Shown in pieces: positions 1-47,058 of a stretch of 47,058 bases of DNA. The DNA is taken from contig CAMBBW010000004.1 of NCBI GenBank assembly GCA_945863425.1, positions 1 to 47,058 on the forward strand, in the 5' to 3' direction. The position numbers and the translations under genes were made by a program. This DNA comes from Lishizhenia tianjinensis. GTDB taxonomy: Bacteria; Bacteroidota; Bacteroidia; Flavobacteriales_D; Crocinitomicaceae. The notes beneath the pieces are model-generated. The model saw only the letters and a program-made list of their open reading frames with translations. It ran no database searches and was not told the origin of the DNA. Every line of letters begins with the position of its first letter. Position 1 is the stretch's first letter.

Positions 1-717
1 TTTATCATACCGAGAAAAAGACTCCATCGCAATAGATTTTGTATGTTCATCTGTGATGATAACTGACTCATTATCCGCGAAAGAATTCACTAATAATTCA
101 AATAAATTAAGCAACTTACGTGCATCGCCACCAGAATAAGCAAGTAGGGCATTTATTTCTTTCAACTCAACATTTCGCTTCTGAATGGCAACATCTGTAT
201 CCATTGCTTTCAATAGGAGTGACGTTAAATCATCCTTAGTGTGTTCTTTTAACGTATAAACCTGACAACGAGAAAGCAAGGCAGAAATAACTTCAAACGA
301 AGGATTTTCCGTTGTTGCGCCAATTAGTGTTATTGTGCCTTTTTCAACTGCACCTAAAACAGAATCTTGTTGAGATTTAGAAAATCGATGAATTTCATCA
401 ATAAATAAAATAGGTCTTTTTTCTTGAAAAAAACCATTATTACTTTCGGCTCGCGCGATTATTTCCCGAACATCTTTTACTCCCGCAGAAATAGCTGAAA
501 GACTGTAAAATGGCCGATTTAACTTATCCGCCAATAAATTAGCCAAAGTAGTTTTTCCAACTCCAGGAGGTCCCCACAAAATAATTGATGGAATCATCCC
601 CGCATCTAACGCTCTTTTAATTGGGCCATCCTTACCAATTAAATGTTCTTGACCCACATAATCCTCAATTGATTTTGGGCGCATACGTTCGGAAAGCGGA
701 ATATGAGAAAAAGACAT
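1..717 (-). CDS. rarA: Replication-associated recombination protein A (RarA/MgsA), N-terminal 239 residues, truncated by window edge
   Basis: AAA+ ATPase of the RarA/MgsA/WRNIP1 clamp-loader-like family, which acts at stalled replication forks. The frame is open from the ATG at 717 to base 1 with no stop, so the C-terminal part lies outside the window. Visible motifs are Walker A GPPGVGKT at residues 49-56, Walker B ILFIDEIH at 103-110, a sensor-1-like LIGATTENPS at 131-140 and an arginine-finger region SRC at 149-151. The N-terminal PLSERMRPKSIEDYVGQ is typical of the family, where an [L/M]RP-x-[S/T/L]-DDY-[V/I]GQ start is usual, which supports the chosen ATG. A perfect TAAATTTG box ends four bases before this ATG, so the mRNA may be leaderless. 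Identification is firm; only the missing C-terminus limits it. Confidence 0.95.
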   Translation of the reverse strand, partial: MSFSHIPLSERMRPKSIEDYVGQEHLIGKDGPIKRALDAGMIPSIILWGPPGVGKTTLANLLADKLNRPFYSLSAISAGVKDVREIIARAESNNGFFQEKRPILFIDEIHRFSKSQQDSVLGAVEKGTITLIGATTENPSFEVISALLSRCQVYTLKEHTKDDLTSLLLKAMDTDVAIQKRNVELKEINALLAYSGGDARKLLNLFELLVNSFADNESVIITDEHTKSIAMESFSRYDK

Positions 718-721
718 AGAA

Positions 722-729
722 CAAATTTA
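722..729 (-). promoter_or_regulatory. Candidate -7 box of rarA, nearly touching the start codon
   Basis: Read on the minus strand this is TAAATTTG, a perfect match to the Bacteroidota -7 consensus TAnnTTTG. Only TTCT separates it from the rarA ATG at 717. If used, transcription would begin at or beside the start codon, giving a leaderless message. No good -33 TTTG is visible 19-20 bases upstream, so this is a candidate only. Confidence 0.4.
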
Positions 730-745
730 CTTTCTTTTTATAAAC

Positions 746-934
746 CTGAGTTCGTTTATTCTAACTTTCATTTCGTGGCTGCTATGCGGTGTCAAAAGAG
801 CTATACATTGGCCTAATTTAACAACTTGTTTACTTCGTTAGCTTTTAACAGGACAACCTGTTACCCCTTATGAAATCTACGTTTAAATAATGTCCTTAAA
901 TTAATTTTGCCTTTGTTTCAATAAACGAACTCAG
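746..934. repeat. Spacer bounded by a perfect 15-bp inverted repeat (possible MITE-like or regulatory element)
   Basis: CTGAGTTCGTTTATT at 746-760 is repeated exactly in inverted orientation as AATAAACGAACTCAG at 920-934, with 159 bases between. Inside lies a smaller perfect hairpin, TAACAGG (846-852), loop ACAA, CCTGTTA (857-863). The whole lies in the roughly 335-base gene-free stretch between rarA and the T9SS protein gene. No convincing open frame or transposase is present. I could not see a clear target-site duplication outside the repeat ends. It may be a small non-autonomous element, a relic of one, or a structured intergenic RNA; the sequence alone does not decide. Confidence 0.5.
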
Positions 935-1021
935 TTAATTAAGATGAATGAATCTTTTATTTCAAGGATATATTGAGAATAAACAAAGAATAGTTTTATT
1001 GATTAACATTAATTTTTTACA

Positions 1022-1029
1022 TATATTTG
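1022..1029 (+). promoter_or_regulatory. Bacteroidota-type promoter (-7 box) of the T9SS surface protein gene
   Basis: TATATTTG matches TAnnTTTG exactly. A TTG at 999-1001 lies 20 bases upstream as a -33 element. The ATG of the downstream gene is 23 bases after the box, which leaves a short A-rich leader (aaaaaaacaacc) with no Shine-Dalgarno, as expected for this phylum. Confidence 0.65.
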
Positions 1030-1052
1030 TTACTCAAATTAAAAAAACAACC

Positions 1053-1820
1053 ATGAAAAAACTTTTACTTTCCTTCTTTGCATTTGGATGCATTGTTTCT
1101 AATGTTTTTGCTCAACCACAAGGTGGAACTTGCACTCCAGACCCGCTATATGCTGACTCAGTTTATGGTGCTTGGCCTGATACAACGACTAATTTTCCGC
1201 CGGCAGAGGTAAATTCATATTATGAAACAGTTCTTAACTTTAAGGCGCCTGCAACGGTTACTGCTGACTTAGATCCTTCGGGTAATTTTGTTGGTTCTGC
1301 AATTCAATCTTATCAAGTTACTTCCGTTGATGGATTGCCAACTGGTTATTTATATAGTTGTAATGCCGCAAATTGCACTTATTCAGGTGGAACGCAAGGT
1401 TGTGCTACCGTTTATGGAACTACAGCAACAACAGGAACTTACAGCATCACTATTAATCTTGATGTAACAGTTTTGGTGACCTTAATTCCAGGTTTTCCAC
1501 CAACACCTGTAACGCAAACGGCTTCTTTTGCAGGATACAAAATTGTAGTTGGAACTGCTGGAACAATTGAGCAAGTTATTGCCCCTATTACTGTTTCACC
1601 GAATCCTGCAACAAATATTCTAAACATTAATGGTATTTCTTCATCTATGAAAGCTTCGACTATTTCAATTACAAACATTGAAGGAAAAGTTGTTGCATCT
1701 AAATCAGTTTCTTCATCTGCTGCTCAATCATTTGATTTATCATCAATGAAAGCAGGAATTTACTTTGTGAATGTTTACCATGCGAGTGGTGTTGAAACAG
1801 TTAAATTCATTAAAGAATAA
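1053..1820 (+). CDS. Secreted surface protein with type IX secretion (type A) C-terminal sorting domain
   Basis: A 255-residue protein of unknown specific role that is exported and then sent through the type IX secretion system. The frame is open 35 codons further upstream, but the ATG at 1053 is preferred because it begins a clean signal peptide (MKKLLLSFFAFGCIVSNVFA, cleavage before QPQGG) and sits just after a good promoter. The central 150 residues are rich in Thr, Gly, Pro and Val with paired cysteines (CTPD, SCNAANCTY, QGCA) and look like an extracellular beta-sandwich. The last 75 residues form a type A sorting domain: ITVSPNPATNILNI, then the KAGIYFVNV and ETVKFIKE blocks. A strong terminator follows directly, so it is a single-gene transcript. 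Ligand or enzymatic function cannot be told. Confidence 0.85.
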   Translation: MKKLLLSFFAFGCIVSNVFAQPQGGTCTPDPLYADSVYGAWPDTTTNFPPAEVNSYYETVLNFKAPATVTADLDPSGNFVGSAIQSYQVTSVDGLPTGYLYSCNAANCTYSGGTQGCATVYGTTATTGTYSITINLDVTVLVTLIPGFPPTPVTQTASFAGYKIVVGTAGTIEQVIAPITVSPNPATNILNINGISSSMKASTISITNIEGKVVASKSVSSSAAQSFDLSSMKAGIYFVNVYHASGVETVKFIKE

Positions 1821-1838
1821 AAGACATTCTATAAATTG

Positions 1839-1866
1839 AAAGGGAGCCATTCAGCTCCCTTTTTTT
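1839..1866 (+). terminator. Rho-independent terminator after the T9SS protein gene
   Basis: AGGGAGC (1841-1847) pairs perfectly with GCTCCCT (1854-1860) around a six-base loop, extended by AA/TT, and is followed by a T run to 1866. It lies 20 bases after the stop at 1820. Confidence 0.85.
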
Positions 1867-1887
1867 GCTTAAAAAAGGGAGGATTGA

Positions 1888-2175
1888 GTTGATTTTGGCG
1901 TAAAAGGAAATTTAGCTTCCGATGATTGGCATTGTCCATTTGCTGAAAAGGATTTGAGAATTGGTATTAAAAATCACTCCATAATGGAAGCACAAGATGA
2001 AAGTTTTGGATTTCATTCTTATCTATTACCAAATAATGGGGCCCTGTAAGATTTCTTATACCATGGAAGAAAATCAACTACTCTTTTTGAAAGTAATGGT
2101 AACGAAAAAAATATTACATCAACCTTCGATCCAGAAAATGAAAATCCACATGAAGTTCAACAATTTGGTTGGTAG
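1888..2175 (+). pseudogene. Remnant of an unrecognised gene, interrupted by an in-frame TAA
   Basis: In one frame the sequence reads as protein-like for 53 codons (1888-2046), meets a TAA at 2047-2049, and continues protein-like in the same frame for 41 codons to a TAG at 2173-2175. The two halves have the same character (for example DDWHCPFAEKDLRIG before and STFDPENENPHEVQQFGW after), rich in charged and aromatic residues as in a soluble domain. There is no start codon near the 5' end; the first in-frame ATG is at 1984. The simplest reading is the 3' end of a gene that lost its front part and gained a stop. I do not recognise the family. This accounts for most of the 410 bases between the terminator and the acetyltransferase gene. 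Confidence 0.5.
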
Positions 2176-2230
2176 GCATTTTTGAATAGCTTTATAAAGT
2201 ACGCTGAACTTCAATATTAAAATCTTTACA

Positions 2231-2743
2231 ATGAATTACAACTACAGAAAAGCCACAATCGATGAAATCACTCCCATTTGGAAGATTTTACAAGACGCCA
2301 TTTTACGCCGAAAAAAAGACGGAAGTAATCAGTGGCAAGATGGTTATCCAAATCCAGAATCAGTGCAAAATGACATTGAAAAAGGAATTGGTTTTGTATT
2401 AACAGAAAATGACTCAATCATTGGATATTCAGCTGTTTTGATCAATGATGAACCAGAGTATGCAAACATCAATGGAAAATGGTTTACGAATCGTGATTTT
2501 GTCGTTTTTCACCGTGTGGCAATTGTAGAAACTCATTTAGGAAAAGGAATGGCAAAACTTCTTTTCAAATATATTGAGGCATTTGCTCTAGAAAACAACA
2601 TTTACAGCGTCAAAGCTGATACAAATTTTGATAATGGCGCCATGTTGAGCCTTTTTGAAAAATTAGGCTACGTGTATTGCGGAGAAGTGCATTTCAGAGG
2701 AAGTCCACGAAAAGCGTTTGAAAAGGTTTTGGAGAAAACTTAA
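2231..2743 (+). CDS. GNAT family N-acetyltransferase
   Basis: A 170-residue single-domain acetyltransferase using acetyl-CoA; the acceptor is unknown. The N-terminus NYRKATIDEITPIWKIL is a standard GNAT beta1-alpha1 start. Motif A is the HRVAIVETHLGKGMAKLLFKYIE segment at about residues 94-116, with the Q/R-x-x-G-x-G/A-type loop present as HLGKGMA. It is followed by NNIYSVKADTNFDN and the LFEKLGYVYCGEV segment that is typical of motif B, where the conserved Tyr near the acceptor site lies. The subgroup resembles small cytoplasmic YitI/RimI-like proteins that act on a metabolite or an amine. It lies 59 bases before the methyltransferase gene on the same strand. Confidence 0.85.
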   Translation: MNYNYRKATIDEITPIWKILQDAILRRKKDGSNQWQDGYPNPESVQNDIEKGIGFVLTENDSIIGYSAVLINDEPEYANINGKWFTNRDFVVFHRVAIVETHLGKGMAKLLFKYIEAFALENNIYSVKADTNFDNGAMLSLFEKLGYVYCGEVHFRGSPRKAFEKVLEKT

Positions 2744-2802
2744 TCAAACAACTTTAGAAAAATTCCATCCAACCAAATCAAGTTTCTTCTTACCTTGCAA
2801 GA

Positions 2803-3894
2803 ATGATCAACAATTTATTGCATGTAAATAGACCTGAACCTATCAAATCAGGAATTGAAATAGGAACTTTTACACGAGAATCAGATATCCCAGAAACCAT
2901 AGAGACATTACTTGCAGGTGAACAAATTTTAATTGAAGAATTTTACAGCAATGGATTATATTTACTGCGAGAATTAACAACTTATCTCAAAAATACGCTA
3001 CCTAATGAATCTTTTCTCGAACAACGAGCATTTCGTGCGGAGTTTAGAAAATTATCCAATCTAATTTTAATCCATGTCAAAGGTCATAAGCTAATTGTTC
3101 GAAAAGCTCCAGTAATTGGATGGTTAGAGAAATTATATCCTGAATTGAAAGACTTTTTACTGCCACTTCCACAAATTCAAGGATTGAATAGTGCATGGCA
3201 ATGGTATAAAAACGGAATCAATATTCCAGTTTTACGCAATAAAATACACCCTTACTATGGCGTTTATTTCCCTACTCGTTTTGAGCATTTAATTCTTTTT
3301 GACAATTGGTTAAAACGTTACGAAGGTCCTAAAAAAACGGCAATTGATATCGGAATTGGAAGTGGTGTACTTTCTTTGATGATGGTGCAACATGGATTTC
3401 AAAAATCATTTGGAACGGATACCAATCCCAATGCGATTATTGGTTTGACAGCATCTATGGAGGGAACAAAATTAGCGCGAAAAATAGAAATTGATTTTGG
3501 ACACTTATTTGGTAAATGGGAGAAACCGACAGAATTGATAGTATTTAATCCGCCTTGGCTGCCTGCTGCCCAAGAATTGAATCGCCTCGATGAAGCAATC
3601 TACTACAACGAAAAACTCTTTCCAGATTTCTTTGAAGCAGCTCAAAAACACCTTCTTCCTGAAGGGAAAATCGTGATTCTTTTTTCCAATTTAGCGCAAA
3701 TCACGCAGGTAACTTCAGAACATCCAATCGAAAAAGAACTTCTTTCTGGTGTGCGTTTTGTATTGGAAAAATGTCTAAAAAAATCTGTGAAAGAAGCCTC
3801 TGAAAAAACAAACAGAAACCAACACTGGAGAGGCGCAGAAGAAGTGGAATTGTGGGTATTGAAGCTGCAACAATCGAATGATGTAAGAAGTTGA
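2803..3894 (+). CDS. Class I SAM-dependent methyltransferase, PrmC/RlmG-like (NPPW motif)
   Basis: A 363-residue protein with an N-terminal helper domain of about 150 residues and a C-terminal Rossmann methyltransferase domain. The SAM-binding motif I is AIDIGIGSGVLSL from residue 180. The catalytic motif IV is NPPW at 249-252, the signature of enzymes that methylate planar nitrogens such as glutamine side chains (PrmC/HemK) or guanine N2 (RlmG/RsmC). The domain order (N-terminal domain, then catalytic domain with NPPW) fits these families. The substrate cannot be decided here: a release factor, ribosomal protein or rRNA base are all possible. No partner gene nearby helps. Confidence 0.75.
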   Translation: MINNLLHVNRPEPIKSGIEIGTFTRESDIPETIETLLAGEQILIEEFYSNGLYLLRELTTYLKNTLPNESFLEQRAFRAEFRKLSNLILIHVKGHKLIVRKAPVIGWLEKLYPELKDFLLPLPQIQGLNSAWQWYKNGINIPVLRNKIHPYYGVYFPTRFEHLILFDNWLKRYEGPKKTAIDIGIGSGVLSLMMVQHGFQKSFGTDTNPNAIIGLTASMEGTKLARKIEIDFGHLFGKWEKPTELIVFNPPWLPAAQELNRLDEAIYYNEKLFPDFFEAAQKHLLPEGKIVILFSNLAQITQVTSEHPIEKELLSGVRFVLEKCLKKSVKEASEKTNRNQHWRGAEEVELWVLKLQQSNDVRS

Positions 3895-3984
3895 AATTAA
3901 AGAAAGAAATTTTCACTAATTCACTAAAGAACGTAGTAGAAAATTCGTTTTAAAATCAAATCCTTTACTTCAAAATTCAATTTT

Positions 3985-4497
3985 CTATCTATTGAAAAAC
4001 AGTTGAAAACCAATTTTCATTCCTAAATTCGATCCCCCATATTTAGATCCATTGGTATAGAAATTATAATAAAGTGCTGGATCAAGTGCTATATTATCCG
4101 TTAGGAAAATAGTATATCCCATATCAAGCTCAGTATTCAACCCTGAAGTTTTAGTTGTTACACCTGCAACATCAAATGAGGATCTTCCATATCCTACTTG
4201 TAATTGACTATAGAAATTCCCTTTATAATATGCTCTCATGAAAGGTGCAATTAAAAAATTAGAACCTCCTTTAATTGAATTGAAAGTCATCGTTGCTCCA
4301 ATAGCCATATTATCGACTATAAAAAATCCAGCTTTTGGAGAAATATTTAAAGTTGAAGAAGCCTTCACACCAGATGGAAAACCATAATTAAAATAAGCAT
4401 CTCCACCAAGCATAACTGTACCTTGCTCGATTTGACTAAACAAAGAGGAGGTGGATAATGCGATCATTCCAACAAGAGCGACAATTTTCTTTTTCAT
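3985..4497 (-). CDS. Small outer-membrane beta-barrel protein
   Basis: A 170-residue barrel of the porin-like or OmpW/OmpA-barrel type. The frame is open 19 codons further upstream, but the ATG at 4497 is chosen because it starts a clear signal peptide (MKKKIVALVGMIALSTSSLFS, then QIEQG). The mature part has alternating hydrophobic strands and glycine/tyrosine-rich turns (GGDAYFNYGFPSG, FYSQLQVGYGRSSF, ALDPALYYNFYTNGS) and ends in the aromatic-terminal strand KIGFQLFFNR, expected for Bam-dependent barrels. Its role is unknown. Convergent with the methyltransferase gene and 85 bases downstream of paaZ, so it may have its own promoter; an imperfect TACTTTTT box occurs upstream. Confidence 0.7.
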   Translation of the reverse strand: MKKKIVALVGMIALSTSSLFSQIEQGTVMLGGDAYFNYGFPSGVKASSTLNISPKAGFFIVDNMAIGATMTFNSIKGGSNFLIAPFMRAYYKGNFYSQLQVGYGRSSFDVAGVTTKTSGLNTELDMGYTIFLTDNIALDPALYYNFYTNGSKYGGSNLGMKIGFQLFFNR

Positions 4498-4582
4498 TGT
4501 TATATTTTTAGTAAAAATACAAAAAAAAGTAAAGCTCAATTGATTGAAATACAAATGCTTTTTAAGTAGTTATTGTTAATAA

Positions 4583-6631
4583 TTAGTCTTGATTCAATTT
4601 TTTAACCATTGTTAAAATAGTAGCTAATGCTACTGTTTCACCTGTTTCATCATACACATCTACAAGAAACTTAACAATTCCTTTTGCGATATCCTCCTCC
4701 GATTTTTTTTCTTGATCAATTTTTTCTTTCACAGTGAATCGAACTCCTAATGTAGCACCTGGATATACCGGTTTAGTGAATCGAGCTTCATCCAATCCAT
4801 AATTCAAAAGAACAGGTCCTTTTTTTGGATCCACAAATAATCCTGCAGCTTTTGACAATACAAAATACCCATGGGCCACTCTTCGCTCAAAAATTGTACC
4901 TTCCAATGAAGTAGCATCCATGTGTGCATAGAAATTATCTCCTGAAACATTGGCAAAATTAACTATGTCCGCATCCGAAACTGTATGCTTGTGGGTGAAA
5001 ACCGTTTCACCAATTTCTAGTTCTTCAAAATGCTTACGAAACACATGTGGATTTGCTTCAGGCATTGATGCACCCACTTGAAATTGTTTGGTGATTGCAG
5101 TTATCGTGCTTGGATGACCTTGAATTGCCGTTCTTTGAAGATAATGTAAGACACCTCTTTTTCCGCCCATTTCTTCACCTCCCCCCGCTCTTCCAGGTCC
5201 ACCATGTGTTAACAACGGCATTGGGGAACCATGACCAGTACTTTCTTTTGCGCAATCTTTATTTAAAACGAGAATTCTACCATGCAAAGATGCAGCCCCC
5301 AAGACGTATTCAATCGCTTCATTATTATCCGGAGTTACAATTGAAGATACCAACGAACCCTTACCCATTTTAGCCAATTGAATTGCGTCCTCTAATGACT
5401 TATAGGACATTATGGTTGAAACAGGACCAAAAGCTTCTATTTCGTGACAAGCGGTTTGGGTAAATGGATTCGTGTTTCTAAATAAAATGGGAGAGAAAAA
5501 CGCGCCTTTTTTCTTATCTGCCCCAATCACTTCAAATTCATCTAAATCTCCAAAAACTATTTCCTGGGATTGTCTCAATAAATCAACGCTCGCCCGAACA
5601 CGTTCCACTTGCAATTGAGTCGCCAATGCCCCCATACGCACACCTTCAGCACTAGGATCTCCAATTTTTGTAGTTGCCAATCTGGCAGAAATTGCACTTT
5701 GCACCTCGTCTAATAAGTCTTCAGGAACAATTATCCTTCGAACTGCAGTACATTTTTGACCCGCTTTAATAGTGATTTCCTTAACGGTTTCCTTTATAAA
5801 TAAATCAAATTCCTCCGTTCCAGGAATCGCTTTTTCACCTAAAATAGTTGCATTTAATGAATCTGCTTCCAAATTAAAGGCTACACTTTCTGCAGCAATT
5901 CGTGGATGAGCCTTAAGCATTTTTCCCGTTGAAGCACTCCCCGTAAACGTTACAACATCCTGTGTTTCGACATGATCAATCAAACCTCGTCCCAATCCAC
6001 AAATTAATTGAAGTGATCCTTCGGGTAATATTTTGGAATCAATAATATCTCTAACCATTACTTCAGTTAGATAACAGGTATATTCAGAAGGTTTTACCAC
6101 CGCTGGAACACCTGCCATTAAATTCACCGCGATTTTCTCTAACATCCCCCAAATAGGAAAATTAAATGCATTGATATGAATTGCCACACCTTCCTTGGGA
6201 ACCATGATATGATGACCAATGAACGTTCCATTTTTCGATAAAGGCGCCGCAGTTCCATCAACATAAAAAGGTGAATCAGGAAATTGACGACGCAAAGATG
6301 CATTGGCAAATAAATTACCAATTCCACCCTCAATGTCAATCCAAGAATCCACTCGTGTTGCACCAGACCAGGCACTCACTTGATAATATTTTTCTTTTTT
6401 TTCCATTAGAAATAGAGCGAGCGCTTTGAGCATTCGACCACGTTCTTGGAAAGTCATTTTTCTTAATTTCACACCACCTATCAGTCGACCATAGGAAAGT
6501 ACACCTTCAAAATCTAATCCTTTACTTGAAACTTCACCAAGTATTTCACCTGTAATGGCATGATGCAAAACTGTTTCTGTATCAATACCATCTACCCATT
6601 GACCTTGAATGTAATTTTGAAAACGTTTCAT
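4583..6631 (-). CDS. paaZ: Phenylacetic acid degradation bifunctional protein PaaZ (aldehyde dehydrogenase / MaoC-type hydratase)
   Basis: A 682-residue fusion. In the phenylacetate pathway PaaZ opens the oxepin-CoA ring with its C-terminal hydratase and oxidises the resulting semialdehyde with its N-terminal NADP-dependent dehydrogenase. The dehydrogenase spans about 1-520: Glu255 in NLEADSLN and the nucleophile Cys294 in AGQKCTAVRR fall within one position of E. coli Glu256 and Cys295. The MaoC domain spans about 535-680 with the hydratase Asp565 and His570 in SGDNFYAHMD. Both active sites look intact and the length is that of the family. No other paa gene is in the window, so it is either an orphan here or the rest lies elsewhere. 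It starts 9 bases after rseP and probably shares its transcript. Confidence 0.93.
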   Translation of the reverse strand: MKRFQNYIQGQWVDGIDTETVLHHAITGEILGEVSSKGLDFEGVLSYGRLIGGVKLRKMTFQERGRMLKALALFLMEKKEKYYQVSAWSGATRVDSWIDIEGGIGNLFANASLRRQFPDSPFYVDGTAAPLSKNGTFIGHHIMVPKEGVAIHINAFNFPIWGMLEKIAVNLMAGVPAVVKPSEYTCYLTEVMVRDIIDSKILPEGSLQLICGLGRGLIDHVETQDVVTFTGSASTGKMLKAHPRIAAESVAFNLEADSLNATILGEKAIPGTEEFDLFIKETVKEITIKAGQKCTAVRRIIVPEDLLDEVQSAISARLATTKIGDPSAEGVRMGALATQLQVERVRASVDLLRQSQEIVFGDLDEFEVIGADKKKGAFFSPILFRNTNPFTQTACHEIEAFGPVSTIMSYKSLEDAIQLAKMGKGSLVSSIVTPDNNEAIEYVLGAASLHGRILVLNKDCAKESTGHGSPMPLLTHGGPGRAGGGEEMGGKRGVLHYLQRTAIQGHPSTITAITKQFQVGASMPEANPHVFRKHFEELEIGETVFTHKHTVSDADIVNFANVSGDNFYAHMDATSLEGTIFERRVAHGYFVLSKAAGLFVDPKKGPVLLNYGLDEARFTKPVYPGATLGVRFTVKEKIDQEKKSEEDIAKGIVKFLVDVYDETGETVALATILTMVKKLNQD

Positions 6632-6640
6632 AACTGAATA

Positions 6641-8041
6641 TTAATTTGGAAATAACCAGCGAAATAAATCGTTGAAATTTGCATAAACCACCAAGGTAAG
6701 TAACAATATCATACCTGCATACTGGGCGTATTCAAGTACTTTTTTGTTTGGTTCTCTTCCGGTAATCATTTCATAAATCAAGAAAACCACATGTCCGCCA
6801 TCCAAAGCTGGGATAGGCAATATATTCATAAATGCAAGAATAATGGAAAGAAAAGCCGTAGTTAACCAAAACTGCTGCCAATCCCACATAGGTGGAAACA
6901 TATTACCAATTGCAGCAAAACCGCCCATTTGACCAGCTCCCTTTTTTGTGAAAACGAATTTAAACTGAGATACATAATCACCCAATGTGTTTACTCCCGT
7001 AACCATACCAACTGAAATACTTTCACCCAAACTATAATTCACTCTTTTAATAGCTGCAGAATCCACAATTCCTGTTGGTTTTGGAGCAAATCCAATTGTC
7101 CCGTCTTCTTTTACTGCAGCTTTAAGTGAAACAGTATCCGCATTTCTTAGGACCCGAATTTCTGTAGATTTTCCTTTTTTAAGGTATAAAGCAGCTTGAA
7201 TCTCATCAAAATATTCAATTGGTTTTTCATCAATAAAGATTATCTTATCTCCCTTTTTTACCCCCGCTTTAAACGCCGCTGTATTTGCAATTACCGAATC
7301 CACCTGAGTAGATTTGTGTCTCATCGAAAATAACGGGAAGGCTCCTTCCTGAAAAAGTATTTTCCCGAAATCATCTGGTAATTCTACTTGCTGTTTAGAT
7401 CCATTAGGATGTTGAACAGTTAACACTTTCGCATCACGCAATAAAACCTCTTTATTTAGTTCGTTTGGACTAATTACTGGATTTCCGTCTACTTCAATAA
7501 TATTATCTCCAGATTGGATATTGTATTTAGCTAAATAGGCATGAACAGCCAAGCCATGTTTTATATCGCTCGCTTTGATTTCCTCTTTCCCCCAAAAAAA
7601 TACAACACCGATGTAAATTAAAAAACCCAATACCAAATTCACTGTAACACCACCCACCATGATTATCAATCGTTGCCAAGCTGGTTTGGATCGAAATTCC
7701 CAAGATTCAGCTGGTTTATCCAATTGCTCTTTATCCATTGATTCATCAATCATTCCGGCAATCTTCACATATCCCCCCAATGGCAACCAACCCAAGCCCC
7801 ATTCAGTATTGTTTGGTTCTGATTCCCAATCTTTAGGAGACTCTTTGGATAACCATGAAAAAACTCGTTTACCTTTCAATTTCTTTGTACGAAACAATGA
7901 AAACCAAGGATTAAAAAACAAATAAAATTTTTCTACCCTCGTCTTGAACAATCTGGCAGGTAAAAAATGTCCCAATTCATGCAATGTTACAAGAATAGCA
8001 AGTGATAAAAAAAGTTGTGCGGCTTTAATCCAAAATTCCAT
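6641..8041 (-). CDS. rseP: RIP metalloprotease RseP (site-2 protease, M50)
   Basis: Inner-membrane zinc protease that cuts transmembrane segments, classically of anti-sigma factors, and clears signal peptide remnants. The zinc motif HELGH is at residues 21-25, at the expected place in the first membrane helix, and the third ligand is Asp414 in IPALDGGHV near the C-terminus. Between them are two PDZ-like regions, recognisable from GDNIIEVDGNPV and KKGDKIIFIDEKP. At 466 residues it is slightly longer than the proteobacterial enzyme, as usual in Bacteroidota. No anti-sigma gene lies next to it. It is 34 bases after the unknown 8076-8444 gene and 9 bases before paaZ, so the three are probably one operon. 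Confidence 0.93.
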   Translation of the reverse strand: MEFWIKAAQLFLSLAILVTLHELGHFLPARLFKTRVEKFYLFFNPWFSLFRTKKLKGKRVFSWLSKESPKDWESEPNNTEWGLGWLPLGGYVKIAGMIDESMDKEQLDKPAESWEFRSKPAWQRLIIMVGGVTVNLVLGFLIYIGVVFFWGKEEIKASDIKHGLAVHAYLAKYNIQSGDNIIEVDGNPVISPNELNKEVLLRDAKVLTVQHPNGSKQQVELPDDFGKILFQEGAFPLFSMRHKSTQVDSVIANTAAFKAGVKKGDKIIFIDEKPIEYFDEIQAALYLKKGKSTEIRVLRNADTVSLKAAVKEDGTIGFAPKPTGIVDSAAIKRVNYSLGESISVGMVTGVNTLGDYVSQFKFVFTKKGAGQMGGFAAIGNMFPPMWDWQQFWLTTAFLSIILAFMNILPIPALDGGHVVFLIYEMITGREPNKKVLEYAQYAGMILLLTLVVYANFNDLFRWLFPN

Positions 8042-8075
8042 GAGGTGATTATTTTAAGGTAACAAATATAGTTTT

Positions 8076-8444
8076 TTACTTCGAATTGTCTGATTTATCA
8101 TCAGGATAATAGCCTTGTTGAATGAAATATTCAATCATAGCTTCTTTAATCAAATGTTGTTGTTGCTGGTGATTTAATGGTGGTAGGTTCTTTGACAATG
8201 TAAAATGTGGCCATTGATCTTTGTCTCGGCCTTCAAAAATATAGTATCCATAAGGTTCAAGCAAGGTACAAATTGCCACATGCAGCAAATCTGTTTTTTC
8301 GCTTTTTGAGAACTCTTTATAACCAATACCTAATTCATTCACACCAATTAAAAAAAGCATGGATTGAACATCCATACCACCTCCAAAAGTTGATTCTACG
8401 TGTGTTTTAAGTTGCTGAAAACGCAATTCTACTTCGTGATCCAT
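8076..8444 (-). CDS. Conserved-looking hypothetical protein upstream of rseP
   Basis: A 122-residue soluble protein with no signal peptide or membrane segment. I do not recognise a named domain. The first 60 residues are predicted helical (VELRFQQLKTHVESTF, then LFLIGVNELGIGYKEFSKSEK), followed by a short beta-like part with aromatic residues (GYYIFEGRDKDQWPHFTLS) and a Gln-rich helix NHQQQQHLIKEAMIEYFIQQ. It is the first gene before rseP with a perfect TACTTTTG promoter box only five bases from its ATG. Position suggests an operon with rseP, but I would not infer a shared function from that alone. Confidence 0.75.
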   Translation of the reverse strand: MDHEVELRFQQLKTHVESTFGGGMDVQSMLFLIGVNELGIGYKEFSKSEKTDLLHVAICTLLEPYGYYIFEGRDKDQWPHFTLSKNLPPLNHQQQQHLIKEAMIEYFIQQGYYPDDKSDNSK

Positions 8445-8449
8445 AATTA

Positions 8450-8457
8450 CAAAAGTA
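8450..8457 (-). promoter_or_regulatory. Candidate -7 box of the hypothetical-rseP-paaZ operon, possibly leaderless
   Basis: Reads TACTTTTG on the minus strand, an exact TAnnTTTG match. Only TAATT separates it from the ATG at 8444, so a transcript started here would have almost no leader. The -33 region is weak. Confidence 0.45.
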
Positions 8458-8510
8458 CATTAGAAACAGAAGAATTACACCATTTATTTGAAGGTTAACA
8501 AAATTTGCAA

Positions 8511-10370
8511 TTACAATGATTTAAAATAGGAATAATAAGCATTGAATAATGCATCAGACTTTAACTTTTCTTTTTTGAAGTCAGCAGGCGAAAATGTATT
8601 TTCAATTATTTTTCGCGCATCCAAATTATAAACAAATGATCCCGTTCGTGAAACAAAACCGTAGCCCCTAATTGTTGCGTGAAATGCAAATGATTTAACG
8701 GTTGGGCTCAGTAAATCCTTACTAAACTTAAAAGATGCCGCATCATGTCGCAACTGATGCAATAAGGTTGCAGCAATATCTGACTGAGAACCAATTATTG
8801 TATTTTGACTTCCTCGGAATTCCTTTTTTAAAGGCTCTCCATAAATCAACAGTGGAATTCTGAAAAATGCAGATTGATTCGGACTTTGAATTGAATGAGT
8901 ATGATGACCATGATCTGCCACAAAAACAAAAATCGTATTCTTATACCAAGGCTGTTTTTTGCAATTTTCAATAAATTGCCCCAATGCTTGATCTGCATAA
9001 AAAAGAGAATTCAAGTAATCTTGCTCAACCCCCTTCCATTTTTCCCAACCTGCCCGTTTTGGGTAATCAAAAGGTGAATGAGTACTACCAGTGAATGCAC
9101 AATGCATAAATGGTTGTTTGGTTTTGTTAATTTTCTGAAGAAAAAGGCTGTATAAATCTTCGTCATAATAATTCAGTTTTCCTTTTGTCAAGGAAGTAGG
9201 AAAATCCTTTTCATCCGCTAATTCATCAAATTGATGCTCCGTTAAATATCCTTGAATATTTCCATATTTTAAATCTCCACTGAATAGATAATGAGCAGAA
9301 TAGCCCGACTTTTTTAATACTTGATTGATAGAAGGAAGTTTCCGGTTTTTTTCAGGTTCTAAAGAAATGGCGATTTCTGGTAACGCAGGATATCCCGAGA
9401 AAATACTCGTATTCCCTATTTCAGATGTTGTATTTGTTGCATAAACATTTTGAAAAAGATATCCCTCTTTACTCAACCGATCGAAATTTGGTGTTAACCC
9501 TTTGGTTTCACTCATACACCCAACGGCACTTGCGGACCAACTTTCTAACAATATAAAAACAACATTTGGCTTGGTATCATTTAAAATAAAATTTGAATGG
9601 TTTCTATCAAATGAATAAAGAGCGTTGACAGAGGTGTTTACCTGATTCAAATTCATTTCTGGAAGATGCTGCTCCAAATCATTTCGTTGATACAACAAAA
9701 AACTATTTCCAAAAAAATAAGTTGAATTCACGGACAAATCATTAATGCGCGAGTTTTTTGAAAAATAAGCAGAGTCAATATTAATAGGTATTTGCTGAAA
9801 CCCACCCCTTGCTAAAACAAAAAACAAGGAAATATAGATGAGTCCGAGTGGTAAAAGAATCCATTTTTTTTCTAATTCTAGAGGTTTTAAAAGGGTCTTT
9901 CTAAGTAAAAAATAACCGACTACAATTTCAATAATGAGAATCACAAAGAACAACAATTGCGACCCTAATTCAGCCGTACGAAAAATCTCATTTGGATTAG
10001 AAAGGTGCATAAATACACGCGAAGTCAATTTATGATTCCATTCATGATAAACATTGATTTCTCCGCTGTGAATGAGTGAAACAATAATTAACTCAAGAAT
10101 AATGCTCATTATGTAAATGAACTTGGCGGTATTCGTTTTGACATACGACCAAAATAATAAGAATAACATTGGAATTGCTGATAAAAAAGAGGCTGTTGCC
10201 AAATCTAATCGAAGTGATTGAAAAAATACTCCTCCTATATCAAACCAAGATGCTTCGCTAAATTTATTGACCTGTATTATTAAAAAAAGGATTCGTTGAA
10301 AATCAAAAATGATTACCCAAAAAATCAATAAAACAAGGAATGGTTGAATATATTTTATACTGACTTTCAC
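8511..10370 (-). CDS. LTA-synthase-family membrane phosphotransferase/sulfatase-fold protein (copy 1)
   Basis: A 619-residue alkaline-phosphatase-superfamily enzyme with about five N-terminal membrane helices (to residue ~190) and a periplasmic catalytic domain. By alignment by eye to LtaS, the metal ligand is Glu276 in FILLESWSA, the nucleophile is Thr315 in NTTSEIGN, and the later ligands are in VADHGHHTH. In Gram-negative bacteria such proteins usually transfer phosphoethanolamine or phosphoglycerol to lipid A, glycans or lipids rather than make lipoteichoic acid; the substrate here is unknown. The start is a GTG at 10370, since no ATG occurs before the first membrane helix. A TAAATTTG box lies 12 bases upstream. 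A second family member is at 18033-19859. Confidence 0.85.
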   Translation of the reverse strand: MKVSIKYIQPFLVLLIFWVIIFDFQRILFLIIQVNKFSEASWFDIGGVFFQSLRLDLATASFLSAIPMLFLLFWSYVKTNTAKFIYIMSIILELIIVSLIHSGEINVYHEWNHKLTSRVFMHLSNPNEIFRTAELGSQLLFFVILIIEIVVGYFLLRKTLLKPLELEKKWILLPLGLIYISLFFVLARGGFQQIPINIDSAYFSKNSRINDLSVNSTYFFGNSFLLYQRNDLEQHLPEMNLNQVNTSVNALYSFDRNHSNFILNDTKPNVVFILLESWSASAVGCMSETKGLTPNFDRLSKEGYLFQNVYATNTTSEIGNTSIFSGYPALPEIAISLEPEKNRKLPSINQVLKKSGYSAHYLFSGDLKYGNIQGYLTEHQFDELADEKDFPTSLTKGKLNYYDEDLYSLFLQKINKTKQPFMHCAFTGSTHSPFDYPKRAGWEKWKGVEQDYLNSLFYADQALGQFIENCKKQPWYKNTIFVFVADHGHHTHSIQSPNQSAFFRIPLLIYGEPLKKEFRGSQNTIIGSQSDIAATLLHQLRHDAASFKFSKDLLSPTVKSFAFHATIRGYGFVSRTGSFVYNLDARKIIENTFSPADFKKEKLKSDALFNAYYSYFKSL

Positions 10371-10382
10371 GTTGTAAAATTA

Positions 10383-10390
10383 CAAATTTA
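10383..10390 (-). promoter_or_regulatory. Candidate -7 box of the first LTA-synthase-like gene
   Basis: TAAATTTG on the minus strand, an exact consensus match ending 12 bases before the GTG start. The -33 element is not obvious. The box supports the GTG start, because the divergent intergenic region holds no ATG in frame. Confidence 0.45.
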
Positions 10391-10537
10391 ACAGCTTCAT
10401 TGTACGGCCATCTGTTGTTTGATTCAACAATGAATGAATAGGTTTTTAGTTAAAACACAGCCTGTAAAAGCATCAAATTACATTGTAAAACTCAATTTTT
10501 TAACGAATTGAACAAGATTTATTACTTTTATAATCAA

Positions 10538-11539
10538 ATGATATTAGTTACCGGCGGCACAGGTTTAGTTGGAAGTCATCTTTTGGTTGAATTATCCAAG
10601 GAAGTCGAATCTATTCGTGCAATATATAGATCAAAGAACAAAATAGAATTTACCAAACAAATTTTTCAATATTACTTGGGTAAGGATTGTGAAAAAAATT
10701 GGAACAAAATAGAGTGGTTTGAAGCAGATTTATTGGATGCCGAACGTTTAAAAATTGCTTTTACTGGAATTACAAATGTTTATCACACAGCTGGATATGT
10801 GTCATTTCATTCAGGAGATTTTAAACAATGCATCATTCACAATCGCTATGGCACAGCCAATATTGTGAACCTTTGTTTAGCTAATCCAATAGAAAAACTA
10901 GCCTATGTCAGTTCAACTGCTGCCGTGGGAGGCGAAGAGAACTCACCAATAACAGAGGCAGATAAATGGAAAAAAACACCTCAAACAAGTGGATATTCGA
11001 TCAGTAAATATTTGGCAGAAAAAGAAGTTTGGAGAGGAATTGAAGAAGGATTAAATGCTGTAATTATTAATCCCTGTGTAATTTTAGGCCCAGGTAATTG
11101 GAATGACTCATCCTTAACTATTTTCAAAACAACTACAAAAGGGTTACGTTATTATCCCACAGGATCAAACGCGACTGTGGATGTTCGTGATGTAGCGATT
11201 TGCTTAAAAAAACTTATGCAATCAACACTAATCAATGAACGATTTTTATGCATTGGAAGCAATCAATCGATTCAACAATTATTGAATACAATTTCAGATC
11301 ATTCAAATGTTAACCGACCCATAAAATCTATTTCTAAAAAATTAGTTCGATTATTATCACTCGTATCATCACCCATTTTTAAAGTTTTCGGGATAAAACC
11401 TTTATTATCAAAGGATGCGATAAATTCAGCTTATAAAAATTTATCTTATACCATTGAAAAATTGAACGGTGCAATAAATCATTCATTTTATTCATTGGAA
11501 GAAACAATAGAAAATTCAATTCGTGGAAGAATACAATGA
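10538..11539 (+). CDS. NAD(P)-dependent epimerase/dehydratase (extended SDR family)
   Basis: A 333-residue Rossmann-fold oxidoreductase. The frame opens with a TTG ten codons earlier, but the ATG at 10538 puts the nucleotide-binding loop (MILVTGGTGLVGSHLL) at the very N-terminus as is usual in this family. Catalytic residues are visible as SST in AYVSSTAAVGG and the Y-x-x-x-K of GYSISKYLAEK. The overall pattern (VYHTAGYVSF, VIINPCVILGPGNW) is of the dihydroflavonol-reductase-like or 3-beta-HSD-like subgroup, which acts on hydrophobic or sugar substrates. It ends 31 bases before cruF on the same strand, so it may be transcribed with the carotenoid genes, but nothing in its sequence ties it to carotenoids. 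Confidence 0.85.
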   Translation: MILVTGGTGLVGSHLLVELSKEVESIRAIYRSKNKIEFTKQIFQYYLGKDCEKNWNKIEWFEADLLDAERLKIAFTGITNVYHTAGYVSFHSGDFKQCIIHNRYGTANIVNLCLANPIEKLAYVSSTAAVGGEENSPITEADKWKKTPQTSGYSISKYLAEKEVWRGIEEGLNAVIINPCVILGPGNWNDSSLTIFKTTTKGLRYYPTGSNATVDVRDVAICLKKLMQSTLINERFLCIGSNQSIQQLLNTISDHSNVNRPIKSISKKLVRLLSLVSSPIFKVFGIKPLLSKDAINSAYKNLSYTIEKLNGAINHSFYSLEETIENSIRGRIQ

Positions 11540-11570
11540 ACTCGATGATTATTGTTTTGTTAATTAACTT

Positions 11571-12200
11571 ATGAAAGTAATTCAAAATAAATACCTGATT
11601 GCGATTCTAATCATTTTTCACATGGTAGGATTAGTTGGTATTATGTTGCCCAATTTCAAAGATCTGATCCTCTCGCTTTCCTTTCTCAATTTACTTTTAG
11701 CATTTGTGATAATCCTACTAGGAGAAGACGAAAGCAAATCCCTCTTGTTGAAATTTCTACTTATTGCTTTTGTAATTGGATTGTCAGTTGAATTAATTGG
11801 CGTTCACACAGGATTACTCTTTGGCGATTACAAATACGGATCTAACTTGGGCCCTAAATTGTGGGGAGTCCCTCTTGTCATTGGAATAAATTGGGGAGTA
11901 CTATCGGTAACTGCTGCATCTGTTACTCATTCACTAAAGTTACCACACAAACTAAAATTGATTATAAACGCATTTATTTTAGTCATTTTTGATTTTGTAA
12001 TGGAACCAGTGGCTATGAATAGTGATTTTTGGTCTTGGAAAGACAATACTATTCCATTTTTCAATTATGTTTGTTGGTTTTTTGTTGCGGTAATATTGCA
12101 ACTTATTTATTTTGGAATGCGTAAACCGAATTCGAACAAAGTATTTAATGCATTGTTTTTTATTCAGATCACATTTTTTATTATTCTAAACTTTCGGTAA
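11571..12200 (+). CDS. cruF: CruF-type carotenoid 1',2'-hydratase (DUF422 membrane protein)
   Basis: A 209-residue integral membrane protein with six or seven hydrophobic helices. CruF enzymes add water to the 1',2' double bond of the open end of monocyclic carotenoids such as gamma-carotene. Family-typical blocks are IGLSVELIGVHTGLLFGDYKYG, with the GxxxGxYxY-type loop, and WGVPLVIGINWGV, followed by FDFVMEPVAMNSDFWSW, the conserved acidic helix with the D-x-x-x-E-P motif. Its stop codon overlaps the crtZ start (TAATG), and crtYcd follows, so the neighbours confirm the carotenoid role. Such a trio is known from Bacteroidota that make saproxanthin, myxol or flexixanthin-type pigments. Confidence 0.85.
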   Translation: MKVIQNKYLIAILIIFHMVGLVGIMLPNFKDLILSLSFLNLLLAFVIILLGEDESKSLLLKFLLIAFVIGLSVELIGVHTGLLFGDYKYGSNLGPKLWGVPLVIGINWGVLSVTAASVTHSLKLPHKLKLIINAFILVIFDFVMEPVAMNSDFWSWKDNTIPFFNYVCWFFVAVILQLIYFGMRKPNSNKVFNALFFIQITFFIILNFR

Positions 12201-12676
12201 TGTATTGGTGGGGACCTTTTGTTTTATTAGCGACTTTTTTTGGGATGGAATTCATGGCATGGGCAACACACAAGTTCGTTATGCATGGTTTCATGTGGTA
12301 TTTTCATGCCGATCATCATGTGGAAGAACCCGGTTTCTTTGAGCGAAACGATGTGTTTTTTCTAATTTATGCCATTCCATCTTGGCTCTGTATCATGTTG
12401 GGAATGATGAATGAAACCTATGTTCCTGTTTGGATGGGATTTGGAATTGCTGCGTATGGTTTTGCCTACTTTTTAGTACATGACGTGTTTATTCATCGCA
12501 GATTTAAATGGCTCAGAAACATCGATAATGCGTATTTTACAGCAATCAGAAAGGCACACAAGGTTCATCATAAACACCAAGGAAAAGAACATGGTGAATG
12601 CTTTGGAATGTTAATCGTTCCTTCCAAGTATTTTCAAGAAGCGAAGAAAGCCTTTCAAAATAAGAATGCTAAATGA
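12200..12676 (+). CDS. crtZ: Beta-carotene hydroxylase CrtZ
   Basis: A 158-residue di-iron membrane hydroxylase that puts the 3-hydroxyl on beta-ionone rings. All four histidine clusters of the family are visible: HKFVMH, HADHH, HDVFIHRR and HKVHHKH. Length and three to four membrane helices agree with CrtZ. The start overlaps the cruF stop by one base (TAATG) and the end overlaps crtYcd by four bases (ATGA), so the three are translationally coupled. With CrtYcd it would turn the cyclised end into a 3-hydroxy-beta ring. Confidence 0.93.
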   Translation: MYWWGPFVLLATFFGMEFMAWATHKFVMHGFMWYFHADHHVEEPGFFERNDVFFLIYAIPSWLCIMLGMMNETYVPVWMGFGIAAYGFAYFLVHDVFIHRRFKWLRNIDNAYFTAIRKAHKVHHKHQGKEHGECFGMLIVPSKYFQEAKKAFQNKNAK

Positions 12677-13374
12677 GTTTGTATTTTTGGACACTGATTT
12701 TGGCTTTTGCAGGTCCATTTTGTCTGAGTTTTGATAAAAAAGTAAGTTTTTACAGACAATGGAAATACTTATTTCCGCCTATTCTATTCGTTGCGCTTAT
12801 TTTCATAATTTGGGATGAATATTTTACAATCCGAGGAATTTGGGGGTTTACACCTGCCTATATTCAAGAAATCTACCTAGGTCATTTACCACTTGAAGAG
12901 GTTTTGTTTTTCTTTATTGTGCCCTATAATTGTGTTTTTATTTATGTCGTCCTCAACGCCTACTTTCCGACGGTTACTCTTGCAAAGGCAGCCAAGTTAT
13001 TCGCTTTCTTTTTTGTGCTGTCCGGATTTGTACTTTCAACTTGGTTTTTAGACAACTGGTATACAAGTGTTGCGTGCGGCGCAAGTGCGATTTTAACGGT
13101 TGGACTTTATTTCATTTTTAAAGTTCGCTGGTATGAGCGATTTGTATTTGCCTATTTAGTGGCGCTCATTCCGTTTCTGATCGTAAATGGCGTATTAACT
13201 GGAATGTTTACGGAAAATCCAGTGGTTTGGTACAATGAAAGCCATATCATAGGAATCCGAATTGGCACAATTCCGTTTGAGGATTTATATTATAATTATT
13301 GCTTATTCCTTCCGATAATCGGTTTGTATGAAGGAATAAAAAAAAGATTTGAGAAAGTTAACGAACGTAAATAA
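12673..13374 (+). CDS. crtYcd: Heterodimer-type lycopene cyclase, CrtYc-CrtYd fused form
   Basis: A 233-residue protein with about six to seven membrane helices that forms beta rings from lycopene ends. It has two halves that each carry the conserved acidic proline motif: PLEEVLFFF (PLEE at 73-76) in the CrtYc half and PFEDLYYNY (PFED at 201-204) in the CrtYd half. Separate CrtYc and CrtYd in actinobacteria correspond to these halves; the fusion is the form known in Bacteroidota and archaea. It overlaps crtZ by four bases. Its last 17 bases overlap the end of rsmG tail to tail. Genes for phytoene synthase and desaturase are not in the window. Confidence 0.88.
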   Translation: MSLYFWTLILAFAGPFCLSFDKKVSFYRQWKYLFPPILFVALIFIIWDEYFTIRGIWGFTPAYIQEIYLGHLPLEEVLFFFIVPYNCVFIYVVLNAYFPTVTLAKAAKLFAFFFVLSGFVLSTWFLDNWYTSVACGASAILTVGLYFIFKVRWYERFVFAYLVALIPFLIVNGVLTGMFTENPVVWYNESHIIGIRIGTIPFEDLYYNYCLFLPIIGLYEGIKKRFEKVNERK

Positions 13375-13981
13375 TTTTCTTCGTTTCAAAAAACGGTTCG
13401 TCGAACCAATCTGAAATTGAATAGGAGCGAATATGCTTTTTAATTTTTGATAACTCATCCGATAAATCTCCACCTTTTAAGCAAATCCAACCATTGGCAA
13501 GTTCATTGTTGCTTTGAGAATTTAACTTGTCTTTAGTCCAAAAAAGTAAATCAGCAAGGGGTGCAACCGCCCTTGAAAGAATAAAATCAAATTGACCTGG
13601 AATTTTCTCCACGCGTTCATGAATTCCTAAAACGTTTGTTAATCCTAGGGATTCAGCAACTCCATTGACTACCTTTATTTTTTTTCCAATAGAATCCACT
13701 AAAACAAACTGAGTTTCGGGAAAAAGTATAGCTAAGGGAATACCCGGAAAACCACCACCCGTGCCAATATCAAGAATTCGTGTTCCTGATTGAAAATCAA
13801 TTATTTTTGAAATCGCCAAAGAATGCAAAACATGGTGCAGGTAAAAATTATATTCATCTTTTCTGGAAATCACATTGATTTGAGCATTCCATTCTTGATA
13901 TAACCCCTTTAATAATTCGAATTGATTCAGTTGCTTTTCTGTTAAATCTGGAAAGTATCTAGAAATTAAATGAGAATCCAT
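13358..13981 (-). CDS. rsmG: 16S rRNA (guanine527-N7)-methyltransferase RsmG
   Basis: A 207-residue Rossmann methyltransferase that makes m7G527 in 16S rRNA. The N-terminal NQFELLKGLYQEWNAQINVISRKD and the SAM motif ILDIGTGGGFPGIPLAI, with the family-specific GGGFPG, are diagnostic; the ILSRAVAPLADLL block and the C-terminal WICLKGGDL follow. Length is normal. It is the last gene of a leftward GT2-sigma-rsmG group, 2 bases after the sigma factor gene, and overlaps the 3' end of crtYcd by 17 bases on the opposite strand. Confidence 0.95.
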   Translation of the reverse strand: MDSHLISRYFPDLTEKQLNQFELLKGLYQEWNAQINVISRKDEYNFYLHHVLHSLAISKIIDFQSGTRILDIGTGGGFPGIPLAILFPETQFVLVDSIGKKIKVVNGVAESLGLTNVLGIHERVEKIPGQFDFILSRAVAPLADLLFWTKDKLNSQSNNELANGWICLKGGDLSDELSKIKKHIRSYSISDWFDEPFFETKKIIYVR

Positions 13982-13983
13982 TT

Positions 13984-14589
13984 TTAAATAGAATCTTTTG
14001 TTTTTTCCATCATGTTTGCTAGAAAATCGCGCGCTCTAAAAAGTTGAGCCTTTACTGTTCCAAGTGGTAATTGTAATTCTTCAGCTATTTCCTCATAACT
14101 CAATTCATCAAAATACCTTTTTTCTACGAGAACACGGTAGCGCGGTTTTAATTTACTCACCAACATACGCATGTGAACTACTTTTTGTCCATAAATCACA
14201 GTTTCCTCCGGATTCATCGTATTTGACCTAGCGTCAATCTGAATGCGTTCCCCGTCATCATTGGTATATCCAGAGTCCATTGAAGTTACCTGAATCCGTT
14301 TCTTACGAATAAAGTCAATTGAGTTATTCGATGCTATTTTGTACAACCATGTCGAAAACGCAAAACTAGGAGAGTACTGTTCTAATCTACTAAATGCTTT
14401 ACCAAATGCTTCAATGGTCAAATCATCTGCATCGTCTGCATTTCGAACCATTTTTAGCATCATAAAATAAATTGAATCACGGTATCGATCCATCAAATCA
14501 GCATAAGCAGATTGTTTTCCCAAGCGAGCTGCTTCAACTAATTCTAAATCTTGCTTAGCGCGTTCCGATAAATGTTGGTTCTCTACCAT
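13984..14589 (-). CDS. ECF-type RNA polymerase sigma factor
   Basis: A 201-residue group 4 sigma factor. Region 2 is at about residues 30-100, with DADDLTIEAFGKAFSRLEQY (core binding) and FSTWLYKIASNNSIDFIRKKR (-10 recognition). Region 4 is at about 135-190, with LKPRYRVLVEKRYFDELSYEEIAEELQLPLGTVKAQLFRAR carrying the helix-turn-helix. There is no anti-sigma gene next to it; instead it overlaps the glycosyltransferase gene upstream by 7 bases and precedes rsmG. That setting suggests a housekeeping or constitutively active sigma rather than a classical FecI-type pair. Regulon unknown. Confidence 0.92.
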   Translation of the reverse strand: MVENQHLSERAKQDLELVEAARLGKQSAYADLMDRYRDSIYFMMLKMVRNADDADDLTIEAFGKAFSRLEQYSPSFAFSTWLYKIASNNSIDFIRKKRIQVTSMDSGYTNDDGERIQIDARSNTMNPEETVIYGQKVVHMRMLVSKLKPRYRVLVEKRYFDELSYEEIAEELQLPLGTVKAQLFRARDFLANMMEKTKDSI

Positions 14590-15716
14590 TTAGTATTCCT
14601 CTTTTGTTCAGTAAGATAGAATAAAATAGGGGTTATTACGGCATAAAAAACATCCCAAAATGGCAATAAAAAAACAAAATTCTTTTCTTGGAGCTTGATT
14701 AAACATTTTCCTTGAATCCACCATTTTAAAAGAAACATTATCCCGAATAAAATCCCACTTATTATTCTGAAATCCAATTTAAACATCAAAATAACAAAGG
14801 ATATCCACAGCAAAAGCAATGATACTGGATATATTCCTAACAACAACTTTTTAATAACCTTATATTGATTCGATGTAGTGTAATGTCTTGACTTCTGTCT
14901 CACCCATCGTTTCCACGAAGGAGCAGCAGGGGAAAAGCAGAATGTTTCAGGATCAATATTGATGGTGTAATTTGATTTTTGAGCGACTTGTTGTATAAAT
15001 AAATCATCATCTCCCGATGGTAGCCCATAATGGGACTTGAATCCACTCACGGAGTTAAATACTGTTTTTGTGTATCCTAAATTTCTCCCTACACCCATAT
15101 ATGGCAATTTTGAAAGCGCCATGGAAAGGTAATTTACACCAATCCACGCTGCATCAAATCGAATCAATTTATTTAAAAATCCTTTTTGTTTAGTATAAGG
15201 TCCATAGCCGATTACAATTTGTTTAGAAGTTGAAAAAGAACCAGCCATTTTTCGCAACCATCGATGACTTGATGGCTTACAATCTGCATCTGTTAATAAA
15301 ATATGTTCGTATTTAGCCCCTTTGATTGCCAACGTAATGGGGAATTTCTTTCCAGCTCTCAAGTGCTTGTTTTTAGGAATATCAATCACCCTAAGATTTT
15401 TATATTGTTGTTGAAAAGCAATTAGCAACCAATTACTATCATCTACTGATTGATGATTAACCACAATAACTTCAAAATCTGGATAATCTTGACTCAATAT
15501 CATGGGGAGATTTTCGTATAAATTATCCGATTCATCTCGCGCTGCAATAATTACACTTACAGGCATTAGCGATTGCTCTTGTTGTTTCGGGTAAAAAAAA
15601 GCCAATCTACTAAATATAAATAACAAATATAAAAATTGAATAAATCCAGCGGTGCACAATACTATAAAGCAGTACGTGAAGAAATCAAATCCAAAATGAG
15701 GTAAATAAGCTAGCAT
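14583..15716 (-). CDS. Membrane-bound family 2 glycosyltransferase
   Basis: A 377-residue protein with an N-terminal membrane helix (about 12-35), a cytosolic GT-A domain and two or three C-terminal helices. Motifs are PVSVIIAARDESDNL (nucleotide-sugar binding), the metal-binding LLTDADCKPSS, SGDDDLFIQQV, and RWVRQKSRHYTTS in place of the Q-x-x-R-W of processive synthases. This layout is typical of enzymes that glycosylate a lipid carrier or extend a surface polysaccharide. The sugar is unknown. Divergent from tgt across a 75-base intergenic region and coupled by overlap with the sigma gene. Confidence 0.88.
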   Translation of the reverse strand: MLAYLPHFGFDFFTYCFIVLCTAGFIQFLYLLFIFSRLAFFYPKQQEQSLMPVSVIIAARDESDNLYENLPMILSQDYPDFEVIVVNHQSVDDSNWLLIAFQQQYKNLRVIDIPKNKHLRAGKKFPITLAIKGAKYEHILLTDADCKPSSHRWLRKMAGSFSTSKQIVIGYGPYTKQKGFLNKLIRFDAAWIGVNYLSMALSKLPYMGVGRNLGYTKTVFNSVSGFKSHYGLPSGDDDLFIQQVAQKSNYTINIDPETFCFSPAAPSWKRWVRQKSRHYTTSNQYKVIKKLLLGIYPVSLLLLWISFVILMFKLDFRIISGILFGIMFLLKWWIQGKCLIKLQEKNFVFLLPFWDVFYAVITPILFYLTEQKRNTKW

Positions 15717-15760
15717 AATTTATATCGAATACAAAGTTCGTCTTCAAACTTAAATAGATG

Positions 15761-15768
15761 TATCTTTG
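15761..15768 (+). promoter_or_regulatory. Promoter of tgt
   Basis: TATCTTTG is an exact TAnnTTTG -7 box. A TTCG at 15737-15740 lies 20 bases upstream as a near-consensus -33 element. The tgt ATG follows after 23 bases. Confidence 0.65.
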
Positions 15769-15791
15769 TCCAGCTTATTTTTCAACATTTT

Positions 15792-16922
15792 ATGCACTTT
15801 GAATTAATTCAGTCAGATTCATCCTCTCGAGCAAGAGCGGGAATACTTCATACAGATCATGGAGCTATTGAAACCCCGATTTTTATGCCGGTTGGGACAC
15901 AGGGTACAGTAAAAGGTGTACATCAACAAGAATTACGAGAGGATATACAAGCCCAAATCATTTTAGGGAATACATATCATTTATATTTAAGACCAGGAAT
16001 GGACGTTATGGAGGCCGCTGGGGGACTTCATGCTTTTATGGGTTGGGAAAGGCCTATTTTAACAGACAGTGGGGGATACCAAGTTTATTCCCTCTCAGGC
16101 ACACGCAAAATTACAGAAGAAGGAGTTCGATTTCAATCTCACTTAGATGGAAGCTACCATTTTTTGAGCCCTGAAAAATCAATGGAAATACAACGGAGTA
16201 TTGGCGCAGACATTGTGATGGCGTTTGATGAATGCACCCCCTATCCATGCGATTATACGTATGCAAAAAAATCGATGGAAATGACTCATCGTTGGTTGAA
16301 AAGATGCGTAAATTACATGGATAAAACAGAACCAAAATACGGACATAATCAAGCATTGTTTCCAATTGTTCAAGGAAGTGTTTATAAGGACCTAAGAACT
16401 CAATCCGCCAATGAAATTGCTTCAGTAAATGCCGTGGGAAATGCAATTGGAGGACTTTCAGTTGGCGAACCTGAGGAGCATTTATATGAAATGACCGATT
16501 TGGTTTGCTCGATTTTACCAAGAGAAAAACCACGATATCTAATGGGAGTAGGAACTCCTGCAAATATTTTAGAATGCATCAGTTTAGGGATAGATATGTT
16601 TGATTGTGTAATGCCAAGCAGGAATGCAAGACATGGCTTACTATTCACGTGGAATGGTACAATTAATATAAAAAATGAAAAATGGGCGAAAGATTTTTCA
16701 CCCATTGACAATTCAAGTCCCATGTGGGCTGACCAAGTTTACACGAAAGCCTATTTGCGTCATTTGATTAAAACGAAGGAATATTTAGGTGTTCAAGTTG
16801 CTACGCTACATAATTTGACTTTTTACCTTCAACTCGTTAAAGAAGCCAGAAAACAAATTCTTGCCGGAACATTCGAAAACTGGAAAAACAAGTTAATTCC
16901 AACATTAAAACTACGGTTGTAA
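15792..16922 (+). CDS. tgt: tRNA-guanine transglycosylase Tgt, lacking the zinc cysteine triad
   Basis: A 376-residue TIM-barrel enzyme that swaps guanine 34 for preQ1 in tRNAs with GUN anticodons. The general acid/base Asp92 (LTDSGGYQV) and nucleophile Asp271 (MFDCVMPSRNARHG) are present, as are FDECTPYP and the QGS and GGLSVGE substrate-pocket blocks. The usual zinc site has three cysteines (C-x-C-x2-C) plus a histidine. Here the segment at residues 302-320, FSPIDNSSPMWADQVYTKA, has no cysteine, although the histidine is kept (His340 in TLHNLTFY). My recollection is that Flavobacteriia Tgt proteins share this loss, so it is probably a clade feature and not damage. It is followed after 9 bases by the LptF/G-type permease gene. 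Confidence 0.95.
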   Translation: MHFELIQSDSSSRARAGILHTDHGAIETPIFMPVGTQGTVKGVHQQELREDIQAQIILGNTYHLYLRPGMDVMEAAGGLHAFMGWERPILTDSGGYQVYSLSGTRKITEEGVRFQSHLDGSYHFLSPEKSMEIQRSIGADIVMAFDECTPYPCDYTYAKKSMEMTHRWLKRCVNYMDKTEPKYGHNQALFPIVQGSVYKDLRTQSANEIASVNAVGNAIGGLSVGEPEEHLYEMTDLVCSILPREKPRYLMGVGTPANILECISLGIDMFDCVMPSRNARHGLLFTWNGTINIKNEKWAKDFSPIDNSSPMWADQVYTKAYLRHLIKTKEYLGVQVATLHNLTFYLQLVKEARKQILAGTFENWKNKLIPTLKLRL

Positions 16923-16931
16923 GCTAACGCC

Positions 16932-18008
16932 ATGATAAAAATCATCGATAAATACATTATTAAAAAGTTTCTCGGTACTTTTTTTTTCATGCTTGGAATC
17001 ATCATGTTATTGGCTGTCGTATTCGATATTTCTGAAAAGCTGAGTGAATTCATTGACAATAAGGCTCCCTTTACTGAAATAATTTTTAATTATTACCTCA
17101 ATTTCATTTTGTTTTACGGAAACATGTTTTCCTCCATGATTATTTTTCTTTCTGTCATTTGGTTTACAGCAAAAATGGCGCAAGAAACCGAAATAATTCC
17201 TATCTGGTTCAGCGGAAGGCCCATTACCCGATTTATGAGGCCTTATTTTATGGGGGCAAGTATTTTAATGATTCTTTCCTTGATATTAAACCATTTCGTT
17301 GTTCCGCGTTCCAACAAGGTGAGATTAGCTTTTGAAGAGAAATACTACCGCGACCGGATGCATGTGGAGGAATATCACGCTGAATTCCCCGATAACGAAG
17401 TGGTTTATTTTTCTAGTTACGGCGGTGAAGACAATTTAATAAATGAATTTGTAGTAGAAAAATGGGACAAAAAAAAGAAAATCACCCATTTTCTAAAAGC
17501 AAGAACCGCTCAAAATGTTATTGGTACGAACAAATGGATATTAACCGATCTGTACGAGCGAAAGATTGGTTATCCTAATGATCAATTAACCCAGCGACAA
17601 AGGAAAGACACCACTTTTCAGTTCACAATTGATGATATGGCCCAAAGAGATAATATAGCTGAAGCCATGACTTATACCCAATTAACGAAACACATCGATA
17701 GAGAAAGAAAAAAAGGATCGGCTAACATCCCCTATTTTGAAATAGAGCTACACCAACGCACCTCTTATCCTTTTGCAGCTTATATCCTCACAATTATTGG
17801 CGTTGCGGTATCTTCTCAAAAAAAACGAGGTGGAATCGGAATTAATATTGCCATCGGATTAGGCATTGTATTTGTTTATATTTTTGTAATGAAGGTTGCT
17901 ACGGTCGCTACTATTAAAATCGGTTTTCCGGCTTTCATTGCTGTTTGGATACCTAACATGATTTTCGCCCTAGTTGCTCTATTCATGTATCGATTTTCAC
18001 AAAAATAA
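16932..18008 (+). CDS. LptF/LptG-family lipopolysaccharide export permease (YjgP/YjgQ)
   Basis: A 358-residue permease with the family layout: three N-terminal membrane helices, a beta-jellyroll periplasmic domain (about 130-270), then three C-terminal helices. The start MIKIIDKYIIKKFLGTFFFMLGI is characteristic (D-x-Y-[IL]-x-K-x-[FL]-L). It would form the LptB2FG pump that moves LPS out of the inner membrane. Whether it is LptF or LptG is not certain; Bacteroidota often have a second gene elsewhere. The 9-base gap to tgt means they are co-transcribed, an arrangement I recall from other Flavobacteriia. Confidence 0.9.
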   Translation: MIKIIDKYIIKKFLGTFFFMLGIIMLLAVVFDISEKLSEFIDNKAPFTEIIFNYYLNFILFYGNMFSSMIIFLSVIWFTAKMAQETEIIPIWFSGRPITRFMRPYFMGASILMILSLILNHFVVPRSNKVRLAFEEKYYRDRMHVEEYHAEFPDNEVVYFSSYGGEDNLINEFVVEKWDKKKKITHFLKARTAQNVIGTNKWILTDLYERKIGYPNDQLTQRQRKDTTFQFTIDDMAQRDNIAEAMTYTQLTKHIDRERKKGSANIPYFEIELHQRTSYPFAAYILTIIGVAVSSQKKRGGIGINIAIGLGIVFVYIFVMKVATVATIKIGFPAFIAVWIPNMIFALVALFMYRFSQK

Positions 18009-18011
18009 TTT

Positions 18012-18043
18012 TGCGCCAAGGAAAATAAATATCTAAGGGCGCA
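18012..18043. terminator. Candidate bidirectional terminator between lptF/G-type gene and second LTA-synthase-like gene
   Basis: TGCGCC (18012-18017) pairs with GGCGCA (18038-18043) around a 20-base AT-rich loop. A T-rich tract follows on the plus strand (ATTTTATT) and an A-rich tract precedes it, giving T residues on the minus strand. It lies in the 24-base space between two convergent genes and overlaps the end of the leftward one. Confidence 0.45.
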
Positions 18044-19859
18044 TTTTATTCGTCAATAAATCTCTGCAATACCGTTGATAAGCCGCTTTTAAATGTTGTA
18101 TTTCCTTATATTTTGGGTTTTGTTTTGAATACACTTTTGATTCATTCCACACTTCTGGTTGTCCGGGAGTACCAAAGGAAATTAAGTTTTGTTGAGCGAA
18201 AGCTGCAATTACTTTTGGTTGTTTAGAGAAGTAAGAGCTGCCTATTGAGTAATACTTCGATTGAATGTTCAATAAATCCAAGATCGTTGGATAAATGTCA
18301 ATTTGCTGAATAGAACAAGTTGGTTTTTGCGGCTTCAACTTTCCAGAAGGGTCAAAAAAGGCAATTGGAATGCGATAACGCAAATCTAACGTTGCTTTTT
18401 CAGGCCTATTCGTTGGGCCCGTATGATCTGCGCAAATTACAAAAAGTGTATTCTTGTACCATGATTGTTTTTGGGCTTTATCAAAGAATGCTTTCAACGC
18501 AAAATCGACATAGCTCAATGTTCCACAGATTGGTTCAGGACCCATTTTCACTTTCGATTGGAATTCTGTTGGAATGGAAAAAGGATGATGAGAAGACAAG
18601 GTGAAAATCATTGAAAAAAATGGCTTTTTAAATTCATTCATTTTATCAATTGACCAATTCAGCATATTATGATCCCAAATGCCCCAATTTCCATCAAAAT
18701 GTTTTTCATTATTGTATTCTTTTCGGCCAAAATAATGATCAATTCCCGTTGCAGCACAATAACTATCAAAGCGCATAGAACCATTAGTTGCTCCATGAAA
18801 AAATGCTGTTTCGTAACCTTTTTTATTTAGAATTTGTGGGAGACCCGAAAATTGATTACTACTATACGACGAAAGGATAAAAGGCTCATCCATCCATGCA
18901 GGAATTGAAGATAAGATTGTTGGAAGTGCATCCATTGATGTTCTTCCATTGGCATAACCATTCGGAAAATAAACGGATTGATTTAAAATAGAGTCTAAGA
19001 AAGGAGTATAACTATCTGGATTTCCAGGGCCCACATAAGCACTACCAAAACTTTCCAATAATAGAAAAACAACATTCGTTGAATCACCCAATATATTTTG
19101 AGGGGAAGAAACTCGAATGGGATTAAAATATTTTCGTTCCTCCGCCTCTGAAAAATAATGTTTTGGTTCAACCCCGCGAAATTCAATAGTTTTTATCATT
19201 GTAAAAGCAGAGTTCAATACAATAGGAGATTTTTCAACCGTGGTATAAATCGTTGCATCCAAAATACCAATTGGTTTTAATTGGAACCCTCCACGTCCAA
19301 CGATAACAAATAAGAAGATTATTAATGGATAAAAAGCCCAGGATTTCCAACTCGCTATTGATAAGGATGCACTTTTAATCTTTCGTTCACTCCAAATTAG
19401 TACAAAAACACTAGCCCCAAATAAAAGAAACAGCCACCAAAATTCAAGTAAAAAGACACCCGCCAAAGAGTTTGTTTCTTTAGTGTTTAGCATAAAAATC
19501 AAGTAATCATAACTAATTCTCTTGAAAGTGTAGGAATAATAGGCAATATCCCACGTATTGAATGCTAATACGGTTGAGCTAATAAAGACAAACAATACTG
19601 AATTAATCCGATTTTGCCATTTTTGCCATTTTTGCGGCGTTGGAAGAAAGTATAAAATTACAACTGGAAATAAAAAAAGGCTAAGTGTAATAATATCAAA
19701 CCAGGATCCGATTAAAAAATCCATGGCTGTAACTCCATGAAACAAATTAAAGTTAAAGAAAAATAAAACCAATCGATAGACTAAAAGTAAGACAACAACA
19801 ACACCAAATTTCAACAGAAAAGAGCGAATTGGAGCAAATCCATCTGGTTTATTTAACAT
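18033..19859 (-). CDS. LTA-synthase-family membrane phosphotransferase/sulfatase-fold protein (copy 2)
   Basis: A 608-residue relative of the protein at 8511-10370, with five N-terminal membrane helices (to about 190) and a catalytic domain. Matching positions are Glu269 in FLLLESFGSA, Thr307 as nucleophile in NGRTSMDALP and Asp-His in ICADHTG. Both copies share a VGRGGFQ/LARGGFQ segment just before the catalytic domain, which shows common descent. The nucleophile context GRTSMD is closer to canonical LtaS than copy 1. The likely role is transfer of a phospho-alcohol head group to an envelope lipid or glycan, but the acceptor is unknown. It follows the MazG-like gene by 4 bases, so it is in the tyrS operon. 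Confidence 0.86.
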   Translation of the reverse strand: MLNKPDGFAPIRSFLLKFGVVVVLLLVYRLVLFFFNFNLFHGVTAMDFLIGSWFDIITLSLFLFPVVILYFLPTPQKWQKWQNRINSVLFVFISSTVLAFNTWDIAYYSYTFKRISYDYLIFMLNTKETNSLAGVFLLEFWWLFLLFGASVFVLIWSERKIKSASLSIASWKSWAFYPLIIFLFVIVGRGGFQLKPIGILDATIYTTVEKSPIVLNSAFTMIKTIEFRGVEPKHYFSEAEERKYFNPIRVSSPQNILGDSTNVVFLLLESFGSAYVGPGNPDSYTPFLDSILNQSVYFPNGYANGRTSMDALPTILSSIPAWMDEPFILSSYSSNQFSGLPQILNKKGYETAFFHGATNGSMRFDSYCAATGIDHYFGRKEYNNEKHFDGNWGIWDHNMLNWSIDKMNEFKKPFFSMIFTLSSHHPFSIPTEFQSKVKMGPEPICGTLSYVDFALKAFFDKAQKQSWYKNTLFVICADHTGPTNRPEKATLDLRYRIPIAFFDPSGKLKPQKPTCSIQQIDIYPTILDLLNIQSKYYSIGSSYFSKQPKVIAAFAQQNLISFGTPGQPEVWNESKVYSKQNPKYKEIQHLKAAYQRYCRDLLTNKMRP

Positions 19860-19863
19860 CGTT

Positions 19864-20190
19864 TTATTTCAATTTACTGTTTGTTTGATGGCGATTCGCA
19901 TCTCGGGAAGTTTTCTTTTCTAAATTTTTCTTCAACGCTGTTTCTAAATCAATCCCTGTTTGATTAGCTAAACAAATGAGGACGAAAAGCACATCCGCCA
20001 ATTCATCCCCCAGGTCTTTACCTTTATCAGATTCTTTTTCACTTTGCTCTCCATATCTACGCGCAATGATTCGCGCAACTTCCCCAACTTCCTCAGTAAG
20101 CATTGCCATATTAGTTAGCTCATTGAAATAACGCACTCCAACTGTTTGAATCCAGTCGTCTACGAGTTTTTGTGCATGATTAATTTCCAT
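19864..20190 (-). CDS. MazG-like nucleotide pyrophosphohydrolase
   Basis: A 108-residue all-alpha NTP pyrophosphohydrolase of the small MazG/iMazG type that cleaves (d)NTPs to NMP and diphosphate. The magnesium-binding pattern E-E-x-x-E followed by E-x-x-D is visible as LTEEVGEVARIIARRYG and LGDELADVLFVLICLAN. The N-terminal DDWIQTVGVRYFNELTNM resembles the MazG-like proteins of Bacteroidota. It lies 2 bases after tyrS and 4 bases before the LTA-synthase-like gene. Confidence 0.88.
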   Translation of the reverse strand: MEINHAQKLVDDWIQTVGVRYFNELTNMAMLTEEVGEVARIIARRYGEQSEKESDKGKDLGDELADVLFVLICLANQTGIDLETALKKNLEKKTSRDANRHQTNSKLK

Positions 20191-20192
20191 GA

Positions 20193-21467
20193 TTACTCTG
20201 CGACAATTATGTAATTATTTTTCTTTCCTTTTCCAAGTAAAATATACTTTCCATTGATAAGATGATCCATGTTTAAGATAAAATCTTCGCCCACTTTTTC
20301 TTTGTTTACGCTCACTGCATTAGCTTTTAATTCGCGTCGAGCTTCCCCATTTGACGCTAAAAAACCGGTACCATTTCCCAAAGCATCCACAATACTAAGT
20401 CCCTTTTTAAATTCAGAAATAGGAAGCATAGATGTTGGAACTCCTTCAAAAACAGCAAAGAAATCTTCTTCACTTAATTGTTGTAAATCGCTAAATGTGG
20501 ATTTTCCAAAAAGTATATTACTTGCTGCAATGGCACCATTCAAGGCTTCTTGACCATGAACTCTATTCGTAATATCCTCTGCTAAAGCTTTTTGAAGCAC
20601 TCTTACATGAGGAGCTTCTTGATGTTCTCTTTCTAATTCCTCAATTTCCTCTTTATTTTTCAATGTGAAAATACGAACATAAGTTGCCGCATCATCGTCA
20701 CTCGCATTCAACCAATACTGATAAAATTTATATGGGGATGTTTTATTTTTATCAAGCCAAACATTTCCTCCTTCCGTTTTACCGAATTTTGTGCCATCCG
20801 CTTTTTTAATTAACGGTGTTGTAATAGCAAAAGCATCTCCTCCGTTTTTTCTGCGAATTAATTCAGTTCCGGTTACAATATTACCCCATTGATCCGAACC
20901 TCCTAATTGGATGGAACAATTAAGGTGTTGATTCAAATAATAAAAATCATAGCCTTGCAAAAGTTGATAGGAGAATTCAGTAAATGACATTCCAGTTTCT
21001 AATCTGTTTTTCACCGAATCTTTTGCCATCATATAGTTGACCGTGATGTGCTTTCCAATATCTCGAATAAACTCTAAAAAAGAAATTCCTTCAAACCAAT
21101 CGAAGTTATTAAGTAATTGGGCAGGATTTTTCTCGGCTTCAAAATCTAAGAACTGAGTTAATTGGGCCCTCACGCCATCAATATTTTTTTGTAACGATTC
21201 TTTATCCAATAAATTTCTTTCTTGGGATTTTCCGGAAGGATCTCCAACCATTCCAGTTGCACCTCCAACAAGAGCAATTGGTTTATGTCCCGCACGCTGA
21301 AAATGAACCAAGGTCATTATTTGAACCAAACTTCCTATGTGCAGTGAATCCGCAGTCGGGTCAAATCCAATATAAGCTGTAGCTAGGCCCTTTTTTAAAT
21401 GTTCTTCAACTCCGGGAGTCATGTCATGAATCATCCCTCTCCAACGCATTTCTTCTATAAAGTCCAT
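20193..21467 (-). CDS. tyrS: Tyrosyl-tRNA synthetase
   Basis: A 424-residue class I synthetase charging tRNA-Tyr. The HIGH motif appears as LHIGSLVQI and the KMSKS loop as KFGKTEGGNVWLD, the form normal for bacterial TyrS. The QLGGSDQWGNIVTG block and the C-terminal S4-like domain (SNGEARRELKANAVSVN, GKYILLGKGKKNNYIIV) are present. The frame runs three codons upstream to a TTG; the ATG at 21467 (MDFIEEMRWRGMIHD) matches family N-termini. First gene of a tyrS-MazG-LtaS-like operon, with a TAATTTTG box 18 bases upstream. Confidence 0.96.
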   Translation of the reverse strand: MDFIEEMRWRGMIHDMTPGVEEHLKKGLATAYIGFDPTADSLHIGSLVQIMTLVHFQRAGHKPIALVGGATGMVGDPSGKSQERNLLDKESLQKNIDGVRAQLTQFLDFEAEKNPAQLLNNFDWFEGISFLEFIRDIGKHITVNYMMAKDSVKNRLETGMSFTEFSYQLLQGYDFYYLNQHLNCSIQLGGSDQWGNIVTGTELIRRKNGGDAFAITTPLIKKADGTKFGKTEGGNVWLDKNKTSPYKFYQYWLNASDDDAATYVRIFTLKNKEEIEELEREHQEAPHVRVLQKALAEDITNRVHGQEALNGAIAASNILFGKSTFSDLQQLSEEDFFAVFEGVPTSMLPISEFKKGLSIVDALGNGTGFLASNGEARRELKANAVSVNKEKVGEDFILNMDHLINGKYILLGKGKKNNYIIVAE

Positions 21468-21485
21468 GTAAATCAATTGTTTTTA

Positions 21486-21493
21486 CAAAATTA
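21486..21493 (-). promoter_or_regulatory. Candidate -7 box of the tyrS operon
   Basis: Reads TAATTTTG on the minus strand, an exact TAnnTTTG match, 18 bases before the tyrS ATG. I see no T-box-like leader, and the space is far too short for one. The -33 element is weak. Confidence 0.5.
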
Positions 21494-21532
21494 CTTTTTT
21501 CTTATGACTTAATACATTTATAATAAGATCCT

Positions 21533-22909
21533 TTATAATTCCTTGGCAATTTTTGAGCGTACTTTCCCTAGGGAAAATTGCGTTTCAATTTCATCTCCTA
21601 TGGCTAATTGCTCACTGTCCTTTACCACTACTCCATTTTTATAGGTTATGGAAAAACCTCGATTTAATACGTGAATTGGATCTAATAAATGAACATATTT
21701 TTCGGTTTCTTCTAATTGCCGTTTTGTAGAGAGTATAAAACCTGCCAAACCCACCTGGATCTTGTCATTCCATTGATCTATTTGTAACTTAGGACTAGTT
21801 AATATGACTTGAGAAAAATGGTTTAATTTGATTTGTATTTGATTAATTTCTGCTTGATTTTTAGATAATTCAGTTGAAACAGCATAACGCATCCAATTGC
21901 TTTTCTCGTTCAATTCTTGGCTTGAATATGCAATACAATGTTTCACACCCTGCTTAAAAATGAGTATTGTTGATTGTAATAGTTGATTTGAATTAAAAAG
22001 AACATCTATTGATTTCTGGATAATTAGCTTTTGATTATCTTTTATTTCCTGGTCAAATTCTCGAAAAGTTTGCACCATAAATTCGGCTAATTTACTTGGT
22101 GTTATCGCATTTCGAAAAGCAATTAGTTCAGCCACATTCAGATTAGTGGAATGACCTATACCTGTTAATATCGGCAAGGGAAAAGTTGCAATCGCCTTAC
22201 ATAAATCAAAATGATTATAGCACGTCATTCCAACCTCAGCGCCCCCACCGCGAACAAGAACTACTAAATCGAAATGATGAATCACCTTTTTTATTTTCTC
22301 AAGTGTCTGAATTATAGAATCGACGGCCTGATCCCCTTGCACATAGGCATTAAACAAAAAAGTGAAAAATGAATATCCTTTTTCATTATTCGATAAAACA
22401 TCCATAAAATCTGAAAGTCCTTTACTGGAATCTGCTGAGATGATCGCGATTCTTTTGGGTAAAATGGGAAAAGGAAGTAATTGGTTTTGATTTAAAACCC
22501 CTTCTTCCTGAAGTTTTTTAAGTGTTTCTTCGCGTTGTTTTTGTACTTCGCCCAAAGAAAAAGATGGGTCAATATCAACAATTTGCAAACTCAAGCCATA
22601 TAATTCGGTGAATGTTATTTTCACTTGCAGCAACAAATTACTTCCTTCCTTTAATGGTTCTTTTACTACTTGAATAAATTGTTGGTTTATCCGATCGAAA
22701 TTTTGTTTCCAAATTATGCCCGATATTTGAGCGACTATTTTATCATTCTCACGTTGAACAATTTCTGGAAAAGCATGCCCACTTGGGAATCGGTTGAATT
22801 TATGAATTTCAGCTTTCACCCAATAGTGCTGCGCATAGCGCTCTTCTATCGTTTTCCGAATGGAGGAAACTACTTGTTTAAGGGTGAAAACTTGACGATT
22901 ATCGGACAT
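21533..22909 (-). CDS. xseA: Exodeoxyribonuclease VII large subunit
   Basis: A 458-residue catalytic subunit of ExoVII, which degrades single-stranded DNA. An N-terminal OB-fold is seen (VFTLKQVVSSIRKTIEERYAQHYWVKAEI through about 100), then the catalytic region with KRIAIISADSSKGLSDFMDVL, VVLVRGGGAEVGMTCYNHFD and PILTGIGHSTNLNVAELIA, and a long coiled-coil-like helix (about 290-400). Length is normal. The small subunit XseB, usually encoded next to it, is not found: only 65 bases separate it from tyrS downstream, and the gene upstream belongs to another function. Confidence 0.94.
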   Translation of the reverse strand: MSDNRQVFTLKQVVSSIRKTIEERYAQHYWVKAEIHKFNRFPSGHAFPEIVQRENDKIVAQISGIIWKQNFDRINQQFIQVVKEPLKEGSNLLLQVKITFTELYGLSLQIVDIDPSFSLGEVQKQREETLKKLQEEGVLNQNQLLPFPILPKRIAIISADSSKGLSDFMDVLSNNEKGYSFFTFLFNAYVQGDQAVDSIIQTLEKIKKVIHHFDLVVLVRGGGAEVGMTCYNHFDLCKAIATFPLPILTGIGHSTNLNVAELIAFRNAITPSKLAEFMVQTFREFDQEIKDNQKLIIQKSIDVLFNSNQLLQSTILIFKQGVKHCIAYSSQELNEKSNWMRYAVSTELSKNQAEINQIQIKLNHFSQVILTSPKLQIDQWNDKIQVGLAGFILSTKRQLEETEKYVHLLDPIHVLNRGFSITYKNGVVVKDSEQLAIGDEIETQFSLGKVRSKIAKEL

Positions 22910-23039
22910 GGGGACAATTGAGGAATGAAGTTACAAATTATTCGAACCCAAATCGCTAAGAAAGCAATCGAATTATTTTTTATTCATGCCATGTAAAACC
23001 CTTTCTAATCGAACCGAAGCAAGGAAAAGAATAGTCCTT

Positions 23040-23573
23040 TTACTTGTAAAATGGAGAAATCATAAAGTATACCACTACACCTGTTATTGCAACATACAAC
23101 CATATAGGAAAGGCAAAACGCGTCCATTTTTTGTGTTTATCAAATTTACCTTCCCACGCAAAAAGGTAAGTAAACAAAACTAATGGAATAACAGCCACAC
23201 TTAAAACAATGTGTGAGATTAATATAGTATAATAGACTGCTTTCATTGAACCTCCATATGGGGTGGAATCTGATGTCATGTGATAGGCTACATAACAAAG
23301 TAAAAACAATAAAGATAATCCAAGGCAAATCTGCATCAAACTCTGATGTAATCGCCGATTTTTACTTTTTATAGCAACCAACGACGCTATTAATAAAATT
23401 GCCGTTACACCATTAATTCCTGCATAAAATGGGGGTAAACAGGATAAGTCAATCCCGTCTACTTTTATTCCAAATAAAGCAGCAACAGCAATTGGTATAA
23501 CAATCGAAACAATTACAATTAACTTTCTAAACTTCGCTATTTGCGCTTCATTTTTTAATGTTGTACTCATCAT
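23040..23573 (-). CDS. DUF420 membrane protein (cytochrome-oxidase-associated)
   Basis: A 177-residue protein with five predicted membrane helices. DUF420 members occur next to SCO and cytochrome-oxidase genes in Bacteroidota and Firmicutes (CtaM-like neighbourhoods) and are thought to help oxidase assembly, but the mechanism is not known. Recognisable blocks are LPPFYAGINGVTAILL, HQSLMQICLGLSLLFLLCYVAYH and YYTILISHIVLSV, with conserved histidines in the helices that could bind heme or copper. It overlaps the 3' end of the SCO gene by 26 bases, so it is the last gene of the oxidase operon. Confidence 0.88.
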   Translation of the reverse strand: MMSTTLKNEAQIAKFRKLIVIVSIVIPIAVAALFGIKVDGIDLSCLPPFYAGINGVTAILLIASLVAIKSKNRRLHQSLMQICLGLSLLFLLCYVAYHMTSDSTPYGGSMKAVYYTILISHIVLSVAVIPLVLFTYLFAWEGKFDKHKKWTRFAFPIWLYVAITGVVVYFMISPFYK

Positions 23574-24222
23574 TTAATAATTTAAGGATTTCAATTTTCA
23601 TTCTATTATATTCTCCGGTATCGACTTTGCCATTTAACTCTGTAACACGGTAAACACCCCTCACATGTCCTTCCATATCAACTAAAGTAAAGGACCCAGA
23701 ATGGGCGTACCCTCCTTCAGACTCATCATCTTTACCCGCGAATGTCAGAAAGTCTTCTATCCCTAAGCGATGCGTTTCTTCCTCATTTCCAGTTAAAAAA
23801 GTCCAGTTTTTTGAAATAATACCCGCATTTTGTCGGTACTTTCTTAAGATTGATGGAGTATCATGTTTTGGATTAATAGTAAACGACAAAAATTGTATTT
23901 GATCTGAATATAATACTAATTCTTTATTTAGCTTTTTCAATTGTGAATTCATTACGGGACAAACTGTTGGACATGTTGCAAAGAAAAACTCAGCAATCCA
24001 AATTCTATTTTTAAAGTTTTGATTGGTTTTCCAAATTGAATCTTCGTTTAAATACTTAAAATCTGGAATCTTATGGAAAAGTGTGTCAATTGATTTTTTT
24101 CCATTGATTGTTTTATATTCCAAATCAAAATTTCCGAGAATCGGTAAAACACGCACCTTTTTAACTTCTTGATTGCAAGCCAAAAATAACATAGATAATA
24201 TGGAAGTTAAGATCAATCGCAT
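23548..24222 (-). CDS. SCO1/SenC-family copper chaperone lipoprotein
   Basis: A 224-residue thioredoxin-fold protein that delivers copper to the CuA site of cytochrome oxidase. A lipoprotein signal is seen at the start (LFLAC, lipid-bearing Cys16). The copper ligands are Cys84 and Cys88 in ATCPTVCPVM and His174 in YAHSGSFTLVD, so the C-x3-C plus His set is intact. It lies in the oxidase operon just after a second SCO-like gene that lacks the histidine, and overlaps DUF420. Confidence 0.93.
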   Translation of the reverse strand: MRLILTSILSMLFLACNQEVKKVRVLPILGNFDLEYKTINGKKSIDTLFHKIPDFKYLNEDSIWKTNQNFKNRIWIAEFFFATCPTVCPVMNSQLKKLNKELVLYSDQIQFLSFTINPKHDTPSILRKYRQNAGIISKNWTFLTGNEEETHRLGIEDFLTFAGKDDESEGGYAHSGSFTLVDMEGHVRGVYRVTELNGKVDTGEYNRMKIEILKLLNDEYNIKK

Positions 24223-24242
24223 TTTATAAAAACAGCAATGAT

Positions 24243-24920
24243 TTAGTTTTGTTCAACTGGTGCCTTATCGTATTGTTTTTGTAAAAGGGCTAAGTGCTCC
24301 TTCATTCTACGGATCATTCCTTCTTGGTTGCCACTCAATGCCATTCTTAAATGATTTTTCTTATCTAGTAATAACATGATTTCTTGGAAATATTCTCCTC
24401 CAAAATACTGAGATCCTTTTTCCAACAAAGACTTTCCGTTACTTTTAAAATTGTACACACTTTTAACATCCCCTGTGGCCAAAATCCACAAAGAAGAATC
24501 ATACCCTTCAACTCGCTCTTTGAGCATGGAATGAACAAATTTAAGATCTTTCACACAATTTCCCTTTCCATCAGTAACAAAGGAAATTAATCGAACTTGC
24601 TTTAGTTTTTTTGATTTGTTTTTACGAATGTGTTGATAGATAATCTGATCAAGGTGCCAAAAAGACAATGAACAAGTGTCCGGACAAGATTCTTGTATGG
24701 TTGTTACAAGTACAATCGTATTTTCGAATTCCTTATAACTTCTTTTTTTTCCAGTAATGTCTACAAAAGAATACGGGACAGCAGCCCCAAAATCATCTAA
24801 TACTTTAAAATTATGTTCACAGCCCCTTGTTCCAATAAAAACAAGTAATAAAGCTGGACCAAAAACTAATAAAGTTGCAAGAACACCCCTGATTTTAATC
24901 CCAGAGACTTTTTTTTTCAT
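24243..24920 (-). CDS. Divergent SCO-like membrane-anchored thioredoxin-fold protein
   Basis: A 225-residue paralogue of the SCO chaperone with an N-terminal membrane anchor (about 11-29). The two-cysteine motif survives as ESCPDTCSL (Cys79, Cys83). At the place where SCO proteins have their copper histidine (HSGSF-x-L-x-D) this protein reads YFQEIMLLLDKKNHLRM, with Phe or Tyr in place of His. It may therefore work as a thiol reductase for the copper-site cysteines rather than as a copper carrier; that is inference. It is 20 bases upstream of the true SCO gene and 5 bases after subunit IV. Confidence 0.82.
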   Translation of the reverse strand: MKKKVSGIKIRGVLATLLVFGPALLLVFIGTRGCEHNFKVLDDFGAAVPYSFVDITGKKRSYKEFENTIVLVTTIQESCPDTCSLSFWHLDQIIYQHIRKNKSKKLKQVRLISFVTDGKGNCVKDLKFVHSMLKERVEGYDSSLWILATGDVKSVYNFKSNGKSLLEKGSQYFGGEYFQEIMLLLDKKNHLRMALSGNQEGMIRRMKEHLALLQKQYDKAPVEQN

Positions 24921-24925
24921 CTTAC

Positions 24926-25294
24926 TTAGAATGCATTTTGTTGAAGTGCATCATTTATTGCGAGCGCTTCCCAAATTGCAATAAAAATCAAATATAAAAC
25001 AAACATAAAGTATGGTATCAAAATGATATTACGCAAAGATTTTTTCTCATCACCTAAATGCATAAATACCAAAACAATGTAACCAGCTTTCACAAGTGTC
25101 ATTACAATAAACGACCATTTTACCATGGGCCAAATATCTGTACCTTGTTTAATGAACGCCCCTAAAGCAACCTCAACTGCAGTAATTGCAGTTAATAATG
25201 CCGTTACAAACCAGATTTTTTTACGGATTTTTTTTCCTTCTTCCTCGTTGTGATGAGTTTGTAAAGAATATTCAATAACGTCGTCTCTTTCCAT
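24926..25294 (-). CDS. Cytochrome c oxidase subunit IV (prokaryotic type)
   Basis: A 122-residue protein with three membrane helices (about 29-50, 58-80, 92-113) and the family segment WSFIVMTLVKAGYIVLVFMHL, where K-x-x-x-I-x-x-x-F-M-H-L is the signature of prokaryotic COX4 / CyoD-like subunits. The N-terminal HHNEEEGKKIRKKIW is cytoplasmic. It follows subunit III by 27 bases. It stabilises the oxidase rather than taking part in catalysis. Confidence 0.88.
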   Translation of the reverse strand: MERDDVIEYSLQTHHNEEEGKKIRKKIWFVTALLTAITAVEVALGAFIKQGTDIWPMVKWSFIVMTLVKAGYIVLVFMHLGDEKKSLRNIILIPYFMFVLYLIFIAIWEALAINDALQQNAF

Positions 25295-25321
25295 GTTAAT
25301 TCTTATTAATCGTTAATCAAT

Positions 25322-26344
25322 TTATACCAAGTAGAAGAATGTAAATACAAACACCCAAACTAAATCCACGAAATGCCAATATAAACCTGTTTTTTCTACC
25401 ATCTCATAATGCCCCCTTTTGTGGTATGTTCCAAGAACAACACCTATCATAATGATGATATTTATCATTACTCCAGAAAATACGTGGAAACCATGGAAAC
25501 CTGTAATGAAGAAAAAGAATTGACCGTATTGTTGAGGCCCGTATTCATTTTGTTGAAGATTTGCTCCATAAATCACTTTGTTCGGAACTCCGCTATACAA
25601 AGAAGCATAATACATCTCTTCAGCTTTTTTTCCTTCAATGTGAGAGCCAACTTTGTTTTGTTTCCCATTTTTCTTGATAATTAACTTCATGTGATCATCT
25701 GCACTTTTATTTACTTTTGCCACTGATCCATCATGCAAGTTAATCATTCCGTCCTTCAGGTTACCAGTCTCAGCAGCATGTTGGAACTCATGCATCAAAT
25801 CTTCGGTAACAACATCACCCTTTTTATGGTGGTGACCCGGAGTAACCACAGTAAAGTTTTGTATCTCACCAAAATGACCTTTCACAATTGCTTGCGAACC
25901 GTCTGCCAACTCAATTTTCCCAAACTCTGAACCATGTATGAAGTGATACCATTCCCAGGCTTGAGAACCTACAAAGAAAAATCCACCTATTATTGTAGCA
26001 ATCATCCATTTCACAACTCCTTTTTTATCCATTCTGTGCCCTGCTTCAACACCCAAAACCATTGTAACAGATGAAACAATTAAAATAAATGTCATTAACG
26101 CAACATACAATAAGGGATACCCGTGACCTAAAAACGGCATTGAATTGAACGTTTCCTCTCCAATAGGCCATGCCTCTTGCGCGTCGTGTCTTGTAAAACC
26201 ATAGGCAATCAATAATCCACCAAATGTCAATGCATCCGACACAAGGAAAAACCACATCATTAATTTACCATAACTTGTTTGAAAAGGAGATTCTTTCCCT
26301 CCCCAAAGTGTAGAAGCATCTACATGTGCTGAATGACCTGCCAT
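25322..26344 (-). CDS. ctaE: Cytochrome c oxidase subunit III (copy A) with a large soluble insert
   Basis: A 340-residue heme-copper oxidase subunit III. Family anchors are WFFLVSDALTFGGLLIAYG, SQAWEWYHFI (126-135), FFFITGFHGFHVFSG (277-291) and the C-terminal YWHFVDLVWVFVFTFFYLV. In ordinary subunits III only some 15-25 residues separate the Q-A-x-E-x block from the T-G-F-H-G block; here about 135 do (138-272). The insert is hydrophilic, contains HHHKKGD and HEFQHAAE, and has two similar beta-hairpin-like stretches (LADGSQAIVKG and LHDGSVAKVNK). The neighbouring subunit III paralogue has a different insert at the same place. It is transcribed after copy B with a 25-base gap. Confidence 0.92.
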   Translation of the reverse strand: MAGHSAHVDASTLWGGKESPFQTSYGKLMMWFFLVSDALTFGGLLIAYGFTRHDAQEAWPIGEETFNSMPFLGHGYPLLYVALMTFILIVSSVTMVLGVEAGHRMDKKGVVKWMIATIIGGFFFVGSQAWEWYHFIHGSEFGKIELADGSQAIVKGHFGEIQNFTVVTPGHHHKKGDVVTEDLMHEFQHAAETGNLKDGMINLHDGSVAKVNKSADDHMKLIIKKNGKQNKVGSHIEGKKAEEMYYASLYSGVPNKVIYGANLQQNEYGPQQYGQFFFFITGFHGFHVFSGVMINIIIMIGVVLGTYHKRGHYEMVEKTGLYWHFVDLVWVFVFTFFYLV

Positions 26345-26369
26345 ACTAGATAGAAATTTTTTTGCAAGT

Positions 26370-27425
26370 TTAATGAATAAAAAGCAAAAACAACAACAAA
26401 TACCCCCAAAGAATCGCTAAAAAATGCCAGAAAATTGCTCCGAGTCTAAGACTAAGCACATCCCCACCATCGTATTTACCTGAAAACGAGTTGATTGTTA
26501 CTTTAATCATATAAATCAAGGTGACTAAAATATGGAGTAAATGAATGAAAGTTAATATGTACATATAAGAAGATGCAGCATCTGTAGTCTCTAAAGCTTT
26601 AATCTGAAGGTATTTTGATAATTTTTTACCCTCAAAATACAAATTTCGGTTCTTGTATTCCAATTCTTTTCCCTTGTATAATAATTGAAAATCTGTCCCG
26701 AATTTCCCTCGCACGAAAAAATCTACTCTTTTGTCTAGTATATTCTGTGCAAGTTGTGACAACCTCAATTGATCAACATATTTTAATTCAGTAGAATCAG
26801 GAAAAATCAATTTATTATTCAAAACTGAAATAGATTTGTCATTATAAATTAATTCAAAGGAAGAATTCGATTTTGCCTTAGTTAGTTTCGCAGGAGTTAC
26901 TCCTATAAATTGCTTCATAAACTCTGACATCAAGTTATAGTCTACTTCGCTCATCACTTTCCCTTGACACAGATAATTATTGCCATCAACTTCGAGAATT
27001 TCACCTTTAAATTTAACTTGATAATAATCACCATATCTGCCATCAACGACCATGATGTGATTATTCGCCGCATGAATTCCATTGTCCGTTAATGCACCGT
27101 ATCCTTTAAATTGAAAATAAACAAACCCTAAACCGGCTATTAATGTAGCTGAAATAAAAATACGTAATGCTGATTTATTTTTGCTTTTTCCTTTCCTGAT
27201 AGCTATTTCTAAAAAAAGGCTGCTCAAAATAATTAAGAATGTGCTAATCCAAAAATAAGTTGGTAAAGGATATTTTAGCCAGAAAGAATCGCCCATTGAA
27301 ACGATGTATGCAGAAGTGAAGCCTGCAAAAAGCATAATAACACTAAAAATCCCAACATAAACGAGATTTTTTTTCATTTTCACCCGAACTTCAGGATCTA
27401 ATTCTTTACTGTAATCTGGTCTCAT
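26370..27425 (-). CDS. Cytochrome c oxidase subunit III-like protein (copy B) with a large soluble insert
   Basis: A 351-residue paralogue of copy A, more divergent. Membrane helices match subunit III: 21-43, 56-76 and 89-107 at the front, then ILTFIHLLHILVTLIYMI (290-307) and the C-terminal FWHFLAILWGYLLLFLLF. Between them sits about 170 residues of soluble sequence (110-283), richer in beta structure (VVDGRYGDYYQVKFKG, FELIYNDKSISVL, KFGTDFQLLYKGKEL). The glutamate-containing Q-x-x-E motif of copy A is reduced to YFQFKGYG. Two subunit III genes in tandem after ctaB are usual in Bacteroidota. It lies 8 bases after ctaB. Confidence 0.85.
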   Translation of the reverse strand: MRPDYSKELDPEVRVKMKKNLVYVGIFSVIMLFAGFTSAYIVSMGDSFWLKYPLPTYFWISTFLIILSSLFLEIAIRKGKSKNKSALRIFISATLIAGLGFVYFQFKGYGALTDNGIHAANNHIMVVDGRYGDYYQVKFKGEILEVDGNNYLCQGKVMSEVDYNLMSEFMKQFIGVTPAKLTKAKSNSSFELIYNDKSISVLNNKLIFPDSTELKYVDQLRLSQLAQNILDKRVDFFVRGKFGTDFQLLYKGKELEYKNRNLYFEGKKLSKYLQIKALETTDAASSYMYILTFIHLLHILVTLIYMIKVTINSFSGKYDGGDVLSLRLGAIFWHFLAILWGYLLLFLLFIH

Positions 27426-27433
27426 AACTTGTA

Positions 27434-28321
27434 TTATTTTGGTAACATAGGTTCTACCCTATCAAAAACATAAACGAATTGAATTATTGGTAAATAAACA
27501 AATGAAGCGAACATAAGTTTACGTGCATCCTTATCTTCACAAGAAAGAAACAATCGGTATGCATACAAGAAAAATAGAATCCCAATGAACGAACCTAAAA
27601 CGAATGTTACTGTGCCGCACCACCCCATCAACCAAGGCATTAAACTAAATGGTATTAGCGCTAATGAATAAAGCAGAATTTGAAAAGCAGAATTTTTTGT
27701 TTTTCCTGTTTTTGAAGGTAATAAATAAAAGCCTGCTCGCTGGTAATCTTCATGTAAAATCCACGCGATTGCCCAAAAGTGTGGAAACTGCCATGTAAAT
27801 TGAACAAAAAACAAAACACCCGGTAGTAATCCGAAATCATTGGTTGCTGCAATGGCTCCCAAAAAAGGAGGAATAGCACCCGGAAAGGCACCAATTAGTA
27901 CCGCCCAAGGGGTTTTTTGCTTCATCGGGGTATAAATGAAAACATAGGAAATAAAAGCAAATAAACCTAAAGCTGCTGAATATAAATTAATCATAAATAA
28001 CATAGCAGTCCCGATTACTAAACTGACAACAACAACAGCATAGGCTTCTGTGTTTGTCATCCAGCCTTGCGGAAGCGGCCTCCGATTGGTTCGATTCATT
28101 AATTTATCCAAGTGTTGTTCCCAAATCTGATTGGCTCCATTGGATGCACCAGTGACAAAAATTCCGCCGAAAGTTAATAAGGCCAATTCTGTCAAATCTT
28201 CACCCCCAGCAAATAAATAACCAGAAATTGCAGATAAAATCACTAAGGATGACAATCTGAATTTTGTAAAAATCAGATAGGTTTTAAATTTGTTGGGCTG
28301 TATAACTTTAGTTTGTTCCAT
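27434..28321 (-). CDS. ctaB: Protoheme IX farnesyltransferase (heme O synthase)
   Basis: A 295-residue UbiA-superfamily enzyme with eight or nine membrane helices that adds a farnesyl chain to heme b for the oxidase. The first prenyl-diphosphate site is GANQIWEQHLDKLMNRTNRRPLP; the usual first Asp of N-x3-D-x3-D is replaced by Glu, while the M-x-R-T-x-x-R-P block is intact. The second site region is FWQFPHFWAIAW, followed by HEDYQRAGFYLLP. It is the first gene of the oxidase assembly operon. Subunits I and II of the oxidase are not upstream, where many relatives have them. Confidence 0.93.
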   Translation of the reverse strand: MEQTKVIQPNKFKTYLIFTKFRLSSLVILSAISGYLFAGGEDLTELALLTFGGIFVTGASNGANQIWEQHLDKLMNRTNRRPLPQGWMTNTEAYAVVVVSLVIGTAMLFMINLYSAALGLFAFISYVFIYTPMKQKTPWAVLIGAFPGAIPPFLGAIAATNDFGLLPGVLFFVQFTWQFPHFWAIAWILHEDYQRAGFYLLPSKTGKTKNSAFQILLYSLALIPFSLMPWLMGWCGTVTFVLGSFIGILFFLYAYRLFLSCEDKDARKLMFASFVYLPIIQFVYVFDRVEPMLPK

Positions 28322-28332
28322 TTCTTATTTTG

Positions 28333-28340
28333 CAAATTTA
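28333..28340 (-). promoter_or_regulatory. Candidate -7 box of the ctaB-cox operon
   Basis: Reads TAAATTTG on the minus strand, an exact match, 11 bases before the ctaB ATG. TTCG elements lie 17-21 bases upstream. It implies that the operon has its own promoter in the 76-base space after the E1 gene. Confidence 0.55.
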
Positions 28341-28397
28341 ATCATTCTTAGGTCGAACGAATAAAAATGTAAAGAAATGATTGAAATAAAATTGTTT

Positions 28398-30485
28398 TTA
28401 ATAATTCAGCAGATCTTTCAATTTTTCCGCCACCTTTTCAGAATTAGTTAACAATGCAGCTTCCAAAGCAGAATTTAAAGGTATTGCCGGAGTATCTACC
28501 GATCCTACGATCGAAATAGGAGCATCCAGATACTGAAAATTATCTCTTTGAATACGACCAGCCAACCCAAGAGTGAAAGTAGCTTCAATTGATTCTTCCG
28601 TTACAAGTAGAACTTTATTGTGTTTTCTGACAGTTGAATTAATTAATTCCATATCCAACGGATTCAACGTTCTCAAATCAATTATTTCAACTTGATTTTG
28701 GTGTTTTTTAGCTGCTGTGAGTGACCAGTAAACTCCTCTGCCATATGTTATTATGCAACAACTTTTTCCTCGAGCGAAATTCTCTTCACTAGCAGTTTGA
28801 ACAATTCTTCCTTTTCCTAAAGGTATGATATAGTCTTCATCAGGCTCAATTGACATTGCTCCTTCGGTTCCGGGAACCTTCGACCAATATAATCCTTTAT
28901 GCTCCAACATAACCACAGGATTCGGGTCGTAAAATGCCGCTTTTATTAACCCTTTCAAGTCTGCGCCGGTTGAAGGATAAACAACCTTAATTCCACGAAT
29001 ATTAGTTAAAACAGACTCAACACTAGATGAATGATAGGGTCCACCAGAACCATACGCTCCAATCGGAACGCGAATCAAACAACTTACTGGCCATTTTCCA
29101 TTTGACAAATAATAAGAACGAGAAACCTCGGTAAACAATTGATTCAATCCTGGCCAAATATAATCAGCAAACTGAACCTCTACAATAGGTTTTAAACCAA
29201 CAGCGGACATTCCAACCGTTGATCCAATTATAAATGCTTCCTGTATTGGTGTATTAAATACTCTATTTTCACCAAAGGTTTGGGCTAAGGTTGCTGCTTC
29301 TCTAAATACACCACCTAATCTACCGCCAACATCTTGACCATAGAGCAAAGATTCGGGATGTTTTTGCATTAACTCTCGCACTGCAAACAAGGCAGAATCA
29401 ACCATCACTGTTTTTTTCTTTCCTGCTGGTTCACGTTCTCCTTTTTCCTCTGTTATCTCAGTTGGAGCAAAAATAAAATCAGTGATACTCGAAGGGTCTG
29501 GATCCTCCGCATTAAGTGCTTTTTCATATTCTGTATCAACCAATTTTCTGACCTCTGCTTCCATTAGAATTAAATCAGCTTCACCTATTCCTTTACTGCG
29601 CAATAATTCCTTCAATTTAGGATAAGGATCACGTGTAGCAGCTTCCTCTAAATCATCCCTATACCATTCCTTACGAACACCAGAAGTATGATGACCCAAA
29701 AGCGGAACTTTAGCATGCAAAACAAATGGCCGTCTTTCGGTTCGAATCAAATGAATTATTTCATTTAATGTTCGAAATGATTCCTCAAAATCACTACCAT
29801 CAATGGAGCGAACTTCAAGACCTTTAAACGCTGAAGCATATTCAGCCATATTTTGAGACCGTATTTCCTTTGAATTTGCCGAAATATCCCAATCATTGTC
29901 TTGCACCAAAAACAATATTGGAAACTGTTTTAAAGACGCCATTTGAAGGGCTTCAGAAACCTCTCCTTCCGTACATGATGCATCCCCTAACGAACAAACT
30001 ACAACTGGATTATCGCCATTATAATCGGGTGACAAACCTTGGTTTTCCTTAAACTGAACTCCCATTGCTACTCCTGTTGTGGGAATCGCTTGCATGCCTG
30101 TTGCGGAGGATTGATGTATGATTTTTGGAAGATCATCACGATTCAAAGAAGGGTGTGAATAATAAGTCCTACCACCTGAAAACGGATCATTTTTTTTTGC
30201 AAAAACCTGAAGCATGAGTTCAAACGGAGTTAACCCTATTCCCAATAATATACTATCGTCTCTATAATAAGGAGAAACCCAATCTTGGGGCTTTAATTGC
30301 ATAGCCAATGCAATTTGTATTGCTTCATGACCCCGAGATGTAGCATGAACATATTTTGCAGTTACTTCCTTATTTGCTTCGAATTTTTCGGCCATTGTTT
30401 TAGCCGTGCACATAATTCTAAAAGCCTGAATTAATAAGTCTTTAGAAAGTAATTCACTTTCTTTTTCTGCAAGAATAGTAGCCAT
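28398..30485 (-). CDS. Fused E1 alpha-beta of a 2-oxoacid dehydrogenase complex
   Basis: A 695-residue thiamine-diphosphate enzyme with the alpha subunit (about 1-340) joined to the beta subunit (about 355-695). In the alpha half the ThDP-binding motif runs from GDAS at 167-170 to DND at 196-198; the YRDD segment and the phosphorylation-loop-like HHTSGVRKEWYRDD are also present. The beta half has LYGQDVGGRLGGVFREAATL and the GAYGSGGPYHSSSVE block. This fusion is common in Bacteroidota and is usually annotated as branched-chain 2-oxoacid (2-oxoisovalerate) dehydrogenase E1, though pyruvate cannot be excluded. The E2 and E3 partners are not in the window. It appears to be a single-gene transcript. 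Confidence 0.9.
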   Translation of the reverse strand: MATILAEKESELLSKDLLIQAFRIMCTAKTMAEKFEANKEVTAKYVHATSRGHEAIQIALAMQLKPQDWVSPYYRDDSILLGIGLTPFELMLQVFAKKNDPFSGGRTYYSHPSLNRDDLPKIIHQSSATGMQAIPTTGVAMGVQFKENQGLSPDYNGDNPVVVCSLGDASCTEGEVSEALQMASLKQFPILFLVQDNDWDISANSKEIRSQNMAEYASAFKGLEVRSIDGSDFEESFRTLNEIIHLIRTERRPFVLHAKVPLLGHHTSGVRKEWYRDDLEEAATRDPYPKLKELLRSKGIGEADLILMEAEVRKLVDTEYEKALNAEDPDPSSITDFIFAPTEITEEKGEREPAGKKKTVMVDSALFAVRELMQKHPESLLYGQDVGGRLGGVFREAATLAQTFGENRVFNTPIQEAFIIGSTVGMSAVGLKPIVEVQFADYIWPGLNQLFTEVSRSYYLSNGKWPVSCLIRVPIGAYGSGGPYHSSSVESVLTNIRGIKVVYPSTGADLKGLIKAAFYDPNPVVMLEHKGLYWSKVPGTEGAMSIEPDEDYIIPLGKGRIVQTASEENFARGKSCCIITYGRGVYWSLTAAKKHQNQVEIIDLRTLNPLDMELINSTVRKHNKVLLVTEESIEATFTLGLAGRIQRDNFQYLDAPISIVGSVDTPAIPLNSALEAALLTNSEKVAEKLKDLLNY

Positions 30486-30537
30486 TGTTTAAATTTTGGT
30501 GCGCTAAGATACGAACTAAGTAGAATTTGGAAAATAA

Positions 30538-30963
30538 TCAATAAACCATTTCGATGGTGATTTCCATGTTTTGCGAAAGTTTGAACGAACAATCTTCAAA
30601 ATCCGGTGCCGATAAAAATGGACGAAAATCCTTTGAAAATGCAAATGCCTCTGTTGGAACACCTATTAAATTAGTATTACACACTTTATCATCATTTTCA
30701 TCGTGAAAGGTAGCAATTGCATACTCTCCTGCCTTCAAATTTTTAAACTCATAAACTACTTCTTTTCCTTCGGGTTTAACTCTAATCATGTGAAGCGTCT
30801 TCCCGACTTCAGGGAAAAGTTTTTCATCATTGTATAAAGCAATTTCAACTTGCCCGTTCGTATTTTCAATTCCGATTAACTTAACGGTTAACGAATATTG
30901 AGCTTTGAAAGAAAGTGTGACTAGAAAAAATCCAAAAAATAAATAAAGCGTTTTATTAATCAT
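30538..30963 (-). CDS. DUF2141 secreted protein
   Basis: A 141-residue protein with a signal peptide (MINKTLYLFFGFFLVTLSFKA, then QYSLTV) and one DUF2141 beta-sandwich. The family pattern is clear: NGQVEIALYNDEKLF, LKAGEYAIATFHDENDDKVCNTN and IGVPTEAFAFSKDFRP. Function of the family is unknown; it is often found beside lipid or carotenoid enzymes in Bacteroidota and marine proteobacteria. Its start overlaps the desaturase-family gene stop by four bases, so it is translated as part of that operon. Confidence 0.85.
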   Translation of the reverse strand: MINKTLYLFFGFFLVTLSFKAQYSLTVKLIGIENTNGQVEIALYNDEKLFPEVGKTLHMIRVKPEGKEVVYEFKNLKAGEYAIATFHDENDDKVCNTNLIGVPTEAFAFSKDFRPFLSAPDFEDCSFKLSQNMEITIEMVY

Positions 30964-31664
30964 GCTTGTTTTTTTTTAAATGATGTTTTTAAAAGTGTAT
31001 CCCAAATTAAAAATGTAGAAGCATAATTGCCATTTAATTTGGAATGATGAATATCATGATGCTCTGTTTTGCTCAATCCCGGAAAGTTGCTAATTCCAGG
31101 AAGTTTTAAATCTGAATGAATGTGGATTTCGTGAAGATTTCGCAGTAGACCAAAAATCCAAAATGCGTATAAATTAATTTCCATAAAACTCAAAATCAAG
31201 CCAAAACCTAAAGCAACGCCTATTGTCCCCATCATCCATTCTAAAGGGTGTGCATAAAGATATTCTAACGGAAAAGGCTTAGTTGCCCGATGATGAATTG
31301 AATGAATATGCTTTAATAAAAACTTATTTTGATGCAGGTATCTATGGTAGAAGTAAAAAAATAAATCATCCACTAAAAATGCAATCAGCACTTGGCCGGC
31401 CACGACGTACCAAACAAAGCTTGAAGTGTCAAGAAAATCAAAAAGAAAATAGGCTCCAAAACCTGAAAAAGCTAAAAGCGTAATGAAATTAAACAAAAAA
31501 AGAGGCATTCTGCTCTTGAACAACCCCGGCTTGTATTCTTGCTGTTGAATCCGATATGATTTAAAAAATGAAGTGTTTAGTACAACATAACTATAAATAA
31601 AACCGAATAGATTAGAAATAACTAATAGTAAAACGGTGCCAATAGCAACTTTTTCTGCTGTCAT
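30960..31664 (-). CDS. Sterol desaturase / fatty acid hydroxylase family di-iron membrane protein
   Basis: A 234-residue protein with four or five membrane helices and the three histidine clusters of the family: HRYLH, HSIHH and a last pair HEIHIHSD and HHDIHH. The fold is that of C-4 methyl oxidases and alkylglycerol monooxygenases, so a hydroxylation or desaturation of a lipid tail is likely. The actual lipid is unknown. It overlaps its neighbours by four bases on both sides (ATGA with FkbM upstream, ATGA with DUF2141 downstream). Confidence 0.88.
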   Translation of the reverse strand: MTAEKVAIGTVLLLVISNLFGFIYSYVVLNTSFFKSYRIQQQEYKPGLFKSRMPLFLFNFITLLAFSGFGAYFLFDFLDTSSFVWYVVAGQVLIAFLVDDLFFYFYHRYLHQNKFLLKHIHSIHHRATKPFPLEYLYAHPLEWMMGTIGVALGFGLILSFMEINLYAFWIFGLLRNLHEIHIHSDLKLPGISNFPGLSKTEHHDIHHSKLNGNYASTFLIWDTLLKTSFKKKQA

Positions 31665-32461
31665 AATCTAAGAGCAAATAAATTAAACATAGCCGTTCCT
31701 TCCAATCCAGACTCACTTTCCGAATGCAATTGATTAAAACCTTTTTGCGTTAATAAATCCTTCACCTTATTTAATCGACCATCTGTATCGTGTACCTCAA
31801 CAACTAATGAGTTTATTTTTGCCCAATCAGCAGCTTCAATCCCATTCAGAGCACTCCATTCAGCTCCTTCACAATCGATTTTGAGCAAATCTATTCTATC
31901 CAAATTGTGTTCTGCTATGAAGCTAGATAGTGTTCTTAAGGAACAACTCACCTTTTTTCTTCCTTTAACCAACTGTTTTGCGATCAAACCTGAAAAAATG
32001 GTAGGTATCCATTTCATCCATTTCATATTTTCAGGCGGATTTTTCATAGTTCCTTTTACTGCTCGCTGGAAAGCCGTTGGATCTACGTCCCATTGCTCCG
32101 GATGTAGCGTTGAAAGAGCAGGAGTATTTGGAAAATATGTAAATTCTGCTTGGGTGTTTTCATTCGAAATCCCATACCGACAAACCGTTATTTGACCACC
32201 TCCGATTAGCTCAGCATTTTTCTCAAGTGTATCGGCAATATCAGGAATTGGTTCAAAACAATACACACGAACATTTTTTCCTTTTTGAGCTGCACGCACT
32301 CCAAAAACACCGATGTTTGCCCCTACATCTAAAACAACATCACCGTCATTTATCTGAATACCATTTGTTAAATATCCTTCAACATGATGATCTAACATTT
32401 TCGCCTCAGCAGCACGTAGCGCAAAAACAGGGGTCCCATCGACTAAATTTATTTTTCTCAT
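31661..32461 (-). CDS. FkbM family methyltransferase
   Basis: A 266-residue SAM-dependent O-methyltransferase. Motif I is GDVVLDVGANIGVFGVRAA and the family's downstream block is RIDLLKIDCEGAEWSALNGI. FkbM enzymes methylate hydroxyl groups of sugars, polyketides or glycolipids. The open frame extends nine codons upstream to a TTG; the ATG at 32461 is taken as start because nothing upstream resembles the family. First gene of the three-gene group with the hydroxylase and DUF2141 genes; a hydroxylase followed in use by an O-methyltransferase would make chemical sense but is not shown. Confidence 0.87.
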   Translation of the reverse strand: MRKINLVDGTPVFALRAAEAKMLDHHVEGYLTNGIQINDGDVVLDVGANIGVFGVRAAQKGKNVRVYCFEPIPDIADTLEKNAELIGGGQITVCRYGISNENTQAEFTYFPNTPALSTLHPEQWDVDPTAFQRAVKGTMKNPPENMKWMKWIPTIFSGLIAKQLVKGRKKVSCSLRTLSSFIAEHNLDRIDLLKIDCEGAEWSALNGIEAADWAKINSLVVEVHDTDGRLNKVKDLLTQKGFNQLHSESESGLEGTAMFNLFALRL

Positions 32462-32543
32462 AATATACTTATGATTAAAGTTAAGCAAATTGAATTAAGA
32501 TTCTTTTAATCAATTAACATTAATCTACTAATTTTTCAACATT

Positions 32544-34118
32544 CTATTTTTTCTCTTTTGAAAGTAAATAGCTTACGGCTCTTTCTGCGTTAATGAAACC
32601 AGCAGATATAGAAACATCATTCATTGCGCCTACTGAATCTGCTTTTTTACGTCCAGGTATAGCAATTTTTTTAGAAGTGATACTTACCGTTTTCATTAAT
32701 ACATCCCGCACTTGTTCCGCCGTTAATTCGGGAAAATAACCACGTATAATAGCCGCAACACCTGCAGCCACTGGAGAAGCCATGCTCGTTCCAGAAGCAT
32801 CTTCGTATTTACCATCCGGAACGGTAGAATAAATATCTACACCCGGAGCAAATAAATCAACTGTTTCTGATCCATAGTTAGAAAAATCTGCAATCAACTT
32901 GCTTCCCTTCTTTGAAACACTACTTGCGCCAACCTCTAACCAATTGGAAGCTGATGTTCCATCATTCATCATGCGAGTGGGGTAAGAATCCTCACTATTT
33001 TTATCCTTTGCATCATTTCCGGCAGCATGAACAAATAACACATCTTTACTTTTGGCATATTTTATAGCATCATCTAATATTTCCTTGCTCGGAGTATAAT
33101 ATTTTCCAAATGACATGTTAATTATTTTCGCTCCATTATCCACTGCATAATATATCGCATTTGCAATGTCCTTATCTCGTTCATCGCCATTTGGAACAGC
33201 TCTAAGTACCATTATTTTTGCATGTTTTGCAATTCCATCTATCCCTATATTGTTACCATTAGTAGCAGCAATAATACCTGAAACATGCGTTCCATGCATA
33301 GCATCTGGGCCTTCATATCGGTTACACCCATAAAATCTTTCGTTTAACGAATTGACATCGTCACCAACAATTACTTGTCGTAAACTATCCGCATTCATTG
33401 TATTACTCCTAATCATGCCACCAATCTGTGCCTCCCCACCCTCGACCTGTTTTTCAATTACGCTAGGAGATATGAATAAAAAAGCACGTTTCAGGTTTTT
33501 TTGTAATTTCAATTCAATAGCATCTTTGGTGGTATAATTTTTATTGGCTTTTTTTGAAAATTCACCTTGCTGTTTTTTAACATTCACAATATACTTTGAT
33601 GCATATTCAATCCCTTTATATTGAGCCATTAATTGCCCTTGCTCCTTGTTAAAATCACTTTTAATTTTTAAAAATTTTTCATAACGGTCTTTATCCCCCT
33701 CATCAATTGAAGAAGCGTCTTTGCCAGCAAAATATCTATTTTCTTTTTGGAACATCCGAGCTATTTCCATAGCCTCATTATTGATATCACCTCCTTGACC
33801 ACCTAAAAATGACCAGCCATTGACATCATCAATGTAACCGTTGTTATCATCATCAATTCCATTAGAGGGGATTTCATCTGAATTAATCCAAATAACATCT
33901 TTTAAATCTGGATGATCCGTTTCAACACCACTATCGATAACGGCAACAACAACCTCTGTGGGTTTTCTATCTGTCAATAATTTGTATGCTTCAGTAGCGC
34001 CAACACCGAAGATTTTATCTTTTTGGGGATGTTTCAGATACCAATTTAATGGTGCTTTTTGAGCAAAACTAGAATGAATTGAAATAATACTACAAACTAA
34101 AAAGAAAGTTTTTTTCAT
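32544..34118 (-). CDS. Secreted S8 family serine peptidase (subtilase)
   Basis: A 524-residue subtilase with signal peptide (MKKTFFLVCSIISIHSSFAQ). The triad is Asp62 (VVAVIDSGVETDHPD), His275 (AMHGTHVSGI) and Ser445 (SGTSMASPVA), with the oxyanion Asn368 in HAAGND. The Asp-to-His distance is about 213 residues instead of the usual 30-60: the region 105-265 is a mostly helical, lysine- and glutamate-rich insert (DKDRYEKFLKIKSDFNKEQ and following), as in several Bacteroidota subtilases. An EF-hand-like DDDNNGYIDDVNGW (89-102) may bind calcium. No T9SS tail is seen; the protein ends shortly after the catalytic domain. It starts 56 bases after the PorP/SprF gene. Confidence 0.92.
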   Translation of the reverse strand: MKKTFFLVCSIISIHSSFAQKAPLNWYLKHPQKDKIFGVGATEAYKLLTDRKPTEVVVAVIDSGVETDHPDLKDVIWINSDEIPSNGIDDDNNGYIDDVNGWSFLGGQGGDINNEAMEIARMFQKENRYFAGKDASSIDEGDKDRYEKFLKIKSDFNKEQGQLMAQYKGIEYASKYIVNVKKQQGEFSKKANKNYTTKDAIELKLQKNLKRAFLFISPSVIEKQVEGGEAQIGGMIRSNTMNADSLRQVIVGDDVNSLNERFYGCNRYEGPDAMHGTHVSGIIAATNGNNIGIDGIAKHAKIMVLRAVPNGDERDKDIANAIYYAVDNGAKIINMSFGKYYTPSKEILDDAIKYAKSKDVLFVHAAGNDAKDKNSEDSYPTRMMNDGTSASNWLEVGASSVSKKGSKLIADFSNYGSETVDLFAPGVDIYSTVPDGKYEDASGTSMASPVAAGVAAIIRGYFPELTAEQVRDVLMKTVSITSKKIAIPGRKKADSVGAMNDVSISAGFINAERAVSYLLSKEKK

Positions 34119-34174
34119 GGATTTAAATTAAACCCCTAAAATAGTAATTTAGATGTTAGAAAATGCAAGAAAAA

Positions 34175-35194
34175 CTATTTCTTCTTTTTCTTCTTTTTGG
34201 TATCGGTTGATTTACTAACTAAACTGTACTTTAAATACAACTCTATTGCTCCAATGCTATTTGTAGCGGTATTTAATTTAGAAACATTGGCATCAAAAGA
34301 TAAACCTGCCATAAACCCATCGATATTCACACCAAAGGATGCAATAATAGCATCATTCCAACGGTAATAAAATCCATATTGAATACTCTTTGTTTTACGC
34401 AAGGTTGTAACACGAGCACCTTCATCCAACATTGTTTCCGCGGATGTACCCAAAACCAATGATTTGTTAGGTCCATTCATATAATAGATTATCTGTGGAC
34501 GAATTTTATACTGGTTTCTACGCGTTGTAAATTCTGCACCTGCATGCAATGTCATAAGTTGATACAATTTATCACCACCGAACGAAAAATCTACCTTAGG
34601 TCGTGTTAGGTGTTTTGCTGAAAAACCTGCAAAATATTTTGACTTGTCATTTCGTTCTAGTTGATAAAAAACTCCGGTCCCTATGTCCAAGGCTGCATAC
34701 GATTTATTTAAATTCTCACCTGAAACAGTTGTTGAATTATACGTATTACCATTCCATTGAGACTCCCAAGTTTGAGAAGATGGATTAAACCCTTGCGTAT
34801 AGAATCCGGGTGAAATCCCAATCGAAAGTTTATTTTGATAATCCAACTGCATGGTGTAATTAACAGGTACAGCAAATGAATTCGTCATAAAACGAGCATC
34901 TCCAGTTTGGTCATTGTAAAAATTTAAACCAACACCAAAGTAATTATCCCTTCCTGTTTGATCCGGAATTTTAATTTCTGCAGCAAGTGAGTTGGTTCGC
35001 ATTGGACTACCATTTATCGTGAAATATTGTAACCTAAAATTGGTGTAAATTGAATAATTAGACCCATCGGTTGCAACAGCAGCAGGATTCACCAACGCAT
35101 TGGATAAATACCAATTACTGGAATGGATTTCTTGTTGAGCCCAAAATGATGCTGAACAAAGTAGAAAAATCTGAAGTATAATATTATTTTTCAT
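34175..35194 (-). CDS. PorP/SprF-family type IX secretion membrane protein
   Basis: A 339-residue outer-membrane barrel with a signal peptide (cut after FWA or before QQEIH) and the family start SSNWYLSNALVNPAAVATDG, the N-P-A motif typical of PorP/SprF. The rest alternates short strands and turns up to LYLKYSLVSKS. PorP/SprF proteins are needed for surface attachment of type B CTD cargo, and the gene directly upstream (3 bases away) encodes just such a cargo. The last residues are seven lysines in a row, an unusual end for a barrel; the final strand therefore is not the C-terminus. Confidence 0.9.
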   Translation of the reverse strand: MKNNIILQIFLLCSASFWAQQEIHSSNWYLSNALVNPAAVATDGSNYSIYTNFRLQYFTINGSPMRTNSLAAEIKIPDQTGRDNYFGVGLNFYNDQTGDARFMTNSFAVPVNYTMQLDYQNKLSIGISPGFYTQGFNPSSQTWESQWNGNTYNSTTVSGENLNKSYAALDIGTGVFYQLERNDKSKYFAGFSAKHLTRPKVDFSFGGDKLYQLMTLHAGAEFTTRRNQYKIRPQIIYYMNGPNKSLVLGTSAETMLDEGARVTTLRKTKSIQYGFYYRWNDAIIASFGVNIDGFMAGLSFDANVSKLNTATNSIGAIELYLKYSLVSKSTDTKKKKKKK

Positions 35195-35197
35195 TCC

Positions 35198-36112
35198 TTA
35201 TCTAAATAAAGTTACATTACCGTTAATTGAACTTGATCTTCCATTTATTAAACGATAGTCTAAAGTATAAACAAATGTCGCAGGATTCTCAGGCTTCCCT
35301 TTAAAACTTCCATCCCACCCTTCACGAGTGTCAGATGTCCTGAAAATAAGTTGGCCATAATGATTGTAAATTCTAAAATCCATTTCTGCAATCGCGCCAC
35401 CCTCTACAAATCCATTCGTAAAATTATTATCTCCATCGACATTTGTTAAAACACGCAATAAATCATTGGAACCATCACCATTTGGCGAAAATGAATTGGG
35501 AACACTTACAACTTCATTAAAATTAACTTGAACTAAAAGGGTATCTGTCGCTGTACAACCACCTGCATTTGTGTAGCTCACAACATAATATGTGTCATAA
35601 AAAGGACTAACTATTAATGAATCTCCATTAGCCACAAGAATAGCATCACCGATAACACCACTTGGATACCAAGTCATTTCACCACCAGCAGGTGTTCCTT
35701 GTGCCCACAAATAGGCTTCTTGAAACATATTAATTGTAGTATCAGCAATAACCAAATAATTTCCGTTAGTCGTATCCGAAATTGTTGCTCCCACAACGGG
35801 CAAATCAGAAACGGTAATTGTTTGACTTGTTGTATTTGAACCAAAGGTATTTGTAACAGTTAACGAAATGGTTATACTTCCAGCTGTTGGAAAACAAACG
35901 GGACCCGGATTTTGACCCGAATAAGAACTTGGTGTTGCTCCAGTAAAAGTCCACGACCAACTCAATCCATTATCCGACGATGTATTTGTTATATCAATAC
36001 ACTCACCAACACACAAAGCGTTATCGGAAACTACAAAACCAGCCGTTGGTAATTGCTGAGCAATTAAAACATGAGCTGTAAGTAATAAAGTCAATCCTAA
36101 AAAGTATTTCAT
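35198..36112 (-). CDS. PKD-domain surface protein with type B (CHU_C-like) T9SS sorting domain
   Basis: A 304-residue secreted protein: signal peptide MKYFLGLTLLLTAHVLIAQ, a PKD domain at about 24-110 (GFVVSDNALCVGECIDITN, WSWTFTGATPSSY, FPTAGSITISLTVTNTFG), a second Ig-like domain at about 110-200, and a C-terminal gliding-motility-associated domain from SVPNSFSPNGDGSNDLLRV to NGNVTLFR. The SFSPNGDG[S/G]ND signature identifies the type B CTD. The pairing with the PorP/SprF gene 3 bases downstream suggests dedicated secretion or anchoring. What it binds is unknown. Confidence 0.9.
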   Translation of the reverse strand: MKYFLGLTLLLTAHVLIAQQLPTAGFVVSDNALCVGECIDITNTSSDNGLSWSWTFTGATPSSYSGQNPGPVCFPTAGSITISLTVTNTFGSNTTSQTITVSDLPVVGATISDTTNGNYLVIADTTINMFQEAYLWAQGTPAGGEMTWYPSGVIGDAILVANGDSLIVSPFYDTYYVVSYTNAGGCTATDTLLVQVNFNEVVSVPNSFSPNGDGSNDLLRVLTNVDGDNNFTNGFVEGGAIAEMDFRIYNHYGQLIFRTSDTREGWDGSFKGKPENPATFVYTLDYRLINGRSSSINGNVTLFR

Positions 36113-36139
36113 TTTAAACGATTTTTCGGTTATAGTTTA

Positions 36140-36147
36140 CGAAAGTA
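36140..36147 (-). promoter_or_regulatory. Candidate -7 box of the PKD-PorP/SprF-subtilase group
   Basis: Reads TACTTTCG on the minus strand, one mismatch from TAnnTTTG, 27 bases before the ATG at 36112. A TTTG lies 21 bases upstream as a -33 element. Confidence 0.45.
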
Positions 36148-36177
36148 ATGAAAAAAGTTTCAACATCACAAAAAATC

Positions 36178-37020
36178 TTAACAACTTGAAAGTAAGATTC
36201 GAACATCATTCATTTCTGACACATCATGAACCCTGATAATATTAGCGCCTTTTGATGTTAAAATTGTTTGCAAAGCAATTGTTCCATGAAGAGAATTTTC
36301 GGGAGTTACACCTAACGTTTTGTAGACCATAGACTTTCGCGAAACCCCTACTAAAATAGGTAAATTAAAGATTTTCAACATTTCAAATTTTCGAATTATC
36401 TCAAAATTTTGTTCCTGCGTTTTTGCAAAACCAAATCCTGGATCAATTATTAAATCATTTAACCCAATAGATTTACAATATGCAATTTTTTGGGAAAGAA
36501 AATTGGTCATATCCAACATGAAACTTTCTGTTTCAAACGGTATTACCGATCTCACAAAACCGGGAGAATGAGTCAATACATAGGGCGTTTTATTTTTGGC
36601 AGCCACCTGTAGAATTGATTCATCTAATTCGCCTGCAGTAACATCATTAATAATATCTACTCCTACATCTATTCCGGCTTGAGCCACTTCTCCATGCACG
36701 GTATCCAGAGAAATAATAAGATTCGGGAATTTCTTTTTGATTACGTCAATTGCAGGAATTACCCGTTCTTTTTCTTCTTTTATCGTCGGTAAAACTGAGC
36801 CGGGTCTGGTTGATGCTCCTCCCACATCCAAAATATCCACTCCACCTTGAATCATTTCCTCTACTTTCAAAAGAATGGACTTTTCATCATTGATTCGACT
36901 ATTTTCATAAAAAGAATCGGGTGTACAATTAATAATTCCCATTATCTTTGGCCGAGATAAATTATAAAGCTCACCTTTAATGTTTATCGAAAAGGAAGTT
37001 GATTGAGTTTCTGTATACAT
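36178..37020 (-). CDS. folP: Dihydropteroate synthase
   Basis: A 280-residue TIM-barrel enzyme that joins p-aminobenzoate to dihydropterin diphosphate in folate synthesis; the sulfonamide target. Motifs are KIMGIINCTPDSFYENSR, ILDVGGASTRPGS, SLDTVHGEVAQAG, DIINDVTAG, LIIDPGFGFAK and LVGVSRKSM. The ATG at 37020 gives the normal N-terminal length, and no other start lies before the essential MGIIN block. It is head to head with the DUF1599 gene: the two starts share the four bases CATG, so each promoter must lie in the other's coding region. Confidence 0.95.
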   Translation of the reverse strand: MYTETQSTSFSINIKGELYNLSRPKIMGIINCTPDSFYENSRINDEKSILLKVEEMIQGGVDILDVGGASTRPGSVLPTIKEEKERVIPAIDVIKKKFPNLIISLDTVHGEVAQAGIDVGVDIINDVTAGELDESILQVAAKNKTPYVLTHSPGFVRSVIPFETESFMLDMTNFLSQKIAYCKSIGLNDLIIDPGFGFAKTQEQNFEIIRKFEMLKIFNLPILVGVSRKSMVYKTLGVTPENSLHGTIALQTILTSKGANIIRVHDVSEMNDVRILLSSC

Positions 37021-37564
37021 GGAAAGTAAAATGAATAAAACTAATATTGAATATACAAATGTAATGAATGTTTGTAGAGATATCTTCGCGAAAAAATCAG
37101 TTGATTATGGAACTTCATGGAGAATATTAAGACCAAGCTCATTGACGGATCAAATTTTCATTAAGGCGCAACGAATACGAACACTTCAAGAAACGGGAGA
37201 AAACAAAGTCGGTGAAAGTTTTGAAGATGCTTTTACGGCTATTGTAAATTACTGCATAATGGCGGTTATTCAAGTACGCATGGGTGCTGAAGTTAAAGAA
37301 GACTTATCAGCCGAAGAGGCGATTGAATCGTATGATAAAATTGCCAAAGAAGCATTTGAACTCATGGAAAATAAAAACCATGATTATGGTGAAGCTTGGA
37401 GAGACATGCGCGTGAGTTCATTAACTGATTTGATTTTAACGAAAGTGCTGCGCATTAAGCAAATGGAGGACAATAAAGGTAAAACGATCATCAGTGAAGG
37501 AATTGAAGGTAATTATTTTGACATGTTGAATTATTCGGTATTTGCGTTAATTCATTTAGGGTAA
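37019..37564 (+). CDS. DUF1599 protein with tandem domain duplication
   Basis: A 181-residue soluble helical protein made of two copies of DUF1599: residues about 13-72 (DIFAKKSVDYGTSWRILRPS, then SLTDQIFIKAQRIRTLQ) and about 105-165 (ELMENKNHDYGEAWRDMRVS, then SLTDLILTKVLRIKQME). The repeated DYG-x-[AS]-W-R-x-[ML]-R-x-SSLTD core and following acidic residues are reminiscent of all-alpha nucleotide hydrolases, but no activity is known. An alternative ATG lies at 37031 (MNKTNIEYT). It is divergent from folP with overlapping starts and sits 73 bases before the MauE/DoxX-thioredoxin gene. Confidence 0.85.
   Translation: MESKMNKTNIEYTNVMNVCRDIFAKKSVDYGTSWRILRPSSLTDQIFIKAQRIRTLQETGENKVGESFEDAFTAIVNYCIMAVIQVRMGAEVKEDLSAEEAIESYDKIAKEAFELMENKNHDYGEAWRDMRVSSLTDLILTKVLRIKQMEDNKGKTIISEGIEGNYFDMLNYSVFALIHLG
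37056..37063 (-). promoter_or_regulatory. Candidate folP -7 box inside the DUF1599 coding region
   Basis: Reads TACATTTG on the minus strand, an exact TAnnTTTG match, 35 bases before the folP ATG and inside the opposite gene. The -33 element is weak. It fits the need for an internal promoter imposed by the overlapping starts. Confidence 0.45.
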
Positions 37565-37610
37565 AATGTTAATGAACTGTTAAGCAATTTCTTCAACTTA
37601 ATTTTATACC

Positions 37611-37618
37611 TATTTTAG
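37611..37618 (+). promoter_or_regulatory. Candidate promoter of the MauE/DoxX-thioredoxin gene
   Basis: TATTTTAG (one mismatch from TAnnTTTG) with TTTC at 37588-37591, 19 bases upstream, and 19 bases before the ATG at 37638. Confidence 0.4.
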
Positions 37619-37637
37619 ATTTACTAAATTTTAAAAT

Positions 37638-38705
37638 ATGGCAACTGTAAAACGTTTTTTACCCTGGACTCTTAGAGTTATTTTATCTGTTTTATTTCTA
37701 CTTTCTGCGGCAGCAAAACTATACCCATCATCTACTTTTGGCATTACTATGTTCGAAATAAAACAACTAATACCATTGGGTTTTGACGCATGTTTTGCAC
37801 CTTATTTTTCACGTTTCATAATTGGTGCGGAAATTTCTTTAGGGTTAGCGCTTTTGCAACCACACTTCTTAAAATCAATTGTTATTCCTGTCAGCACATT
37901 ATTACTTGCGATTTTTGTTGGGCACCTAACCTATGAAGTTATCTCAACAGGGAATGAAGGAAATTGCGGCTGCTTTGGGGCTTTGATTCCAATGACGCCC
38001 GTTGAAGCAATTATTAAAAACTTGCTAGCTATTGGAATGTTAACTTATTTGTTTTTTAATGCTTCGGACAAGGAAAAAGGGAAAAACAACTTTTTCATCT
38101 TGCTTTCATTATTTCTTGGATCCACTTTATTCATGTTCGGATTAACACCAATTGAAAAATGCGATGTTAAAAAAACTGTTTCTTCTCAGCCTGTAATCAT
38201 TGAAGCAGAAAATCCGGAGGAATCAACCCAAAATGTTGGTCTATCTCCAGAAAACGGAAAATCAAATCCAACAGCAGATACCATTAATAAAACAAAAGTT
38301 AACCCTGGACCTAAAAAAGTTACCTCTGCCTTTAGTCAGCTTGTTCCAGGAATAGATGAAGGTAAGAAAATACTCTGCTTCTTTGCGCCTGGTTGTGATC
38401 ATTGTCAAGCAGCAGCCAAATCGCTCGCTCAATTGAGTAAAAGCAATCCTGACCTCCCTAAAGTACATATTATCTTTATGGATGAAGAAACTGAAAAAAT
38501 ACCAGAGTTCTTTAAACTAGCAGGAAAATCGTTTAATCATCAAATATTAGGGATTGCAAAATTCTACAATACACTTGGTTCTTCCAAAGACACTCCTGGA
38601 GTTGCATTACTTTGGAATGGAAACATTATTAAATTCTTTGACGGCACAAACGCCAATCAATACGATGCAGCAAAATTAAAAGCTGAACTCTCCAAAATGA
38701 AGTAA
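37638..38705 (+). CDS. MauE/DoxX-type membrane protein fused to a thioredoxin-like domain (BT_3928-like)
   Basis: A 355-residue protein. The first 170 residues form a DoxX/MauE four-to-five helix membrane domain, with the loop motif NCGCFG (Cys110, Cys112) that MauE-type proteins use for redox. A low-complexity linker (about 180-230) leads to a thioredoxin-like domain with Cys253 and Cys256 in FFAPGCDHCQAAAK and the cis-proline region KDTPGVALLW. The joined parts suggest electron passage across the membrane to periplasmic thiols, much as in DsbD or VKOR fusions; this is inference. In Bacteroidota this family often sits next to folP and DUF1599, as here. Confidence 0.82.
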   Translation: MATVKRFLPWTLRVILSVLFLLSAAAKLYPSSTFGITMFEIKQLIPLGFDACFAPYFSRFIIGAEISLGLALLQPHFLKSIVIPVSTLLLAIFVGHLTYEVISTGNEGNCGCFGALIPMTPVEAIIKNLLAIGMLTYLFFNASDKEKGKNNFFILLSLFLGSTLFMFGLTPIEKCDVKKTVSSQPVIIEAENPEESTQNVGLSPENGKSNPTADTINKTKVNPGPKKVTSAFSQLVPGIDEGKKILCFFAPGCDHCQAAAKSLAQLSKSNPDLPKVHIIFMDEETEKIPEFFKLAGKSFNHQILGIAKFYNTLGSSKDTPGVALLWNGNIIKFFDGTNANQYDAAKLKAELSKMK

Positions 38706-38756
38706 TTCAGGGGCCACACCATTTTATTTTCGATTTCCATTAATCTAATAAAATCG

Positions 38757-38764
38757 TACTTTTG
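38757..38764 (+). promoter_or_regulatory. Promoter of the prolyl oligopeptidase gene
   Basis: TACTTTTG is an exact -7 box, with TTTC at 38734-38737, 19 bases upstream, and 17 bases before the ATG at 38782. Confidence 0.6.
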
Positions 38765-38781
38765 ATGAAAAATTTCTATCT

Positions 38782-40866
38782 ATGAATAAGCTTTTATTCC
38801 TGATTTTCATACCTACATTCATTATGGCACAAAACAATCAGCCTATTGCGACCAAGCAATCTAAAAAGTTAACCGCTCATAATCATACGCGCATTGATGA
38901 TTATTATTGGATGAATGAAAGAGATTCTAAGCCCGTTCTGGATTACATTTCTCTTGAAAATAAACATGCTGAAGCATATTTTGCTCCGTTGAACGGACTG
39001 GTGGATGGGTTAATGAAGGAGTTTGATCAACGTATTAATCCCAATGAAATTTCTGCCCCATTCATTTTGAATGGAAAAACATATCAAGTTAAAAACCTCG
39101 AAGGAAAAGATTATCAGCAAATTTTACACATCGAAAATGGAAAATCAAGTTTGTTTTTTGATGAAAACGAGCGCGCCAAAGGAAAATCTTTCTATGAATT
39201 GAGTGATTGGTCACTTTCTCCCGATAATGAAATTGTTGCCTTGAGTGAGGATTTCATCGGCAGAAGAAAATACACCATATCCTTTCGGATCAATAAAACA
39301 GGTAAATTTTTAAAAGATCAAATTAAAGACGCTAGTGGCGGTGTGGTTTGGGCAAATGATAACAAAACAGTATTCTACGTTAAAAAAGACCAGCAAACAC
39401 TGAGAGAATTTCAAATTTACCGCCATGTTTTAGGTAGTGACTCCAAAAATGATGAGCTCGTGTACCAAGAAAACGACGAAAAATTCAACATTGGTATTGG
39501 AAAAACCATAACAGACAAGTATTTGGTGATTTATGCTTACAGCTCTACCACCTCCGAAATGCAGTTAATTGATGCGAATAATCCAACTGAAAAACCGGTG
39601 GTTTTCCTAAAAAGAGATCCAGGACATTTGTACGAAATTGCGCATCACGAAAAAGGATTTTATATTCTATCAAATAAAAATGCTACCAATAAAAAAATCC
39701 TATTCACCAGTTCGATTCCTACAAATATTGAAAGTTGCTCAGAAATCCAGAAACATAATGAAGGTACATTATTGGAAGGAATGGCCATTTTTAAAAATTT
39801 CTTGTTGATTGAAGAACGAACGAATGGACTGTTGCAAATTAAATTAATCAACCTAAACACTCAAAAGGAAAACTATATTTCTATTGATGAAGAAACCTAT
39901 TATTTGGGATTAGGATTGAATGATGAGTATAACTCTGATGAAATTTTCTACTCTTATAATTCCATGACAACCCCATCAACCGTATTCAAATACAACATGA
40001 ATACAGGAAATAAGACTATTTGGCACCGGAAAGAATTATTGGATAAAACATTTAATTCGGAAGAGTATGAATCACAGCGCATTTGGGCAATTGCCAATGA
40101 TGGTAGTAAAATTCCCGTTAGTATTGTTTATAAAAAAGGGCTTGATTTAGCTACTGCACCGTGTTTATTATACGGTTATGGATCCTATGGATATACAATT
40201 CCTGATGTGTTCAGTGCAACACGACTCAGTTTATTAAACCGCGGATTTGTCTTTGCCTCTGCCCACATTAGAGGAAGCAAATACATGGGTGAAGAATGGT
40301 ACGAAAACGGTAAATTTTTAAAAAAGACAAATACATTTACTGATTTCATTAATGCTGCTGAATTTTTGGGTAATATGAACTATTGCGATAAAAATAAAAT
40401 TTATGCTCAAGGTGGTAGCGCAGGCGGTCTTTTGATGGGAGCAATAACCAATATGGCACCTTATTTATGGAAGGGGATTGTTTCTCAAGTTCCTTTCGTG
40501 GATGTTGTAACGACCATGTCTGATGAGTCCATACCATTAACAACGGGCGAATACGAGGAATGGGGAAATCCAGCGGATTTGGAATATTACCAGTATATGT
40601 TGAAATACTCACCGTATGACAATATTCACCGTATGGATTATCCTGCAATGTATATTACAACTGGTTATCATGACTCTCAAGTACAATACTGGGAACCAAT
40701 GAAATATGTAGCGAAACTAAGAGAAATGCGCACGAATAATGCTCCATTAATCTTTGATTGTAATATGGACGCAGGACATGGCGGAGGATCAGGTAGAACA
40801 AACGAACGATTAGAAGTTGCAAAAGTATATGCGTTTATCCTTGGACTGGAAGGTATTACTAAGTAG
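38782..40866 (+). CDS. Secreted prolyl oligopeptidase / oligopeptidase B family (S9A) peptidase
   Basis: A 694-residue serine peptidase that cuts short peptides. Short signal peptide MNKLLFLIFIPTFIMA. An N-terminal beta-propeller covers about 70-410 (segments such as GKSFYELSDWSLSPDNEIVALSED), and the alpha/beta-hydrolase domain follows. The triad is Ser546 in QGGSAGGLLMG, Asp631 in TGYHDSQVQYW and His666 in DAGHGGGSGR. The N-terminal KKLTAHNHTRIDDYYWMNER is typical of oligopeptidase B (protease II). Length is normal. Its last 38 bases overlap the start of the DUF4421-like gene. Confidence 0.94.
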   Translation: MNKLLFLIFIPTFIMAQNNQPIATKQSKKLTAHNHTRIDDYYWMNERDSKPVLDYISLENKHAEAYFAPLNGLVDGLMKEFDQRINPNEISAPFILNGKTYQVKNLEGKDYQQILHIENGKSSLFFDENERAKGKSFYELSDWSLSPDNEIVALSEDFIGRRKYTISFRINKTGKFLKDQIKDASGGVVWANDNKTVFYVKKDQQTLREFQIYRHVLGSDSKNDELVYQENDEKFNIGIGKTITDKYLVIYAYSSTTSEMQLIDANNPTEKPVVFLKRDPGHLYEIAHHEKGFYILSNKNATNKKILFTSSIPTNIESCSEIQKHNEGTLLEGMAIFKNFLLIEERTNGLLQIKLINLNTQKENYISIDEETYYLGLGLNDEYNSDEIFYSYNSMTTPSTVFKYNMNTGNKTIWHRKELLDKTFNSEEYESQRIWAIANDGSKIPVSIVYKKGLDLATAPCLLYGYGSYGYTIPDVFSATRLSLLNRGFVFASAHIRGSKYMGEEWYENGKFLKKTNTFTDFINAAEFLGNMNYCDKNKIYAQGGSAGGLLMGAITNMAPYLWKGIVSQVPFVDVVTTMSDESIPLTTGEYEEWGNPADLEYYQYMLKYSPYDNIHRMDYPAMYITTGYHDSQVQYWEPMKYVAKLREMRTNNAPLIFDCNMDAGHGGGSGRTNERLEVAKVYAFILGLEGITK

Positions 40867-41857
40867 TTTCCTTATTTCTATTGGTGGGTTCAGTCAAACG
40901 CTATTGGATAGCACTTCTAAAATCGAAGATTTTAAGCAAAATTTGGTTGTTTATACCGATTTAGGGTTTAATTCGGCGCCTTTTACCATTGGTTATCCAT
41001 TTTCTGCAGACATTGACCAATTGAATTATAAAAACAATTTCAAAACCTTTTTGGGTCTTGGGATTGCCTATCGTTGGTTTTCATTGCGTGTGGGATTCCC
41101 CATACTATCTAGCTATAGACCCACTGCAAAATATGGTTCAACCAAACAGTTCAATTTCGGATTTGACTTTTCTTTTTTAAAAACCTATTACGACCTTGAA
41201 TTCAAATACTTAGAAGGATATTCACTTCAAAAAGCCAATCGTTGGGATCCTACGAAATACCCAAATGACATCCAATCCAATCTTGTTTCTTTTAATTTAG
41301 CCTTAAACGGATGGTATTTTCATGACAAAAATTTTAAGATGAACGCTTTGCTCGGAAAGCGAGCTCATTACACCCGCGAAGTGCATACGTGGTATGTAAA
41401 AAGTACAATCAATTTTTTTGGACTTGACAATGGAAATAATCCTTTAATTCCTGTGCAGCTTCAGGATGCTGATAATTCAAAAACACAATTAAGTTCCGTT
41501 AAATCATTCGACTTTGGTCTAATCCCCGGATACGCCTATGTCAATCGAATAAATAATTGGCAATTTGCCGGTTGGTTTGGATTTGGTCCGGTTATTCAAT
41601 CAAAGTTTTATACCTACTCCACCAACTCAAGGGGATTTTTGGGCTTAGCACCGCGGTATGATGTACGATTGATTTTTGGACATTCAAAGCCTACTTATTT
41701 TATATTTTTAGTGACAGATTTTGATAATAAATCGATTCGATTTTCTGATTTAATAGTTCGACAATATTTTTACAGCGTTAAATTAGTTGGTGGTTATCGT
41801 TTTCCCACAAAAGCTAAGGGAGAAAAAGAATCATTTTGGAAAAGAATAAAATTATAG
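40829..41857 (+). CDS. DUF4421-like outer-membrane protein
   Basis: A 342-residue protein with signal peptide MRLSLDWKVLLSSFLISIGG (then FSQTLL). Strands and aromatic turns such as FLGLGIAYRWFSLRVGF, FNFGFDFSFLKTYYDLEF and RNSRGFLGLAPRYDVRLIF-like segments suggest a beta-barrel and resemble DUF4421 proteins of Bacteroidota, though I could not confirm the family. The ATG at 40829 lies inside the end of the oligopeptidase gene in another frame; a TTG at 40817 is also open. Without that overlap the signal peptide would be lost, so the overlap is taken as real. Confidence 0.7.
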   Translation: MRLSLDWKVLLSSFLISIGGFSQTLLDSTSKIEDFKQNLVVYTDLGFNSAPFTIGYPFSADIDQLNYKNNFKTFLGLGIAYRWFSLRVGFPILSSYRPTAKYGSTKQFNFGFDFSFLKTYYDLEFKYLEGYSLQKANRWDPTKYPNDIQSNLVSFNLALNGWYFHDKNFKMNALLGKRAHYTREVHTWYVKSTINFFGLDNGNNPLIPVQLQDADNSKTQLSSVKSFDFGLIPGYAYVNRINNWQFAGWFGFGPVIQSKFYTYSTNSRGFLGLAPRYDVRLIFGHSKPTYFIFLVTDFDNKSIRFSDLIVRQYFYSVKLVGGYRFPTKAKGEKESFWKRIKL

Positions 41858-41910
41858 CTGCACAATCCAATTTTTTAGGCTTAATTTCGTTAAGTAATTT
41901 TTAATAATAC

Positions 41911-44529
41911 ATGCTGAACCGTTTTTTTATTTTGTTTTTACTTCTTGGGCATTATAGTTTCAGTCAAACTGTTTCTATTTCAGGAAGTTGTATAGATAAA
42001 AAAGGCTCGCCACTTGCCGATGTATACATTCAATATTCCGGTGAAAAACCTGGGTTTACCATTTCAGATTCTCTGGGCAATTTTCAATTTTTTGCATTCG
42101 CAAATGATACACTGAAGCTTGTTTTTAAAATTGACGAAATCATTTCATCTCAAGTCCTTACGCAAGATCAAAACAGCATTAAGCTTAAACCGATACAATT
42201 TAGCTTCGTTCAGCAAAAAGAGTTTTTATTAAACAAGGAAAAAGAAGATCCTTTTGAACTGACAAGACTTCCTGCACAAGATGCAAAGTTGATGTTCAAT
42301 ACGGAACGTTTTCTGACGCTTGTAACATCGGCTTCATCCAATAATGAATTAACCAGTAACTACAACGTTCGGGGAGGAAATTTTGATGAAAACCTAGTTT
42401 ATGTAAATGGAATAAACGTTTATCGCCCGTTTCTAACGAGAAGTGGTCAACAAGAGGGAATGAGTTTTATTCATTCAGCATTAGTGGATGAAGTTCGATT
42501 TTCGGGTGGCGGATTTGAAGCACAATATGGGGACAAATTGAGTTCCGTGCTCGATATCAAATACAAAAAACCAACCACCTTTAAAGCATCTGGAGTGGCT
42601 TCCCTGCTCGGTGCTGAAGCGCATATCGAACAAGAAATCTCGAAAAAATTTAATTATTTGGTGGGCGCACGCTATCGTTCCAATGCGTATTTATTGAATT
42701 CGCTGCCTACTCAAGGTGCCTATAATCCCGTTTTTGCAGATGGCCAATTTTTAGTGAATTACGCTCTTTCTAAAAAGCTAACTTGGTCTGTTTTGGGACA
42801 TTTTTCAACTAACCAGTATCGCTTTAGCCCACAGACTCAGCAAACCGATTTTGGTGTGGCCAATGAAGCATATACGTTTATGATTTATTTTGATGGGCAA
42901 GAACGTACTAGTTTTCAAACGATGATGGGAGGTACATCACTCAAATATCAACCAACGAAAAATACCAATTTAGATTTTTACGCTACTGCTTTTAATACAG
43001 ATGAACGCGAGTATTTTGATATTCAAGGTCAATACTATATTAACCAATTAGAAAATGACCCATCCAAAGAAGAGTACGGAGATTCAATTGCTGTTCTTGG
43101 CGTTGGAACCTTTTTGAATCATGCACGCAACCGACTTAATGCAACAATATTAAATCTTTATCATGACGGCGAACATCGATTCAATCCGTATAAAATGGGG
43201 CTGAGGAAATTAGAAAATACCCTGAAATGGGGTGTTAATTTTCAAATTGATCAATTCGATGATGTGTTGAGTGAATGGAAGATGATCGATTCAGCAGGCT
43301 ACAGTTTGCCCCAGGCAACTCCCAACCAAGTGGAACTTTTCGAAACAATTAAAGGAGCTAATAATTTAAATGGACAGCGATATACCGGTTATTTACAATG
43401 GAACTTTCTGAAATCGAAAGGAATCAAAAATTACATTGCTTCGGCGACAAAAAAAGTACGGATTAACAACCAAGAGATAAAAACCATATTAACAGATACT
43501 ATTGCTGAATCTGCCACCAGACTTGCCATTGCAATTGGAGCAAGAACTGGATATACCACACTAAATAATGAGTTTTATATTACTCCACGTGCATCCATTC
43601 AGTATTTCCCGCGTTCATACATGGCCTTGAAAAATGCTGTTGTTCGCCGAAATATGAGTTACAAGTTCTCCACCGGATTGTACTATCAGCCTCCATTTTA
43701 TAGGGAATTCAGACGATTTGATGGCACTGTAAATTTAAATGTGAAAGCTCAGAAATCATTTCACGCTGTTTTGGGCACTGAATATTTTTTCCAGATGTGG
43801 CAACGGAACACACCCTTTAAATTTACGGCAGAAGCCTTTTATAAGTATATGTGGGACATTAACCCATACGAAATAGATAACGTACGCACCAGATATTATG
43901 CTACAAATGATGCAAGAGCAATCGCTTATGGAATTGATATGAATGTACACGGCGAATTTGTTAATGGAATTGAATCATTTTTTAAGATTGGGTTAATGTC
44001 TGTAAAAGAAGATATTGCAGGTGATTCTTATAAAGAATTTTATAATGCTGCAGGTGAAAAAATATTATTTGGCTATTCAGAAGATCAAGTGGTAGTTGAT
44101 TCTGCCACCATTTATCCAGGGTTCATTCCACGTCCGACTGATCAATTATTGACTATTGGAGCCATGGTGCAAGATCGCATGCCGGGTTTTGAGCGCTTCA
44201 GCGTACAAATGGGCTTACAGTTTGGAACAGGACTTCCTTATGGACCACCAGACAATGAACGATACAAAGACACACTTCGATTAAAATCCTATTTTAGAGT
44301 AGATTTGGGAATGTCGTATGACTTATTGTATGGAGAAGGAAAGAAAACAAACAAGTTAAAAAAACATTTTTCGGATGCTAAAATTAGCCTTGAAATATTT
44401 AATCTGTTGGGCATCAAAAATGTGATGTCCAAACAGTGGATACAAGATGTGAACGGCGTTTATTTTTCCGTTCCAAATTATTTGACACAACGACGAATTA
44501 ATCTAAAATTAATCGTACGATTAAACTAA
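41911..44529 (+). CDS. TonB-dependent receptor with carboxypeptidase-regulatory-like N-terminal domain
   Basis: An 872-residue outer-membrane receptor. Signal peptide MLNRFFILFLLLGHYSFS, then a CarboxypepD_reg-like domain (about 22-95: SISGSCIDKKGSPLADVYIQ), a plug domain (about 125-230) with SNYNVRGGNFDENLVYVNG and GGFEAQYGDKLSSVLDI, and a long barrel ending in RRINLKLIVRLN. This is the SusC-like or general Bacteroidota TonB receptor layout, but there is no SusD gene beside it, so the substrate is open. It lies 53 bases after the DUF4421-like gene and 25 before the ABC ATPase gene. Confidence 0.92.
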   Translation: MLNRFFILFLLLGHYSFSQTVSISGSCIDKKGSPLADVYIQYSGEKPGFTISDSLGNFQFFAFANDTLKLVFKIDEIISSQVLTQDQNSIKLKPIQFSFVQQKEFLLNKEKEDPFELTRLPAQDAKLMFNTERFLTLVTSASSNNELTSNYNVRGGNFDENLVYVNGINVYRPFLTRSGQQEGMSFIHSALVDEVRFSGGGFEAQYGDKLSSVLDIKYKKPTTFKASGVASLLGAEAHIEQEISKKFNYLVGARYRSNAYLLNSLPTQGAYNPVFADGQFLVNYALSKKLTWSVLGHFSTNQYRFSPQTQQTDFGVANEAYTFMIYFDGQERTSFQTMMGGTSLKYQPTKNTNLDFYATAFNTDEREYFDIQGQYYINQLENDPSKEEYGDSIAVLGVGTFLNHARNRLNATILNLYHDGEHRFNPYKMGLRKLENTLKWGVNFQIDQFDDVLSEWKMIDSAGYSLPQATPNQVELFETIKGANNLNGQRYTGYLQWNFLKSKGIKNYIASATKKVRINNQEIKTILTDTIAESATRLAIAIGARTGYTTLNNEFYITPRASIQYFPRSYMALKNAVVRRNMSYKFSTGLYYQPPFYREFRRFDGTVNLNVKAQKSFHAVLGTEYFFQMWQRNTPFKFTAEAFYKYMWDINPYEIDNVRTRYYATNDARAIAYGIDMNVHGEFVNGIESFFKIGLMSVKEDIAGDSYKEFYNAAGEKILFGYSEDQVVVDSATIYPGFIPRPTDQLLTIGAMVQDRMPGFERFSVQMGLQFGTGLPYGPPDNERYKDTLRLKSYFRVDLGMSYDLLYGEGKKTNKLKKHFSDAKISLEIFNLLGIKNVMSKQWIQDVNGVYFSVPNYLTQRRINLKLIVRLN

Positions 44530-44554
44530 ACCACCCATTCAATTTTGAACTTAT

Positions 44555-45316
44555 ATGATTGAAGTTAAAGACCTTCGTAAAGAGTTTCCCTTAAGTAAGC
44601 AGCAAAAAGCTGAAATTCAAACAACAGATACCGTTTCTGTTGCTGTTGACTCCATTTCGTTTACCTGCCAACCCGGTAAGGTGTTTTCGCTTCTTGGACC
44701 CAATGGGGCGGGTAAAACTACCACGCTTAGAATGTTGGCTACGATTTTCAATCCAACTTCAGGTACCATTTCAATTTGCGGGCATGATTCGGTAAAAGAA
44801 TCAGAATTGGTGCGTAAAAAAATTGGTTTTTTAACGGGATCAACAGGGTTGTATGGTCGATTAACCCCCAACGAACTTATCACTTATTTTGGAGATTTGT
44901 ATGGGGTTTCAAAAGCTGATCAAGCGATCCGAAAAGAAAAGTTGTATGATTTATTGGATATGCACGATTTTCAAAACAAACGGATTGCGAAATTAAGTAC
45001 CGGCATGAAACAGAAAGTTTCTATATGTCGAACGATGATACATGATCCGGAAGTAGTGATTTTTGACGAACCTACTAGTGGATTGGATGTAATCACTGCC
45101 GAAAACATCATCGAACTCATCAAAGAATGCAAAATTCAAGGTAAAACAGTGATTTTTTCGAGTCATATCATGAGCGAAGTTGATTTGTTGTGTGACGATT
45201 TAGCCATCATCAACAAAGGTAAATTGCTGTATCAAGGGACAATGGACGCATTCAGGGCAAATATGCAAGAAACAAATTTGACAGCTGAATTTATTCGAAT
45301 AATTAGAAATTCATAA
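44555..45316 (+). CDS. ABC transporter ATP-binding protein, NatA type
   Basis: A 253-residue ABC ATPase. Walker A is [14 protein letters not shown], the signature motif is [13 protein letters not shown], and Walker B is [12 protein letters not shown], with the switch His in [11 protein letters not shown]. The subfamily resembles NatA (Na+ exporters) or drug-exporting ATPases of the ABC-2 group. It is followed after 11 bases by its permease. Confidence 0.92.
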
Positions 45317-45327
45317 ATATACCAAAC

Positions 45328-46521
45328 ATGATTTTTACCATTTTCAAAAAAGAACTTAAGGAAACATTGCGCGATCGACGAACAATACTCATGATGATTG
45401 TAATTCCGGTATTATTGATCCCCGTGATATTAAATGTATCCGTTGGCATAATGTCCAGTGTTGAAAAGGAGGCGTCAGCCAAGGAACTAAGAATTGGGAT
45501 TATTGGAAACAAAAATTGCTTTGTCGGAAAGGAATTAGAGGCAATTCCAGCATCTTTTGGAAAGAAAAAAATAAGCTATTACCCGGATGCAGCATCCTTG
45601 CAAAAAGATTTACAAAAAGACAGTTTGGACCTAGGTGTAATGGAAGATGCTTTGTTGAAGGATAAATTCAGTAAAAAAACGCCAGCAACTATTTTGTGGT
45701 ATTTCAAAGGAACTGAAATGGGCATGGAGGAACGCGCCAAAGGGTACATGCAGTATTTGGAAAATAAAACACAGCAACAACGTTATCAAGAAATGCAAAT
45801 TGACGGAACCCAACTAAAACCATTGATTCCAGTATATAAAAACATTGCTTCCGATAAAGAAATGATTGGGAAATTAGCAGGCGGATTTTTACCTTACATT
45901 TTTATTGCATTTGGATTTATGGGTTGCATGTATCCAGCCATTGATTTATTTACAGGAGAAAAGGAACGTGGGACTATCGAAACAATGCTTGTGGTGCCCG
46001 TAGCACGGTGGAAAATTCTATTTGGAAAAATGGGTGTTGTTATTTTATCCGGGCTACTAGCCTCCAGTTTCTCCCTTCTCGGATTATATATTTCTCTAAA
46101 TTACTCGGATGTTATTCAAGTTCCAGAAATTAAGGAAGTCATTCAATCCATTTTAACGGTTAAATTTATCCTTATACTCTTTTTGCTTCTTATTCCCCTA
46201 ACTGTATTTTTTGCTGGCGTATTAATCCCGTTGGCGATTTATTCTAAATCATTTAAGGAAGCGCAAAGCATAATCACACCACTCAACCTTGTAATGATTC
46301 TACCCGCTATGTTGGCCAGTTTTATTCCGGGATTTGAACTCAATTATGCCACGGCTTGTATTCCCGTTATCAATGTGGTGTTGGCCTCCAAGGACCTCAT
46401 CGCTGGAACATTAGACATGGGAATGCTTGCTGTTAGTTTTCTAGTAATGGCCATTTTTGCTGGTTCATCCGTATTTCTTTCCAATTACCAATTTGGCAAG
46501 GAATCGAATGTGAGTAACTGA
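45328..46521 (+). CDS. ABC-2 type permease, NatB-like
   Basis: A 397-residue ABC-2 permease: one N-terminal helix (FKKELKETLRDRRTILMMIVIPVLLIPVI), a large extracytoplasmic domain (about 45-175), and five or six C-terminal helices. The block DLFTGEKERGTIETMLVVPVARWKIL is the ABC-2 coupling signature. It pairs with the ATPase gene just before it. NatAB-type pumps export Na+ and possibly other cations or lipophilic compounds; the substrate cannot be read from the sequence. Confidence 0.9.
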   Translation: MIFTIFKKELKETLRDRRTILMMIVIPVLLIPVILNVSVGIMSSVEKEASAKELRIGIIGNKNCFVGKELEAIPASFGKKKISYYPDAASLQKDLQKDSLDLGVMEDALLKDKFSKKTPATILWYFKGTEMGMEERAKGYMQYLENKTQQQRYQEMQIDGTQLKPLIPVYKNIASDKEMIGKLAGGFLPYIFIAFGFMGCMYPAIDLFTGEKERGTIETMLVVPVARWKILFGKMGVVILSGLLASSFSLLGLYISLNYSDVIQVPEIKEVIQSILTVKFILILFLLLIPLTVFFAGVLIPLAIYSKSFKEAQSIITPLNLVMILPAMLASFIPGFELNYATACIPVINVVLASKDLIAGTLDMGMLAVSFLVMAIFAGSSVFLSNYQFGKESNVSN

Positions 46522-46588
46522 TTTTTTCATTTAGGGTCGGGAAAAATCTCGATTGTAAATGTTTGAATAGCACAATTATAAGGTGTAG

Positions 46589-46663
46589 TTTATAAAATCA
46601 CCTAATTCTTCAAGCAAAACAGATCGCATCATTCACATGGAAGACGGAAAAATTATCGCATAA
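46589..46663 (+). pseudogene. 3' remnant of an ABC transporter ATPase gene
   Basis: Twenty-four codons followed by TAA read ...NSSSKTDRIIHMEDGKIIA. The T-D-R-I-I-x-M-x-D-G-K-I-I block is the typical C-terminal strand of MacB/LolD-like ABC ATPases. No start and no upstream ABC motifs are present (a TAG lies at 46586), so it is the tail of a lost gene in the 186-base space after the permease. This is not part of the NatA-type gene, whose end reads differently. Confidence 0.5.
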
Positions 46664-46686
46664 AAAAAGCCCCTTTTTGAGGGGCT
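46661..46686 (-). terminator. Rho-independent terminator for the leftward barrel gene at the window end
   Basis: On the minus strand AGCCCCT (46680-46686) pairs perfectly with AGGGGCT (46668-46674) with a five-base loop, and a run of T residues follows (46668-46662). It lies 21 bases after the stop at 46708. There is no T run on the plus strand side, so it is one-directional. Confidence 0.8.
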
Positions 46687-46707
46687 CAACAATGTTATTT
46701 CGTTATA

Positions 46708-47058
46708 CTATTTCGGTTCAAACGTATATGTTAATCCAAATACTAGTCCTCCTGAAACTGCATTTGTTTTTTGGTAGGTAGGATAAATCAGTGAATTATT
46801 TAATCTGTTGTTTAAAGCATCAACTCCTTTGGAATCTGTAAATCCATATTGCAACCTTAGACCAAGATTCAGTGCTAATGGAATCGCTTTCACAACACGA
46901 ATATTTGCACCAAATCCAAGTAATGCAGATGTATAGGTTTTTGCGTAATTCGTTGTTTGATCATTGGAGTAATCCAATATATCACTATTCGTATAATCCA
47001 AGGAATAAGTTGCTTTACGAACATTATTCACTTGCGCTCCCACCTCTAAATATGCACC
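46708..47058 (-). CDS. Outer-membrane beta-barrel protein, C-terminal 116 residues, truncated by window edge
   Basis: The frame is open to the window end (a GTG at 47043 is internal, since GAYLE lies upstream in frame). The visible part has barrel-like strands: TYTSALLGFGANIRVV, PLALNLGLRLQYGFTDSK and AVSGGLVFGLTYTFEPK, ending near an aromatic strand. It resembles small OmpA-barrel or porin-family proteins. Function unknown; a strong terminator follows. Confidence 0.7.
   Translation of the reverse strand, partial: GAYLEVGAQVNNVRKATYSLDYTNSDILDYSNDQTTNYAKTYTSALLGFGANIRVVKAIPLALNLGLRLQYGFTDSKGVDALNNRLNNSLIYPTYQKTNAVSGGLVFGLTYTFEPK

Follow-up and report, generated by a model that had tools for sequence, protein, structure and literature searches.

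The window analyzed here, a stretch of 47,058 nucleotides from Lishizhenia tianjinensis (Crocinitomicaceae), is contig C4 of a draft genome of 2.56 Mb that is 86% complete. As the original prediction had claimed, it carries two cytochrome oxidase subunit III paralogues in tandem, encoded by adjacent genes and referred to here as copy A (340 residues) and copy B (351 residues). The two genes lie in the following row:

27434..28321, minus strand: heme o synthase, upstream of copy B (TIGR01473, above cut-off)
26370..27425, minus strand: copy B, divergent subunit III paralogue with five helices, 351 aa (ORF, AF2 model)
25322..26344, minus strand: copy A, five-helix-type subunit III, 340 aa (ORF, Pfam COX3, AF2 model)
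24926..25294, minus strand: oxidase subunit IV (COX4_pro, E 3e-13)
24243..24920, minus strand: divergent SCO-like protein (SCO1-SenC, E 1.7e-4, slightly below cut-off)
23548..24222, minus strand: SCO1/SenC copper chaperone (E 1.2e-22)
23040..23573, minus strand: DUF420 membrane protein (E 2e-43)

The divergent SCO-like protein at 24243-24920 carries a CPDTC motif and adjoins the normal SCO gene. In a scan of named genomes, the closest match to copy A (97% identity) is a metagenome bin labeled Lishizhenia tianjinensis, and further close matches are labeled Crocinitomicaceae or Flavobacteriales, along with a few from Chryseobacterium gleum.

Predicted fold and conserved residues of the two copies

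Copy A scores above the Pfam COX3 (PF00510) cut-off (50.9 bits versus 23.8), and its best PDB sequence match is 6adq_G (E 7.4e-17); neither by name nor by score was a Bacteroidota subunit III found among the PDB matches. The divergent copy B falls under the same cut-off (16.6 bits versus 23.8, E 0.0073) and matches the NCBIfam CyoC model (TIGR02842) with an E-value of 4.7e-8, yet below the cut-off of that model. AF2 models, built from 29 sequences for copy A (mean pLDDT 79) and 26 for copy B (pLDDT 88), place five helices in each protein, at residues 25-55, 77-103, 107-137, 271-303 and 314-339 of copy A and at residues 11-44, 56-80, 84-114, 283-314 and 324-350 of copy B. The first helix of copy A is weakly modeled (pLDDT 57-70), and pLDDT taken by tens of residues is 87-94 across the insert of copy A and 82-94 across that of copy B.

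The copy B model superimposes on bovine subunit III (1v54_C, residues 72-261) with a Z-score of 19.9 over 178 residues at 1.8 A, and the copy A model matches CyoC, CtaE and the Thermus fused chain with Z-scores of 12.3-12.8 over 138-147 residues, the matches beginning mostly at residue 59. These matches indicate that the five helices are helices III-VII of the seven-helix form. Both copies are, as modeled, subunits III of the five-helix type, and the oxidase they belong to is most likely of the aa3 type; the bundle of other five-helix subunits III (PF00510, TIGR02842, CtaE) likewise comprises helices III-VII, and it shares the HxxH and WH motifs. In the seven-helix subunit III, the loop corresponding to the five-helix 3-4 loop faces the periplasm. 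Taken with the homology to helices III-VII, this topology supports a periplasmic location for both helix 3-4 loops, in line with the proposal that their inserts occupy a shared topological slot on the same membrane face.

The helix-4 HxxH motif is kept in both A-type and B-type proteins, with a single A-type exception at the first histidine, and the helix-5 WH is present in nearly all proteins of either type. The two types part at the acidic columns of helices 1, 3 and 5, which we take to be functional positions of subunit III. Each of these columns is acidic in 180/180 A-type proteins, whereas among 164 B-type proteins an acidic residue is found in 0/164 at helix 1, in 0/164 at helix 3 and, as Asp, in 52/164 at helix 5. 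Judged from these residues, the canonical subunit III is probably copy A; copy B, because its carboxylates are lost, is probably a structural paralogue that differs from ordinary subunits III in lacking the helix 1 and 3 carboxylates kept by copy A. Loss in one copy and retention in the other thus make the tandem pair look like a division of labor and not like a gene with a spare copy.

The insert of copy A contains nine histidines, of which one is invariant within the family, and the SCO genes lie downstream, so that the insert might be read as a metal-binding or copper-delivery site tied to these operon neighbors. Across 52 family sequences His185 is indeed invariant (52/52), but the other histidines vary, from His157 (45/52) and His189 (44/52) down to His171 (9/52). 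Moreover, relatives in another family (f12) with a single-module A insert do without His185, as judged by eye, and no metal family was found by profile searches of Pfam and the PDB. With one of nine histidines invariant, the suggested link to a copper chaperone receives little support, and we consider a copper site very improbable.

Repeated modules within the inserts

The helix 3-4 loops of both copies contain repeated units, laid out as follows:

25535..25933, minus strand: copy A helix 3-4 loop, residues 138-270 (helix ends, AF2 model)
25754..25921, minus strand: copy A module R1, approximately residues 142-197 (hhalign versus R2; AF2 model)
25589..25753, minus strand: copy A module R2, approximately residues 198-252 (hhalign versus R1; AF2 model)
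26580..27083, minus strand: copy B helix 3-4 loop, residues 115-282 (helix ends, AF2 model)
26898..27044, minus strand: copy B module M1, residues 128-176 (hhalign; single-module HMM, E 1e-6)
26727..26876, minus strand: copy B module M2, residues 184-233 (hhalign to M3, 96.7)
26577..26711, minus strand: copy B module M3, residues 239-283 (hhalign; single-module HMM, E 4e-8)

Loop lengths are about 133 residues (copy A) and about 168 residues (copy B) in the AF2 models, and 137 and 167 residues by HMM boundaries. The insert of about 135 residues (138-272) expected in copy A agrees closely with the modeled 138-270. For copy B the long loop was correctly called, but the range given for it, 110-283, takes in the end of helix 3, the loop itself being 115-282. 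The length of 15-25 residues assumed for ordinary subunits III suits short A-type relatives, whose loops measure 14-33 residues, but overstates the B-type norm of 7-10. What sets the present pair apart from ordinary five-helix subunits III is that loops of 133 and 168 residues are made of repeated modules.

In copy A, R1 and R2 align to one another with an hhalign probability of 94.5-94.9 (E ~5-8e-8; reversed control 1.5), and each half opens with the motif G-x-I-x-L-x-DGS-x-A-x-V. Two DGS hairpins had been noticed in this insert and are present, because the insert consists of two tandem modules. In copy B, the three module pairs reach hhalign probabilities of 95.1 (M1-M2), 96.9 (M1-M3) and 96.7 (M2-M3), and the modules score 93-98 against a single-module profile, with reversed controls of the B comparisons at or below 6.3. 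This profile, built from 32 single-module B inserts of seven other families, is closest to M3 (97.9, E 5.5e-13) and matches 82/82 of the order's longer B inserts, in many cases at two or three places, with a best E-value of 2.5e-13 compared with 8.1e-4 for the top-scoring insert among 410 shuffled ones. Its matches in the window's family fall near insert positions 5-45, 73-99 and 122-156. Run on copy B of the window itself, the single-module HMM reports M1 and M3 and misses M2, which is reported in relatives.

Between the two copies no such relation was detected. Their inserts differ in sequence, as had been proposed, with an A versus B hhalign probability of at most 3%, and the B-module HMM run across 156 A inserts gave a best E-value of only 0.14. 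The matches among modules of one copy, together with the non-match between copies, well support the conclusion that both inserts are tandem arrays drawn from two sequence families, with two modules in copy A and three in copy B. Descent of both module types from one ancestor was considered and, by sequence, rejected (hhalign at or below 2.8, with reversed controls of those pairs at or below 0.9). In the models, strands and a helix recur in each unit of both inserts, so the two families, both being strand-rich units with a helix, may share a common fold. The copy B modules are beta-beta-beta-alpha units in which three helices alternate with strands; the all-beta domain that copy B was thought to contain is thereby ruled out by the AF2 model. 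Neither insert matched a curated family above cut-off (best Pfam E-values 0.015 for copy B and 0.12 for copy A), the best E-values in the PDB profile search were 0.085 and 0.47, and the Foldseek and VIA-align lists obtained from the full models were dominated by matches to the helix bundle.

Distribution of the inserts across Bacteroidota

To place these arrays in context, loops were measured with HMMs of the flanking helices at 182 loci, including 100 stretches hand-picked for spread, that were left from 189 loci after the removal of 7 repeat genomes. Both genes are complete at 162 loci; the 20 dropped comprise 17 distant relatives without B in the stretch, 2 with A cut off and 1 in which B was not found. 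The window's order, which as used here is narrower than the NCBI order, contains a copy A match in 149/150 genomes, and the phylum in 221/296.

The B insert follows this order closely: B loops measure 56-242 residues in 112/112 loci inside it and 7-10 residues in 50/50 loci outside it. Lengths fall in steps of 7-10, 56-74, 111-117, 146 (one locus), 166-180 and 233-242 residues, and the window's family occupies 166-178 (57 loci). An increment of one module per step was considered and rejected, since it fails for three of these classes: one module is recognized in loops of 111-117 residues, two in the loop of 146, and two or three in those of 233-242. In a helix-core tree of 109 loci, with no genus contributing more than two, the order forms one group, though with support of only 0.10; the B insert probably arose once.

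A loops measure from 16 to 226 residues in the 162 loci, with a loop of 14 in one dropped row. Loci L019, L147 and L024 have A loops of 194, 194 and 226 residues, with additional material beyond two modules. Both loops could be measured in 77 of 80 named loci, the other 3 being without B; a long A loop is paired with a B loop of 8-10 residues in 44/77, including Flavobacterium and Maribacter, and both loops are long in 33/77. Named Flavobacterium loci have an A loop of 120-137 residues and no B insert, and the 26 loci of family f17 have loops of similar size to those of named Flavobacteriaceae (A 120-137, B 10). Among Flavobacteria, a long A loop is a common feature. Across Bacteroidota and the PDB subunits III, however, the survey did not show the canonical loop to be this long in the majority of groups.

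Three genera assigned to the same family as the window (g17, g23 and g24) combine A loops of 26-46 residues with B loops of 168-170. At these loci (L130 for g17, L132 for g23 and L131 for g24) the A and B cores group with families f10 and f13, apart from the rest of the window's family, and the odd placement may reflect either operon transfer or a matter of classification.

The original prediction that the inserts meet each other can be examined through this variation. Shared slot and face, adjacent genes and the co-occurrence of both inserts at 100 of 162 loci (presence cut-offs of 60 residues for A and 40 for B) would suit two copies lying side by side in one oxidase with their inserts docked mutually. 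However, 35 loci have the A insert only and 12 the B insert only, with neither present in 15, and A and B loop lengths are uncorrelated among genus medians inside the order (rho 0.02, 51 genera, p 0.90); the correlation over all 82 genera (rho 0.31, p 0.004) reflects the restriction of the B insert to a single order. The inserts thus vary independently, their module families have no sequence relation and no oxidase is known to us to offer more than a single site for subunit III. The two inserts may touch in this species, but mutual docking as a rule appears quite unlikely.

The same survey bears on whether the modules have a function at all, as they could decorate, lineage by lineage, an outer loop that tolerates such additions, in which modules duplicate and persist by folding harmlessly, with at most a small stabilizing effect on the oxidase. 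Loop size shifts in many lineages without a clear correlate, A loops are short in the three genera above, and the inserts evolve faster than the cores: median identity is 56% in the insert versus 88% in the core of copy A, and 40% versus 55% in copy B. Such lower conservation is also compatible with loose constraint. Harmless decoration fits less well with a B insert that is present in all 112 loci of the order with both genes complete and kept to a narrow length range in the window's family, where an alignment of 14 sequences also shows several module positions without variation.

A candidate role at the alternative complex III

A search of the window's own genome recovered one cbb3 subunit (contig C22) and one aa3-type subunit I, preceded by subunit II on contig C121, where the order is ActE, ActF, subunit II, subunit I and the contig ends at ActE:

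L270:3086-4363 (contig C121), minus strand: aa3 subunit II, 426 aa

ActF and ActE were recognized by their matches to 6btm_F (311 bits) and 6btm_E (68 bits), and ActF was found in 58/60 genomes of the order. The NrfD Pfam model gave no match in the window's own genome; as ActF was found there by PDB comparison, this model is too distant to serve as a test for alternative complex III (ACIII). Copies A and B lie on a different contig from these genes and most likely belong to the aa3 oxidase beside ActE and ActF. In families f3 and f13, ActF frames measure 481-635 aa, compared with ~400 in the window's family, and their N-terminal part is unmatched.

According to a review, the ACIII-oxidase contacts of F. 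johnsoniae, whose supercomplex map is EMD-7447, go via a five-helix subunit III (PMC8361435). Flavobacterium is described as possessing ACIII, and a deletion study found ActE dispensable for electron transfer (PMC8552683). The supercomplex of F. johnsoniae is reported to be built differently from that of R. marinus and to have an additional cytochrome c domain on ActA (PMC5928083). The present system resembles the F. johnsoniae ACIII-aa3 supercomplex in having ActE, ActF and subunits II and I in a row and in its five-helix subunit III, the reported contact there (PMC8361435). It differs from Flavobacterium loci, where the A insert has another length and the B insert is absent. In the actinobacterial bcc-aa3 systems of M. 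smegmatis and C. glutamicum, the five-helix subunit III CtaE is likewise described as contacting the electron donor complex (PMC8361435), and the best PDB match of copy A, 6adq_G, belongs with these systems; there CtaF supplies helices I-II, without a module array, whereas tandem five-helix paralogues are found here.

ACIII is therefore a natural candidate for the shared partner that had been suggested for both inserts. From the topology, the gene neighborhood and the findings in other species, a function as periplasmic props can be proposed. Copies A and B would be subunits III of the aa3 oxidase that partners ACIII, and their loops would project from that side of subunit III by which the Flavobacterium supercomplex reportedly makes its ACIII contacts. 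There the loops may form adjustable walls or props, may keep ACIII in position and may bound the space in which the ACIII cytochrome c domains reach the CuA site. We tentatively favor this overall explanation, lineage-tuned periplasmic modules at or near the ACIII interface, although Flavobacterium has ACIII and its named loci are without a B insert. Decoration of a tolerant loop is nearly as likely; mutual docking has less support than either, and a copper site has the least. A bolder form of the favored explanation, that both paralogues grow length-adjustable repeat arrays module by module and that these are lineage-specific docking props for ACIII and its cytochrome c domains, strikes us as rather unlikely; if true, array size would predict supercomplex geometry.

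Whatever their role, the arrays alter the usual view of subunit III as a conserved helix bundle, as here an outward loop is the site at which modules multiply, and they did so independently in two paralogues. Among the titles and abstract openings surveyed, none dealt with the inserts or with paired subunits III in Bacteroidota. The natural series of loop sizes, with no module, one or three, and with lengths between and beyond, could be used to probe the role of subunit III at the ACIII contact.

Loop size was also compared with the length of subunit II, for which open frames, ranging in the order from ~350 (cut) to more than 500 aa, served as a proxy. The A loop is uncorrelated with subunit II frame length (rho -0.06), and the B loop gives rho 0.32 (p 0.03, one of three tests, uncorrected for kinship), so nothing solid emerges. 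At one place within its CuA domain, the window species' subunit II has ~99 residues where the Rhodobacter subunit has ~43.
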